Virus record (IMG/VR): IMGVR_UViG_3300042504_001927
Coordinates: 1 to 36,085 of that record
Direction: 5' to 3' (one strand)
Length of the DNA: 36,085 nucleotides
DNA from: a virus
The notes beneath the pieces are model-generated. The model was not told where the DNA came from. It searched no databases and worked only from the letters and a program-made list of their open reading frames with translations. Every line of letters starts with the position of its first letter. Within the stretch, counting starts at the first letter, position 1. Of this stretch, positions 1 to 36,085 are shown in pieces. A program made the translations under genes and the position numbers.

Positions 1-23
1 CGAGCTGGAGCAGCGAACCGGGC

Positions 24-197
24 TCAGTGTCCATGCTCTGAGTTTTCCTGCCATGCGGCAGAACGCGACCAGACTTCACCGGTGCGGACTTCATGCCAGG
101 GGATGAGCATGCCGGGGAGCATGGGATTCCAGCGCACCATGCCGAAGGGGTCAGCATCGGCTGCAGTGGGGAGTCGATCGCGAATCCAGGTGATCAT
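24..197 (-). CDS. Hypothetical 57-aa protein, last gene of leftward operon in window
   Basis: A small soluble-looking protein that begins MITWIRDRLP and is rich in Trp, Pro and Met in its middle part. I do not recognise a family. The start at 197 is chosen because its ATG overlaps the stop of the upstream membrane protein as ATGA, the same junction used throughout this operon. A longer in-frame start at 302 would overlap almost the whole membrane protein gene and is less likely. Its place after a depolymerase-like gene and a putative holin makes a lysis or virion accessory role possible, but nothing in the protein itself shows this. Confidence 0.5.
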   Translation of the reverse strand: MITWIRDRLPTAADADPFGMVRWNPMLPGMLIPWHEVRTGEVWSRSAAWQENSEHGH

Positions 198-331
198 GGC
201 TGCAGGTAGTCGGCGGCCACCACCAGCACCGGCAGGATCAGCAGCAGGAGCAGCGGCAGGGGGATCGTGGTGGATGTCGCCAGCCATGGGATGAGGATCC
301 AACAGGCGACAATGAACAGGATGGAAAACAT
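194..331 (-). CDS. Small two-helix membrane protein (45 aa), holin-like candidate
   Basis: A 45-residue protein beginning MFSILFIVACW. Almost every residue lies in two hydrophobic stretches (about 2-19 and 23-40) joined by a short TSTT turn, with a single Asp and a C-terminal YLQP. The ATG overlaps the stop of the preceding 607-aa gene as TGATG, and its own stop overlaps the next ATG as ATGA, so it is tightly coupled to both. Phage holins and spanin-like or superinfection proteins can be this small and this hydrophobic, but size and hydrophobicity alone do not prove function. It is shorter than most known two-helix holins. Confidence 0.6.
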   Translation of the reverse strand: MFSILFIVACWILIPWLATSTTIPLPLLLLLILPVLVVAADYLQP

Positions 332-2154
332 CAGGAGAACACCGGCAGGCTGCCGCTCCAGTCCACCGACAGGCTGCCAGCGGGAGTCTTCACCTTGAGC
401 ACGCGGCCGGCAAGGCTGATGGGGCCCGACTGGATGACAGCAGCGGAACGGCCGGACTGGGCCTGGCCGTTCACCGCCAGACGCGGGAACGATTCGATGA
501 TCTGGCTGGCCGGGTTGAATGGCCCCCAGGTGGCGGTGATGGTTCGGCCGCGAACGTTCCTGTAGGTGACGGACGGCCCTGCCAGATTCACCGACAGCGG
601 AGCAGCCAGCACAGCAGCGCGGAACGCAGCGAAGGAGGCGAACTCAGCCGTCGAGGCCACGTCCATCACCACGACGTTCTGAGCGCCGCTGCTGCGGAGC
701 ACGAGCATGTCGGGGAACTCGCCGGAGATCAGCTCCGACGGGCCCCAGGCGCGGATGGCGACGTAGGTGGAGCCCTCGCGCAGGAAGTGCCAGCCGCTTG
801 CCGTGGCGTATTCGTCGAGGCCCTTGGGCCAGCGAATCCAGGCCTGCTGGATTATCGGGCCCCGGTAGGTCTCCCACGTGCTGTCTGCGCGGCCCTTGAA
901 CGGATCGGCTGGCGGGATATTGAACAGCGAGATCAGCGTGGATTCGTGCTGGGCGTTCTGCTGAAACGGTGAGCTGCGGCTGAGCCAGGCGTACTGGCTA
1001 GGGGCAGTGCGCCAATAGGGGTGAGTGCAGGTGATCTCGGCCAGCGGTTTGCTGGTCTTGAGCAGAATCTGATGGCCGATGCGTTCGCTCAGGCCACGGC
1101 CACGGGCTGGCACTGGGCTGTTGATGTTGGTGGTGTAGTTCCCTGAGCCGATGGCGTACTCCTGATGGCGGTAAACGGTGCGCTCGGTGTAGGCAGCATC
1201 ACCACGGGCGAACTCTCCGAACCCTGCGGCAGACCCGCGCAGGGTGAACGGCACGCCAGCACCAGCGGCCAGATCAGTCAGCACCGCAGGCGGGCGCCAG
1301 GCGGAGATGGCAGCGCACACGGCGAAGTGGCGGGCCTCCTCAAACGAGTTCAGCGACGGGAACCGCATCGGCGGGGTGTCGCTCACGGGCATCAGCTCAG
1401 CCCAATACAGCCAGTACAGCGCCTTGAGGTGGGTGTTGAGGATCGTGTTGCGCTGCGGGTCGATGTTCCGGTAGGGGCCAGGCCGGTTGAATGGCGCGAT
1501 GGTGTTGCCGTGAAAGAAGTTAGCCGCCATGTCTGCGGCGTGATAGGTGAGCACGGCATCAGCGGCAGCCTTGAGCTCGGGATCGGTGGAGCAGTTGTAG
1601 AGCGCGTGCAGCGGGTAGAGATGGACCGGCAGGTAGTTCGGGGAGAGGTGTTCGTTGTATGCCTTGTCGAAATAGCTGCTCAGCGTCACCAGCAGGCGTT
1701 GTTTCACGACAGCGCCAAACTCAGCGCTTGACATGCGCCGTTTGGTAATCGCGTCATACCAACCCGTTTCGCTGGGCCAGAGCTGGGCGAATAGCGAGGC
1801 GCCGACGTACTTGATCAGGAAATGGTTTTCAGTGCCATGACTGAGCAGGCCGCTGATTGTTTTCAGCTTGGCCACCAGCGTGGCCCGTTGCTCCGGCGTG
1901 AAGCGGTCCCAGTGCTTGCAGAGGATCCAGCCCGCGCCAGCAGGCATGAACGACTCATTGAACCGATACTGCGTGCTGGTCAGCAGCGCCATGAATCGGG
2001 CAATCGGCGCGGGATCAGCAGGGTTCAGCGCGAGCCGGGCTAGAACATCAGCCCAGCCGAACTTCTGCGCAGTCGGGCCATTTGGTGGACTCGGCGCGAG
2101 GACGACGTTGCGATAGGTGCCGATCATCCATGCTGCGCGGGTTTCAACAGCCAT
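331..2154 (-). CDS. Putative alpha/alpha-toroid polysaccharide lyase-like protein (possible depolymerase)
   Basis: A 607-aa protein. The first half is helical with motifs seen in toroid-fold lyase-like proteins: TENH near residue 110, then LSPNYLPVHLYPLHALYN and a helix with Asp spacing, then FFHGNT. The C-terminal 200 residues look like a beta-sandwich ending in a serine-rich strand segment. Heparinase and alginate-lyase families combine these two parts. I infer that it cuts cell-surface or sheath polysaccharide of the host and acts as part of the virion or as a released enzyme. It follows the head-spike gene and sits between two tiny membrane proteins. No signal peptide is seen. Family assignment is by pattern only, and a catalytic Tyr/His pair cannot be fixed without a structure. 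Confidence 0.5.
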   Translation of the reverse strand: MAVETRAAWMIGTYRNVVLAPSPPNGPTAQKFGWADVLARLALNPADPAPIARFMALLTSTQYRFNESFMPAGAGWILCKHWDRFTPEQRATLVAKLKTISGLLSHGTENHFLIKYVGASLFAQLWPSETGWYDAITKRRMSSAEFGAVVKQRLLVTLSSYFDKAYNEHLSPNYLPVHLYPLHALYNCSTDPELKAAADAVLTYHAADMAANFFHGNTIAPFNRPGPYRNIDPQRNTILNTHLKALYWLYWAELMPVSDTPPMRFPSLNSFEEARHFAVCAAISAWRPPAVLTDLAAGAGVPFTLRGSAAGFGEFARGDAAYTERTVYRHQEYAIGSGNYTTNINSPVPARGRGLSERIGHQILLKTSKPLAEITCTHPYWRTAPSQYAWLSRSSPFQQNAQHESTLISLFNIPPADPFKGRADSTWETYRGPIIQQAWIRWPKGLDEYATASGWHFLREGSTYVAIRAWGPSELISGEFPDMLVLRSSGAQNVVVMDVASTAEFASFAAFRAAVLAAPLSVNLAGPSVTYRNVRGRTITATWGPFNPASQIIESFPRLAVNGQAQSGRSAAVIQSGPISLAGRVLKVKTPAGSLSVDWSGSLPVFS

Positions 2155-2193
2155 GGCGTGATCGGCGGTGTTGTCTATAGTTTACCGGCGTTT

Positions 2194-2343
2194 TTACGGC
2201 TGGATGAACTCAGCCAGCACGGCATAGGCCGGTAGTAGTGCAATCGCTGCAACCCAGACTGGAGCTTGCAGCGCCGCAGCAAATCCCGACACCACTATCG
2301 GCGCGGTGACGATCATCAGCGAGGTCAAGACAGCTCTTCCCAT
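2194..2343 (-). CDS. Small two-helix membrane protein (49 aa), holin-like candidate
   Basis: A 49-residue protein beginning MGRAVLTSLM. It has two hydrophobic helices (about 5-24 and 27-44), a short LQAP turn between them and a C-terminal EFIQP. Its start overlaps the end of the upstream 89-aa gene by 19 bases in another frame, so it is translationally linked to it. The layout matches the 45-aa membrane protein on the other side of the 607-aa gene, and both end in a similar polar-Pro tail (EFIQP and DYLQP). This suggests a holin/antiholin-like pair or a duplicated membrane gene. Function is inferred from size, topology and position only. Confidence 0.55.
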   Translation of the reverse strand: MGRAVLTSLMIVTAPIVVSGFAAALQAPVWVAAIALLPAYAVLAEFIQP

Positions 2344-2594
2344 GCCTCATCCTCAGGAGTGCGGGGATCGTCCGCTATGAACCGGCCTTTGCGGTCCTTG
2401 GCTCGGCGCACTATCACGGCATCCTGCGCGGGCTCGGGCTTCCTGCCAAGCGCTGCTGGCTTGCCGGGGCGATCCTCGACCACCTCGGGGATGATCGGGC
2501 GACCTGCGTGGCCGGGGCGCTTGCCGAGGCGCTCGGCGGCCTGCTGGCGGAGGGCGGGGAATTTTTGGGCTGCGCGGAGATATGGATTGGTCAT
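2325..2594 (-). CDS. Hypothetical charged phage protein (89 aa)
   Basis: A short, highly charged protein beginning MTNPYLRAAQKF, rich in Lys, Arg, Glu and Pro and probably largely disordered. I do not recognise a family. Its ATG overlaps the stop of the 111-aa gene before it (ATGA) and its 3' end overlaps the start of the small membrane protein. It is therefore part of the same leftward structural operon, between the fibre-associated gene and the depolymerase-like gene. A role in virion assembly or as a small adaptor is possible but not shown. Confidence 0.55.
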   Translation of the reverse strand: MTNPYLRAAQKFPALRQQAAERLGKRPGHAGRPIIPEVVEDRPGKPAALGRKPEPAQDAVIVRRAKDRKGRFIADDPRTPEDEAWEELS

Positions 2595-2926
2595 TGATTC
2601 ATGGCCTCCAGGGTTGCGGAATCAGGAGCCTGGGCGGCACCGCCGAGGAAGATTCGGGCGGGGGAGTTCACCACCACCAGATACTGGTCCCATGCCTCAG
2701 GGGCTAGGCCGATGGTGTTGACGTGCCAGCCGGAGAGCGCGGTGGGCGGGGTGATCACTTCACCTTCGGTGGTGTAGGTGCCGCCTTCGTGGATGGTGCC
2801 AACCTCATCGAGGGCATGGGTGTGACTGCTGGTGATCAGGTTGCCGTCAGCATCAATCAGGCCCTGCGCTGCAGCTAGGGTGCGGAACTGTTGGCGGGTG
2901 GGGAAGCGGAAACAGTAGAAGCTCAT
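2591..2926 (-). CDS. Hypothetical fibre-associated phage protein (111 aa)
   Basis: A 111-aa protein starting MSFYCFRFPTRQQF, with an SHTHALDEVG segment and a conserved-looking GWHVNTIGLAPEAWDQYLV segment. Proteins of this shape are common directly after fibre or spike genes in phages, where they are usually annotated as hypothetical. Start and stop overlap both neighbours as ATGA, so it is cotranslated with the head-spike gene. A chaperone or small virion role is plausible from position only. Confidence 0.6.
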   Translation of the reverse strand: MSFYCFRFPTRQQFRTLAAAQGLIDADGNLITSSHTHALDEVGTIHEGGTYTTEGEVITPPTALSGWHVNTIGLAPEAWDQYLVVVNSPARIFLGGAAQAPDSATLEAMNQ

Positions 2927-4209
2927 CGGGCCAGCTCCTGCAGTGTTGAATCCGGCAACAACTGGGTCCAGCCGGTCACTCGGGCCAGCGGGGCATTGAG
3001 ATACTCACCGGCCTGCGTGCGGCCCAGCATCAAACGATCAACGGTGGGCAGTGTGCCGCTGGTGTCAGTCACCACCGTGCCGCCATTGATGCTGATGGCA
3101 AAATCATTGGCGTTGATTCGCACTGCGATGCGTGTGCGCTGATTGGCCGTCACTGTGCCGCCGTTGATGTTGGCCTGCTCTACACCACCGTCATGCACCA
3201 CCAGTCGCGGGTCGGTGCCGCTGGTGATCACCGCTGCGCGTTCGTTTGCGGTGTTGTCGTTCAAGCTGACAACGCCTCTGGTACCGCTGGCAGGACTGCG
3301 GAACTCCAGGAACAGCGTGCGGATATTATTGGCAATGGCTTGGTTTATAACGTCCGCGAGGCTGGCCGTGCGCGTCGCGGCGGTGCCGGTGGTGGGGATG
3401 TACGACGTGGGGAAGGAGCCGGCTTCTAGTTGGGCGCCCCAGAGGAAGAGGCCGGAGGCGCCGTCTCCGGTATAAGACTGGCCACCATCTCCGGTGGCAG
3501 GTCTTACCTGCAAACCAGCAGAACCGCTTGAACCTGCTGTAAGAGTCATTGAAACCCTATACCAGCCATTAGCTCGTGCCTGTACTGTGACGTTACTAGG
3601 TGTACCAGTTACTGACCCCAGTGCTCCAGTGGCAAGGTTGACGTAAAAACCATTTGTACCAAATGGGGTGCCAGAGCCCAACACAAATACCCATGAGCGC
3701 TCCGCTGCTTTCAGGAAGACTGAGAGAGTGTATGCCGTTCCACTTACAACTGAAGCAGTCTCATTGGCTGCAATATGAACGACATTGGCGGCAGTGTTCT
3801 CAACAATTTTGTCAGCAGTAGTCAGGCCATCTGGGGCCGTGGTGGCATTAGCACTTGCTGAGGCGTTGATTTTTACCCAGCTCGCATTATCAAACTCCTC
3901 ACTCCTTACCAACAAATTCTGCCTCTGCTCCTCGGGCAGCAACCCCAGGCACTCGCCCGTCGTTGGGTGATGCTCGAAACTCGCCACGTCATTCCCGGCG
4001 CTGCGGATCACCCCATCAGAATCAACAAACGTCCCAGTGCTCGCCCTGGTGAACGTGATCAGGTTCTGGCCGCTGACAGCATCAACCAGCGATTTCGACT
4101 CAGCGAAGCGCTGGTCCAGTGACGCCGGCACACCAGCCAGATCCCACAGCGGATTACCCAGCCCGCGTGCCTGCGCAATCGCCGCTCGCCGTGTCGCGTG
4201 CAGCCTCAT
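2923..4209 (-). CDS. Phage head-spike/fibre protein with carbohydrate-binding-like domains
   Basis: A 428-aa protein. Residues about 35-95 carry the pattern FTRASTGTFVDSDG, then HHPTTGECLGLLPEE, then NLLVRSEEFDNASW, which is typical of phage head-spike and fibre proteins that lead into a jelly-roll domain. A beta-rich domain follows (about 95-270, ending FLWGAQLEAGSFPTSYIPT) and then a lectin- or concanavalin-like C-terminal domain. It probably decorates the virion and binds a host glycan. The gene overlaps its neighbour as TGATG. Bases about 3470-3990, which encode the central domain, are visibly more AT-rich than the flanks, which suggests that this receptor-binding part was exchanged between phages. 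Confidence 0.75.
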   Translation of the reverse strand: MRLHATRRAAIAQARGLGNPLWDLAGVPASLDQRFAESKSLVDAVSGQNLITFTRASTGTFVDSDGVIRSAGNDVASFEHHPTTGECLGLLPEEQRQNLLVRSEEFDNASWVKINASASANATTAPDGLTTADKIVENTAANVVHIAANETASVVSGTAYTLSVFLKAAERSWVFVLGSGTPFGTNGFYVNLATGALGSVTGTPSNVTVQARANGWYRVSMTLTAGSSGSAGLQVRPATGDGGQSYTGDGASGLFLWGAQLEAGSFPTSYIPTTGTAATRTASLADVINQAIANNIRTLFLEFRSPASGTRGVVSLNDNTANERAAVITSGTDPRLVVHDGGVEQANINGGTVTANQRTRIAVRINANDFAISINGGTVVTDTSGTLPTVDRLMLGRTQAGEYLNAPLARVTGWTQLLPDSTLQELAR

Positions 4210-4559
4210 CAGAGCAGCTCCGTCAGCTCCAGCGTGCCGTTCGTCGTCCCGCCCCTGATCACCGCGATGTTTGGCGTGGCAGGCACCGCCACATCGAGCC
4301 GCTCGCCAATGCCAATCAGATGGCTGGTGCCGCTGGCCGTCTGGCTGCTGCTGCCGATCGCATAGCGAATATCAGCCCCCACGGCTCGAATCGAGATCCG
4401 CCGGCAGGTGCTGGTCAGCGCCGTGTTCGCGCTGCTGCTGCCAGCCGCCAGCTGCCGGGCCACGCCGGGGATGCCGAGGGGTTCGGTGGGCAGCGGATCG
4501 ACCGCTCCAACAGTCCGGCCCTGGCCGTCCCTGCCGATGAATCCAACTGCCGCGCCCAT
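4209..4559 (-). CDS. Hypothetical small virion protein (116 aa)
   Basis: A Gly/Ala/Ser/Thr-rich protein beginning MGAAVGFIGRDG, with alternating hydrophobic residues that suggest a small beta fold. The C-terminal part reads like SHLIGIGERLDVAVPATP followed by NIAVIRGG. It lies between the capsid decoration gene and the head-spike gene and overlaps the latter as TGATG, so a capsid or connector-associated role is likely. I do not recognise a specific family. The intergenic space upstream contains a strong hairpin. Confidence 0.6.
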   Translation of the reverse strand: MGAAVGFIGRDGQGRTVGAVDPLPTEPLGIPGVARQLAAGSSSANTALTSTCRRISIRAVGADIRYAIGSSSQTASGTSHLIGIGERLDVAVPATPNIAVIRGGTTNGTLELTELL

Positions 4560-4570
4560 GGTGTCCTCAA

Positions 4571-4601
4571 TGGAAAGATTGAAGCCCCGGCGTACCGGGG
4601 C
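4571..4601 (-). terminator. GC-rich hairpin between decoration and downstream genes, probable terminator or attenuator
   Basis: GCCCCGG at 4584-4590 pairs perfectly with CCGGGGC at 4595-4601 around a four-base loop. On the leftward transcript it is followed by TTCAATCTTT, a partly T-rich tail. It lies in the 50-base gap between the stop of the decoration gene and the start of the next gene. It could reduce transcription after the abundant capsid genes. The weak T tract makes it a leaky terminator at best. Confidence 0.55.
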
Positions 4602-4609
4602 CGTTGTGA

Positions 4610-4942
4610 TCAGTTGTCAAGCAACACCCGCACTGTCGTCGCCGCCTGAGCAGCGACAGCCAGCGCATAGCCCACCTTCTTGCGGGTGCCGGAGCTGTCA
4701 GTACCGGACACGCTGCCGGAGCTGAAATACACCGGGCCGCCGGCGGTGGTGGCATCGCCAGACGCGGCGGTGAGCTTGGGCAGGGTGAACACACCCTCCA
4801 GGGCCAGGATGCCGGTGGCGCCATTGGCCACGTCGGTCACGGCCACGCCGTGGAGATCACCCACCTGCACCAGCTGGCCGCTGGTGATGGTGGCGCCGGC
4901 GGTGAACTCGATGTACTTGCCGTCTTGGACGTAGTTCTTCAT
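4610..4942 (-). CDS. DUF2190-type capsid decoration (cement) protein
   Basis: A 110-aa protein starting MKNYVQDGKYIEFTAGATI, with the run of short beta strands typical of DUF2190 proteins: SGQLVQVGDLHGVAV, GVFTLPKLTAASGD, GGPVYFSSG, KKVGYALAVA and a C-terminal VRVLLDN. Members of this family sit beside the major capsid gene in many siphophages and bind the outside of the capsid lattice. The gene directly follows the fused protease/capsid gene with a 30-base gap, consistent with that role. Length is normal for the family. Confidence 0.8.
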   Translation of the reverse strand: MKNYVQDGKYIEFTAGATITSGQLVQVGDLHGVAVTDVANGATGILALEGVFTLPKLTAASGDATTAGGPVYFSSGSVSGTDSSGTRKKVGYALAVAAQAATTVRVLLDN

Positions 4943-4972
4943 GGGATCAATGCGAAGGGGTCAGGGTTGGGA

Positions 4973-6907
4973 TCAGACGTTCTTGGAGCGGTAGAACCCG
5001 CGGAAGTCCTTCACCGCAGCGCCGAAGTCAAATCGGGCCAGCAGTTCCACACCATCGGGGTCGCGCTTCTCGTTCGTCGTCACAGTCGGCCCTTCTTCGC
5101 CGGCCAGGTAACCGAACACAATGCCCTCGACAGAACCGGGGCTGGCGGCCAGATACCACACATCGGCGGCACCGTCGAGGCGAGGCTCAACGATCAGCTC
5201 GATGCCGTTCATCTGGGCGTTCACCGCCGGGCCGTTGTCGCCGGTGCGAGCGGCCGGGGCGTAACCGGTCGGGAACAGGAACTGGATGGCGGTGGCCTCC
5301 AAGTCCGTGGGCACCATCAGATACGAAGGCGTGAGATTGATGGTGTTGCCGGCCAGGTCGGTTTGCTTGCGCATCGCCTTCTTGGCGGTGTTCATCCCCG
5401 TGGTGGAGATGGTCAGGCCGCCAGCGCCGCCCATGTTGTTGTGGGCTGCATTGAACAGCGCCACATTGTCCACGCTGGTGACAGCGTTGCCGGTGATCAG
5501 GCCCCAGATGATGTTGCTCTCAAGGCGGCGGAATCCGCGGCCGAGCATCTCAGGAACTCGTTCCAGGGCGCTCAGGTCATCGTTGATGATCGCCTGGCGG
5601 GTCACCGTCACCTTGCGGGCGTAGGTGGCCAGCTTCCAGGTGTGCTGACCTTCGACCAGGGTGCCGGCCTTGTACTCGCCACCTTCAAGAAGTGCCTCAG
5701 GAGTGAGCGCACCGGCCACGATCAGGTCGTTGGCGTTCTTGAAGTCGGGCAGGTTCCGCTGCCGTGCGATCGGCCGCCAGGTGTGGGGCTCCTCGGCATA
5801 GGCGGCGTCCAAGGTCTTGCCGGCCAGGTTGGAGAACAGCAGCGGGAAATCGCTGGTGCTGTGGAAACCACGCTGCACCAGTTCGCTCTTGCTCATGCCG
5901 CGGGTATTGGTACCGCGGGACTCCAGATACTGGCGGGCCAGCTCCAGCAGGGTGTAGCTGCGGAACTCCCGGCCCAGCTCGGCATCCTCACCCTTGAGGG
6001 CGCCGGGGCGTACGCGGGCCTCCAGGCCCAGGCTGATGCCGCGCAGCAGGGTGTCACCAGCGTCGCGGGTAACGGCGATCTGGGCGGGGTGGCCCAGAGG
6101 GGCGGGGCCGTCAGCGGCGCGGGTGTCGCCACCTTCGAGGCGCAGGCGCATCAGGCGCACGGCCTCGCGGCTGCACTCGGTAACGGTCTTGCCGGAGCGA
6201 ATCAGTTCGTCAGTCTGCTCGGCGGTCAGGCCGGCGTCCTGGCCGAGGCGGAGCAGATCGCGCTCGCGGCGGAGTTCGGAGGCGGTGCGCTGCAGTTCGG
6301 TATCTGCGGCGGCCACGGGGGCGGGTTGGGGGGAGGGATCGGCGCTGCGCTGAGCGTCGATAGGCGCCGGGTCACCCCCGGCCTTGGTGAGGTCTTCGGT
6401 CATCGGGGGATCAGCGGGATTGATCGTGTGCTGTTGGTCGCCGCGCATCACGGCATGCGTGTCCTGCCCGATCGGCACCAGAGAAACCAGATTCGGCTCC
6501 CAGTCGGTGGCGATGAGCATGTTGCTGGCGCGGTCTTCGCGGTGCCGGTAGATCCGGGCATCCACAGAGAACCGGGCCGAGCCGGTCCGCAGCCGCGGCA
6601 GAGCGATGTCCATCGCAGCGGCGGGGCCGTCCACCACCACCTCACCGATCAGCTCGGTAATGCCTTCGTCGTTCCGCTGCAGAGACAGATTGGTGACTGC
6701 GCCCCAGATCGTGTCTGAGCTGCGCTTGTGGTCGTAGTCCGTCGGCAGCGGCCGCTTGGGCCACCGGATCGCTTCGTTGGTGTGGAGCAGCTGGAACCCA
6801 TCGCCAACGTCGGCGTCCGTCGAAATGACGATCGTCGCGGTCCGAGTTTCCTCGTTCCACGAGTTCGGCGCCAGCAGCGCCATCCGTTGGATCTGTTGAT
6901 GGTCCAT
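4973..6907 (-). CDS. Fused prohead protease and major capsid protein
   Basis: A 644-aa protein joining two functions. Residues 1-150 look like a prohead protease, with DYDH (His60), GSARFSVDARIY (Ser at 110/114) and EPNLVSLVPIGQD. Residues about 160-235 form a Pro/Ala linker and then a charged helix that may act as an internal scaffold (delta domain). Residues about 300-644 are a capsid fold, including WKLATYARKVTVTRQAIIND, NAAHNN and a C-terminal AVKDFRGFYRSKN. Such protease-capsid fusions are known in lambda-like and Mu gpT-like phages. The protease should cut the joint during head maturation. No separate protease, scaffold or capsid gene is seen nearby. Confidence 0.85.
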   Translation of the reverse strand: MDHQQIQRMALLAPNSWNEETRTATIVISTDADVGDGFQLLHTNEAIRWPKRPLPTDYDHKRSSDTIWGAVTNLSLQRNDEGITELIGEVVVDGPAAAMDIALPRLRTGSARFSVDARIYRHREDRASNMLIATDWEPNLVSLVPIGQDTHAVMRGDQQHTINPADPPMTEDLTKAGGDPAPIDAQRSADPSPQPAPVAAADTELQRTASELRRERDLLRLGQDAGLTAEQTDELIRSGKTVTECSREAVRLMRLRLEGGDTRAADGPAPLGHPAQIAVTRDAGDTLLRGISLGLEARVRPGALKGEDAELGREFRSYTLLELARQYLESRGTNTRGMSKSELVQRGFHSTSDFPLLFSNLAGKTLDAAYAEEPHTWRPIARQRNLPDFKNANDLIVAGALTPEALLEGGEYKAGTLVEGQHTWKLATYARKVTVTRQAIINDDLSALERVPEMLGRGFRRLESNIIWGLITGNAVTSVDNVALFNAAHNNMGGAGGLTISTTGMNTAKKAMRKQTDLAGNTINLTPSYLMVPTDLEATAIQFLFPTGYAPAARTGDNGPAVNAQMNGIELIVEPRLDGAADVWYLAASPGSVEGIVFGYLAGEEGPTVTTNEKRDPDGVELLARFDFGAAVKDFRGFYRSKNV

Positions 6908-6920
6908 GCCTCAGGCTACG

Positions 6921-6950
6921 GAGTTACTCCTGAGCTTCCGGTTCTGCAGT
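6921..6950 (-). promoter_or_regulatory. Possible copy of the 30-bp promoter-like element before the capsid gene
   Basis: Reading leftward, TGCAGAACCGGAA is identical over 13 bases to the element at 26159-26188, and seven of the remaining bases also match (20 of 30). It lies over the last codons of the portal gene and 14 bases before the capsid ATG. Its -10 position does not match TATGAT, and the same bases encode the end of the portal protein, so it may be chance or a degraded copy. Confidence 0.3.
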
Positions 6951-8357
6951 ATCAACAGCCGCAGCAGATCGCCCGGCTGCAGCCGTCATTCCATCCACGC
7001 TCAGGGCGAGGCCTTTCTGTCTGGCGTCGGCCATGTCGGCCTCCAGCTCGGCTATCACTTCGGCGGGGATGAACCCAAGGGAGCGCTGCACTTCGGACAG
7101 GCTCATGAATCCAGCCTTCACACCCTCGATCAGCGCCGTGATCTCCTTGGCCGGGTCCACCAGCTCGCGGCGGGGCGGGGTCCAGATCATGCGGCGCGGG
7201 CCGCGCACCTGGGACAGCCGGGCGGCATCGTTGAACCAGCGATGCACCGGGTCCAGCACCTGAGGGATGGTGACGTTCCAGCGCCAGGCGGCGACGTTGC
7301 GGTGGAACTCCAGCCACCCCATCCGGGCGCTGCTGAAGTTCACGTCCGACAGGATGCCGGTCAGGGCTTCGAAGGTGATGCCGTACCCAGCCGCGACGGC
7401 GTGGAGATGGTGCTTCTGGTGGCTCACATAGTCCGGTGACTGCGGTGGGTTGGCGAAGGTGATCTGCTTCCCGTCCGGCAGGATCTCGATCGCGCCAGGC
7501 TCCAGTGTCTCGGTAAGCGCTGTGGTGCTGGCCAGGTCGCTGGGCTCGTTGCTGTACACGAACGCCGTGAAACAGGCCGCAATCTTCGTCTTCAGCAGCA
7601 TCGCCTGAGCGATGTCATCGATGTCCCGCAGGTGCAGCAGCACCGCCGACCCGAACGGCACGCCGATCGCCTGGCCGGCGCGGTTCACCTCATACGTGTG
7701 GATGATCTCGCTGGCCGGCACGAAATCCGACTGAATCTTCACGCCGTTCCATTCCGTCTCGCCGGGGTGGGTCTGGCGGATCCAGTACCCCTCCAGCCGG
7801 CCGTCGCGGTCGTACTGCTGGCCGAACTTGATCCGGCTGCCGTCGTCACGGCTGAAGTCCAAGAAGTCCGGCTCCAGCACCTGCAGCCGCAGGCCCACCA
7901 GGCCCTGATCAGCCATACGCTCATCCATCCGCCGGCGGATCAGGCAGCTGCCGCGCACGGCGGTGGTGCGGGCGATCAGCGACTGCAGGCCGTACCAGTT
8001 CAGCTTCCCGGCGTGGTCGCACTCAATCGAGTCGGCCCAGTCGTTCCAGGCCTGCTCATACCGGCGGCTGCCGCCCTGCGGGCTGCCGATGATGCCATCC
8101 CCTACCCAGTTGTTGGTGATCACCCGCACCGCCCGGTTGGCCCAGGGGTTGGAGTCCACCAGGTCCTGATGCCGCCGCGTCAGCAGCCGCCAGGCGGTGC
8201 GGATGTCGGCGTTGGGCCCGCCATTGCGCGTGTACCAGTTCTCTGTGCGCCTGGATTCCTTGGCCGACTCGAACGCCCGCAGGTGGGTGATGGCCAGCTG
8301 TTTCTGTGCATCCTTTAGCGCCAGCTCCAGCTGATCGCGGGTCGGCTTGCGCGCCAT
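6924..8357 (-). CDS. Lambda-family phage portal protein
   Basis: A 477-aa protein starting MARKPTRDQLELAL. It has the course of lambda gpB-like portals: RTENWYTRNGGPNADIRTAW, ANRAVRVITNNWVG, then VRGSCLIRRR, PFGSAVLLHLRDIDDIAQAMLLK, and SDVNFSSARMGWLEFHRN near residue 345. The C-terminal 40 residues are an acidic Ala/Glu tail. Twelve copies form the channel through which DNA is pumped into the head and to which the terminase docks. It follows the gpW-like gene by two bases and precedes the capsid gene, the usual order. Length is a little under lambda gpB. Confidence 0.87.
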   Translation of the reverse strand: MARKPTRDQLELALKDAQKQLAITHLRAFESAKESRRTENWYTRNGGPNADIRTAWRLLTRRHQDLVDSNPWANRAVRVITNNWVGDGIIGSPQGGSRRYEQAWNDWADSIECDHAGKLNWYGLQSLIARTTAVRGSCLIRRRMDERMADQGLVGLRLQVLEPDFLDFSRDDGSRIKFGQQYDRDGRLEGYWIRQTHPGETEWNGVKIQSDFVPASEIIHTYEVNRAGQAIGVPFGSAVLLHLRDIDDIAQAMLLKTKIAACFTAFVYSNEPSDLASTTALTETLEPGAIEILPDGKQITFANPPQSPDYVSHQKHHLHAVAAGYGITFEALTGILSDVNFSSARMGWLEFHRNVAAWRWNVTIPQVLDPVHRWFNDAARLSQVRGPRRMIWTPPRRELVDPAKEITALIEGVKAGFMSLSEVQRSLGFIPAEVIAELEADMADARQKGLALSVDGMTAAAGRSAAAVDTAEPEAQE

Positions 8358-8359
8358 GC

Positions 8360-8557
8360 TCAGTCTCTCCGGAAGCTGGCGTAATGCCGGCGGCGGCCGG
8401 CGCCGGTGAGGCCGAGCTCCTCTTCCATGGTCGCCTTGAGTTTCATCATGTCGGTCAGGTTCCGGTAGCTCACCTGCCGGCCGTTGCTGCTGACGCTGGT
8501 AACGCCCTCGGCAATCGCAGCTACCAGGTCGTCGTACTGCTGCTGCGTGAATGCCAT
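8360..8557 (-). CDS. gpW-like head-tail joining protein
   Basis: A 65-aa protein beginning MAFTQQQYDDLVAAIAEGVTSV, followed by GRQVSYRNLTDMMKLKATMEEE. This is the pattern of lambda gpW and related joiners: a helix, a two-strand hairpin containing VSYR, and a second helix. The family is small (about 65-75 aa) and binds below the portal to let the tail attach. It lies between large terminase and portal, exactly as in lambda. A strong AGGAGGTG ribosome site sits six bases before the ATG. Confidence 0.8.
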   Translation of the reverse strand: MAFTQQQYDDLVAAIAEGVTSVSSNGRQVSYRNLTDMMKLKATMEEELGLTGAGRRRHYASFRRD

Positions 8558-8585
8558 GGCGACACCTCCTAGGTCAGGCTACGGA

Positions 8586-10445
8586 TCAGCGACTGAGCCA
8601 GCTGCCGCGTTTGCGTTCCACCACCGCCGGCGCCACGGGCCCAGCCAGTTGAGCGGCAAGCTGCTCCCACATCGTGGCCCGGTTGTACTTCCGCTTCAGC
8701 AGCTCCAGCATCGCCATGGAGTACACCTTCAAGTCGAGCGGTTCGTTGCGGGCGCCGCTGGGTTTGATCCACTCCAGCACCTGGAACCCTTTGACGTAGC
8801 GCGGCTGCAGCCGTTCACACGTGAGGCCCTGCAGGTAGTCCTCTGTGGTGGCGTTGTCGAAGTGAACACAGCCGGGGCCAGGCTCGTCGATCTTCAGCCG
8901 GCTGTAGATCGTGCGCTTCAGGCCGTGCGTGCCCACTAGGTAGAGCGTCACGCCGTTTTTGATCGTGCGCCCGCGGAATGTCACGTCCTGTTTCGAGGGC
9001 TTGCCCAGCACCGGTGAGCCGCGCTGGCTTGAACCCTTGATCGCAACCACACCCTCACGGCTGTACTGGCGGCAGTATTCGTAGGCCTCACCGGTGAAGT
9101 GACCACCGGTGTCCACCGCGCAATGCACGGCCTTGATCGTGCCGCCACCTTCCCGGGGCCAGGCAATCTCGCGGATGGTGGTCACCTGTTCCCACACCTC
9201 ATCCTGTCCCGGGTCGCCATCGATCTTCTGGTGCCAGATCCGCCAGGCCTCCTCACCCTTGCCGTAGCCCCACACGGACACCTCCAGCCAGGAGTCCTGC
9301 ACGTCCACGGCCATCACCACCGCCAGCACGCCAGCCGGGCAGGTGCCGTGGTCGTAGCCGCCGACCCGGGCCATCAGGCCATCGGCGGTGACCTTGGCCA
9401 GGCTCTCATCCTCCCAGGCCTCAGCGGCCCGCTTGTTCACCCAGCCCTTGAGGAGCAAGGGATCACCCTTGGCCCGCAGGAACTCATCGCGGATTTTCTC
9501 CCAGCTCAGCCAGCCATAGGGGGCGTACCAGCCGGGGAGGTGAAATCCGGCCGTCTCGCCGTCACCCTTGGCCGTCGCCTGCCAGATCCCACCGGCAAGC
9601 ATGGTGCTCTTGTGGTGCTGCGCAACGCGCTCACCACAGGCAGGGCACTCGCAGAACACCTCACCGTCCTTGGTGTCCCAAACCATGTGCTGCCATTCGA
9701 TGATGGCGTGGGCGCCGCAGCAGGGCATCAGCACCGCATAGCGGCGGCGATCAGATCGGGTCTCAAACTCAGCGGTGATCCGGCAGGCGCCGCGGCTGCC
9801 GGGGGTGCTGGTGATCAGTCCCTTGCGGTCGGGGAAGTTGGTCTGGCGGGCCTCGGCGTTCTCGAGCGGGTCGCCCTTGTCATCCATCTCCAGCGGCAGG
9901 GATGACACCTCATCAGCCCAGACGTTCTGCGCCGGCATCCCCTGCGCTGCGCTGCCGCTGTTGCCGCCGATGATGCTCACCAGCATGTCGCCCTGGAACT
10001 CTTTCAGGAACATGGCGTTAGCCGCGTCGCGGCTCTTGGTGCTGAGCTGCTTCGCTGCTACCGCCGGCGTGTCGGTGAACAGCGGAGTGAGGCGCTGGCG
10101 GATCTGCCGCTTGGCGAAACTCTCAGTCGGGAACATCGCCAGGAACGGCGACGGGTCCAGCGCGATCGTGCGGCCTAGCCAGTTCAGGCCCACCTCCGTC
10201 TTGCCGGTCTGGCTGCCGAAGATCAGCACCACCCGCTTGATGCGCTTCTCGCGGGGGCTGAGCAGATCCATCGGCTCGCGCAGATACGGCGCCCGGTCAG
10301 TGCGCCAGCCGCCAGGCTCAGAGCTGCTGCGGCGGGTCAGGATCCGGTTCTGATCCGCCCACTCGCTGACGGTCAGATCCAGCGGCGGCTGTAGCGCCTC
10401 GATGAAGGCTTGGCGGTAGATCGTCGCAGCGTCAAGCGGCCTCAT
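8586..10445 (-). CDS. Terminase large subunit, lambda GpA family
   Basis: A 619-aa packaging ATPase/nuclease. The Walker A motif GSQTGKT lies at about 77-83, followed by NVWADEVSSLP as the Walker B region. A Cys-pair zinc-like segment (CGAHAIIEW to CECPACG) comes next, and the nuclease domain begins at VMAVDVQDSWLEVSVWG. The ATG at 10445 gives a 14-base overlap with the small subunit gene; a start at 10493 would overlap by 62 bases. Family members cut concatemeric DNA at cos-like sites and drive packaging through the portal. GpA-type terminases usually make cohesive ends. Confidence 0.9.
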   Translation of the reverse strand: MRPLDAATIYRQAFIEALQPPLDLTVSEWADQNRILTRRSSSEPGGWRTDRAPYLREPMDLLSPREKRIKRVVLIFGSQTGKTEVGLNWLGRTIALDPSPFLAMFPTESFAKRQIRQRLTPLFTDTPAVAAKQLSTKSRDAANAMFLKEFQGDMLVSIIGGNSGSAAQGMPAQNVWADEVSSLPLEMDDKGDPLENAEARQTNFPDRKGLITSTPGSRGACRITAEFETRSDRRRYAVLMPCCGAHAIIEWQHMVWDTKDGEVFCECPACGERVAQHHKSTMLAGGIWQATAKGDGETAGFHLPGWYAPYGWLSWEKIRDEFLRAKGDPLLLKGWVNKRAAEAWEDESLAKVTADGLMARVGGYDHGTCPAGVLAVVMAVDVQDSWLEVSVWGYGKGEEAWRIWHQKIDGDPGQDEVWEQVTTIREIAWPREGGGTIKAVHCAVDTGGHFTGEAYEYCRQYSREGVVAIKGSSQRGSPVLGKPSKQDVTFRGRTIKNGVTLYLVGTHGLKRTIYSRLKIDEPGPGCVHFDNATTEDYLQGLTCERLQPRYVKGFQVLEWIKPSGARNEPLDLKVYSMAMLELLKRKYNRATMWEQLAAQLAGPVAPAVVERKRGSWLSR

Positions 10446-10956
10446 GCTGCAGCCCCCTGAGCGCGTTGGTGATCTCGGCCTCCAGCAGATCACGCACCGC
10501 CTGAGTGTCCTGCATGCTGGCCACCTTCGCGGCGTTGCGGCCGGGGATAGTCAGCAGCAGGTCGCGGACCTGGCGGCCGAGACGGCTGGCTTCCTGGCGC
10601 ACCTCATCGGCGCTGATCAGCTCCTTCTTGGTTTTCTGCAGCTCTAGCCGGGTCAGCTCCGCCTCATAGACCGCCTTCGCTCGCTTGGCCTGGGCTAGCG
10701 ATGGCCCGCCGCCTTCAGGATGCGGCTGGCGGGTGTTAGGCGGCTCCGGCAGCTCGGTGCCGCTGTCGGGCATGTTGCTGGTGTTGCCGGCCCACTGCGC
10801 ATCGGCTAGGGGCGCGTCGATCTGCCAGCGGCCGTTCACCTTGCGCACGGCAGGCTCGGTGAGGCGGCCGGTGTCGATCGCCTTGAGCACCGCCACGTGG
10901 CTGGTGCCACGGAGACCACGCGCCTTGCGGTGCTTAGCGTAGGCCTCTAGGTTCAT
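10432..10956 (-). CDS. Terminase small subunit (Nu1-like)
   Basis: A 174-aa protein. The N-terminal 50 residues (MNLEAYAKHRKARGLRGTS to RWQIDAPLAD) look like a winged-helix DNA-binding part that would recognise the packaging site. A linker rich in Pro and Gly follows. The C-terminal half is helical and charged (QAKRAKAVYEAELTRLELQK, then EVRQEASRLGRQVRDLLLTIPGR), typical of Nu1-like proteins that contact the large subunit. It directly precedes and overlaps the large subunit gene and overlaps the methyltransferase gene before it as ATGA. Confidence 0.75.
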   Translation of the reverse strand: MNLEAYAKHRKARGLRGTSHVAVLKAIDTGRLTEPAVRKVNGRWQIDAPLADAQWAGNTSNMPDSGTELPEPPNTRQPHPEGGGPSLAQAKRAKAVYEAELTRLELQKTKKELISADEVRQEASRLGRQVRDLLLTIPGRNAAKVASMQDTQAVRDLLEAEITNALRGLQHEAA

Positions 10957-11630
10957 GAGTAGGCGGGGTCAGTTGAGCCGGCTGGCCGCTCAATCACCCA
11001 CCCGGCAAAGTCCCCAAACTTGAACCAGAGGTAAGCGGCGCCGCCGAGCTGACTTTCGACAACCGGTCGCTGCACGCCGGAAAGGCTCAGCTCCTTTTCT
11101 ACGATCTCTTCAGATGTGACGCCCGCAGCACGCTTGCCAGCGAGAGTCAGCCGGTAGAAGACGGTGCTGAGGTAGCCGCCGGCTGGTTCGAGCTTGTCGA
11201 AGACGACTATCGCCCCGCCCGGTCGGCAGGCATGGCGAAGTCGGTTCATCAATAAAACACGCTTCCTAGGCTCAATGAACATCAGGGTCAGGAACACCAC
11301 GGCAAGATCAAAAGCTTCGTAGTCGTGATCCTCAGCTTTAGAGCAGACAATCTCACCGGGGGATTCGTAGCGCTTCACCATCTCCGCCGACGGCTCGACA
11401 CCGATCAATCGGGCGTTTCGATCCTGAAGGACCGGAGCGATTGCCCGCCCGATGTTCCCGGTAGCTGCGCCAAGGTCGTAGACCAGCCCGCCATCTGGGA
11501 TGTAGTGCCGCGCTATGTGGGTGATGGCGTTTGTCGCCAGGTCATACCAGGGGAGCTGCTCTCGGACGTGTCGGTCAAAGCCTGCGGCAACGCCTGGGGT
11601 CTCGAAGGTCCAGTTGGCAGGAATGTCCAT
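10953..11630 (-). CDS. Class I SAM-dependent methyltransferase, CmoA-like
   Basis: A 225-aa protein with the SAM-binding motif VYDLGAATGNIG at about 50-61 and an acidic residue at GVEPS (about 80). It shares the course of the bacterial wobble-uridine enzyme CmoA: a LTLMFIEPRKRVLLMNRL segment, then CRPGGAIVVFDKLEP, and a Phe/Trp-rich end FKFGDFAGWV. CmoA makes and uses carboxy-SAM, but the target of phage homologues is unknown and could be tRNA, DNA or protein. It lies between the C5 methyltransferase and the terminase, so a role in modifying or marking phage DNA before packaging is possible but unproven. Confidence 0.65.
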   Translation of the reverse strand: MDIPANWTFETPGVAAGFDRHVREQLPWYDLATNAITHIARHYIPDGGLVYDLGAATGNIGRAIAPVLQDRNARLIGVEPSAEMVKRYESPGEIVCSKAEDHDYEAFDLAVVFLTLMFIEPRKRVLLMNRLRHACRPGGAIVVFDKLEPAGGYLSTVFYRLTLAGKRAAGVTSEEIVEKELSLSGVQRPVVESQLGGAAYLWFKFGDFAGWVIERPAGSTDPAYS

Positions 11631-11632
11631 GA

Positions 11633-12694
11633 TCAGAGCTTGCTGAGGATCTTGTCGGCAATGGTCTGAGCGATGCGGGCCATCATCAAAGGTGGCACGG
11701 CGCGGCCGATGCGCTCCCAGCGTTGAGCGAACTCACCGGTTAACTTGAAGTCATCGGGGAAGCCGCCGATCCGGCGAAGCTCTTGTAGTGTCATTCGACG
11801 GACAAGCATTCCCGATCTTTTCGATGCCGTAGGAACTGTTAGCGGATACCCCGTTTCATTATCTTTGACAGGTGAGGCGCCAAAATCGGAGACAACTGAG
11901 GGCGGAAAGATTCCGTTACCAGTTGTCAGCCCAGCACCAAAAGAGCCCGAAGGCTGATTAGCTAGTCTCATTCCACCCTTGCCAAAGCCGCCGTTATCGC
12001 CTTGGTAGGCAATGTGCGAACAGGCATCCTGAACCGAATACCGGAAGCCAAGCGGCTCCGGGTGTACCGGCTCAATTCCCAAGTCATCCCGCACGCCAAC
12101 GAAGATCGTCCGCTGCCGCATCTGCGGAACACCGAGCCACTGCGCGTCAAGCACTCGGCAGGTCACCCGATAGCCGGGCTCACGAAGCGCCGCGAGGATC
12201 CGCTTGAAGTATCCCTTTGCCGTACCCTTCACCAGGCCGCTGACGTTCTCAGCCACAAAGACCTTCGGCCGGATCCCGTCGATTAGACGGACATACTCAA
12301 AGAACAGATCATCAACCCGCTGCGCCTTGTCGCTGTAAGCCTTGACCTTGCCCCATCCCGCTTCACGCTTGCCAGCAGTTGAGAAGGCTGAGCATGGTGG
12401 CGAGCCATCGAAAAGGTCAAGCTCACCGCGATCAACGCCCGCCCTCTCAAGCACGTCTTCAGGCTTGACCTGCCGGATGTCCCGAGTGTCAAGAAAGCTG
12501 TTCGGGTGGTTCGCCTTGTAGGTCCGCTGCGCTTCTTCGATGAACTCGTTGGCATAGACCACCCGGTAGCCCGCCATTCGGTAGCCCAGGCATGAGCCAC
12601 CGCAGCCGCTGAAGGTCGAGGCAACCCGGTAGCCATTCCACGGCAGGGCCTCGATCTCGGCCATTGACGGCACCCGGTAAGGCGGCTTTGTCAT
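11633..12694 (-). CDS. DNA (cytosine-5) methyltransferase
   Basis: A 353-aa enzyme with the C5-methyltransferase motifs in standard order: STFSGCGGSCLGY (SAM binding, about 27-38), GSPPCSAF with catalytic Cys101, VFVAENVSGL (about 146-154), QMRQR (191-195) and GGFPDDFKL near the C-terminus. It transfers a methyl group from SAM to cytosine in a specific DNA sequence, probably protecting phage DNA from host restriction. No cognate nuclease is adjacent, so it looks like an orphan phage enzyme. The start at 12694 is chosen because ATGA overlaps the ParB-like gene stop. Confidence 0.92.
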   Translation of the reverse strand: MTKPPYRVPSMAEIEALPWNGYRVASTFSGCGGSCLGYRMAGYRVVYANEFIEEAQRTYKANHPNSFLDTRDIRQVKPEDVLERAGVDRGELDLFDGSPPCSAFSTAGKREAGWGKVKAYSDKAQRVDDLFFEYVRLIDGIRPKVFVAENVSGLVKGTAKGYFKRILAALREPGYRVTCRVLDAQWLGVPQMRQRTIFVGVRDDLGIEPVHPEPLGFRYSVQDACSHIAYQGDNGGFGKGGMRLANQPSGSFGAGLTTGNGIFPPSVVSDFGASPVKDNETGYPLTVPTASKRSGMLVRRMTLQELRRIGGFPDDFKLTGEFAQRWERIGRAVPPLMMARIAQTIADKILSKL

Positions 12695-13236
12695 TTTGTC
12701 TTGCCGCTCCACTCGTAGCCGCACGATGGACAGCGGTGATCTGTCTCAATGTCGTCGTCAACCTCGGCGAACTCTTCGGGCGGCTTCGACTCGTCGTCGA
12801 TCCCCTCCGGGTCCAGCAGCCCCGCCAGCTCATCATCCGACCAACCCATCAGGGACAGGTCAAAGTCCACCAGGCTGAGCGCCGCAATCTCCTGCTGCAG
12901 CATCTGCTCATCCCACCCCGCATTCAGCGCCAGCTTGTTGTCCGCCAGGACATAGGCGCGGCGCTGGGTCGGCGTCAGGTGGTCAAGCACCACCACCGGC
13001 ACCTCGCGCAGGCCCAGAGATTGGGCGGCGGCCAGGCGACCGTGGCCGGCGATCACACCGGCGTCCTCGTCCACCAGGATCGGGTTGGTGAACCCGAACT
13101 CCTGAATCGAGGCCGCGATCTGGGCAATTTGCTCAGGGCTGTGGGTCCTGGCGTTGCGCTCGTAGGGCACCAGCCGATCGATCGGCCAGCGCTCCAGCTT
13201 GTCCGGCATCACCGGCTGCGAGGCCTTTCGGGGCAT
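12691..13236 (-). CDS. ParB/Srx-fold N-terminal domain protein with zinc-like tail
   Basis: A 181-aa protein. The first 110 residues match the ParB N-terminal fold: LVPYERNARTHSPEQIAQIAASIQEFGF, then NPILVDEDAGVIAGHGRLAAAQSLGL and EVPVVVLDHLT. The C-terminus ends in a short CPSCGYEW motif. Phage ParB-like proteins of this type are often next to, or fused with, DNA methyltransferases, as here, and may act as nucleases, CTPases or modification-linked DNA-binding proteins rather than segregation proteins. No parA is present. It is the first gene of the leftward head operon. Confidence 0.8.
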   Translation of the reverse strand: MPRKASQPVMPDKLERWPIDRLVPYERNARTHSPEQIAQIAASIQEFGFTNPILVDEDAGVIAGHGRLAAAQSLGLREVPVVVLDHLTPTQRRAYVLADNKLALNAGWDEQMLQQEIAALSLVDFDLSLMGWSDDELAGLLDPEGIDDESKPPEEFAEVDDDIETDHRCPSCGYEWSGKTK

Positions 13237-13540
13237 AGGGTGGGGAGTTGCTGTAACTCAGGTTACAGATGCGGTTCTGCAGTGGTGGAGCGGGTTTTGG
13301 GGGTCTGGGGTCGGCGGCTTGTTGAGAATTTGCATCGGGTTACGGCCAAATCTGTAACCTCCGCCAGAAACCCCCGCTACGAGTGAGCCGCAGTACGAAT
13401 ACACCCTCAAAATAAGGGGGTCGGAAGGACCCGGCGCCCCACCCAGTTGAGAATCATCAAGCCGTCTTATTGAGAACGCAGTCGGCCCGGGGGGTCGGGG
13501 GTGTGGCCGTTGGTTGGTTGGAATCTGAACGCTGTTGAGC
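13237..13540. other. Intergenic region before the head operon, with dyads
   Basis: About 300 bases without a convincing gene. GTAAC and GTTAC form a short dyad at 13253-13266, 15-30 bases before the ParB-like start. GGTTACAGAT occurs at 13261-13270 and again inverted at 13349-13358, and GGTTAC/GTAACC form a second dyad at 13337-13358. Three TTGAGAA repeats lie at about 13320, 13449 and 13469. The region probably holds the promoter and operators of the head and packaging operon. The reverse open frame across it is compositionally poor and looks spurious. Confidence 0.45.
13254..13283 (-). promoter_or_regulatory. Partial copy of the 30-bp promoter-like element before the ParB operon
   Basis: Reading leftward, TGCAGAACCGCATC matches the left half of the element at 17827-17856 with a single mismatch over 14 bases. 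The right half differs, being replaced by the GTAACC dyad, and the -10 position reads GAGTTA, a poor match. It may be a degenerate or differently regulated member of the same promoter family, placed 18 bases before the ParB-like start. Confidence 0.35.
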
Positions 13541-14428
13541 TCAACGTCTGCGCTTTGCTTCAACAATGAAGCCATCGCGCCATGCAGTGGGGAACACGCG
13601 TCGGTACTCACGCATCGCAACAGATTGGATTGGAAATCGACGCTCATAGTTAGGCGCATCAGGCACGATGCTCATCGCAGGGATGAAGCCACGCTTGTAG
13701 CCAACAGTCTTCGGCCTGCCACGCTTGCCCGATCCCTTGCCCGTGCCGCCCTTGGGTCCAGGCCCAGCGCGCTCAGCAATGAGGACAGGGTTGGTGCCCA
13801 GCTGCCAGCGGCTGATGCCAGCGCTGTCCCCTCGAGCCACGAAGTAGTCGAGGGACGCCCTAGCCCTACCCGACCTACCGCGACTCCCAACACCGGTAGG
13901 GGCGTTGCCAATTCCGGTAGGCAGTGCACGAACACGGCTGAGGATCTGCTGATACTTCCCGCCCGAGATATTCCCCCTCGCATCCTGTGCCCCCGATCGG
14001 GACCGGGGCACAACGAAATCACCCCTGCCAATCTGCCCAGAGCGCCTCAGCGCCAGCTCAAAGCCCTTAGGCCTTCTGTCCCCACCGCCTGCGTTGGTGC
14101 CCATGTAGCGGCCAGCAGGCACGCCGCCAGCCTTGCGGGTGAAGGCTGAGTCGGTGAACTTCCCGTTGCCGTATTGGAAGCCCGACTGAATGCGCAGCTC
14201 ATCAGGCTTGGCAAACCTGGGCTGGACCGTGAGACCACGCTGTGTCCACGGCGTGGCCCCGCCCTGCACCATCGGCAGGATCTCGCGCCTGATGGCCTCG
14301 CGGGAGGCGTACGCGGCCTTGGTCATGGCCCGAGCGGTGATCCACTCGAACTGACCCATCATCCGGCTCAGCTGGACGTGGAGCTGATTCAGCTCGGATG
14401 TGTCAACAGTGAAGACGACGCCAGCCAT
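13541..14428 (-). CDS. HK97 gp10-like / virion morphogenesis-type phage protein
   Basis: A 295-aa basic protein starting MAGVVFTVDTSELNQLHVQL. The first half has an amphipathic helix (WITARAMTKAAYASREAIRREILP), then TPWTQRGLTVQ, FQYGNGKFTDSAF and GGVPAGRYMG. It ends in an Arg/Lys-rich tail. These features suggest a tail-completion or neck protein of the gp10/gpZ-like kind, but similarity is by pattern only. It is oddly placed at the end of the primase operon, about 7 kb from the capsid genes, instead of after the portal and capsid. Confidence 0.5.
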   Translation of the reverse strand: MAGVVFTVDTSELNQLHVQLSRMMGQFEWITARAMTKAAYASREAIRREILPMVQGGATPWTQRGLTVQPRFAKPDELRIQSGFQYGNGKFTDSAFTRKAGGVPAGRYMGTNAGGGDRRPKGFELALRRSGQIGRGDFVVPRSRSGAQDARGNISGGKYQQILSRVRALPTGIGNAPTGVGSRGRSGRARASLDYFVARGDSAGISRWQLGTNPVLIAERAGPGPKGGTGKGSGKRGRPKTVGYKRGFIPAMSIVPDAPNYERRFPIQSVAMREYRRVFPTAWRDGFIVEAKRRR

Positions 14429-14448
14429 ACCCCCAGTCTGTCGGGGGC

Positions 14449-14943
14449 CTACCGAGATTCGAGCAGCTCCTCCAGCTCCAGCCGCTTCAGCTCCAGATCA
14501 GTCGGCAGCTCCCAGGCGGTGTAGTCCTCACCATCGGCCGATGAGACGGTCAGATCCCCCACGGTGCTCCAGCTCGCCACCCAATTCAGGATCAGCTCCT
14601 GCCACCACCTGAGCCAGGGCGTCTCGCGGCTGAGGAGCAGAGACAGGCTCGTGGCGCGTTTCATCACCAGGTCGGCGGTTGCCTCAGTCTGTGGGCCGAT
14701 GAAAAACCCCACCGGCCAGGGCGGGGAACGAAACCACTCGGACGCCACGTCCAAGGGCAGGGTAGGGAGGGCGTGGGGTCGCCGAGCCGCTGCCAACCTG
14801 CCAACCCTGCCAACCAAGTTCTTAGGAGGCAGGAAACACCCCCTTTCCCAGCTATCCCCACTCTTTTCTACCAGTCTTTCTAAAAGGTTGGAAGGTTGGA
14901 AGGTTAGAAGACCGACTGCGGCAGAAGGGCTCTCGCTTGCCAA
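14449..14943 (-). CDS. Hypothetical protein between primase and gp10-like gene
   Basis: An open frame of up to 164 aa. The last 71 residues from the internal ATG at 14664 (MKRATSLSLLLSRETPWLRW) look protein-like, with Trp-rich helices and a C-terminal leucine/glutamate helix ELKRLELEELLES. The upstream part runs through the GGTTGG repeat region and is less convincing, so the true start may be 14664. No family is recognised. It lies 20 bases before the gp10-like gene and is probably cotranscribed with it. Confidence 0.45.
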   Translation of the reverse strand: MASESPSAAVGLLTFQPSNLLERLVEKSGDSWERGCFLPPKNLVGRVGRLAAARRPHALPTLPLDVASEWFRSPPWPVGFFIGPQTEATADLVMKRATSLSLLLSRETPWLRWWQELILNWVASWSTVGDLTVSSADGEDYTAWELPTDLELKRLELEELLESR

Positions 14944-15055
14944 CCTTGTTTGGCAAGGTTGGCATCCCCGCCTGTTTCAGCTTGGTCTCACTTAGGGGCA
15001 TGAAAAAAGGTTGGCAGCTTGCCAACCCCAGTGCCGCAGGTTGGCAAGCTGCTCA
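14790..15055. repeat. Cluster of GGTTGG/CCAACC repeats with nested hairpins
   Basis: About eleven copies of GGTTGG or its complement lie within 265 bases. Three TGCCAACC direct repeats sit near 14790-14815 and three AAGGTTGG-type copies near 14885-14905. A perfect 10-bp stem is formed by 14939-14948 and 14954-14963. An 8-bp stem lies at about 15009-15027, and its right arm can instead join a 13-bp stem, CAGCTTGCCAACC pairing with GGTTGGCAAGCTG at about 15040-15052. It is immediately beyond the primase stop. Iterons beside a replication gene suggest an origin, but a transcription-ending or processing role is also possible. Confidence 0.6.
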
Positions 15056-17209
15056 AGGCTTGATGAACACCCAGCGCTGTGAGCTCGCCACCGTTCGCCT
15101 GACCTTGCTGAACCCCAGCTCTCGCATGATCGCCGCCACCTGCATCTGATCGGCCCGTGTCTGCCGCTCGGTGGGCTTGGCAATGGCCTTGCTGAGGATC
15201 GTTTCGGAGGTCAGCTCCACACCCTGATTGCGGGCCTCATTGAGCCAGTCGGCGATCGGGGCCTTCCATGGGTTCTCCACCTGATACGCCTCGTTCTCCC
15301 GACTCACCTCGTTAGCCAGCTCCGGCGGCAGGTAGTTCACCTCACCAGCCCGGTAGGCGTGCACCGCTGCAGACCAGATCGCGTCCCGCTCAGCCATCAG
15401 GGTGGGCGTGTCGATCGGGTCGGTCTCGGTGCGGGTGGTCGGGATCACCCAGAACCGACGGTTGCCTGTGTCATCCACCAGAAAGCCGGTCGATCGGTTT
15501 GTGGAGCCGACGATGATGCCGCGCCTGGGGAATGACTCAGTGGCCTTGCCGTAAGGGACGCGGAATAGGTCCGTCGCCTGGCTCAGGAACGCCTTGACCT
15601 GGCCGGCGTGCTTGCGGCCCATGATGTGGTCCAGCTCGGCCCACTCCATGATCCAGGAGCGGTGCAGCACCATCAGGTCGTCTTTGGAGCTGATGTCGCC
15701 GAGTGCATCAGAGAAGAACGGGCCGCCCAGTGCGGACCAGAAGGATGATTTCCGGGCCCCCTGCTCACCCATCAGCACGCAGGCGGTGTCGTGCTTGCAG
15801 CCAGGCTCCAAGGCCCTGCGCACCGCGCCGATGAGGGTGCAGCGGATCATGTGGTCGTAGATGGTGGGCCCTGCGCCGAAGCTGCCGTCTTCAGGGCGGA
15901 GGTAGGCGGTGGCCAGGTTGTCGATGATCGCCGGAGCGACCGTGGCCGCCACGTGCTCCAGATAGAGCGCCACCGGGTCGTAGGGGTGCTCGTGCGCCAC
16001 CTGGACCAGGCAGTCCACAGCCAGTTCCTTCGAGACCTTGAAGCCCTGCTCAGCGAGCGAGAGGTAGAACCGTTCGGCGCCCTCGAGCACGGCGCCATCC
16101 ATCTCGATCTGCTGGCTGAACCGGTTGAACCGGATCCGGTCTTCGCCCGCCTGGGCCCGCAGCAGGGCCAGGAGTTCGCCCGCTTCGAGCTTGGTTGGCT
16201 TGTCAAGGATCGGCGCCGGCTTGCGCTCTCGCGCCGGTGCTGCGGTTGCCGCGGCCGGGGGGTCGGTGAGGATGCGCTGCTGGGTGCGGCTGTGGAACCT
16301 CAGCCGTGATTCGAGCTTGTCGAAGGGGGTGCCGGGGTGCGGGTTGTGCGCGGCTGCGCCCTCGAAGCGCTTGCGGGCCTTGCGTGCGTCGAAGTCTCTG
16401 GCTTTGGCCTGAGCGGCTGAGATGTGCTGCTCAAAGGCCGCGGCCGCGGTGATGTCTGGCCGGTGGCCCTGGGCGATGATCCATTCCTCAGTGCCCTGCA
16501 GATCCAGGGCCAGCCTGAGCTGATCGTCATTCCACTGGCCGGGCGTGCCGCCGGTTTCGATCAGGGCCCGGCTGTCCCGGGTGATGAACTCCAGCAGCGG
16601 CAGCGTGGCCGGCAGCGGCGCGGCAGCGGCGAGCAGAGGGGTAGGCGCGGGCTCGGGGTCGTTCAGCAGCAGCTCAATCAGCGCCTCGGGCGCTTCGGCG
16701 ATGCCGACCTGCGCCGGTGAGCGGCCCTTGATCCAGCGATAGTGCCCAGTGGTGGGGTGCGCCCCGATCACCACGGACTGATGTCGGTTCCAGCGCAGGT
16801 CGAGATTCTCGGCTTTGCCGTCGGCGTCCACCTTGCCGGTGTCGAATACCCGGCGGTTGCGAAGGTGCGGCCAGTACTTCTCAGGGATGGTGAACAGCGC
16901 CTGCAGCCGTCCATCGCGGCCTGAGGTGCACAGCGCCGTTTCAGGCAGGGTGCGCGGCGGGATGCCCAGCTCGGTGAGTTTCTCGGCGGCGCTGATGCCG
17001 TCCTGATCCAGGAACAGCAGCCCGCCCGACACTGGGCCGGCGATCACGCCGATGGCCTTGGCCCTGCCGGCGATGATCTCAGCCGCGGCCTGTTCCTTGG
17101 TGAGCGGGTTGGCCTGCCAGTGGGGCTGGTACGGGCGTTTATTCCCGTCCACGGCAACGAGGCCCCAGGAGTCAGGAAGCTCCTGGAGCTGGTCTAGGAG
17201 CGTGGGCAT
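15053..17209 (-). CDS. Primase-polymerase / VapE-type helicase replication protein
   Basis: A 718-aa replication protein in two parts. Residues 1-185 resemble a prim-pol domain: the acidic pair FLDQD at about 66-70, CTSGRDGRLQALF, and the basic TTGHYRWIKG segment near 153. A linker of about 150 residues follows. The C-terminal part is VapE-like, with Walker A GEQGARKSS at 481-489, ISSKDDLMVLHRSWIMEWAELD as the Walker B region, and GIIVGSTNRSTGFLVDDTGNRRFWVI. It should prime and unwind DNA at the phage origin. It follows HNH and RHH genes and precedes the repeat cluster. Confidence 0.85.
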   Translation of the reverse strand: MPTLLDQLQELPDSWGLVAVDGNKRPYQPHWQANPLTKEQAAAEIIAGRAKAIGVIAGPVSGGLLFLDQDGISAAEKLTELGIPPRTLPETALCTSGRDGRLQALFTIPEKYWPHLRNRRVFDTGKVDADGKAENLDLRWNRHQSVVIGAHPTTGHYRWIKGRSPAQVGIAEAPEALIELLLNDPEPAPTPLLAAAAPLPATLPLLEFITRDSRALIETGGTPGQWNDDQLRLALDLQGTEEWIIAQGHRPDITAAAAFEQHISAAQAKARDFDARKARKRFEGAAAHNPHPGTPFDKLESRLRFHSRTQQRILTDPPAAATAAPARERKPAPILDKPTKLEAGELLALLRAQAGEDRIRFNRFSQQIEMDGAVLEGAERFYLSLAEQGFKVSKELAVDCLVQVAHEHPYDPVALYLEHVAATVAPAIIDNLATAYLRPEDGSFGAGPTIYDHMIRCTLIGAVRRALEPGCKHDTACVLMGEQGARKSSFWSALGGPFFSDALGDISSKDDLMVLHRSWIMEWAELDHIMGRKHAGQVKAFLSQATDLFRVPYGKATESFPRRGIIVGSTNRSTGFLVDDTGNRRFWVIPTTRTETDPIDTPTLMAERDAIWSAAVHAYRAGEVNYLPPELANEVSRENEAYQVENPWKAPIADWLNEARNQGVELTSETILSKAIAKPTERQTRADQMQVAAIMRELGFSKVRRTVASSQRWVFIKP

Positions 17210-17213
17210 GAGG

Positions 17214-17612
17214 TCAGGCTGAGAGGTAGCGAGCGATCAGTTCGCGGCGCCGATGCACCTCGGCGTGGCACTCGCGGCAAAGGGATTGGAGGTTGATCGG
17301 GTCGTCAGTGCCGCCATCGTCAACTTCGATGATGTGATGCACTTGCAGTTCCACGGACGGGCGTAGGCGCTTGAGGTGGTCTTCGGTTCGCAGGCAGTGC
17401 CAGCAATAATCACGACGGCCTGCCGGAAGGAGCGGCCGCAGATCCTTGTTTGATCGCAGCCGTGGCTTGCGGTCTTCCGTTGGCTTGGGGATCCAGCGGT
17501 GAGCGTGGATCGGGCAACGAATCTCACCCCAGTGCTGGGTGTCAGGGCGCGGAGTAAACGCGCAGACATGCCCGCATTTCGGGCATTCATGGTGAGTGGG
17601 GTAGTTGTCCAT
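17214..17612 (-). CDS. HNH endonuclease-type protein
   Basis: A 132-aa protein with two metal-binding regions. The N-terminus has CPKCGH and CPIHAHRW. The C-terminus has CWHCLR, then LQVHHIIEVDDGGTDDPINL and CRECHAEVHRR, the full HNH pattern with the catalytic HH pair and zinc-binding cysteines. The ATG at 17612 overlaps the upstream stop as TGATG; a GTG at 17615 is possible. In phages, HNH proteins near terminases help packaging, but this one sits beside the primase, so a replication or homing-type function is equally possible. Confidence 0.82.
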   Translation of the reverse strand: MDNYPTHHECPKCGHVCAFTPRPDTQHWGEIRCPIHAHRWIPKPTEDRKPRLRSNKDLRPLLPAGRRDYCWHCLRTEDHLKRLRPSVELQVHHIIEVDDGGTDDPINLQSLCRECHAEVHRRRELIARYLSA

Positions 17613-17794
17613 CACCGCTGATTGGTGGCCCGGCCAGGCCCCTGCCGCTCCATGTCCCGCATCACCAGCCCGCGCACATACGCCGCTCTGCTCTGGCCCA
17701 GGTACTCAGCCTGTGCGTCGAGGTGCTCGACCAGCTCGGTCCTGAGTTCGAGCGTGATCGTTGTTCTTCCTTCCTTGGTGGGCCAGGTGGGCAT
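17612..17794 (-). CDS. Ribbon-helix-helix (CopG/Arc-like) regulator, 60 aa
   Basis: A 60-aa protein whose pattern is RHH: an RTTITLEL strand followed by RTELVEHLDAQAEYLG and SRAAYVRGLVMRDME helices. Such dimers bind short DNA repeats through the paired strands. It is the first gene of the leftward replication operon and is transcribed divergently from the helicase, across the bidirectional element at 17818-17856. This makes it a candidate for a regulator that binds that element and its copies, but no evidence beyond position supports this. Confidence 0.7.
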   Translation of the reverse strand: MPTWPTKEGRTTITLELRTELVEHLDAQAEYLGQSRAAYVRGLVMRDMERQGPGRATNQR

Positions 17795-17817
17795 AAGTCG
17801 CGAGGGTGTGAATCTGC

Positions 17818-17856
17818 AGTATAGGGGGTGCAGATCCGCATCCTAAGCGGTAGGAT
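17818..17856. promoter_or_regulatory. Divergent promoter centred on a copy of the 30-bp element
   Basis: The element runs 17827-17856 on the plus strand: GGTGCAGATCCG, then CATCC, TAAGCGG and a final TAGGAT (17851-17856), a good -10 for the helicase start at 17889. On the other strand TATACT at 17823-17818 is a good -10 for the RHH gene that starts at 17794. The element therefore fills the space between two outward-facing -10 boxes. A protein bound here could control the helicase operon and the primase operon together. Confidence 0.7.
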
Positions 17857-17888
17857 CTCCAGATCACCACCCCAGGCCAGCCAGCCGC

Positions 17889-19475
17889 GTGATCCACCTC
17901 CGCCCCCGCCAATCCCAAGCCGTCGAGGATCTGCGCCTGGCCTACGCCACCGGCGCCCGCGCCCCGATCCTGGTGGCGCCGACCGGGTTCGGGAAAACGG
18001 CCACGGCGACCGAGATCGTGCGTCTCGCCATCAGCCGCGGCCGCAGCGTGTGGTTCCTGGCCCATCTGCGCGAGATCCTCGATGACACCGCCGACCGACT
18101 CAGGGCGGCCGGCATCAGCCACGGCAGCATCAGAGCTGGCAGGTCATCCGACTACAGCCAGCTGGTCCAGGTGGTGGCAGTTCAGACCGCTGTTCGCCGG
18201 GCCCGACTGCCGCGCCCGGATCTGGTGATCGTCGATGAGTGCCACTTGGCCGTGGCCAACTCCTACCGGCAGGTGATCGCCGCGGCCGGCAACCCGCTAC
18301 TGCTGGGCCTGACAGGCACACCCCAGCGCCTAGATGGCCGCGGCCTGGGGGAGGTGTTCGACCGTCTGGTGTTGACCTGCACCACCGCCGAGCTGATTGG
18401 CGAGGCCCTCCTGGCCCCTGTGCGGGTGTTCGCCCCGCCAGGCGCTGACCTGAGCAAGCTCCACAGCAGAGCCGGCGACTTCGACCAGGGTGAGGCCAGC
18501 GCGGTGCTGTCGAAACCGGCAGTGGTGGGCGATGCCCTGAGCCACTGGCGGAAGCTCTGCCAGGGCCGGCGAGGGGTGGCGTTCTGCACCACGGTCGCCC
18601 ACGCTCAGGCCGTGGCTGAGCAGTGGCAGCGGGCCGGCTACAGGGCGGTGGCCGTGCACGGCGGCAGCGACGATGCCGAGCGCCGGGAGGCCGTGGCAGG
18701 GCTCAGGGCCGGGCGGCTCGAGCTGGTGGCCTGTGCGCAGCTGTGGATCGCCGGTGTGGACGTGCCAGAGATCGACACCGTGATCTGGCTCAGGCCCACC
18801 CAGAGCCTGACCGCATGGCTGCAGGGCAACGGCCGGGGCCTACGGATCGCCGCCGGGAAAAGCGACCTGCTGGTGTTGGATCACGTCGGGAACTGCCAGC
18901 GACTGGGCCACCCGCTGGAGGTGCACGAGTGGAGCCTGGATGGCCGGGTGAAGCGAAGCAGGGAAGCCGGGCTGTCGGTAAAGGTCTGCCCCCAGTGTTT
19001 CGCCGCGATGCCCTCCGCCCGCCAGACCTGCCCCGACTGCGGCCACCAGTTCACCCCTGAGCGGCGGGAGCTTGAGCACGTAGAGGGTGAGCTTGTGGAA
19101 GTGCAGCGGCGCTCAGAGTTGCCGCCGGTTGGGCCTTACAAGAAAGGCGACATTGTGCGTGACAGCAGGGTTCCCATTATTACAAATGAACTTGTTGTAT
19201 TAGGAGTTCATGGCGACAGGCTAAATGTAACCAGCCTGAATCCTGTTGAAATCAGTAAACAGATTCAAGCCCTTGGCTACACAGGATTTGGCCTTCCAGT
19301 AAGCGATGCCGTTTTTGTGCGCCGTCCAGACCACAAACGCGAACAGGCCAGCGCCACCACCATCGAAGACCTGATCGCCATCGGCAAGCGTCGCGGCATG
19401 AAAAACCCCCGCGGCTGGGCTCGGCATGTGATGGCGGCTCGGCAGGCGAAGGGTCAGTGGAGGAGGGTGGCATGA
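17889..19475 (+). CDS. SF2 DNA/RNA helicase (DECH box) with zinc ribbon
   Basis: A 528-aa helicase starting at GTG. Walker A reads APTGFGKTA at about 30-38, then DECH at 116-119, GLTGTPQRLDGRGLGEVFD as motif III, CTTVAHAQAV in the second RecA domain, and a motif VI-like GNGRGLR. A CPQCF to CPDCG zinc ribbon follows near 362-383. The start is fixed by the promoter 33 bases upstream and by the fold beginning HLRPRQSQA. Bases about 19140-19330, encoding residues about 420-480, are much more AT-rich than the rest, suggesting a domain acquired later. It overlaps the next gene as ATGA. Confidence 0.87.
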   Translation: MIHLRPRQSQAVEDLRLAYATGARAPILVAPTGFGKTATATEIVRLAISRGRSVWFLAHLREILDDTADRLRAAGISHGSIRAGRSSDYSQLVQVVAVQTAVRRARLPRPDLVIVDECHLAVANSYRQVIAAAGNPLLLGLTGTPQRLDGRGLGEVFDRLVLTCTTAELIGEALLAPVRVFAPPGADLSKLHSRAGDFDQGEASAVLSKPAVVGDALSHWRKLCQGRRGVAFCTTVAHAQAVAEQWQRAGYRAVAVHGGSDDAERREAVAGLRAGRLELVACAQLWIAGVDVPEIDTVIWLRPTQSLTAWLQGNGRGLRIAAGKSDLLVLDHVGNCQRLGHPLEVHEWSLDGRVKRSREAGLSVKVCPQCFAAMPSARQTCPDCGHQFTPERRELEHVEGELVEVQRRSELPPVGPYKKGDIVRDSRVPIITNELVVLGVHGDRLNVTSLNPVEISKQIQALGYTGFGLPVSDAVFVRRPDHKREQASATTIEDLIAIGKRRGMKNPRGWARHVMAARQAKGQWRRVA

Positions 19476-20092
19476 ACCCCCCACGCTGGACCCGCCCCGA
19501 GTCCGAGTTCCTTGAATCCCTGGCCGGCGACCTGCCCCTGAAGGAGATCGTCAGCCGTTACCGCCGGCGGGCCGGCCAGGTGGGCTGGCCTGAGCGCACC
19601 CATCGGGGGATTCAGCAGCGCCTGGTCCGCATGGGCCACGAAGCCCGGGTGCGCACGGGCGACTGGGTCACCACCGGCGGCGCCGCTGAGATCCTCGGTT
19701 GCCCCGGCACTCGCGTCGAGGCCTGGCTGCGAACCCGCCACATGAAGGCGATCCTCCAACCGGTCTGGCGCGGGAAGTTCCGTTACGTCAGCCGCGCAGC
19801 ATGGCGCCGGCTGGCCCGGCAGCGCCCGCAGGCCCTCGGCGGGTTCAGCGCAGATCGCCTGTTCCAGCTGCTCGAGGATCGCGAGCTGGCTGAGCAGGTG
19901 GCCAGCCGGTACCCCAGGCCCAGGGGTGACTGGCGGGTGCGGTGCGTGGAGACCGGCCAGGTCTGGCCCAGTGCGGTGAAGGCCGCCGCCGAGCTGCACG
20001 TCAGCCAGGCGGCGATCACCCTGGCGATGCGTCAGGCCCGCCCGGTGCGGGTGCTGGGGATGCGGTTTGAGGCGTTGCGGGAGGTGGCCTGA
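19472..20092 (+). CDS. Helix-turn-helix DNA-binding protein (206 aa)
   Basis: A basic protein with two probable DNA-binding segments. One is TTGGAAEILGCPGTRVEAWLRTRHM in the middle, followed by a FRYVSRAAWRRLARQ helix. The other is PSAVKAAAELHVSQAAITLAMRQ at the C-terminus, which resembles the repeated helix of NUMOD-type DNA-binding modules. The ATG at 19472 overlaps the helicase stop and has a GGAGGAGGG ribosome site; a GTG at 19457 is less likely. It may act with the helicase or as a regulator. No enzymatic domain is seen. Confidence 0.65.
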   Translation: MNPPRWTRPESEFLESLAGDLPLKEIVSRYRRRAGQVGWPERTHRGIQQRLVRMGHEARVRTGDWVTTGGAAEILGCPGTRVEAWLRTRHMKAILQPVWRGKFRYVSRAAWRRLARQRPQALGGFSADRLFQLLEDRELAEQVASRYPRPRGDWRVRCVETGQVWPSAVKAAAELHVSQAAITLAMRQARPVRVLGMRFEALREVA

Positions 20093-20129
20093 GGGCGTCC
20101 GTTGACTGCCGGAACCCCACCCGCCAGCC

Positions 20130-20528
20130 ATGCCCAGTGAACACGTCGTGCAACAACAGGTCCTGGCCCAGTTCGGCTCCGGCCCGGTCCGCCTGTGGAG
20201 AAACAACGTCGGCACCGGCTGGGCAGGCCAGGCCACGCGCGTCACTGCCGGGAATCTGCAGGCCATCGCCCACACCCTCCGGCCTGGCGACGTGGTGGTC
20301 AGGAACGGCCGCCCGCTCCACGCCGGGCTGTGCGTGGGCAGCTCCGATCTGATCGGCTACCGCCGTGTGGGCGACCTGGCCCAGTTCGTGGCGCTGGAGG
20401 TGAAATCCGAACGCGGCCGCCCAACCCCGGAGCAGACCCGGTTCCTCGATCACATTTCCAGCGCTGGCGGTTGTGCTGCAGTGATTCGCAGCGTTGAAGA
20501 TGCACATTCGGTTCTCCGCCAGGGATAG
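20130..20528 (+). CDS. VRR-NUC domain nuclease (PD-(D/E)XK fold)
   Basis: A 132-aa protein with the VRR-NUC pattern: SEHVVQQQVLAQF at the start, LCVGSSDLIGYRR with the catalytic Asp, FVALEVKSERGRPTPEQ with the E-x-K pair, then FLDHISSAGGCAAVIRSVEDA. Stand-alone versions are common in phages and probably act on branched or single-stranded DNA during recombination. It precedes the putative regulator and the RecT-like gene, fitting a recombination role. Length is typical for the stand-alone family. Confidence 0.85.
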   Translation: MPSEHVVQQQVLAQFGSGPVRLWRNNVGTGWAGQATRVTAGNLQAIAHTLRPGDVVVRNGRPLHAGLCVGSSDLIGYRRVGDLAQFVALEVKSERGRPTPEQTRFLDHISSAGGCAAVIRSVEDAHSVLRQG

Positions 20529-20535
20529 CAAAGCG

Positions 20536-20550
20536 GAACCGCTACGGTTC
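20536..20550. promoter_or_regulatory. Palindromic variant of the element core just before the 20555 gene
   Basis: GAACCG at 20536-20541 and CGGTTC at 20545-20550 form a nearly perfect palindrome around CTA, and the flanking bases give GCGGAACC as in the 21504 copy. It ends four bases before the ATG of the next gene. It looks like an operator in which both half sites are full length. It may be the strongest binding site of whatever protein recognises the element, and could autoregulate the gene it precedes. Confidence 0.5.
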
Positions 20551-20554
20551 AGAT

Positions 20555-21298
20555 ATGGAACACGAATCATCCGATCTGCGCCAGGAGCGCGGCGTTCAGC
20601 AGCTCGCCGCAGCGGTCACGTGCTGGCTGGCCCACAACCTCAGCCAGGACAAGATGGCCGCCCTACTCCATTGGGCCTACGGCGAAAAATCCGGGTTTGA
20701 TGGCGGCACGTTCAGCCGGATCAAGAACGCCAAGCAGTCCCGCGGCGCTGGCCTGCGCCACCTCGATGCCCTTAGCGAGACGAACCGCGCCATCTTCGTT
20801 TTTCAGACCATATCCGAGCGCGAGGCGATCAGGCAGTTCGGCCTGTACTCCGAGCACGGCGTGAGGCCTGAGTGGGTGGCCGACACGATCTGGCTGCCCA
20901 AACCCTACGACGAGACCCAACCCCTGGACCTGGGGGACTTCGCCAACCTGGTGATGGGCCGGCTGGAGCTGCCGTATGTGGGCGGCCACCTGACCCAGAG
21001 CCAGGCGCGGCGGGCCAACGAACGCCTGATCGACCTGCTGGACGATCTGGCAGCGGACAAGGGCTGGGGCCCACGCGAGGCGCTGCGGGAGTTCCTGGCG
21101 GCCTACCCGGCCAGCTCCAACAACGTCCGCCAGGCCCGGCTGAAGGAGCTGCTGATGGGCGAGCCGCTCAGCCACAAGGAGCTGGAGTCGGAGCTGGCAG
21201 CGCTGGCGGAGATGGTCCGCCAGGTCCGCGGGCTGGAGACGTTCACCCCTGCGCAGCTGCAGGCTGAACTGTTGTCTGATCGCCGGCTTCGGTCCTGA
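20555..21298 (+). CDS. Putative DNA-binding regulator of unknown family (247 aa)
   Basis: Not recognised at family level. The N-terminal 70 residues (QLAAAVTCWLAHNLSQDKMAA, then GGTFSRIKNAKQSRGAGLRH) have the spacing of a helix-turn-helix. A segment rich in Trp/Leu follows, then helices ending in a charged leucine-rich region (KELESELAALAEMVRQVRGLE) that could dimerise. It is preceded by a palindromic operator-like site almost touching the ATG, which is typical of autoregulated repressors. It may be the element's lysogeny regulator, but no direct evidence exists. Its 3' end overlaps a possible small leftward gene. Confidence 0.55.
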   Translation: MEHESSDLRQERGVQQLAAAVTCWLAHNLSQDKMAALLHWAYGEKSGFDGGTFSRIKNAKQSRGAGLRHLDALSETNRAIFVFQTISEREAIRQFGLYSEHGVRPEWVADTIWLPKPYDETQPLDLGDFANLVMGRLELPYVGGHLTQSQARRANERLIDLLDDLAADKGWGPREALREFLAAYPASSNNVRQARLKELLMGEPLSHKELESELAALAEMVRQVRGLETFTPAQLQAELLSDRRLRS

Positions 21299-21425
21299 TG
21301 ACCCGGTAGGCCAGCTGGCCGGCCACGTGCACGTCGATCGGCTGGAAGTCGTCGCCTGGCACGTGGCAGAGCATCCGCCAGAGCTGGGCGGCATCGGCGG
21401 CATCGGAGCAGTGGGCCTGAATCAT
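21243..21425 (-). CDS. Possible small protein (60 aa) on the opposite strand
   Basis: A 60-aa frame starting MIQAHCSDAADAAQLWRMLC, with a protein-like middle part DDFQPIDVHVAGQLAYRVI. It overlaps the last 56 bases of the putative regulator tail to tail. Upstream in its direction are a run of nine G (21460-21468) and, further on, the element at 21504, whose reverse side carries a weak TTTAAG -10. If real it would be expressed divergently from the RecT-like gene. No family is recognised. Confidence 0.35.
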   Translation of the reverse strand: MIQAHCSDAADAAQLWRMLCHVPGDDFQPIDVHVAGQLAYRVIRTEAGDQTTVQPAAAQG

Positions 21426-21503
21426 GGGTTGATAGGACTTGGTACAGAAGTAGTACGACGGGGGGGGGTGGCAAATGCGGTCTTGGCATTCTGCAGCCTT
21501 AAA

Positions 21504-21533
21504 GGTGCAGATGCGGAACCTTAGCGCTATGCT
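21504..21533 (+). promoter_or_regulatory. Copy of the 30-bp promoter-like element before the RecT-like gene
   Basis: GGTGCAGATGCGGAACC is followed by TTAGCGC and TATGCT (21528-21533), a good -10. The start codon at 21557 lies 24 bases on. It should drive the recombination operon from the RecT-like gene onward. The base changes relative to the 26159 copy leave the ACC half intact and alter the GGT half to GCT. Confidence 0.65.
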
Positions 21534-21556
21534 GGCGGAATCCACCGCGTCATGCC

Positions 21557-22393
21557 ATGGCCGACTCCACCAGCTCAGCGCTCACGGCGCCGAGCGCACC
21601 CCCATCCCTCAGCCTGCAGGTCACCTCCGTTGATGACCTGGCCCGCCTCGCCCGGGTGTTCGCCGCCAGTGGCCTGTTCGGCCGCGCCGGCAATCAGGAA
21701 ACACAGGTCGCCGAGTGCGCCATCCGTCTGATGGCCGGCATGGAGGCCGGGTTCTCCCCGTTCGCCAGCGCCACCGGCGTTCACATCATCAACGGCCGGC
21801 CTGCGTTCAGCTCCAACCTGCTGGCCCAGGCCGTGCGCCGCCACCCGACCTACGACTACCGGGTGGTCGAGAAGTCTGCCAAGGCCTGCCGGATCCGGTT
21901 CCTTGCCAACGGTGAAGAGATGGGCGTGGAGACCTTCACCATCGAGATGGCCGAACGGGCGGGCCTGCTCAAGAACCCGACCTGGAAGGCCTACCCCGAG
22001 GCCATGCTGTTCAGCCGGGCGCTCACCGCCGGGATGCGCACGCACTGCCCCGACGCCCTCGGCGGCCACACGGCCTACACCCCCGACGAGATCGGCGGGG
22101 AGGTGGTGCCGGTGACGGTCACCGAGGCCACCCCTCAGGTCGATCCCGTTGAGCATGCCCAGCAGGTCTGCAGCGATGCGGGCCTGACCGCAGACGGCGT
22201 GATCGCGTTCTGTCTGCTGGTCAGCAGCGGCCGGATCGCCACCCTGTCGGATCTGCCGGCGAAGGTGCTGGAGAGGATCATCCAACAGGGCATCAGCGCC
22301 GAGACCGTGGCGAAGTGCAACGGCCCAGCCGCCGAGCCCGACCCCGACCCAACCGAAGACCCCGACGATCTGCCCGCCGCCTGGTCCGCGTGA
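21557..22393 (+). CDS. RecT-like single-strand annealing protein
   Basis: A 278-aa protein with a RecT/Redbeta-like course: a GMEAGFSPFASATGVHIINGRPAFSS segment, FSSNLLAQAVRRHP, then MAERAGLLKNPTWKAYPEAMLFSRALTAGMR and the end TAYTPDEIGG. The acidic Pro/Asp-rich tail and the QVCSDAGLTADG region are accessory. Proteins of this kind anneal complementary single strands during phage recombination and replication. A following SSB gene and a preceding VRR-NUC nuclease fit this. No lambda-exo-like partner is seen. Confidence 0.7.
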   Translation: MADSTSSALTAPSAPPSLSLQVTSVDDLARLARVFAASGLFGRAGNQETQVAECAIRLMAGMEAGFSPFASATGVHIINGRPAFSSNLLAQAVRRHPTYDYRVVEKSAKACRIRFLANGEEMGVETFTIEMAERAGLLKNPTWKAYPEAMLFSRALTAGMRTHCPDALGGHTAYTPDEIGGEVVPVTVTEATPQVDPVEHAQQVCSDAGLTADGVIAFCLLVSSGRIATLSDLPAKVLERIIQQGISAETVAKCNGPAAEPDPDPTEDPDDLPAAWSA

Positions 22394-22401
22394 CCTGGTG
22401 G

Positions 22402-22431
22402 GCTGCACAACCGGTTCCTAACCCAATGAAC
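22402..22431 (+). promoter_or_regulatory. Degenerate copy of the 30-bp element overlapping the SSB start
   Basis: CTGCACAACCGG then TTCCTAACCC matches the 26159 element at 21 of 30 positions, and nearly all differences are exchanges of G/C or A/T. The start codon of the SSB gene lies where the -10 would be, so it cannot act as an ordinary promoter for that start. It may be an operator or a decayed copy. Confidence 0.3.
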
Positions 22432-22857
22432 GAACTCCTCGCCCAACTGCTCCGCGCCAGCCAGCACCGATTCATCGGCCGGCTGGGAGGGGACCCAGAG
22501 ACCAAGTACTTCCAGAGCGGCAACCACGTGACCACCTGCCGCATTGCGATCAACAAGCCCGGCGCCAAACGTGATGACGGCCAGGAACCCGACTGGTTCA
22601 AGGTCGAGATCTGGGGCGCCGCAGGCCTGTCGCTGGCCGACACCGCCAGGAAGGGTGACCTGATCGACGTGTCGGGCCGGGTGAAGACCGAGACCTGGAC
22701 CGGTCAGGACGGCCAGCAGCGCAGCCAGCTGACCGTCACCGCCGACAGCTGGACCCGCGTGGGTCAGTCCCAGCAGCAGGCCCCTGCCCCAGCGCCTGCC
22801 CCTGCTCCAGCCGCGGCCCAGCCCGACTGGACCAGCTCCGGCGCGATGCCCTTCTGA
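22426..22857 (+). CDS. ssb: Single-stranded DNA-binding protein
   Basis: A 143-aa protein with an OB fold: FIGRLGGDPETKYFQSGNHV, TCRIAINKP, DWFKVEIWGAAG and KGDLIDVSGRVKTETWTGQDG. A linker with Ala-Pro repeats follows and the protein ends in SSGAMPF. Most bacterial SSBs end in an acidic DDIPF-like tail that recruits partners; here only the MPF end is kept, so partner binding may be altered. The ATG at 22426 begins at MNELLAQLL; an earlier start would run back into the RecT-like gene. Confidence 0.88.
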   Translation: MNELLAQLLRASQHRFIGRLGGDPETKYFQSGNHVTTCRIAINKPGAKRDDGQEPDWFKVEIWGAAGLSLADTARKGDLIDVSGRVKTETWTGQDGQQRSQLTVTADSWTRVGQSQQQAPAPAPAPAPAAAQPDWTSSGAMPF

Positions 22858-22860
22858 CCC

Positions 22861-23139
22861 ATGCCGAAAATCGACACCATCCGCCAGCAGCTGAACGACC
22901 TGCTGGCCTACATCGAAACCGATCAGCAGGCCCTCGCTGCCGAACAGGCCGCCGTGGCCCGCGCTACCGAGGCCCTGCATGAGGCCCCCGCCCTGCAGGC
23001 TGCTCTCTCGCAGGGTCAGGAGATCATGCGCGGCCGGGTGGTTGCGCTGATTGATGCGCAGCGGGACGTGTTGCGCACCGGAGCTGCGACCACCGTGCTT
23101 GAGGCCCTGCGCCGCCAGGTGCTGGAGGTGTCCTCATGA
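22861..23139 (+). CDS. Hypothetical coiled-coil protein (92 aa)
   Basis: A 92-aa helical protein starting MPKIDTIRQQLNDLLAYIETD, with heptad-like Leu/Ala spacing through residues 5-50 and again 70-90. No family is recognised. It follows the SSB stop by three bases and overlaps the next small membrane protein as ATGA. It may be an accessory recombination or replication protein. Confidence 0.6.
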   Translation: MPKIDTIRQQLNDLLAYIETDQQALAAEQAAVARATEALHEAPALQAALSQGQEIMRGRVVALIDAQRDVLRTGAATTVLEALRRQVLEVSS

Positions 23140-23261
23140 CCCTCTCAATCCTTGCCGGCCTGCTGCAGATCATCTGCGTTGAGGCCGTGGTGGGCGCCTG
23201 CGTGCTGGCCACGTCGCTGTGGTGGGCTGCCTGCCAGCGGCTTAACCGGGAGGGGGAGTGA
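23136..23261 (+). CDS. Small single-pass membrane protein (41 aa)
   Basis: A 41-residue protein starting MTLSILAGLLQIIC, with one hydrophobic segment of about 25 residues carrying a Glu, then WWAACQRLNREGE as the polar end. Start and stop overlap both neighbours (ATGA and TGATG), which strongly supports translation. Its function is unknown. Tiny membrane proteins in phage early operons often alter host physiology or exclude other phages. Confidence 0.55.
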   Translation: MTLSILAGLLQIICVEAVVGACVLATSLWWAACQRLNREGE

Positions 23262-23440
23262 TGTTCCCACCCCTGAGTGAGCAGCACTGCTCCAGCTGCC
23301 GGTATTTTTTCCCCGATCAACACGACCTAGGCCAGTGCCGCCGCAACCCGCCGCAGATCGGCCCACGCGGTGAGCAGTGGCCCACCGTCGCCGCTGATGA
23401 CTGGTGCGGGGAGTGGGTGGTTAGGGAGGGGGAGCCATGA
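23261..23440 (+). CDS. Small Cys-rich putative zinc-binding protein (59 aa)
   Basis: A 59-aa protein starting MFPPLSEQHCSSCRYFFPD, followed by GQCRRNPPQ, WPTVAADDWCGEW. The C-x2-C, C and C positions fit one metal site. Proteins with this CRYF to DDWCGEW pattern are small, widespread in phages and prophages, and of unknown function. A GTG at 23258 is in frame, but the ATG at 23261 has a TGATG junction. A related Cys pattern occurs at the end of the 100-aa protein at 30924-31226. Confidence 0.65.
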   Translation: MFPPLSEQHCSSCRYFFPDQHDLGQCRRNPPQIGPRGEQWPTVAADDWCGEWVVREGEP

Positions 23441-24804
23441 CCACCTACGCCGACTTCCTAGAGCGCAAGCTCCACACCGGCGCTGACCACGGCTTCGATC
23501 CAGTGTTCATGCCGCCGCAGCTGTTCGACTTCCAGCAAGCCCTAGTCGAGTGGGCTGTCCGCAAGGGCCGCGCCGCAATCTTTGCTGACTGTGGTCTGGG
23601 TAAGACCGCCATGCAGCTCACCTGGGCTGAAAACGTGGCCCGCTACACCGACCGGCCCGTGCTGATCCTGACACCGCTAGCGGTCGCCGCGCAGACCATC
23701 CGCGAGGGCGAGAAGTTCGGCATCGAGTGCCACCGCTCCAGCGATGGCAGCGTGCCGGGGCGGATCGTGATCACGAACTATGAACGGCTGTCAGCATTCA
23801 ACCCGGCCGACTTCGGCGGTGTTGTCTGCGATGAATCCAGCATCCTCAAGTCGTTTGACGGGGCACGCCGTAACGAGATCACCGACTTCATGCGCAAGGT
23901 GCCCTACCGGCTGCTGGCCACCGCCACCGCCGCGCCCAATGACTTCATTGAGTTGGGCACCAGCTCCGAGGCCCTCGGCTACATGGGCCACATGGACATG
24001 CTGGCGCGGTTCTTCAAGAACGACCAGAACAACCTGACTAGCCGGCGGATGTATGGAGAGGCTCCTAAATGGCGCTTTAAGGGGCACGCTGAGCAGCCGT
24101 TCTGGAGATGGGTCACCAGCTGGGCCAGGGCCTGCCGCAAGCCCTCAGACCTTGGCTTTGATGATGGCCGCTTCATCCTGCCGCCACTGAATGAGATCGA
24201 TCACCTGATCGAAACCAGCACGGTGCCGGAGGGGATGCTGTTTGCCATGCCTGCCACCGACCTACGGGAGCAGCGGGCAGAGAAGAAGCGCACCGTTCAG
24301 GAGCGCTGCGAACAGGTCGCGGCCATGGTCGCCACTACGGGCAAACCCGCTCTGGTGTGGTGCCACCTGAACGAGGAGGGAAACCTGTTGCAGCAGCTAG
24401 TCCCCGACTCAATTCAGGTCTCTGGATCTGATCGGGATGATGTGAAGGAGTCAAGGCTGGTGGACTTTGCGGAAGGTCGCGCCAGGGTGCTGATCACTAA
24501 GCCCAAGATCGGCGCATGGGGCCTCAACTTCCAGCACTGCAACCACATCACGTATTTCCCATCTCACAGCTTTGAGCAGTACTACCAGTCGGTCCGCCGA
24601 TGCTGGCGGTTCGGCCAAAAGCATGCCGTCAAGGTTGACATCATCCTGACGGAAGGGGAGCGGCGAATCATGGAAAACCTCAGCCGCAAACGGCAACAGG
24701 CTGAGCAGATGTTTTCCAATCTGGTGACAGAGATGAACCACTCCATCGCCATCAGCAAGCCCACCTACAACACCACCACCATCACCCTGCCGCCATGGCT
24801 GTAA
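23437..24804 (+). CDS. SNF2-like DEAD/DEAH-type phage helicase
   Basis: A 455-aa protein with Walker A FADCGLGKTAM at about 49-59, VLILTPLAVAAQT, a DESS box near 130 (VVCDESSILKSFDG), LLATATAAPNDFIELGTSSEALG as motif III, and QSVRRCWRFGQ as motif VI near 387. It lacks an insert typical of true chromatin remodelers, so it is the short phage form. The gene is followed directly by a DNA methyltransferase, a pairing seen in many phages, suggesting joint action on replicating or modified DNA. It overlaps the upstream stop as ATGA. Confidence 0.87.
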   Translation: MTTYADFLERKLHTGADHGFDPVFMPPQLFDFQQALVEWAVRKGRAAIFADCGLGKTAMQLTWAENVARYTDRPVLILTPLAVAAQTIREGEKFGIECHRSSDGSVPGRIVITNYERLSAFNPADFGGVVCDESSILKSFDGARRNEITDFMRKVPYRLLATATAAPNDFIELGTSSEALGYMGHMDMLARFFKNDQNNLTSRRMYGEAPKWRFKGHAEQPFWRWVTSWARACRKPSDLGFDDGRFILPPLNEIDHLIETSTVPEGMLFAMPATDLREQRAEKKRTVQERCEQVAAMVATTGKPALVWCHLNEEGNLLQQLVPDSIQVSGSDRDDVKESRLVDFAEGRARVLITKPKIGAWGLNFQHCNHITYFPSHSFEQYYQSVRRCWRFGQKHAVKVDIILTEGERRIMENLSRKRQQAEQMFSNLVTEMNHSIAISKPTYNTTTITLPPWL

Positions 24805-25766
24805 TCACTGACCGTTACGCGATCTATCACGGCGACTGCATCGAAGTGATGCAGGGACTGCCGAGCGAATCCGTTCACTTTTCGATCTATTCCCCACCGT
24901 TTGCCGGCCTGTACGTCTACAGCTCAAACGAGCGGGACATCAGCAACAACAACGACTATGATCAGTTCCTGCTTCACTACGGCTATGTGGTTTCACAACT
25001 GCATCGCCTGACACTGCCTGGCAGGTTGACCGCTGTTCACTGCTGCGACATTCCAACCGGCAACAGTGGACAGGATGCGCTGTTTGATTTGCCGGGCGCG
25101 ATTGTGCGTTTGCATGAGCAGCACGGATGGCACTACGTGGCCCGCCACACCATCTGGAAAGAACCGCTATGGGTGCGCAATCGCACGATGGTGAAGAACC
25201 TGGCACATAAGACGATTGTGGATGATGCAGCTTTTGCTGGTGTTGCATCCGCTGATTATCTGTTGATTTTCCGCCGCAGCGGAGAGAACAAGATCCCCAT
25301 CGCCAATCCGACCGGGCTTGACCATTACGCTGGAGAGTGTCCCATTCCCCAAGAGCTGCACCGCTACAAGGGCTGGAAAGGCAAGCAAACCGAAAACCGT
25401 TTCAGCCACTGGATCTGGCGTCGGTATGCCTCATCTATCTGGGATGACATCAACATGGGCCGGGTTCTGCCGTTCCGTGATGGCAAGGATCCTGACGATG
25501 AAAAGCACGTTCACCCGCTGCAACTGGATGTGATCGATCGTGCCATCTGCCTACGGTCAAACCCTGGTGAGACAGTGCTAACCCCATTCATGGGTGTGGG
25601 CAGTGAGGTCTACGGGGCGGTGTCGCTAGGCCGCCGTGGCATCGGTATCGAGTTGAAAGAGTCGTATTTCAACCAAGCAATCAAGAACATGGAGATCGCC
25701 GTAGAGGACACACGCGACCCTGACCAGGGCAGCCTGATCAATTTCGATGACCTGGAGGCCGCCTGA
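24795..25766 (+). CDS. DNA methyltransferase, N4/N6 type (beta class)
   Basis: A 323-aa enzyme. Catalytic motif IV reads SPPF at about 33-36, near the N-terminus, and the SAM-binding motif FMGVGSEVYGAVSLGRRGIGIEL lies near 270-292, so the order is that of beta-class amino-methyltransferases. SPP rather than DPP favours N4-cytosine, but N6-adenine is not excluded. It probably protects or marks phage DNA. It overlaps the helicase gene by 10 bases and the next gene as TGATG. No adjacent restriction nuclease is seen. Confidence 0.88.
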   Translation: MAVITDRYAIYHGDCIEVMQGLPSESVHFSIYSPPFAGLYVYSSNERDISNNNDYDQFLLHYGYVVSQLHRLTLPGRLTAVHCCDIPTGNSGQDALFDLPGAIVRLHEQHGWHYVARHTIWKEPLWVRNRTMVKNLAHKTIVDDAAFAGVASADYLLIFRRSGENKIPIANPTGLDHYAGECPIPQELHRYKGWKGKQTENRFSHWIWRRYASSIWDDINMGRVLPFRDGKDPDDEKHVHPLQLDVIDRAICLRSNPGETVLTPFMGVGSEVYGAVSLGRRGIGIELKESYFNQAIKNMEIAVEDTRDPDQGSLINFDDLEAA

Positions 25767-25906
25767 TGGAAACCCGCCGCCTAACCGTTGTCCTGCCCCT
25801 GCCTCAAGTCGAGGCGTTACGCCGTCTGCAGCGGCCAGGGGAGGGGATGAACGATCTGCTGCGGCGGATCGTGAACGACCGGATCCACAACCCCGCCCCA
25901 CGATGA
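25766..25906 (+). CDS. Small RHH-like protein (46 aa)
   Basis: A 46-residue protein starting METRRLTVVLPLPQVEALRR and continuing GEGMNDLLRRIVNDRI. A short strand followed by two helices is the ribbon-helix-helix pattern. It overlaps the methyltransferase stop as TGATG and the next gene as ATGA, which supports real translation. It may be a small DNA-binding regulator. The protein is near the lower size limit for the family. Confidence 0.55.
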   Translation: METRRLTVVLPLPQVEALRRLQRPGEGMNDLLRRIVNDRIHNPAPR

Positions 25907-26178
25907 TCACCCTCACCACCCCCACCCAGCAGGCCCTGGCCCGCATCGTCACCGCGCCCGCCACCAGTGATCAGGGCCGGCCGACGCCAACACCCTCCAC
26001 CCGGTTATCGCTGGCCGCCTGCCCCATGCCGACCCGGTGCTTTACGCCTTGCGAGACGTGCACCAACGTCGCCCGCAGCATGGCCGGTGAGCTGGGGCAG
26101 ATCCTTCGGGAGCGGCACGGTGGGTCCAGTTCGGTGGCGGACTGGTTGGATGGTTTGGGGTGCAGAACCGGAACCTAA
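25903..26178 (+). CDS. Hypothetical Cys-containing protein (91 aa)
   Basis: A 91-aa protein starting MITLTTPTQQALARIV. The middle has a Cys cluster (CPMPTRCFTPCETCTN), suggesting a metal site, then a helix ending SSVADWLDGLG. Its last codons run into the element at 26159-26188, so the promoter of the next unit is inside this gene's 3' end. It overlaps the preceding gene as ATGA. Low-complexity composition means that the start could be later. Confidence 0.45.
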   Translation: MITLTTPTQQALARIVTAPATSDQGRPTPTPSTRLSLAACPMPTRCFTPCETCTNVARSMAGELGQILRERHGGSSSVADWLDGLGCRTGT

Positions 26179-26188
26179 GCGGTATGAT
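26159..26188 (+). promoter_or_regulatory. Copy of the 30-bp promoter-like element before the membrane-HTH gene
   Basis: GGTGCAGAACCGGAACC is followed by TAAGCGG and TATGAT (26183-26188), the best -10 match of the set. It serves the 53-base leader and start codon at 26242. With 33917-33946 and 28015-28044 it defines the consensus. Confidence 0.7.
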
Positions 26189-26196
26189 TCCATCAC

Positions 26197-26225
26197 CAGC
26201 AGCCCGAGCGCGGCGCTGGCCATCC
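26197..26225 (+). promoter_or_regulatory. Conserved 5' leader segment shared with 28053-28081
   Basis: A 29-base stretch beginning CAGCAGCCCGAGCGCGG is matched at about 25 of 29 positions by 28053-28081, at the same distance after the two elements. It contains AGCGC and GCGCT, which can pair as a small hairpin. The similarity suggests duplication of a whole promoter-leader unit, or a shared RNA-level signal. Confidence 0.4.
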
Positions 26226-26241
26226 ACTCGCCACCATTGCC

Positions 26242-26421
26242 ATGACCACCATCTGCACCATCCTGGCCCTGTTGCTGTTTCCTGTTCTGTTCTTGCTGTG
26301 GCTCACGGAATCCCGTCAGCAACGCGCTCGGCGGTGGCGGCGGGATGGGCTCACCTATCGGGTGATCGCCGAGAGGCTGGGCTGCAGCCAGACCACGGTT
26401 CGGCGGTTGTTGGCTGCTTGA
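26242..26421 (+). CDS. Membrane-anchored helix-turn-helix protein (59 aa)
   Basis: A 59-residue protein with an N-terminal hydrophobic segment (residues 3-20, ILALLLFPVLFLLWL). A strongly basic stretch (RQQRARRWRR) and then a clear helix-turn-helix of the resolvase or HTH_23 type follow: GLTYRVIAERLGCSQTTVRRLLAA. It could tether DNA at the membrane or be released to act as a regulator. It directly follows the element at 26159 and its leader. Such a membrane-HTH fusion this small is unusual. Function cannot be named. Confidence 0.6.
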   Translation: MTTICTILALLLFPVLFLLWLTESRQQRARRWRRDGLTYRVIAERLGCSQTTVRRLLAA

Positions 26422-26448
26422 TCGCTCACCCCACCACGGAGACACACC

Positions 26449-26802
26449 ATGACCACACCACACCGCGCCACGCCTGAGCAGTGGGAGCTGATTGACGACT
26501 CCAGTCGTGGGGTCGTATCAGCATCCTGCCTCCTCGAGCTCCGCGCCCGCGTCGAGGCGCTAGAGGCCGCCCAGCGCAAAACTCCCATGACCGAACTCCG
26601 CGCCGCCAGTGCTGAGGCGAGGCCTGCTGGGTTGGTGGAGAGGGTGGCGGCCCGGATTGAGTTCGGCATTGATGCCAACCAGGACCCGGAAGGCATCGCC
26701 CGCGCCGCAATCCGCGAGGCGGCGGCGGCTGCCAAGGATCTCAGGTTCACCACCGCCAAGGCCCTGATCGACTGGCTGGATCGGGAGGCCGACCGTGGCT
26801 GA
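26449..26802 (+). CDS. Hypothetical small protein, paralogue A (117 aa)
   Basis: A 117-aa protein starting MTTPHRATPEQWELIDD, with a coiled-coil-like ELRARVEALEAAQ segment, then LVERVAARIEF and ARAAIREAAA. It is a paralogue of the protein at 27657-28013, which has the same HRATPEQWE start and the same ARAAIREVA segment. Proteins beginning HRATPEQW are common in cyanobacteria and their phages and of unknown role. It overlaps the next gene by 8 bases. Confidence 0.65.
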   Translation: MTTPHRATPEQWELIDDSSRGVVSASCLLELRARVEALEAAQRKTPMTELRAASAEARPAGLVERVAARIEFGIDANQDPEGIARAAIREAAAAAKDLRFTTAKALIDWLDREADRG

Positions 26803-27013
26803 ACTGTCGCCAGCGGCTCAGGCGATCGTGGCAGCATTCAACGAGCGCCACGAGTTGCGCGGCCCCTTTGATGATGACTGGGTGGAGCAGTGCCTGGCCG
26901 CCGCCCTCCGCGCTGCTGCTGCTCACCTTGGCAGCTGCAACGCATCGACGGAACTCCTCGCCATCGCCACCGAGCTGGAGCAGACCACTAACACTACGGA
27001 GACAACACCATGA
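26795..27013 (+). CDS. Hypothetical small protein (72 aa)
   Basis: A 72-aa protein starting at GTG, MAELSPAAQAIVAAFNERHE, with a helical Ala-rich middle and a Thr-rich tail. It overlaps both neighbours. Small proteins beginning LSPAAQAV are frequent in cyanobacterial prophage regions. No function is known. The start is set by the overlap with the previous stop. Confidence 0.55.
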   Translation: MAELSPAAQAIVAAFNERHELRGPFDDDWVEQCLAAALRAAAAHLGSCNASTELLAIATELEQTTNTTETTP

Positions 27014-27321
27014 CTACTGAACACCCGATCACCCCACCGCCGGAGCTGGTGAAGGAGTTGTACGGGCTGCCCCAGATGGGGGCAATAGAAAAGGCATATC
27101 AAGCCGGCGCCGACCAGGAGCTGGAGGCGTGCCTAAGGCTGGTTGAAATTGACGGTGGTGAAGATGCTTATGACTTTGCTCGCTACATCCGTGCCGCCAG
27201 ACGCCCCAAGCCACCGAGCCTGAAGGAGCAGGCGCTGGAGGCACTAGATCGCATGGATCAATTTCCTACTGCCGATGACCAACACATCATCCGCCGCGCA
27301 CTGGAGCAACTCAATGACTGA
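27010..27321 (+). CDS. Hypothetical small protein, paralogue B (103 aa)
   Basis: A 103-aa protein starting MTTEHPITPPPELVKELYG, with GADQELEACLRLVE, AARRPKPPSLKEQALEALD and IIRRALEQLND. The same blocks occur in the next gene (27314-27664): TPPPELV, GADQELEAC, AARRPKP and TIRRALEALPND, so the two are tandem paralogues. No family function is known. The stop overlaps the next ATG by 8 bases with the sequence ATGACTGA. Confidence 0.65.
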   Translation: MTTEHPITPPPELVKELYGLPQMGAIEKAYQAGADQELEACLRLVEIDGGEDAYDFARYIRAARRPKPPSLKEQALEALDRMDQFPTADDQHIIRRALEQLND

Positions 27322-27664
27322 CCCAAAACTCACCCCACCGCCGGAGCTAGTGCAGCAGTGGGGGCACAATGCCAACCTGTCAGGTGTGCCGCACAACGAT
27401 GAACACTGGGCATACGAACAACACATCGCCACCCGCGCTGCCCAATGGGGCGCCGACCAGGAGCTGGAGGCGTGTCGCAAGTTTATTTCCGAAGACTATT
27501 CTTGCAGTGCTGCCGAAAAGCTTATGGCCGCCCGTCGCCCTAAGCCGCAGCCACTGAACAGCATTGCCTTGGAAATGCTGGATACGATTGAAAAGATGGA
27601 TGTGGTGATTCCAGAGATCACCGACACAATCCGCCGTGCCCTGGAGGCCCTGCCCAATGACTGA
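27314..27664 (+). CDS. Hypothetical small protein, paralogue B' (116 aa)
   Basis: A 116-aa protein starting MTDPKLTPPPELVQQWGHNA. It is a tandem paralogue of the preceding gene with a longer N-terminal part (HNDEHWAYEQHIATRAAQW). Shared blocks are GADQELEAC, AARRPKP and IRRALEALPND. The start at 27314 makes the same ATGACTGA junction with its neighbour as the next junction at 27657. The repeated junction suggests that duplication included the overlap. Confidence 0.65.
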   Translation: MTDPKLTPPPELVQQWGHNANLSGVPHNDEHWAYEQHIATRAAQWGADQELEACRKFISEDYSCSAAEKLMAARRPKPQPLNSIALEMLDTIEKMDVVIPEITDTIRRALEALPND

Positions 27665-28013
27665 CCAACAACAACACCGCGCCACGCCTGAGCAGTGGGA
27701 AAACATAGAGGAGTATCGAGACGATGGCTACGACGACGGATACGGTTCTTACATCATCGAACTGCGCGACCGCATCGCAGCGTTGGAGGCCGCCCAGGCC
27801 AGCCAATTTCGTGGCGCCACGGAAATGGTCGCACCGTCAGCCCTCACCGATTCGCTGATGGAGCGGGTGGCAAGGGCGATTTACGACGCTCCGAACACCC
27901 ACGAAGGCTGGCGTAGCGAAGCCCGCGCCGCGATCCGTGAGGTGGCAGCTTGGCTGGATACCAAAGGTCAGCATGGCTGCTCGCTATGGCTGCGCGAGGA
28001 GGCCAGCCGCTAA
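27657..28013 (+). CDS. Hypothetical small protein, paralogue A' (118 aa)
   Basis: A 118-aa protein starting MTDQQQHRATPEQWENIEEY, an acidic Asp/Tyr-rich segment, then ELRDRIAALEAAQ, LMERVARAIYD and ARAAIREVAAWLD. It is a paralogue of the gene at 26449-26802. It overlaps the preceding stop as ATGACTGA and ends one base before the next copy of the 30-bp element. Function is unknown. Confidence 0.65.
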   Translation: MTDQQQHRATPEQWENIEEYRDDGYDDGYGSYIIELRDRIAALEAAQASQFRGATEMVAPSALTDSLMERVARAIYDAPNTHEGWRSEARAAIREVAAWLDTKGQHGCSLWLREEASR

Positions 28014-28014
28014 A

Positions 28015-28044
28015 GGTGCAAATCCGGAACCTATGCGGTAGGGT
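28015..28044 (+). promoter_or_regulatory. Copy of the 30-bp promoter-like element before the 28111 gene
   Basis: GGTGCAAATCCGGAACC is followed by TATGCGG and TAGGGT (28039-28044), a weaker -10. It precedes a 66-base leader whose first part matches the leader of the 26242 gene. Confidence 0.65.
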
Positions 28045-28052
28045 ATGGAGGT

Positions 28053-28081
28053 CAGCAGGCCGAGCGCGCCGCTGACCACCT
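28053..28081 (+). promoter_or_regulatory. Conserved 5' leader segment shared with 26197-26225
   Basis: This stretch begins CAGCAGGCCGAGCGCGC and lies just after the element. It aligns with the leader of the 26242 gene. The stem-forming AGCG/CGCT part is kept although the base between them changed, which could mean that a hairpin is selected. Confidence 0.4.
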
Positions 28082-28110
28082 ATCCCGCCCGGCACTGGCC
28101 GGTTGTATTC

Positions 28111-28473
28111 ATGTCCATCACCACCATGGCCGGCACTGCTGGCCGCATCACTGGTACAGCTGCCAAAGGCCTGATCTGGGCTTATCGCACCATCGACTGG
28201 GCCGAGGTCGGCGCAATCGTGCTGCACGGCCTACAGGTTCTGATCGTGCTCACGCTCCTGGCTGGCAGGACCAGCCGCCAAGCATGGGACACCGTGCCAG
28301 TCCTGAGCGAACGGCTCGGCCGCTGGTACGCCGGCCTGATCGCACCAACGCCAGCACCGACCTACAAGCGCGCCGAGCTGGAGCAGCTCACCTGCCGTCA
28401 GCTCATGGCCATTACCGGCACCCGCCGGAAACTCGCCAAGCGGCACCTCGTCGAGCTGGCGCTGGCGGCCTGA
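28111..28473 (+). CDS. Membrane protein with C-terminal helical (SAP-like) domain (120 aa)
   Basis: A 120-aa protein. One hydrophobic helix lies at about 31-51 (AEVGAIVLHGLQVLIVLTLLAG). The C-terminal 35 residues (KRAELEQLTCRQLMAITGTRRKLAKRHLVELALAA) look like a small SAP- or HTH-type nucleic-acid-binding helix pair. The start at 28111 is chosen since the earlier in-frame ATG at 28045 directly follows the -10. The membrane-plus-DNA-binding layout parallels the 26242 gene, and both follow the same element and leader. Confidence 0.55.
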   Translation: MSITTMAGTAGRITGTAAKGLIWAYRTIDWAEVGAIVLHGLQVLIVLTLLAGRTSRQAWDTVPVLSERLGRWYAGLIAPTPAPTYKRAELEQLTCRQLMAITGTRRKLAKRHLVELALAA

Positions 28474-28493
28474 TCACATACAACCGAGACGTC

Positions 28494-28727
28494 ATGAAAG
28501 ACCACCTCCAGCCCGGTGACATCTGGCGGCACCCCGGCATGGGGCTGCTCTACGTCACCGATGAAAATCGAGATGCGTACCCCGGCTACTGGAAGTGCTA
28601 CTGGGGAATGGGCGGCAACCCCAATGCGCCGTTCACGTTCCGCCATCCAAACAACACCACCAACCTGACGCTGGTGCAGCGGCTGGGTGAACAGGACGAG
28701 AACGGCGAATGGCACCTCAAGCGATGA
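28494..28727 (+). CDS. Hypothetical small protein (77 aa)
   Basis: A 77-aa protein starting MKDHLQPGDIWRHPGMGLLYV, with aromatic-rich strands (YWKCYWGMGG) and an end GEQDENGEWHLKR. The pattern suggests a small beta barrel. I do not recognise a family. The ATG at 28494 follows the upstream stop by 20 bases, and its stop overlaps the next ATG as ATGA. Confidence 0.55.
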   Translation: MKDHLQPGDIWRHPGMGLLYVTDENRDAYPGYWKCYWGMGGNPNAPFTFRHPNNTTNLTLVQRLGEQDENGEWHLKR

Positions 28728-28870
28728 TCCCACGCCTGTATCACATCCAGCTCACCACTGGCTCCATAGAGCTCTACGCCATCACACAGGCCCAGGCCAT
28801 CCGCACCGCGCTGGAGCTGGCCGGCCCTGGTGCCACGGTCCTCAGGGTGTGGCGAGAGGGCGACTGGTAG
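28724..28870 (+). CDS. Hypothetical small protein (48 aa)
   Basis: A 48-aa protein starting MIPRLYHIQLTTGSIELYAIT, then a helix TQAQAIRTALELAG and a strand ATVLRVWREGDW. A strand-helix-strand fold is likely. It overlaps the preceding stop as ATGA, and its own stop touches the stop of the next, opposite gene. Similar small proteins are common in cyanobacterial phages. Function is unknown. Confidence 0.6.
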   Translation: MIPRLYHIQLTTGSIELYAITQAQAIRTALELAGPGATVLRVWREGDW

Positions 28871-29077
28871 TCACACGCCCGGCTCGTCCACCTCAGACGG
28901 GCCACGTCGAGGCTGCACGCCACCACCAGGGAGCTGCAGCCCGCGGCGTTGGCACTCGTCAATGAACGCCGCCGCGGCCGTGTGTCGGTCGCTGTGCTCC
29001 ACCTGCACGCCGCCGCATTGGATCAGCCAGACCGGTTGGCCGTCCCTGATCACCAGCTCAGCGGTGGGGAGATCCAT
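28871..29077 (-). CDS. Hypothetical small protein (68 aa)
   Basis: A 68-aa protein on the opposite strand starting MDLPTAELVIRDGQPVWLI, with a strand pair followed by HTAAAAFIDECQRRG. It converges on the preceding rightward gene with no gap. The first part has protein-like alternation, and it resembles the small strand-helix proteins of cyanophages. It is a single-gene unit with no clear promoter. Confidence is moderate. Confidence 0.45.
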   Translation of the reverse strand: MDLPTAELVIRDGQPVWLIQCGGVQVEHSDRHTAAAAFIDECQRRGLQLPGGGVQPRRGPSEVDEPGV

Positions 29078-29348
29078 GGCTCAGGGTATGGACAGGGGAT
29101 GTACGTTCCCCGAGACTCCCTGCCGTTACTGGGCTCTCACTACGACATCCGGGCCATTGATGAGGATCTGTATCTGGCGGTGCTCGCCTGTCGTAGAGCG
29201 CAAAGTGGCTGCGCTGCAGGCGATCTGACCAGTACGCCAGCTCCAGCGTTAGGGACTGCAGGGGACTGCGAAGGCCCATAATTTCGCGGAATATGTACCG
29301 GCCGTCCATCGGTGCATTGATCCCAGATTCTGCGCGTCGTATTCGCCC
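29078..29348. other. Gap before integrase, possible attP region
   Basis: About 270 bases with no convincing gene on either strand. Open frames here are short or lack a good start. It lies just upstream of the integrase start, a common place for attP. No tRNA 3'-end fragment or clear direct repeat was found, so the core cannot be placed. Nothing else stands out. Confidence 0.25.
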
Positions 29349-30344
29349 ATGGCCAGCGTGAACGTCCATCGCGACCGCCTGTACCTGCTGGCCAAGGTGC
29401 CGCGCCGCGACGGCAGCCCAGGCCTGCAGCAGTGCCGGATTGCCCTGCGGCTTGACGACACGCCAGTGAATCGCCGCACTGCCGCCAAGCAGCTGCAGAC
29501 CCTGGAGCAGCAGCTGGCGACCGGGACGTTCGACTGGGCGTACTGGAACGATCAGGAGCAGGGGATCACCTGGCGGGATGCCATCGCCAGGTTGCATCGT
29601 GCTCGGGTGGTATTGGGCCGCACGTCGGAGACGACCTGGGAGATCAACTATATGGGCCGGCTGCGGCAGATCCCACCAGGGGCAGCCGTGACCACTGAAT
29701 CGATAGCGCAGGCGCTGCAGCGTTACGACCGCTCGACGTGTTCGTACAAGGAGCTCTGGTATCTGCTGCGGCATATCGCCAAGCTGACAGGCGTGCCGTT
29801 TCCCGAGCTGCCAGTGCCGACCTATGGCCAGGCCCAGCTGGTGGCAGTGCCTACCGATGCGGAGATCATCAGCTGGGTCGAGGCGTCAGATGCCGCGGCC
29901 TGGTATTTCGGGATGATGGCCACGTACGGGCTGAGGCCGCACGAAGTGGAAGGCTCGCGGCTGATCGAGAAGGATTACTGCCAAATATCAGACAGCACTA
30001 AAACCGGATTCAGGACGGTGGTGCCGGTGCCACGCGAATGGGTTGAGCGGTTCAGGCTGCGCGATCGGCGGCTGCGGCCTGGTGGCGTGCCGGGTGAACG
30101 ACCTGATGCCGTGTCGAAGTGGCTGCATAAGGAGCTACGCCGGCTGGGTTTGCCATGGCGGCCTTATGCGCTCAGGCATGCGTACGCCGGTCGGCTATGG
30201 AAGCAAGGCGGCAGCCGGCTGGATATCTACACCGCTGCCAGGCTGATGGGCCACACGCCGCAGCAGCATGCCAATACGTACCGTGCCCACATTCAGCCGC
30301 ATGCGGTGGCAGAGGCGGCAGAGAGGGCGTTAAGGGGTGGGTGA
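29349..30344 (+). CDS. int: Tyrosine recombinase / phage integrase
   Basis: A 331-aa integrase starting MASVNVHRDRLYLLAKVPRRDG. The catalytic domain has the first Arg in ATYGLRPHEVE, the second box RPYALRHAYAGRL, then LMGHTPQQHANTYRAHI with the box-III His and the nucleophilic Tyr. In box II the usual His before the LR pair is Tyr, a known variant. It inserts and, with a partner, excises the element at an att site. The nearby 76-aa HTH protein at 30694-30924 could be that excisionase partner. Confidence 0.9.
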   Translation: MASVNVHRDRLYLLAKVPRRDGSPGLQQCRIALRLDDTPVNRRTAAKQLQTLEQQLATGTFDWAYWNDQEQGITWRDAIARLHRARVVLGRTSETTWEINYMGRLRQIPPGAAVTTESIAQALQRYDRSTCSYKELWYLLRHIAKLTGVPFPELPVPTYGQAQLVAVPTDAEIISWVEASDAAAWYFGMMATYGLRPHEVEGSRLIEKDYCQISDSTKTGFRTVVPVPREWVERFRLRDRRLRPGGVPGERPDAVSKWLHKELRRLGLPWRPYALRHAYAGRLWKQGGSRLDIYTAARLMGHTPQQHANTYRAHIQPHAVAEAAERALRGG

Positions 30345-30375
30345 CTGCGTGGCGCCTAGCTCTTCGCCCCCTTAA
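30330..30375. terminator. Inverted repeat between convergent genes, possible terminator
   Basis: TTAAGGGG at 30330-30337 pairs perfectly with CCCCTTAA at 30368-30375 around a 30-base loop. It spans the ends of the integrase gene and of the opposite 113-aa gene, so it could slow both transcripts. The loop is long and there is no T tract, so this is weak evidence. Confidence 0.3.
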
Positions 30376-30697
30376 GCACCGCCAATACTTCCTCAACAGT
30401 TACGGAATCTTCCGGGTCTCTGCTCTGGGCTTCTTCGACAAGAAATCGAATGCACCCGGTAAACGTTATGTCGCTTGGGCTGCACGCCCACCTAAGCCAG
30501 CGCCATTTCGTCCACTCAATCCGCTCACGCCGCGAGGCGATCTTTTCATCTGGCGTGCAGACAACTTCATCACAGCCCATAATCAGGAATCCGCCGTAGT
30601 CCAAGCTGCTATCCAGTTCCGCTGCGTAGACCTTGGCTGCTTGATTGATTGTGCTTTCGCAGGCAATCCGCCTGAGCTGATCTTCAATGTTGCTCAT
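30356..30697 (-). CDS. Hypothetical protein (113 aa), last gene of leftward operon
   Basis: A 113-aa acidic protein starting MSNIEDQLRRIACESTINQA, with Trp/Arg-rich middle RIEWTKWRWLRWACSPSDI and an acidic end SVTVEEVLAVLKG. I do not recognise a family. The ATG at 30697 overlaps the upstream stop as ATGA; longer in-frame starts would run back into the upstream gene. It converges on the integrase gene. Confidence 0.6.
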   Translation of the reverse strand: MSNIEDQLRRIACESTINQAAKVYAAELDSSLDYGGFLIMGCDEVVCTPDEKIASRRERIEWTKWRWLRWACSPSDITFTGCIRFLVEEAQSRDPEDSVTVEEVLAVLKGAKS

Positions 30698-30924
30698 CGT
30701 TGTTCTCCAGTGTGTGAAGGCACCACCGCCCCAACATTCACCCGCACCATGCGCCGCTGAGCACCCACTGGCGCCAGATCGATCAGCTCGCGGCCCCACC
30801 GCCAGCGGGATTTCCGATTGCAGTCGGCTTCGTGGATCAGGCGCTTGATATGCCGCTCACTGCAGCCGAGGGCCTCGGCAGCTTCGGCCACGGTGAGCAA
30901 CAGTCTTGGGCTGCACTTCCGCAT
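30694..30924 (-). CDS. Excisionase-like helix-turn-helix protein (76 aa)
   Basis: A 76-aa protein starting MRKCSPRLLLTVAEAAEALGC and continuing SERHIKRLIHEADC. This is the MerR/AlpA-type winged helix seen in excisionases and small phage regulators, followed by a WRWGRELIDLAPVGAQ strand. It sits close to the integrase, though in the opposite direction. It could direct excision or regulate the integrase. The start could instead be the ATG two codons earlier, at 30930. Confidence 0.65.
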   Translation of the reverse strand: MRKCSPRLLLTVAEAAEALGCSERHIKRLIHEADCNRKSRWRWGRELIDLAPVGAQRRMVRVNVGAVVPSHTGEQR

Positions 30925-31226
30925 CAGCACCCCTCCCTGCCAAACAGGGAGCAGTCACTGGCAAACACTGGCCCCTCCAGCGCAGGGTCTGGAAACCCCA
31001 GCCCGCACTCGCCGTGATACCAGTGCATGCACCGCTCGCAGCTTGGATCGTTTGGTCCTGGTGGTGGCCGGTAACCATCAGGCAACGCGTCGCGGTAGAT
31101 CTTGCCGATCCGTATCTGGCGGATCGTTTCACGGCTGACGCCATACACCTGCCCTAGAGCACGGTGCGTTTCAGGTGATGCAATGATCGCCGCGATCTGC
31201 TCAGCGGTGAACTTCCGGGTGGTCAT
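30924..31226 (-). CDS. HTH protein with small Cys-rich C-terminal domain (100 aa)
   Basis: A 100-aa protein. The first 45 residues are a helix-turn-helix (TAEQIAAIIASPETHRALGQVYGVSRETIRQIRIG). The C-terminus has a metal-binding pattern, CERCMHWYHGECGLGF and then DCSLFGREGC. The Cys region resembles the 59-aa protein at 23261. It overlaps both neighbours (TGATG and ATGA). Likely a DNA-binding regulator of unknown target. Confidence 0.65.
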   Translation of the reverse strand: MTTRKFTAEQIAAIIASPETHRALGQVYGVSRETIRQIRIGKIYRDALPDGYRPPPGPNDPSCERCMHWYHGECGLGFPDPALEGPVFASDCSLFGREGC

Positions 31227-31735
31227 CCCTTGCTGCCCGTAACGGTGGTGTCGCCGTTGTAGCGGCCACTGACGGCGTAGGACCGCAGGGGCCGTTCAGC
31301 CATCAGATGGAATACAACTTGGCCGATCTTCATGCCAGGCCAGAGCAGCTGCGGCCAGAGCTGGCGGGAGTTATGGAGCTCAAGTGTGAGCACGCTGCCA
31401 TGCCATCCGGGATCGCAGTATCCGGCCATCAGATGCTCAAGGCCTTCACGTGCGCGGCTGGACTTCAGCATGAATTGAGCCGCCACATCATCCGGCAGGT
31501 TGAACACCTCCACCGTCTGGGCCAGGCAGAACTGACCCGGCTTCAGCTCATACGGATCATCTTGGCTATGCCGGTGCAGCGGGTATGGCACCAGCTCCGG
31601 CGACTGCGCCGATTCGATTAACAGCAGGTCACCCAGCCGCACATCCAGGCTGGCCGGGTTGACCAGCGCCGGATCCCAGCCCACCACCATGCCACCTTCG
31701 CAGCGGCTGCGGATCTGCCAATCGGCGAGAATCAT
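31223..31735 (-). CDS. dCTP deaminase / dUTPase-family protein
   Basis: A 170-aa protein starting MILADWQIRSRCEGGMVVGW. It has the DCD fold: PASLDVRLGDLLL, FMLKSSRAREGLEHLMAGYCDPGWHG and the catalytic-type Glu in VLTLELHN. The family converts dCTP to dUTP and ammonia, or hydrolyses dUTP; which of these applies here is not clear. A phage copy would raise dTMP supply or lower dUTP for DNA synthesis. It overlaps the upstream gene as ATGA. Length is near that of usual bacterial forms (about 180-190). Confidence 0.85.
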   Translation of the reverse strand: MILADWQIRSRCEGGMVVGWDPALVNPASLDVRLGDLLLIESAQSPELVPYPLHRHSQDDPYELKPGQFCLAQTVEVFNLPDDVAAQFMLKSSRAREGLEHLMAGYCDPGWHGSVLTLELHNSRQLWPQLLWPGMKIGQVVFHLMAERPLRSYAVSGRYNGDTTVTGSKG

Positions 31736-32001
31736 TTCAGAGTCTCCAAAACATGTTTCGCAAACGCCGTGTGCGTCATCACGGCATGGGTGCCCGGCGG
31801 CCGGCCGTAGCTGTCTTGCCACCAGGCTGAGAATGCAGCGCTGATCAGCTCATCGCGCTGCTGCTGGCGCTCAGCCTCTGCCAGACCGGTGTATGTGCCG
31901 TGCATCGGATGCGCCGGATCATGCCGGCCATCGGCGGTGTAGAGCTCCTCAAGTCGATCTTGCCGAGCGGTTTGCTCGACCGGGTTGCAATCGTGGCTCA
32001 T
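31732..32001 (-). CDS. Hypothetical protein (89 aa)
   Basis: An 89-aa protein starting MSHDCNPVEQTARQDRLEEL, with a GRHDPAHPMHGTYTGLAEA segment rich in His and then a helix ending AFAKHVLETLK. Proteins with a similar AxHPxxGxYTGL pattern occur in cyanophages and are uncharacterised. It overlaps the upstream stop as ATGA, so 32001 is preferred over an earlier ATG at 32046. Confidence 0.6.
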   Translation of the reverse strand: MSHDCNPVEQTARQDRLEELYTADGRHDPAHPMHGTYTGLAEAERQQQRDELISAAFSAWWQDSYGRPPGTHAVMTHTAFAKHVLETLK

Positions 32002-32210
32002 GACGTGATGGGTGAGCTGGACAGTTGGACTTGGCAGATCCGCCATTCGTAGCCATCGGCATCGACCACGAAGTAGTGGGGCCAGCTGGCGGGCCCGCAG
32101 CCCAGGGCGGCGGTGACGATGGCGGCCTGCTGCGGGTGGCCGGCGATGTAGACGCGATCACCAGCCTTGAACCGCCACGGGTTAGCGGTGCGCGTTGCGG
32201 TCAGAGCCAT
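31998..32210 (-). CDS. Hypothetical small beta-barrel-like protein (70 aa)
   Basis: A 70-aa protein starting MALTATRTANPWRFKAGDRVY. It has a run of short strands (RVYIAGHPQQAAIVTAAL, HYFVVDADGYEWRIC), which suggests a KOW/SH3-like barrel. No family is recognised. Both ends overlap neighbours by 4 to 10 bases, supporting translation. Confidence 0.6.
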   Translation of the reverse strand: MALTATRTANPWRFKAGDRVYIAGHPQQAAIVTAALGCGPASWPHYFVVDADGYEWRICQVQLSSSPITS

Positions 32211-32434
32211 GTGCAGGATCTCCGGCTGTGAACAGTGATGGAACTGGCGTCCGGGTGGCGAGCACTGGCGAACTGATGCGCTTGCTGTTTGCTCGTGGCG
32301 CGGATCGTGCAACGCATCGGCCGCTTACAGGCGAACGTCACCTCCACAGGCCAGAACTGCGCACCCGGTTCGCTGGTGCGGGTGATGCCCTCGCCAGCGG
32401 ACTGGCAGGGGTCGTCGTCGGGGAGGAAGGTCAC
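32201..32434 (-). CDS. Hypothetical protein (77 aa)
   Basis: A 77-aa protein starting at GTG, MTFLPDDDPCQSAGEGITRT, then FWPVEVTFACKRPMRCTIRATS. The alternating pattern suggests a small beta fold. The GTG overlaps the upstream stop as GTGA, which decides the start. No family is recognised. Confidence 0.5.
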   Translation of the reverse strand: MTFLPDDDPCQSAGEGITRTSEPGAQFWPVEVTFACKRPMRCTIRATSKQQAHQFASARHPDASSITVHSRRSCTWL

Positions 32435-32592
32435 TGGATCGCCTCCACTCCCTGGATCAGGGCCTCGCGCTGGAGCACCACGGCAGTGGCCACCATGCCC
32501 AGCAGGCACAGCAGCAGGGCGGCTACGGCTCGGCGACCGGCAGCGGCCTGGGCAGCAGCCTCAGCTCGCCGCGCCTGGTTCTGACGGAGCAC
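32431..32592 (-). CDS. Small membrane protein with basic N-terminus (53 aa)
   Basis: A 53-aa protein starting at GTG, MLRQNQARRAEAAAQAAAG, then a hydrophobic helix AVAALLLCLLGMVATAVVL and an end REALIQGVEAIQ. A TTG three codons earlier (32601) is an alternative start. It is probably a single-pass inner membrane protein of unknown role. The longer frame that begins at 32739 would overlap the whole upstream gene and is rejected. Confidence 0.5.
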   Translation of the reverse strand: MLRQNQARRAEAAAQAAAGRRAVAALLLCLLGMVATAVVLQREALIQGVEAIQ

Positions 32593-32608
32593 AGCAGCCA
32601 AGCGGCGA

Positions 32609-32770
32609 TCACAGGGAGCAGCATGGCCGTTCGTGGATAGAGAGAATCTGCGCCTGCGGGAACCGGCTCTGGAAACATTCCCGAATCGAGTCCTTAGTCC
32701 AGCCGTTACCGGCAATCCATTCAAGGTCGTGTCGTTCATTGTCTTTGATGTAGGAAATGAAGTAGGCCAT
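32609..32770 (-). CDS. Hypothetical small protein (53 aa)
   Basis: A 53-aa protein starting MAYFISYIKDNERHDLEWIA and ending QAQILSIHERPCCSL. The sequence is clearly protein-like, with a strand, a helix (WTKDSIRECFQSRFP) and a second strand. It lies three bases after the stop of the 102-aa gene. The pattern matches small phage proteins of unknown function. Confidence 0.6.
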   Translation of the reverse strand: MAYFISYIKDNERHDLEWIAGNGWTKDSIRECFQSRFPQAQILSIHERPCCSL

Positions 32771-32773
32771 TGG

Positions 32774-33082
32774 TCAGAAAGAGTCCAGTGATCGGCGCAA
32801 CGCTGAGGCGGAATGCTCTAGCTCAATGAGCAAGCCAACGATCAGATCAGTCGGTGGTGGTTGGCCGGCATCCCAGGCGTTGTCCGCGATGGCCGTGGCC
32901 GTGACCTTCGCCGCATCGATCAGCCCCACCAGTAGGGGCATGAGGGGCTGGTTGCGCTCGCCGCAGTCGGGCAGCTGAACCAGTGAATCGACGTGGGCCG
33001 GCAGCGCTTGGCGGGCGGCCTGAAGGATCAGGTCGGAGAGTGCGCCATCGCACTCCAAGGGGGTGGGGTTGTGGGTTTGCAT
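32774..33082 (-). CDS. Hypothetical helical protein (102 aa)
   Basis: A 102-aa protein starting MQTHNPTPLECDGALSDLILQ. It is mostly helical, with PLMPLLVGLIDAAKVTATAI and a C-terminal helix LIVGLLIELEHSASALRRSL. No family is recognised. It is part of the leftward early operon, 12 bases after the stop of the 53-aa gene. Confidence 0.6.
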   Translation of the reverse strand: MQTHNPTPLECDGALSDLILQAARQALPAHVDSLVQLPDCGERNQPLMPLLVGLIDAAKVTATAIADNAWDAGQPPPTDLIVGLLIELEHSASALRRSLDSF

Positions 33083-33094
33083 GGGTGCAGAGTG

Positions 33095-33256
33095 TTAATG
33101 GTGGTCACTTGTGGGTGGCAGCGGGTTCGGATGTGCCTTGCCGCAGTGCTGGCAAGTCGTGCCAGTTGGCCATCCTTTTAATGGCACATAGCCAACTTCG
33201 CTCAGCCTGTAGTGCCAAGCATGTGCGCCGATGAAGCAAAAAAAGCGATTCAACAT
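33095..33256 (-). CDS. DUF1660-like small prophage protein (53 aa)
   Basis: A 53-aa protein starting MLNRFFCFIGAHAWHYRLSE and ending with TTCQHCGKAHPNPLPP. A Cys/His start (CFIGAHAWH) and a late CQHCGK give a possible zinc site, the pattern of DUF1660 prophage proteins, whose function is unknown. It precedes the 102-aa gene and follows the Gp157-like gene. Confidence 0.6.
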   Translation of the reverse strand: MLNRFFCFIGAHAWHYRLSEVGYVPLKGWPTGTTCQHCGKAHPNPLPPTSDHH

Positions 33257-33284
33257 TAGTGTGTTCCTCTTGTAGTGATAGCGC

Positions 33285-33893
33285 TCATTTGATACTCCAG
33301 CTGCGGCGCTCGACCAGGGTGCAGCCGGGCACGGTTTTGACCGTGGCGACGGCAGCGGCCTTGGCAGCGGCTTCGTCGCTCGGCGCGACCGCCACGGCTG
33401 CGGCCACGGCGGTTTTGATTGCGTCCTTGATCGCGGTCTTGTCAGCCTCAACTTTCACCCGCTGATACAGCTTCGGCAGATCCTCCGGCTCGCAGTCCAC
33501 CACCACAACCGTGGATTTCCGGCTGCTGATCTTGTGCTCAGGCAGGTCGTATTTCGTGGCCTCGGGGTCAACCTTCTGCAGCGCCTGAATTAGCCGATCC
33601 TGCAGCGCATCCGCCTGCTGCTCATCACCAGCGGCCAGCTCAGCCAGCGCCTGAGCGCGAGCTTTGCGGGCATCACGCCTGGTCCTGAGCGAGTCGATCA
33701 CCCAGCACCAGGCGTCGGCCTTGGAGAGGATGGCCTGTTTGTTGTCGGACTCGGCGGAGATCAGGCCTTCCAGCGTGGCGGTGGCCGCGGCCACCACGGC
33801 AGGATCGTCACTGAACAGGTCGGCGGCGGCCTCGTCGATCTGCTGCTGCAGGCGTAGGGCGTCGCCGGTGAGGGCGTAGAGGGTGGCAGGCAT
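33285..33893 (-). CDS. Siphovirus Gp157-family protein
   Basis: A 202-aa protein starting MPATLYALTGDALRLQQQID and containing SDNKQAILSKADAWCWVIDSL, KYDLPEHKISSRKSTVVVVD, LPKLYQRVKVEADKTAIKDAIK and the end CTLVERRSWSIK. This is the Gp157 pattern, often linked with phage resistance in streptococci and with early phage operons. The start at 33893 is chosen because the earlier frame begins inside the -10 box of its promoter (33917-33922). First gene of the leftward early operon. Confidence 0.82.
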   Translation of the reverse strand: MPATLYALTGDALRLQQQIDEAAADLFSDDPAVVAAATATLEGLISAESDNKQAILSKADAWCWVIDSLRTRRDARKARAQALAELAAGDEQQADALQDRLIQALQKVDPEATKYDLPEHKISSRKSTVVVVDCEPEDLPKLYQRVKVEADKTAIKDAIKTAVAAAVAVAPSDEAAAKAAAVATVKTVPGCTLVERRSWSIK

Positions 33894-33916
33894 AGGCGAG
33901 TGGTGCAGACCCGCCA

Positions 33917-33952
33917 ATCGTACCGCTTAGGTTCCGGATCTGCACCTATGAT
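33917..33952. promoter_or_regulatory. Divergent promoter centred on an inverted copy of the 30-bp element
   Basis: Reading leftward from 33946: GGTGCAGATCCGGAACC, then TAAGCGG, then TACGAT (33922-33917) as -10 for the Gp157 operon. On the plus strand TATGAT at 33947-33952 directly abuts the element and serves the sigma factor, whose GTG lies at 33979. The element thus sits between two outward -10 boxes, as at 17.8 kb. Confidence 0.7.
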
Positions 33953-33978
33953 GAGGCAGATTCGTCACACTCGCCCCG

Positions 33979-34935
33979 GTGCCCGCCAGCTCTGCTCAGT
34001 CCTGGTGGCTTGACAGCATCGGGCGCATCCCTCTGCTCACCCCAGCCGAAGAGATCGAGCTGGGCACTGCAATCCAGCGGTGGCAGACCCACCCTGATCC
34101 ATGCCCACCAGGCATCCGAAGACGAGGCATGCGGGCACGTGATCGATTCGTGTCAGCGAACCTGCGGCTGGTGATCGCGTACATCGCAAAACGCTGTCAC
34201 CGACTGGCGAAGGCGTATGACCGCGAGGATCTGATACAGGCTGGGAATCTGGGTCTGATCACCGCTGCTGAGCGGTTTGATCCGAGCAAGGGATACCGGT
34301 TCAGCACGTACGCGTACTGGTGGATTAGGCAGGCGATCAACCGATGGGTCGATCAGCACGGGCGGAGCATTGCGATTCCGGGCAGCCACTGCCAGCACCT
34401 GGCAAAGCTGGAGCCGATCACCCGCCGGCTGGAGCGCGAGCTGAACCGCACGCCAACGCAGGCGGAGATCGCCGCGGAACTGGGCGTATCGATGCGGGTG
34501 CTGGAGGCGGTGCTGGAGAACGGCCGACCGGTGGGCAGCTTGGATCAGGTGGTCACTGATGACGGTCTGGAGCTCGGCAGTCTGGTCGCCACGTATGACC
34601 GCTCACCAGAGGATGAAGAGGAACAACGGGAGCGGTGGCGGCAGGCTGAACAGCTGCGTGGTCTGATCGCCCGGTTGGCGCCGCAGGATCGCAGGTTGTT
34701 GTCCTTGGCCTGGGGTCTTGACGGTGTGGAGATCCCGAGGCCTGAGCTGGCCCAGCAGGAAGGGCTGAGCACACGTGCGCTCGACGTGCGCCTGGAGCGG
34801 CTGCAGGCATCACTGGCGTCTGAGTCGGTGCAGCTGGTGCTGGTAGCAGTTCAGCGGATACCAGTTGCAGTGGTGAAACGCTGCAGACGGCGGAAGGTGC
34901 GTGATGGCGTGCAGCTCGCGCTGGCGGTGGCGTGA
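33979..34935 (+). CDS. Phage-encoded sigma-70-family factor
   Basis: A 318-aa sigma factor starting at GTG. Region 1.2 is like cyanobacterial factors (DSIGRIPLLTPAEEIELG). Region 2 is well kept: ARDRFVSANLRLVIAYIAKR, DREDLIQAGNLGLI and GYRFSTYAYWWIRQAINRW. Region 3 is recognisable (LERELNRTPTQAEIAAELGV). Region 4 is divergent (RPELAQQEGLSTRALDVRLERLQA), followed by an unusual hydrophobic and basic tail. It should direct host RNA polymerase to element promoters. The altered -35 reader fits promoters that lack a normal -35. Its own promoter is a copy of the 30-bp element. Confidence 0.85.
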   Translation: MPASSAQSWWLDSIGRIPLLTPAEEIELGTAIQRWQTHPDPCPPGIRRRGMRARDRFVSANLRLVIAYIAKRCHRLAKAYDREDLIQAGNLGLITAAERFDPSKGYRFSTYAYWWIRQAINRWVDQHGRSIAIPGSHCQHLAKLEPITRRLERELNRTPTQAEIAAELGVSMRVLEAVLENGRPVGSLDQVVTDDGLELGSLVATYDRSPEDEEEQRERWRQAEQLRGLIARLAPQDRRLLSLAWGLDGVEIPRPELAQQEGLSTRALDVRLERLQASLASESVQLVLVAVQRIPVAVVKRCRRRKVRDGVQLALAVA

Positions 34936-34989
34936 ATAGTGACCCCCAGGGTTGCGCATCGTTGAGAGGCGTAGGGGGTGTTGATGGCA

Positions 34990-35199
34990 TCAGTCTGCAG
35001 ACCTGCGCTTCGCCATCCGCAGCCGGTTCATCTCACGTCCGGCTGGTGATCGTTTCCAGCACCGTGAACACAACGGCGCGGTGCGCTCAGATCTCACCAG
35101 TCGGCCGCATTCAGGGCACGGTTGTGGTGCGTCCGGGTCGGGCAGTCCTGCAAGACGACGGCGCCACCGGGCCGTGCGTGCCCTGCTGGTGTTGGCCAT
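34990..35199 (-). CDS. Small zinc-ribbon protein (69 aa)
   Basis: A 69-aa basic protein starting MANTSRARTARWRRRLAGLP, then CPECGRLVRSERTAPLCSRC, a C-x2-C pair repeated once (zinc ribbon), and an Arg-rich C-terminus. Probably a nucleic-acid-binding protein. It converges on the sigma factor gene and lies two bases after the upstream 82-aa gene. Confidence 0.65.
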   Translation of the reverse strand: MANTSRARTARWRRRLAGLPDPDAPQPCPECGRLVRSERTAPLCSRCWKRSPAGREMNRLRMAKRRSAD

Positions 35200-35201
35200 G
35201 G

Positions 35202-35450
35202 TCAGTCCCCCATGGCGTCGAGCTGGGCGGCCAGCGCCTGCTGCTGGCGCTCCACCAGATCCGACAGCCGGGCGGCATGCCGGGCAGTGCGCTGGAGCCG
35301 GCGCATGGCCGCTCCGGTATCAGCCACCGGCTGTGGCGTCCAGCCGTCCAGCAGGGCGTCCACCCGTGCGTCGGTGTCGTCCACCTCAGCCAGCAGGGCG
35401 TCCACCTCGGCCAGCAGGGCGTCGGTGTCGGTGGTGGGGGTGTGGTCCAT
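35202..35450 (-). CDS. Coiled-coil small protein with repeated DALLAEV segments (82 aa)
   Basis: An 82-aa protein starting MDHTPTTDTDALLAEVDALL, with DALLAEVDALLAEVDD and DARVDALLDG giving 7-residue spacing, then a basic helix MRRLQRTARHAARLSDLVER. It probably dimerises through the first half. No family is recognised. The repeated coding bases (CCTCGGCCAGCAGGGCGTC) are visible in the DNA. Confidence 0.6.
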   Translation of the reverse strand: MDHTPTTDTDALLAEVDALLAEVDDTDARVDALLDGWTPQPVADTGAAMRRLQRTARHAARLSDLVERQQQALAAQLDAMGD

Positions 35451-35506
35451 GGCGTGGCGTGTGGCCGGCGTGAGGGGTCAGTGGGCCCCGCAGGGCCCCG
35501 TGGGGG

Positions 35507-35701
35507 TCACCCCCGTGGAGGGGTGACCGTGTAGCCCGCTGCCTCCAGCAGGGCGATGGCGGCGGCAATGTCGTCCGCCGGTAGTGCCGGCCGGCTGGCC
35601 GGTGTGTCGGCCAGCTCGGTGGCCAGCCCCCGGTAGAGCCGGGCATCGCTCTCGGCCAGATCCCGGAGGGTGGCGCGGAGCGTGTCGGTGATGACGCCCA
35701 T
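35507..35701 (-). CDS. Hypothetical small protein (64 aa)
   Basis: A 64-aa protein starting MGVITDTLRATLRDLAESDA, with GLATELADTPASRPALPADD and an end ALLEAAGYTVTPPRG. Helix-helix-strand pattern. The start at 35701 is the only ATG that begins inside the clear protein-like part; a longer frame from 35905 would cover the control region. First gene of the short leftward unit. Confidence 0.55.
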   Translation of the reverse strand: MGVITDTLRATLRDLAESDARLYRGLATELADTPASRPALPADDIAAAIALLEAAGYTVTPPRG

Positions 35702-35768
35702 GAGTGGTGGTGCGTGGGACTCCTCAAGTGTGCACCAGATCGTCACCACGTAGCACACACGCCCAGCC

Positions 35769-35782
35769 GGTACAGCTGTACT
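35769..35782. promoter_or_regulatory. Match to the cyanobacterial LexA (SOS) box
   Basis: GGTACAGCTGTACT fits the published cyanobacterial LexA box (R-GTAC-NNN-D-GTWC-B) at every position and contains a 12-base perfect palindrome. It is 68 bases before the leftward 64-aa gene and is followed by CTAAAAT. It may tie phage gene expression or induction to DNA damage. Confidence 0.55.
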
Positions 35783-35835
35783 AAAATCAGCCAGACCCGT
35801 TGCGCCGCAATGGATCTGGCCAGCGTGTACCGGTG

Positions 35836-35893
35836 ACGAAGTGGCACACATAAGAACGAAGTGGCACACGACTGGCACACAAAAGCGGCACAC
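35836..35893. repeat. Four direct GGCACAC repeats (iteron-like)
   Basis: ACGAAGTGGCACAC occurs at 35836-35849 and again 20 bases on at 35856-35869. TGGCACAC follows at 35873-35880 and CGGCACAC at 35886-35893. The first two copies are two helical turns apart. Iterated same-facing sites point to cooperative protein binding, as for replication initiators or repressors. Confidence 0.55.
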
Positions 35894-35937
35894 TGACGCC
35901 GCCACTCGGTATCACCCCAGCACAAAACAGGGCCGCT

Positions 35938-36007
35938 GCAAACAGTTGTACTACCGCTGAGATACATTGCAGCGCAGGGGGTCTGCCCGAAACAGTACGC
36001 CCGTACC
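35938..36007. promoter_or_regulatory. Two near-match LexA-like boxes
   Basis: On the minus strand AGTACAACTGTTTG (35951-35938) matches the cyanobacterial box at 13 of 14 positions. On the plus strand AGTACGCCCGTACC (35994-36007) also matches at 13 of 14. Each has one violated position, so they are weaker candidates than 35769. Confidence 0.3.
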
Positions 36008-36032
36008 TGTGGAATAGTTCAGTTTCCACAGG
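36006..36032. repeat. Perfect 9-bp inverted repeat with DnaA-box-like halves
   Basis: CCTGTGGAA at 36006-36014 pairs with TTCCACAGG at 36024-36032 around a 9-base centre. The right half reads GTTTCCACA, one base from TTTTCCACA, a DnaA-box form; the left half reads TATTCCACA on the other strand. It may be a hairpin or paired binding sites. Confidence 0.4.
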
Positions 36033-36085
36033 GGTGTGACAGTTGCCGTTACATCCCGTTGCAAAACAGGCGGAGCGGATGTACT

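Follow-up and report, generated by a model that had tools for sequence, protein, structure and literature searches.

We found that a cyanophage sigma factor whose region 4 has lost the standard -35-contact residues is associated with a 12-bp motif, TCCRTAGCCTGA, which lies on the late strand at late-gene boundaries (hereafter, the late motif); the phage sigma probably reads this motif. A second outcome of the analysis was an early regulator-operator system built on a repeated 30-bp element. Both outcomes are probable, and the pair of sigma factor and late promoter is the more interesting of the two. The window, that is, the whole stretch of DNA analyzed, is IMG/VR record IMGVR_UViG_3300042504_001927 (36,085 nt), from a virus whose hosts are freshwater cyanobacteria. 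Since the window carries an integrase-like gene, the virus may be temperate, and it is probably a temperate cyanosiphovirus. It is related to Synechococcus phage S-LBS1 (MG271909), which has, as in the window, gp157 beside the sigma gene, two helicases, a single-strand annealing protein, an SSB and a primase-polymerase. The S-LBS1 sigma is an orthologue (77% identical), with the same back-to-back promoters in the gp157/sigma gap and the same late motif and tail; however, S-LBS1 has no detectable homologue of the window regulator, and the middle of its element differs. The features of the window are collected in Table 1.

Table 1. Positions of the sigma gene, late motifs, regulator, elements and neighboring features in the window
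Feature	Position	Strand	Remarks
Phage sigma-70 gene, 318 aa	33979-34935	+	Regions 1.2, 2 and 3; divergent region 4; tail
Divergent region 4 helix of sigma	residues 264-280		STRALDVRLERLQASLA
Sigma tail QLxL motifs: QLVL (residue 285), QLAL (residue 312)	34831-34845, 34912-34926	+	Clamp-binding-like, putative
TATGAT, putative -10 of sigma gene	33947-33952	+	Abuts divergent element copy 5
gp157 gene (Sipho_Gp157)	33285-33893	-	ATG at 33893; behind element copy 5
Late motif TCCGTAGCCTGA	6911-6922	-	3 nt before major capsid ATG (6907, minus strand)
Late motif TCCGTAGCCTGA	8574-8585	-	Directly after terminase stop codon
One-mismatch late motif TCCATACCCTGA	29081-29092	-	3 nt before ATG (29077, minus strand); may be chance; also in G003 and G013
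Regulator gene, 247 aa	20555-21298	+	HTH-like first part; putative repressor of elements
Palindrome CGGAACCGCTACGGTT	20534-20549	+	Putative operator at regulator start; same sequence in 10/10 close relatives
Element copy 1	17827-17856	+	Before helicase gene (17889); back-to-back with late-module -10
TATACT, putative -10	17818-17823	-	Faces leftward primase/late module; back-to-back with element copy 1
Element copy 2	21504-21533	+	Before SSAP gene (21557)
Element copy 3	26159-26188	+	Before small gene at ~26242
Element copy 4	28015-28044	+	Before gene cluster starting at 28045
Element copy 5	33917-33946	-	Putative promoter-operator facing gp157; ends 24 nt before ATG 33893
Integrase-like gene	29349-30344		

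The window sigma matched the Pfam families of regions 1.2 (PF00140), 2 (PF04542) and 3 (PF04539) above the cut-off, and there was no Pfam match to region 4 (PF04545). Region 4 is still recognizable by alignment, though divergent, and an extra tail follows it; this bears out the preliminary description, which had been made from the letters of the window and had called region 4 divergent with an added tail. The same description held that region 2 was kept, which stands for the aromatic stretch of region 2.3 but not for region 2.4, where RQAIT of the host sigmas has become RQAIN. Compared with the RpoD/SigA sigmas of host cyanobacteria, regions 1.2-3 align at ~38-40% identity, whereas region 4 of the host proteins retains SRERVRQ at the recognition helix and forms their C-terminal end, with no tail. 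The window sigma has STRALDV at this helix, and sequence comparison indicates the loss of the standard -35-contact residues. A family-specific helix, STRALExRL, is conserved among the sigmas of the window family. Against TIGR02997, the cyanobacterial RpoD-like subfamily, the window sigma scored 187.6 bits, under the curated cut-off of 384.5. Elsewhere in the window, a 100-aa ORF on the minus strand (30924-31226) matches sigma region 4 at a sub-threshold level (Pfam E 4e-4), and the noncoding DNA to the right of the sigma gene (35840-35895) holds short direct repeats containing GGCACAC.

The tail carries two QLxL motifs, although its C-terminal form in the window, QLALAVA, is not canonical. QLxL follows region 4 in 52/56 sigmas with a divergent region 4, a class that was set by a simple pattern and of which L082, L088 and L089 may belong with the canonical sigmas. 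By cluster, the motif occurs in six divergent sigma clusters and is missing in two; among the other long ORFs, strict QLxL in the last 20 residues was found in 0/314. Tail forms among the divergent sigmas, for instance EQLSLFAA, TQLALFGPLE, EQLRLF and LQLPLIP, are similar to QL(S/D)LF, the clamp-binding peptide of bacteria (PMC9690074). Binding of the QLxL tail motifs to the host beta sliding clamp is a serious possibility, which we advance tentatively. That the tail is instead a structural beta-strand or polymerase-contact segment, with no clamp-binding peptide, falls just short of being probable: QLxL is short and degenerate, its internal copy QLVLVAV sits in a broadly conserved stretch, and QLx[LIF] arose in 4-28% of shuffled tails. 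Yet tails that are otherwise unrelated have the motif near the C-terminus, it takes the canonical forms QLSLF, QLALF and QLRLF in L061, L075 and L094, and it is not seen at this place in host sigmas, whose C-terminal end is region 4. As a probe of the motif used by the host clamp, UmuC of four host genomes was searched for QLxLF with a simple pattern, which did not find it. One further sigma, 56% identical to that of the window and with QLELF and QLSLW motifs, lies on a contig of a Synechococcaceae MAG (L266) assigned to the host genome; this contig is possibly a prophage or a binned phage contig.

The late motif was counted in 44 records, with matches accepted at up to one mismatch and the reversed pattern serving as the control. 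The 19 records with a window-type sigma had 61 matches, 30 of them exact, and the control gave 9; 60/61 of the matches lay on one strand per record. In the 24 relatives whose sigma was missing or only distantly related, there were 5 matches, none exact, and the control likewise gave 5. This motif-poor comparison set includes phages with related terminases (G082, G083, G085-G087) and phages with related capsid proteins (G048, G050, G058, G082). Exceptions among the sigma-bearing records were G025, in which no late motif was found, and G007, in which there was only one. The remaining record, a 24-kb fragment (G078), carried three exact copies, and no sigma lay within the 24 kb. No copy lay inside a long ORF (0/26), versus ~60% of random positions, and at terminase loci all 38 matches fell on the late strand. 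Upstream of the 12 bp there was no conserved -35 or other sequence. A gap of 3-27 nt separated the late motif from the start codon, and a normal ribosome site followed some of the copies.

It is from this co-occurrence, together with the anatomy of the protein, that we infer reading of the late motif by the phage sigma. A motif without a -35 would be fitting for a sigma with replaced -35 contacts and an altered region 2.4, and shared descent may account for part of the association. The -10 candidate within the motif, TAGCCT, is unusual for a -10. Several copies lie very near an ATG; the mRNA would therefore be leaderless. The copies sit directly between stop and start codons, in the sense strand only and often 3-4 nt before the ATG, which would also suit a signal of this phage lineage at the RNA level (a translation start context, RNA processing or a stop region), with the sigma working elsewhere. 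We consider this rather unlikely, given that the start codon distance is variable and a normal ribosome site follows some copies, that the motif is unlike a ribosome-binding site, and that phages without a window-type sigma lack it at their capsid and terminase homologues. TATRRT was also considered as a late signal and was ruled out, the late strand having no further copies of it. In the literature, we found no paper describing promoters of the window-type sigma or the motif TCCRTAGCCTGA, which is apparently previously undescribed.

If the phage sigma reads the late motif, the nearest known system is that of T4 (gp55/gp33/gp45), which likewise has a phage sigma-like subunit and -10-only late promoters, the late motif being a putative promoter here (PMC2988020). 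T4 gp55 has a C-terminal clamp epitope, the counterpart of which in the window sigma is putative, and gp55-gp33 fusions are functional with the epitope in an internal position (PMC2988020). The two systems differ in several ways. The gp55 family is a region-2 sigma without regions 3 and 4, whereas the window sigma has regions 1.2-4 of the sigma-70 type in one chain, including region 3 and a region-4 remnant. The clamp-like motif of the window is of the bacterial QLxL type, so that its partner would be the host clamp and not the T4 clamp, and TCCRTAGCCTGA replaces the T4 late promoter sequence. By analogy, the window sigma could be a natural counterpart of the gp55-gp33 fusion, in which a degenerate region 4 and two QLxL motifs would tether the holoenzyme to the host clamp and fire -35-less late promoters on replicating DNA; we regard this as possible but somewhat doubtful. 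Coupling of late transcription to replication is regarded as a hallmark of the phages related to T4 (PMC2988020); if the clamp link were true, such coupling would have emerged anew, by way of the host clamp. The cyanophage Ma-LMM01 also has temporal promoter classes, but it has no homologues of gp55 and gp33, and its late promoters are similar to sites of the host SigA (PMC5780444).

The window has five strong copies of the 30-bp element, matching at 25-29/29 positions (best of 30 shuffles, 20). In the 44 distinct copies that make up the element matrix, the ends (KTGC and TANGAT) are constant, and the middle, CGGAACC-N4-CGGTA, is conserved but varies more than the ends. From this anatomy the elements are predicted to be early promoters, with a -35-like KTGC, a 17-19 bp spacer and a TANGAT -10. 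In copies 1 and 5 the arrangement is shared: the element occupies one strand and a -10-like hexamer faces the other way. Among relatives with the same gp157/sigma gap, nearly all retain the sigma-facing TA...T hexamer.

The middle of the element follows the site of a phage regulator. In the window, all half-site matches of at least 11/12 were the palindrome at the regulator start or an element. Homologues of the regulator were found in nine further records, at 26-64% identity. Across nine genomes, element middles were a better match to the regulator site of the same genome than to the sites of other genomes (permutation p 0.0035, a guide only, as some of the nine are close relatives), and in five representative genomes the true pairing was the best of 120 arrangements. 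The clearest case is G032, where the regulator site contains GTCTTAGTCCAGACC and the element middles have changed in kind: its elements, GGTTGC-GGTCTGAGTCAAGACC-GGCAGGAT and GGTTGC-GGTCTAAACCAAGACC-GCTACGCT, keep the same 30-bp frame with another middle. The simplest reading of this covariation is that the element is a promoter and has an operator within it.

The regulator resembles phage repressors of the XRE/cI type in its HTH-like first part and in having a putative operator both at its own gene and in several early promoters, but its family is without a Pfam match (none among 15 members) and the remainder of the protein has no clear relative. A first, single-sequence structure model was of too poor quality. 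In the model used here (pLDDT 88.9), the first part resembled two known proteins, with modest scores: an XRE regulator, at Z 7.7, and a repressor from a staphylococcal island, at Z 5.5. Foldseek of the model against the PDB returned nothing significant. A regulator homologue was undetectable in several element-bearing genomes, S-LBS1 and G007 included; therefore, either these genomes use another protein or their operator has persisted after the regulator was lost, and no replacement regulators were identified in these genomes. The 211-aa protein at 19457-20092 (+), which has weak HTH matches and lies behind the helicase, was ruled out as the element binder, being missing from many element-bearing genomes; it is present in S-LBS1 and others but not in all relatives, and is possibly homing-endonuclease-like.

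The preliminary description had also proposed that the sigma gene is controlled by the element, starting 27 bases after a TATGAT that abuts it. The positions hold, as the GTG start of sigma lies 27 bases beyond the end of the TATGAT. However, element copy 5 is on the minus strand and is, by its orientation, the predicted promoter of gp157, pointing away from sigma, and the TATGAT that faces sigma forms a back-to-back pair with this copy. What survives of the proposal is that the sigma gene lies beside or behind an element: divergent from it in the window, directly behind it in G034 and G035, and in an operon behind one in G032. In G034 (20123-22106) and G035 (23678-25661), the genes directly behind the element are tandem sigma genes; region 4 is canonical in one and divergent in the other, which ends in QLSLFAA.

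The further proposal, that the phage sigma drives all element promoters, was not supported, since the middle of the element follows the regulator's site and changes with it. The expected co-occurrence itself was found: every element-bearing record over 31 kb also carries sigma, no element was seen at the loci examined in primase-helicase relatives without a window-type sigma, and the contigs that showed an element without sigma were all too short for a decision. A sigma with a new -35 specificity (GGTGC plus a TANGAT -10), in a positive loop over all element promoters, would agree with this co-occurrence, with the more constant ends of the element and with the conserved STRALExRL helix, but it is improbable: shared lineage of these phages could give the co-occurrence, the late motif tracks sigma better than the element does, and the -35-like KTGC stays constant while the recognition helix changes (KPARVDGRL in G034/G035). 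GGTGC as a sigma-specific -35 was ruled out, being unchanged where the sigma helix changes. Moreover, early genes lie behind elements, as does sigma itself in G032, G034 and G035, so that transcription from there must be able to start before sigma exists. The element promoter would be more simply read by the host polymerase than by the phage sigma, which may nonetheless have some activity on the constant ends (KTGC, TANGAT).

Taken together, we favor, with moderate confidence, a two-step transcription program in which early element promoters are followed by late promoters read by the phage sigma and coupled to the clamp. In the first step, host RNA polymerase probably reads the 30-bp elements as early promoters; the regulator would bind the spacer operator, act by its position as a repressor, and also cover the back-to-back sigma and late-module promoters. 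In the second step, relief of repression would allow the phage sigma to be made as one early gene product. Being without standard -35 contacts, it would direct core polymerase to the -35-less motif at late-gene boundaries, including that of the major capsid gene, and its QLxL tail may tether it to the host beta sliding clamp, by which late transcription would be coupled to replication, in the manner of gp55/gp33 and the T4 clamp. Many cyanophage records include an annotated sigma factor, but the promoters that it targets have seldom been identified. Here one widespread freshwater sigma family is matched to a particular late signal, to an early system of regulator and operator, and to a link with replication that can be tested; the sigma and its 12-bp signal would be candidates for an orthogonal expression pair in cyanobacteria.

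Some relatives have an extra element beside origin-like repeats, reading toward the packaging genes; it is strong in L350 (2553-) and L351 (2590-), and weak in L110 and L122, where it follows the primase stop. In the window, the noncoding stretch at 14700-15053 (-), after the stop of the primase-helicase gene, contains AACCT / GGTTGGCA direct and inverted repeat arrays and an A+T patch. This stretch is conserved in L106-L125, occurs twice in S-LBS1 near the record end, and looks like a replication origin with iterons.
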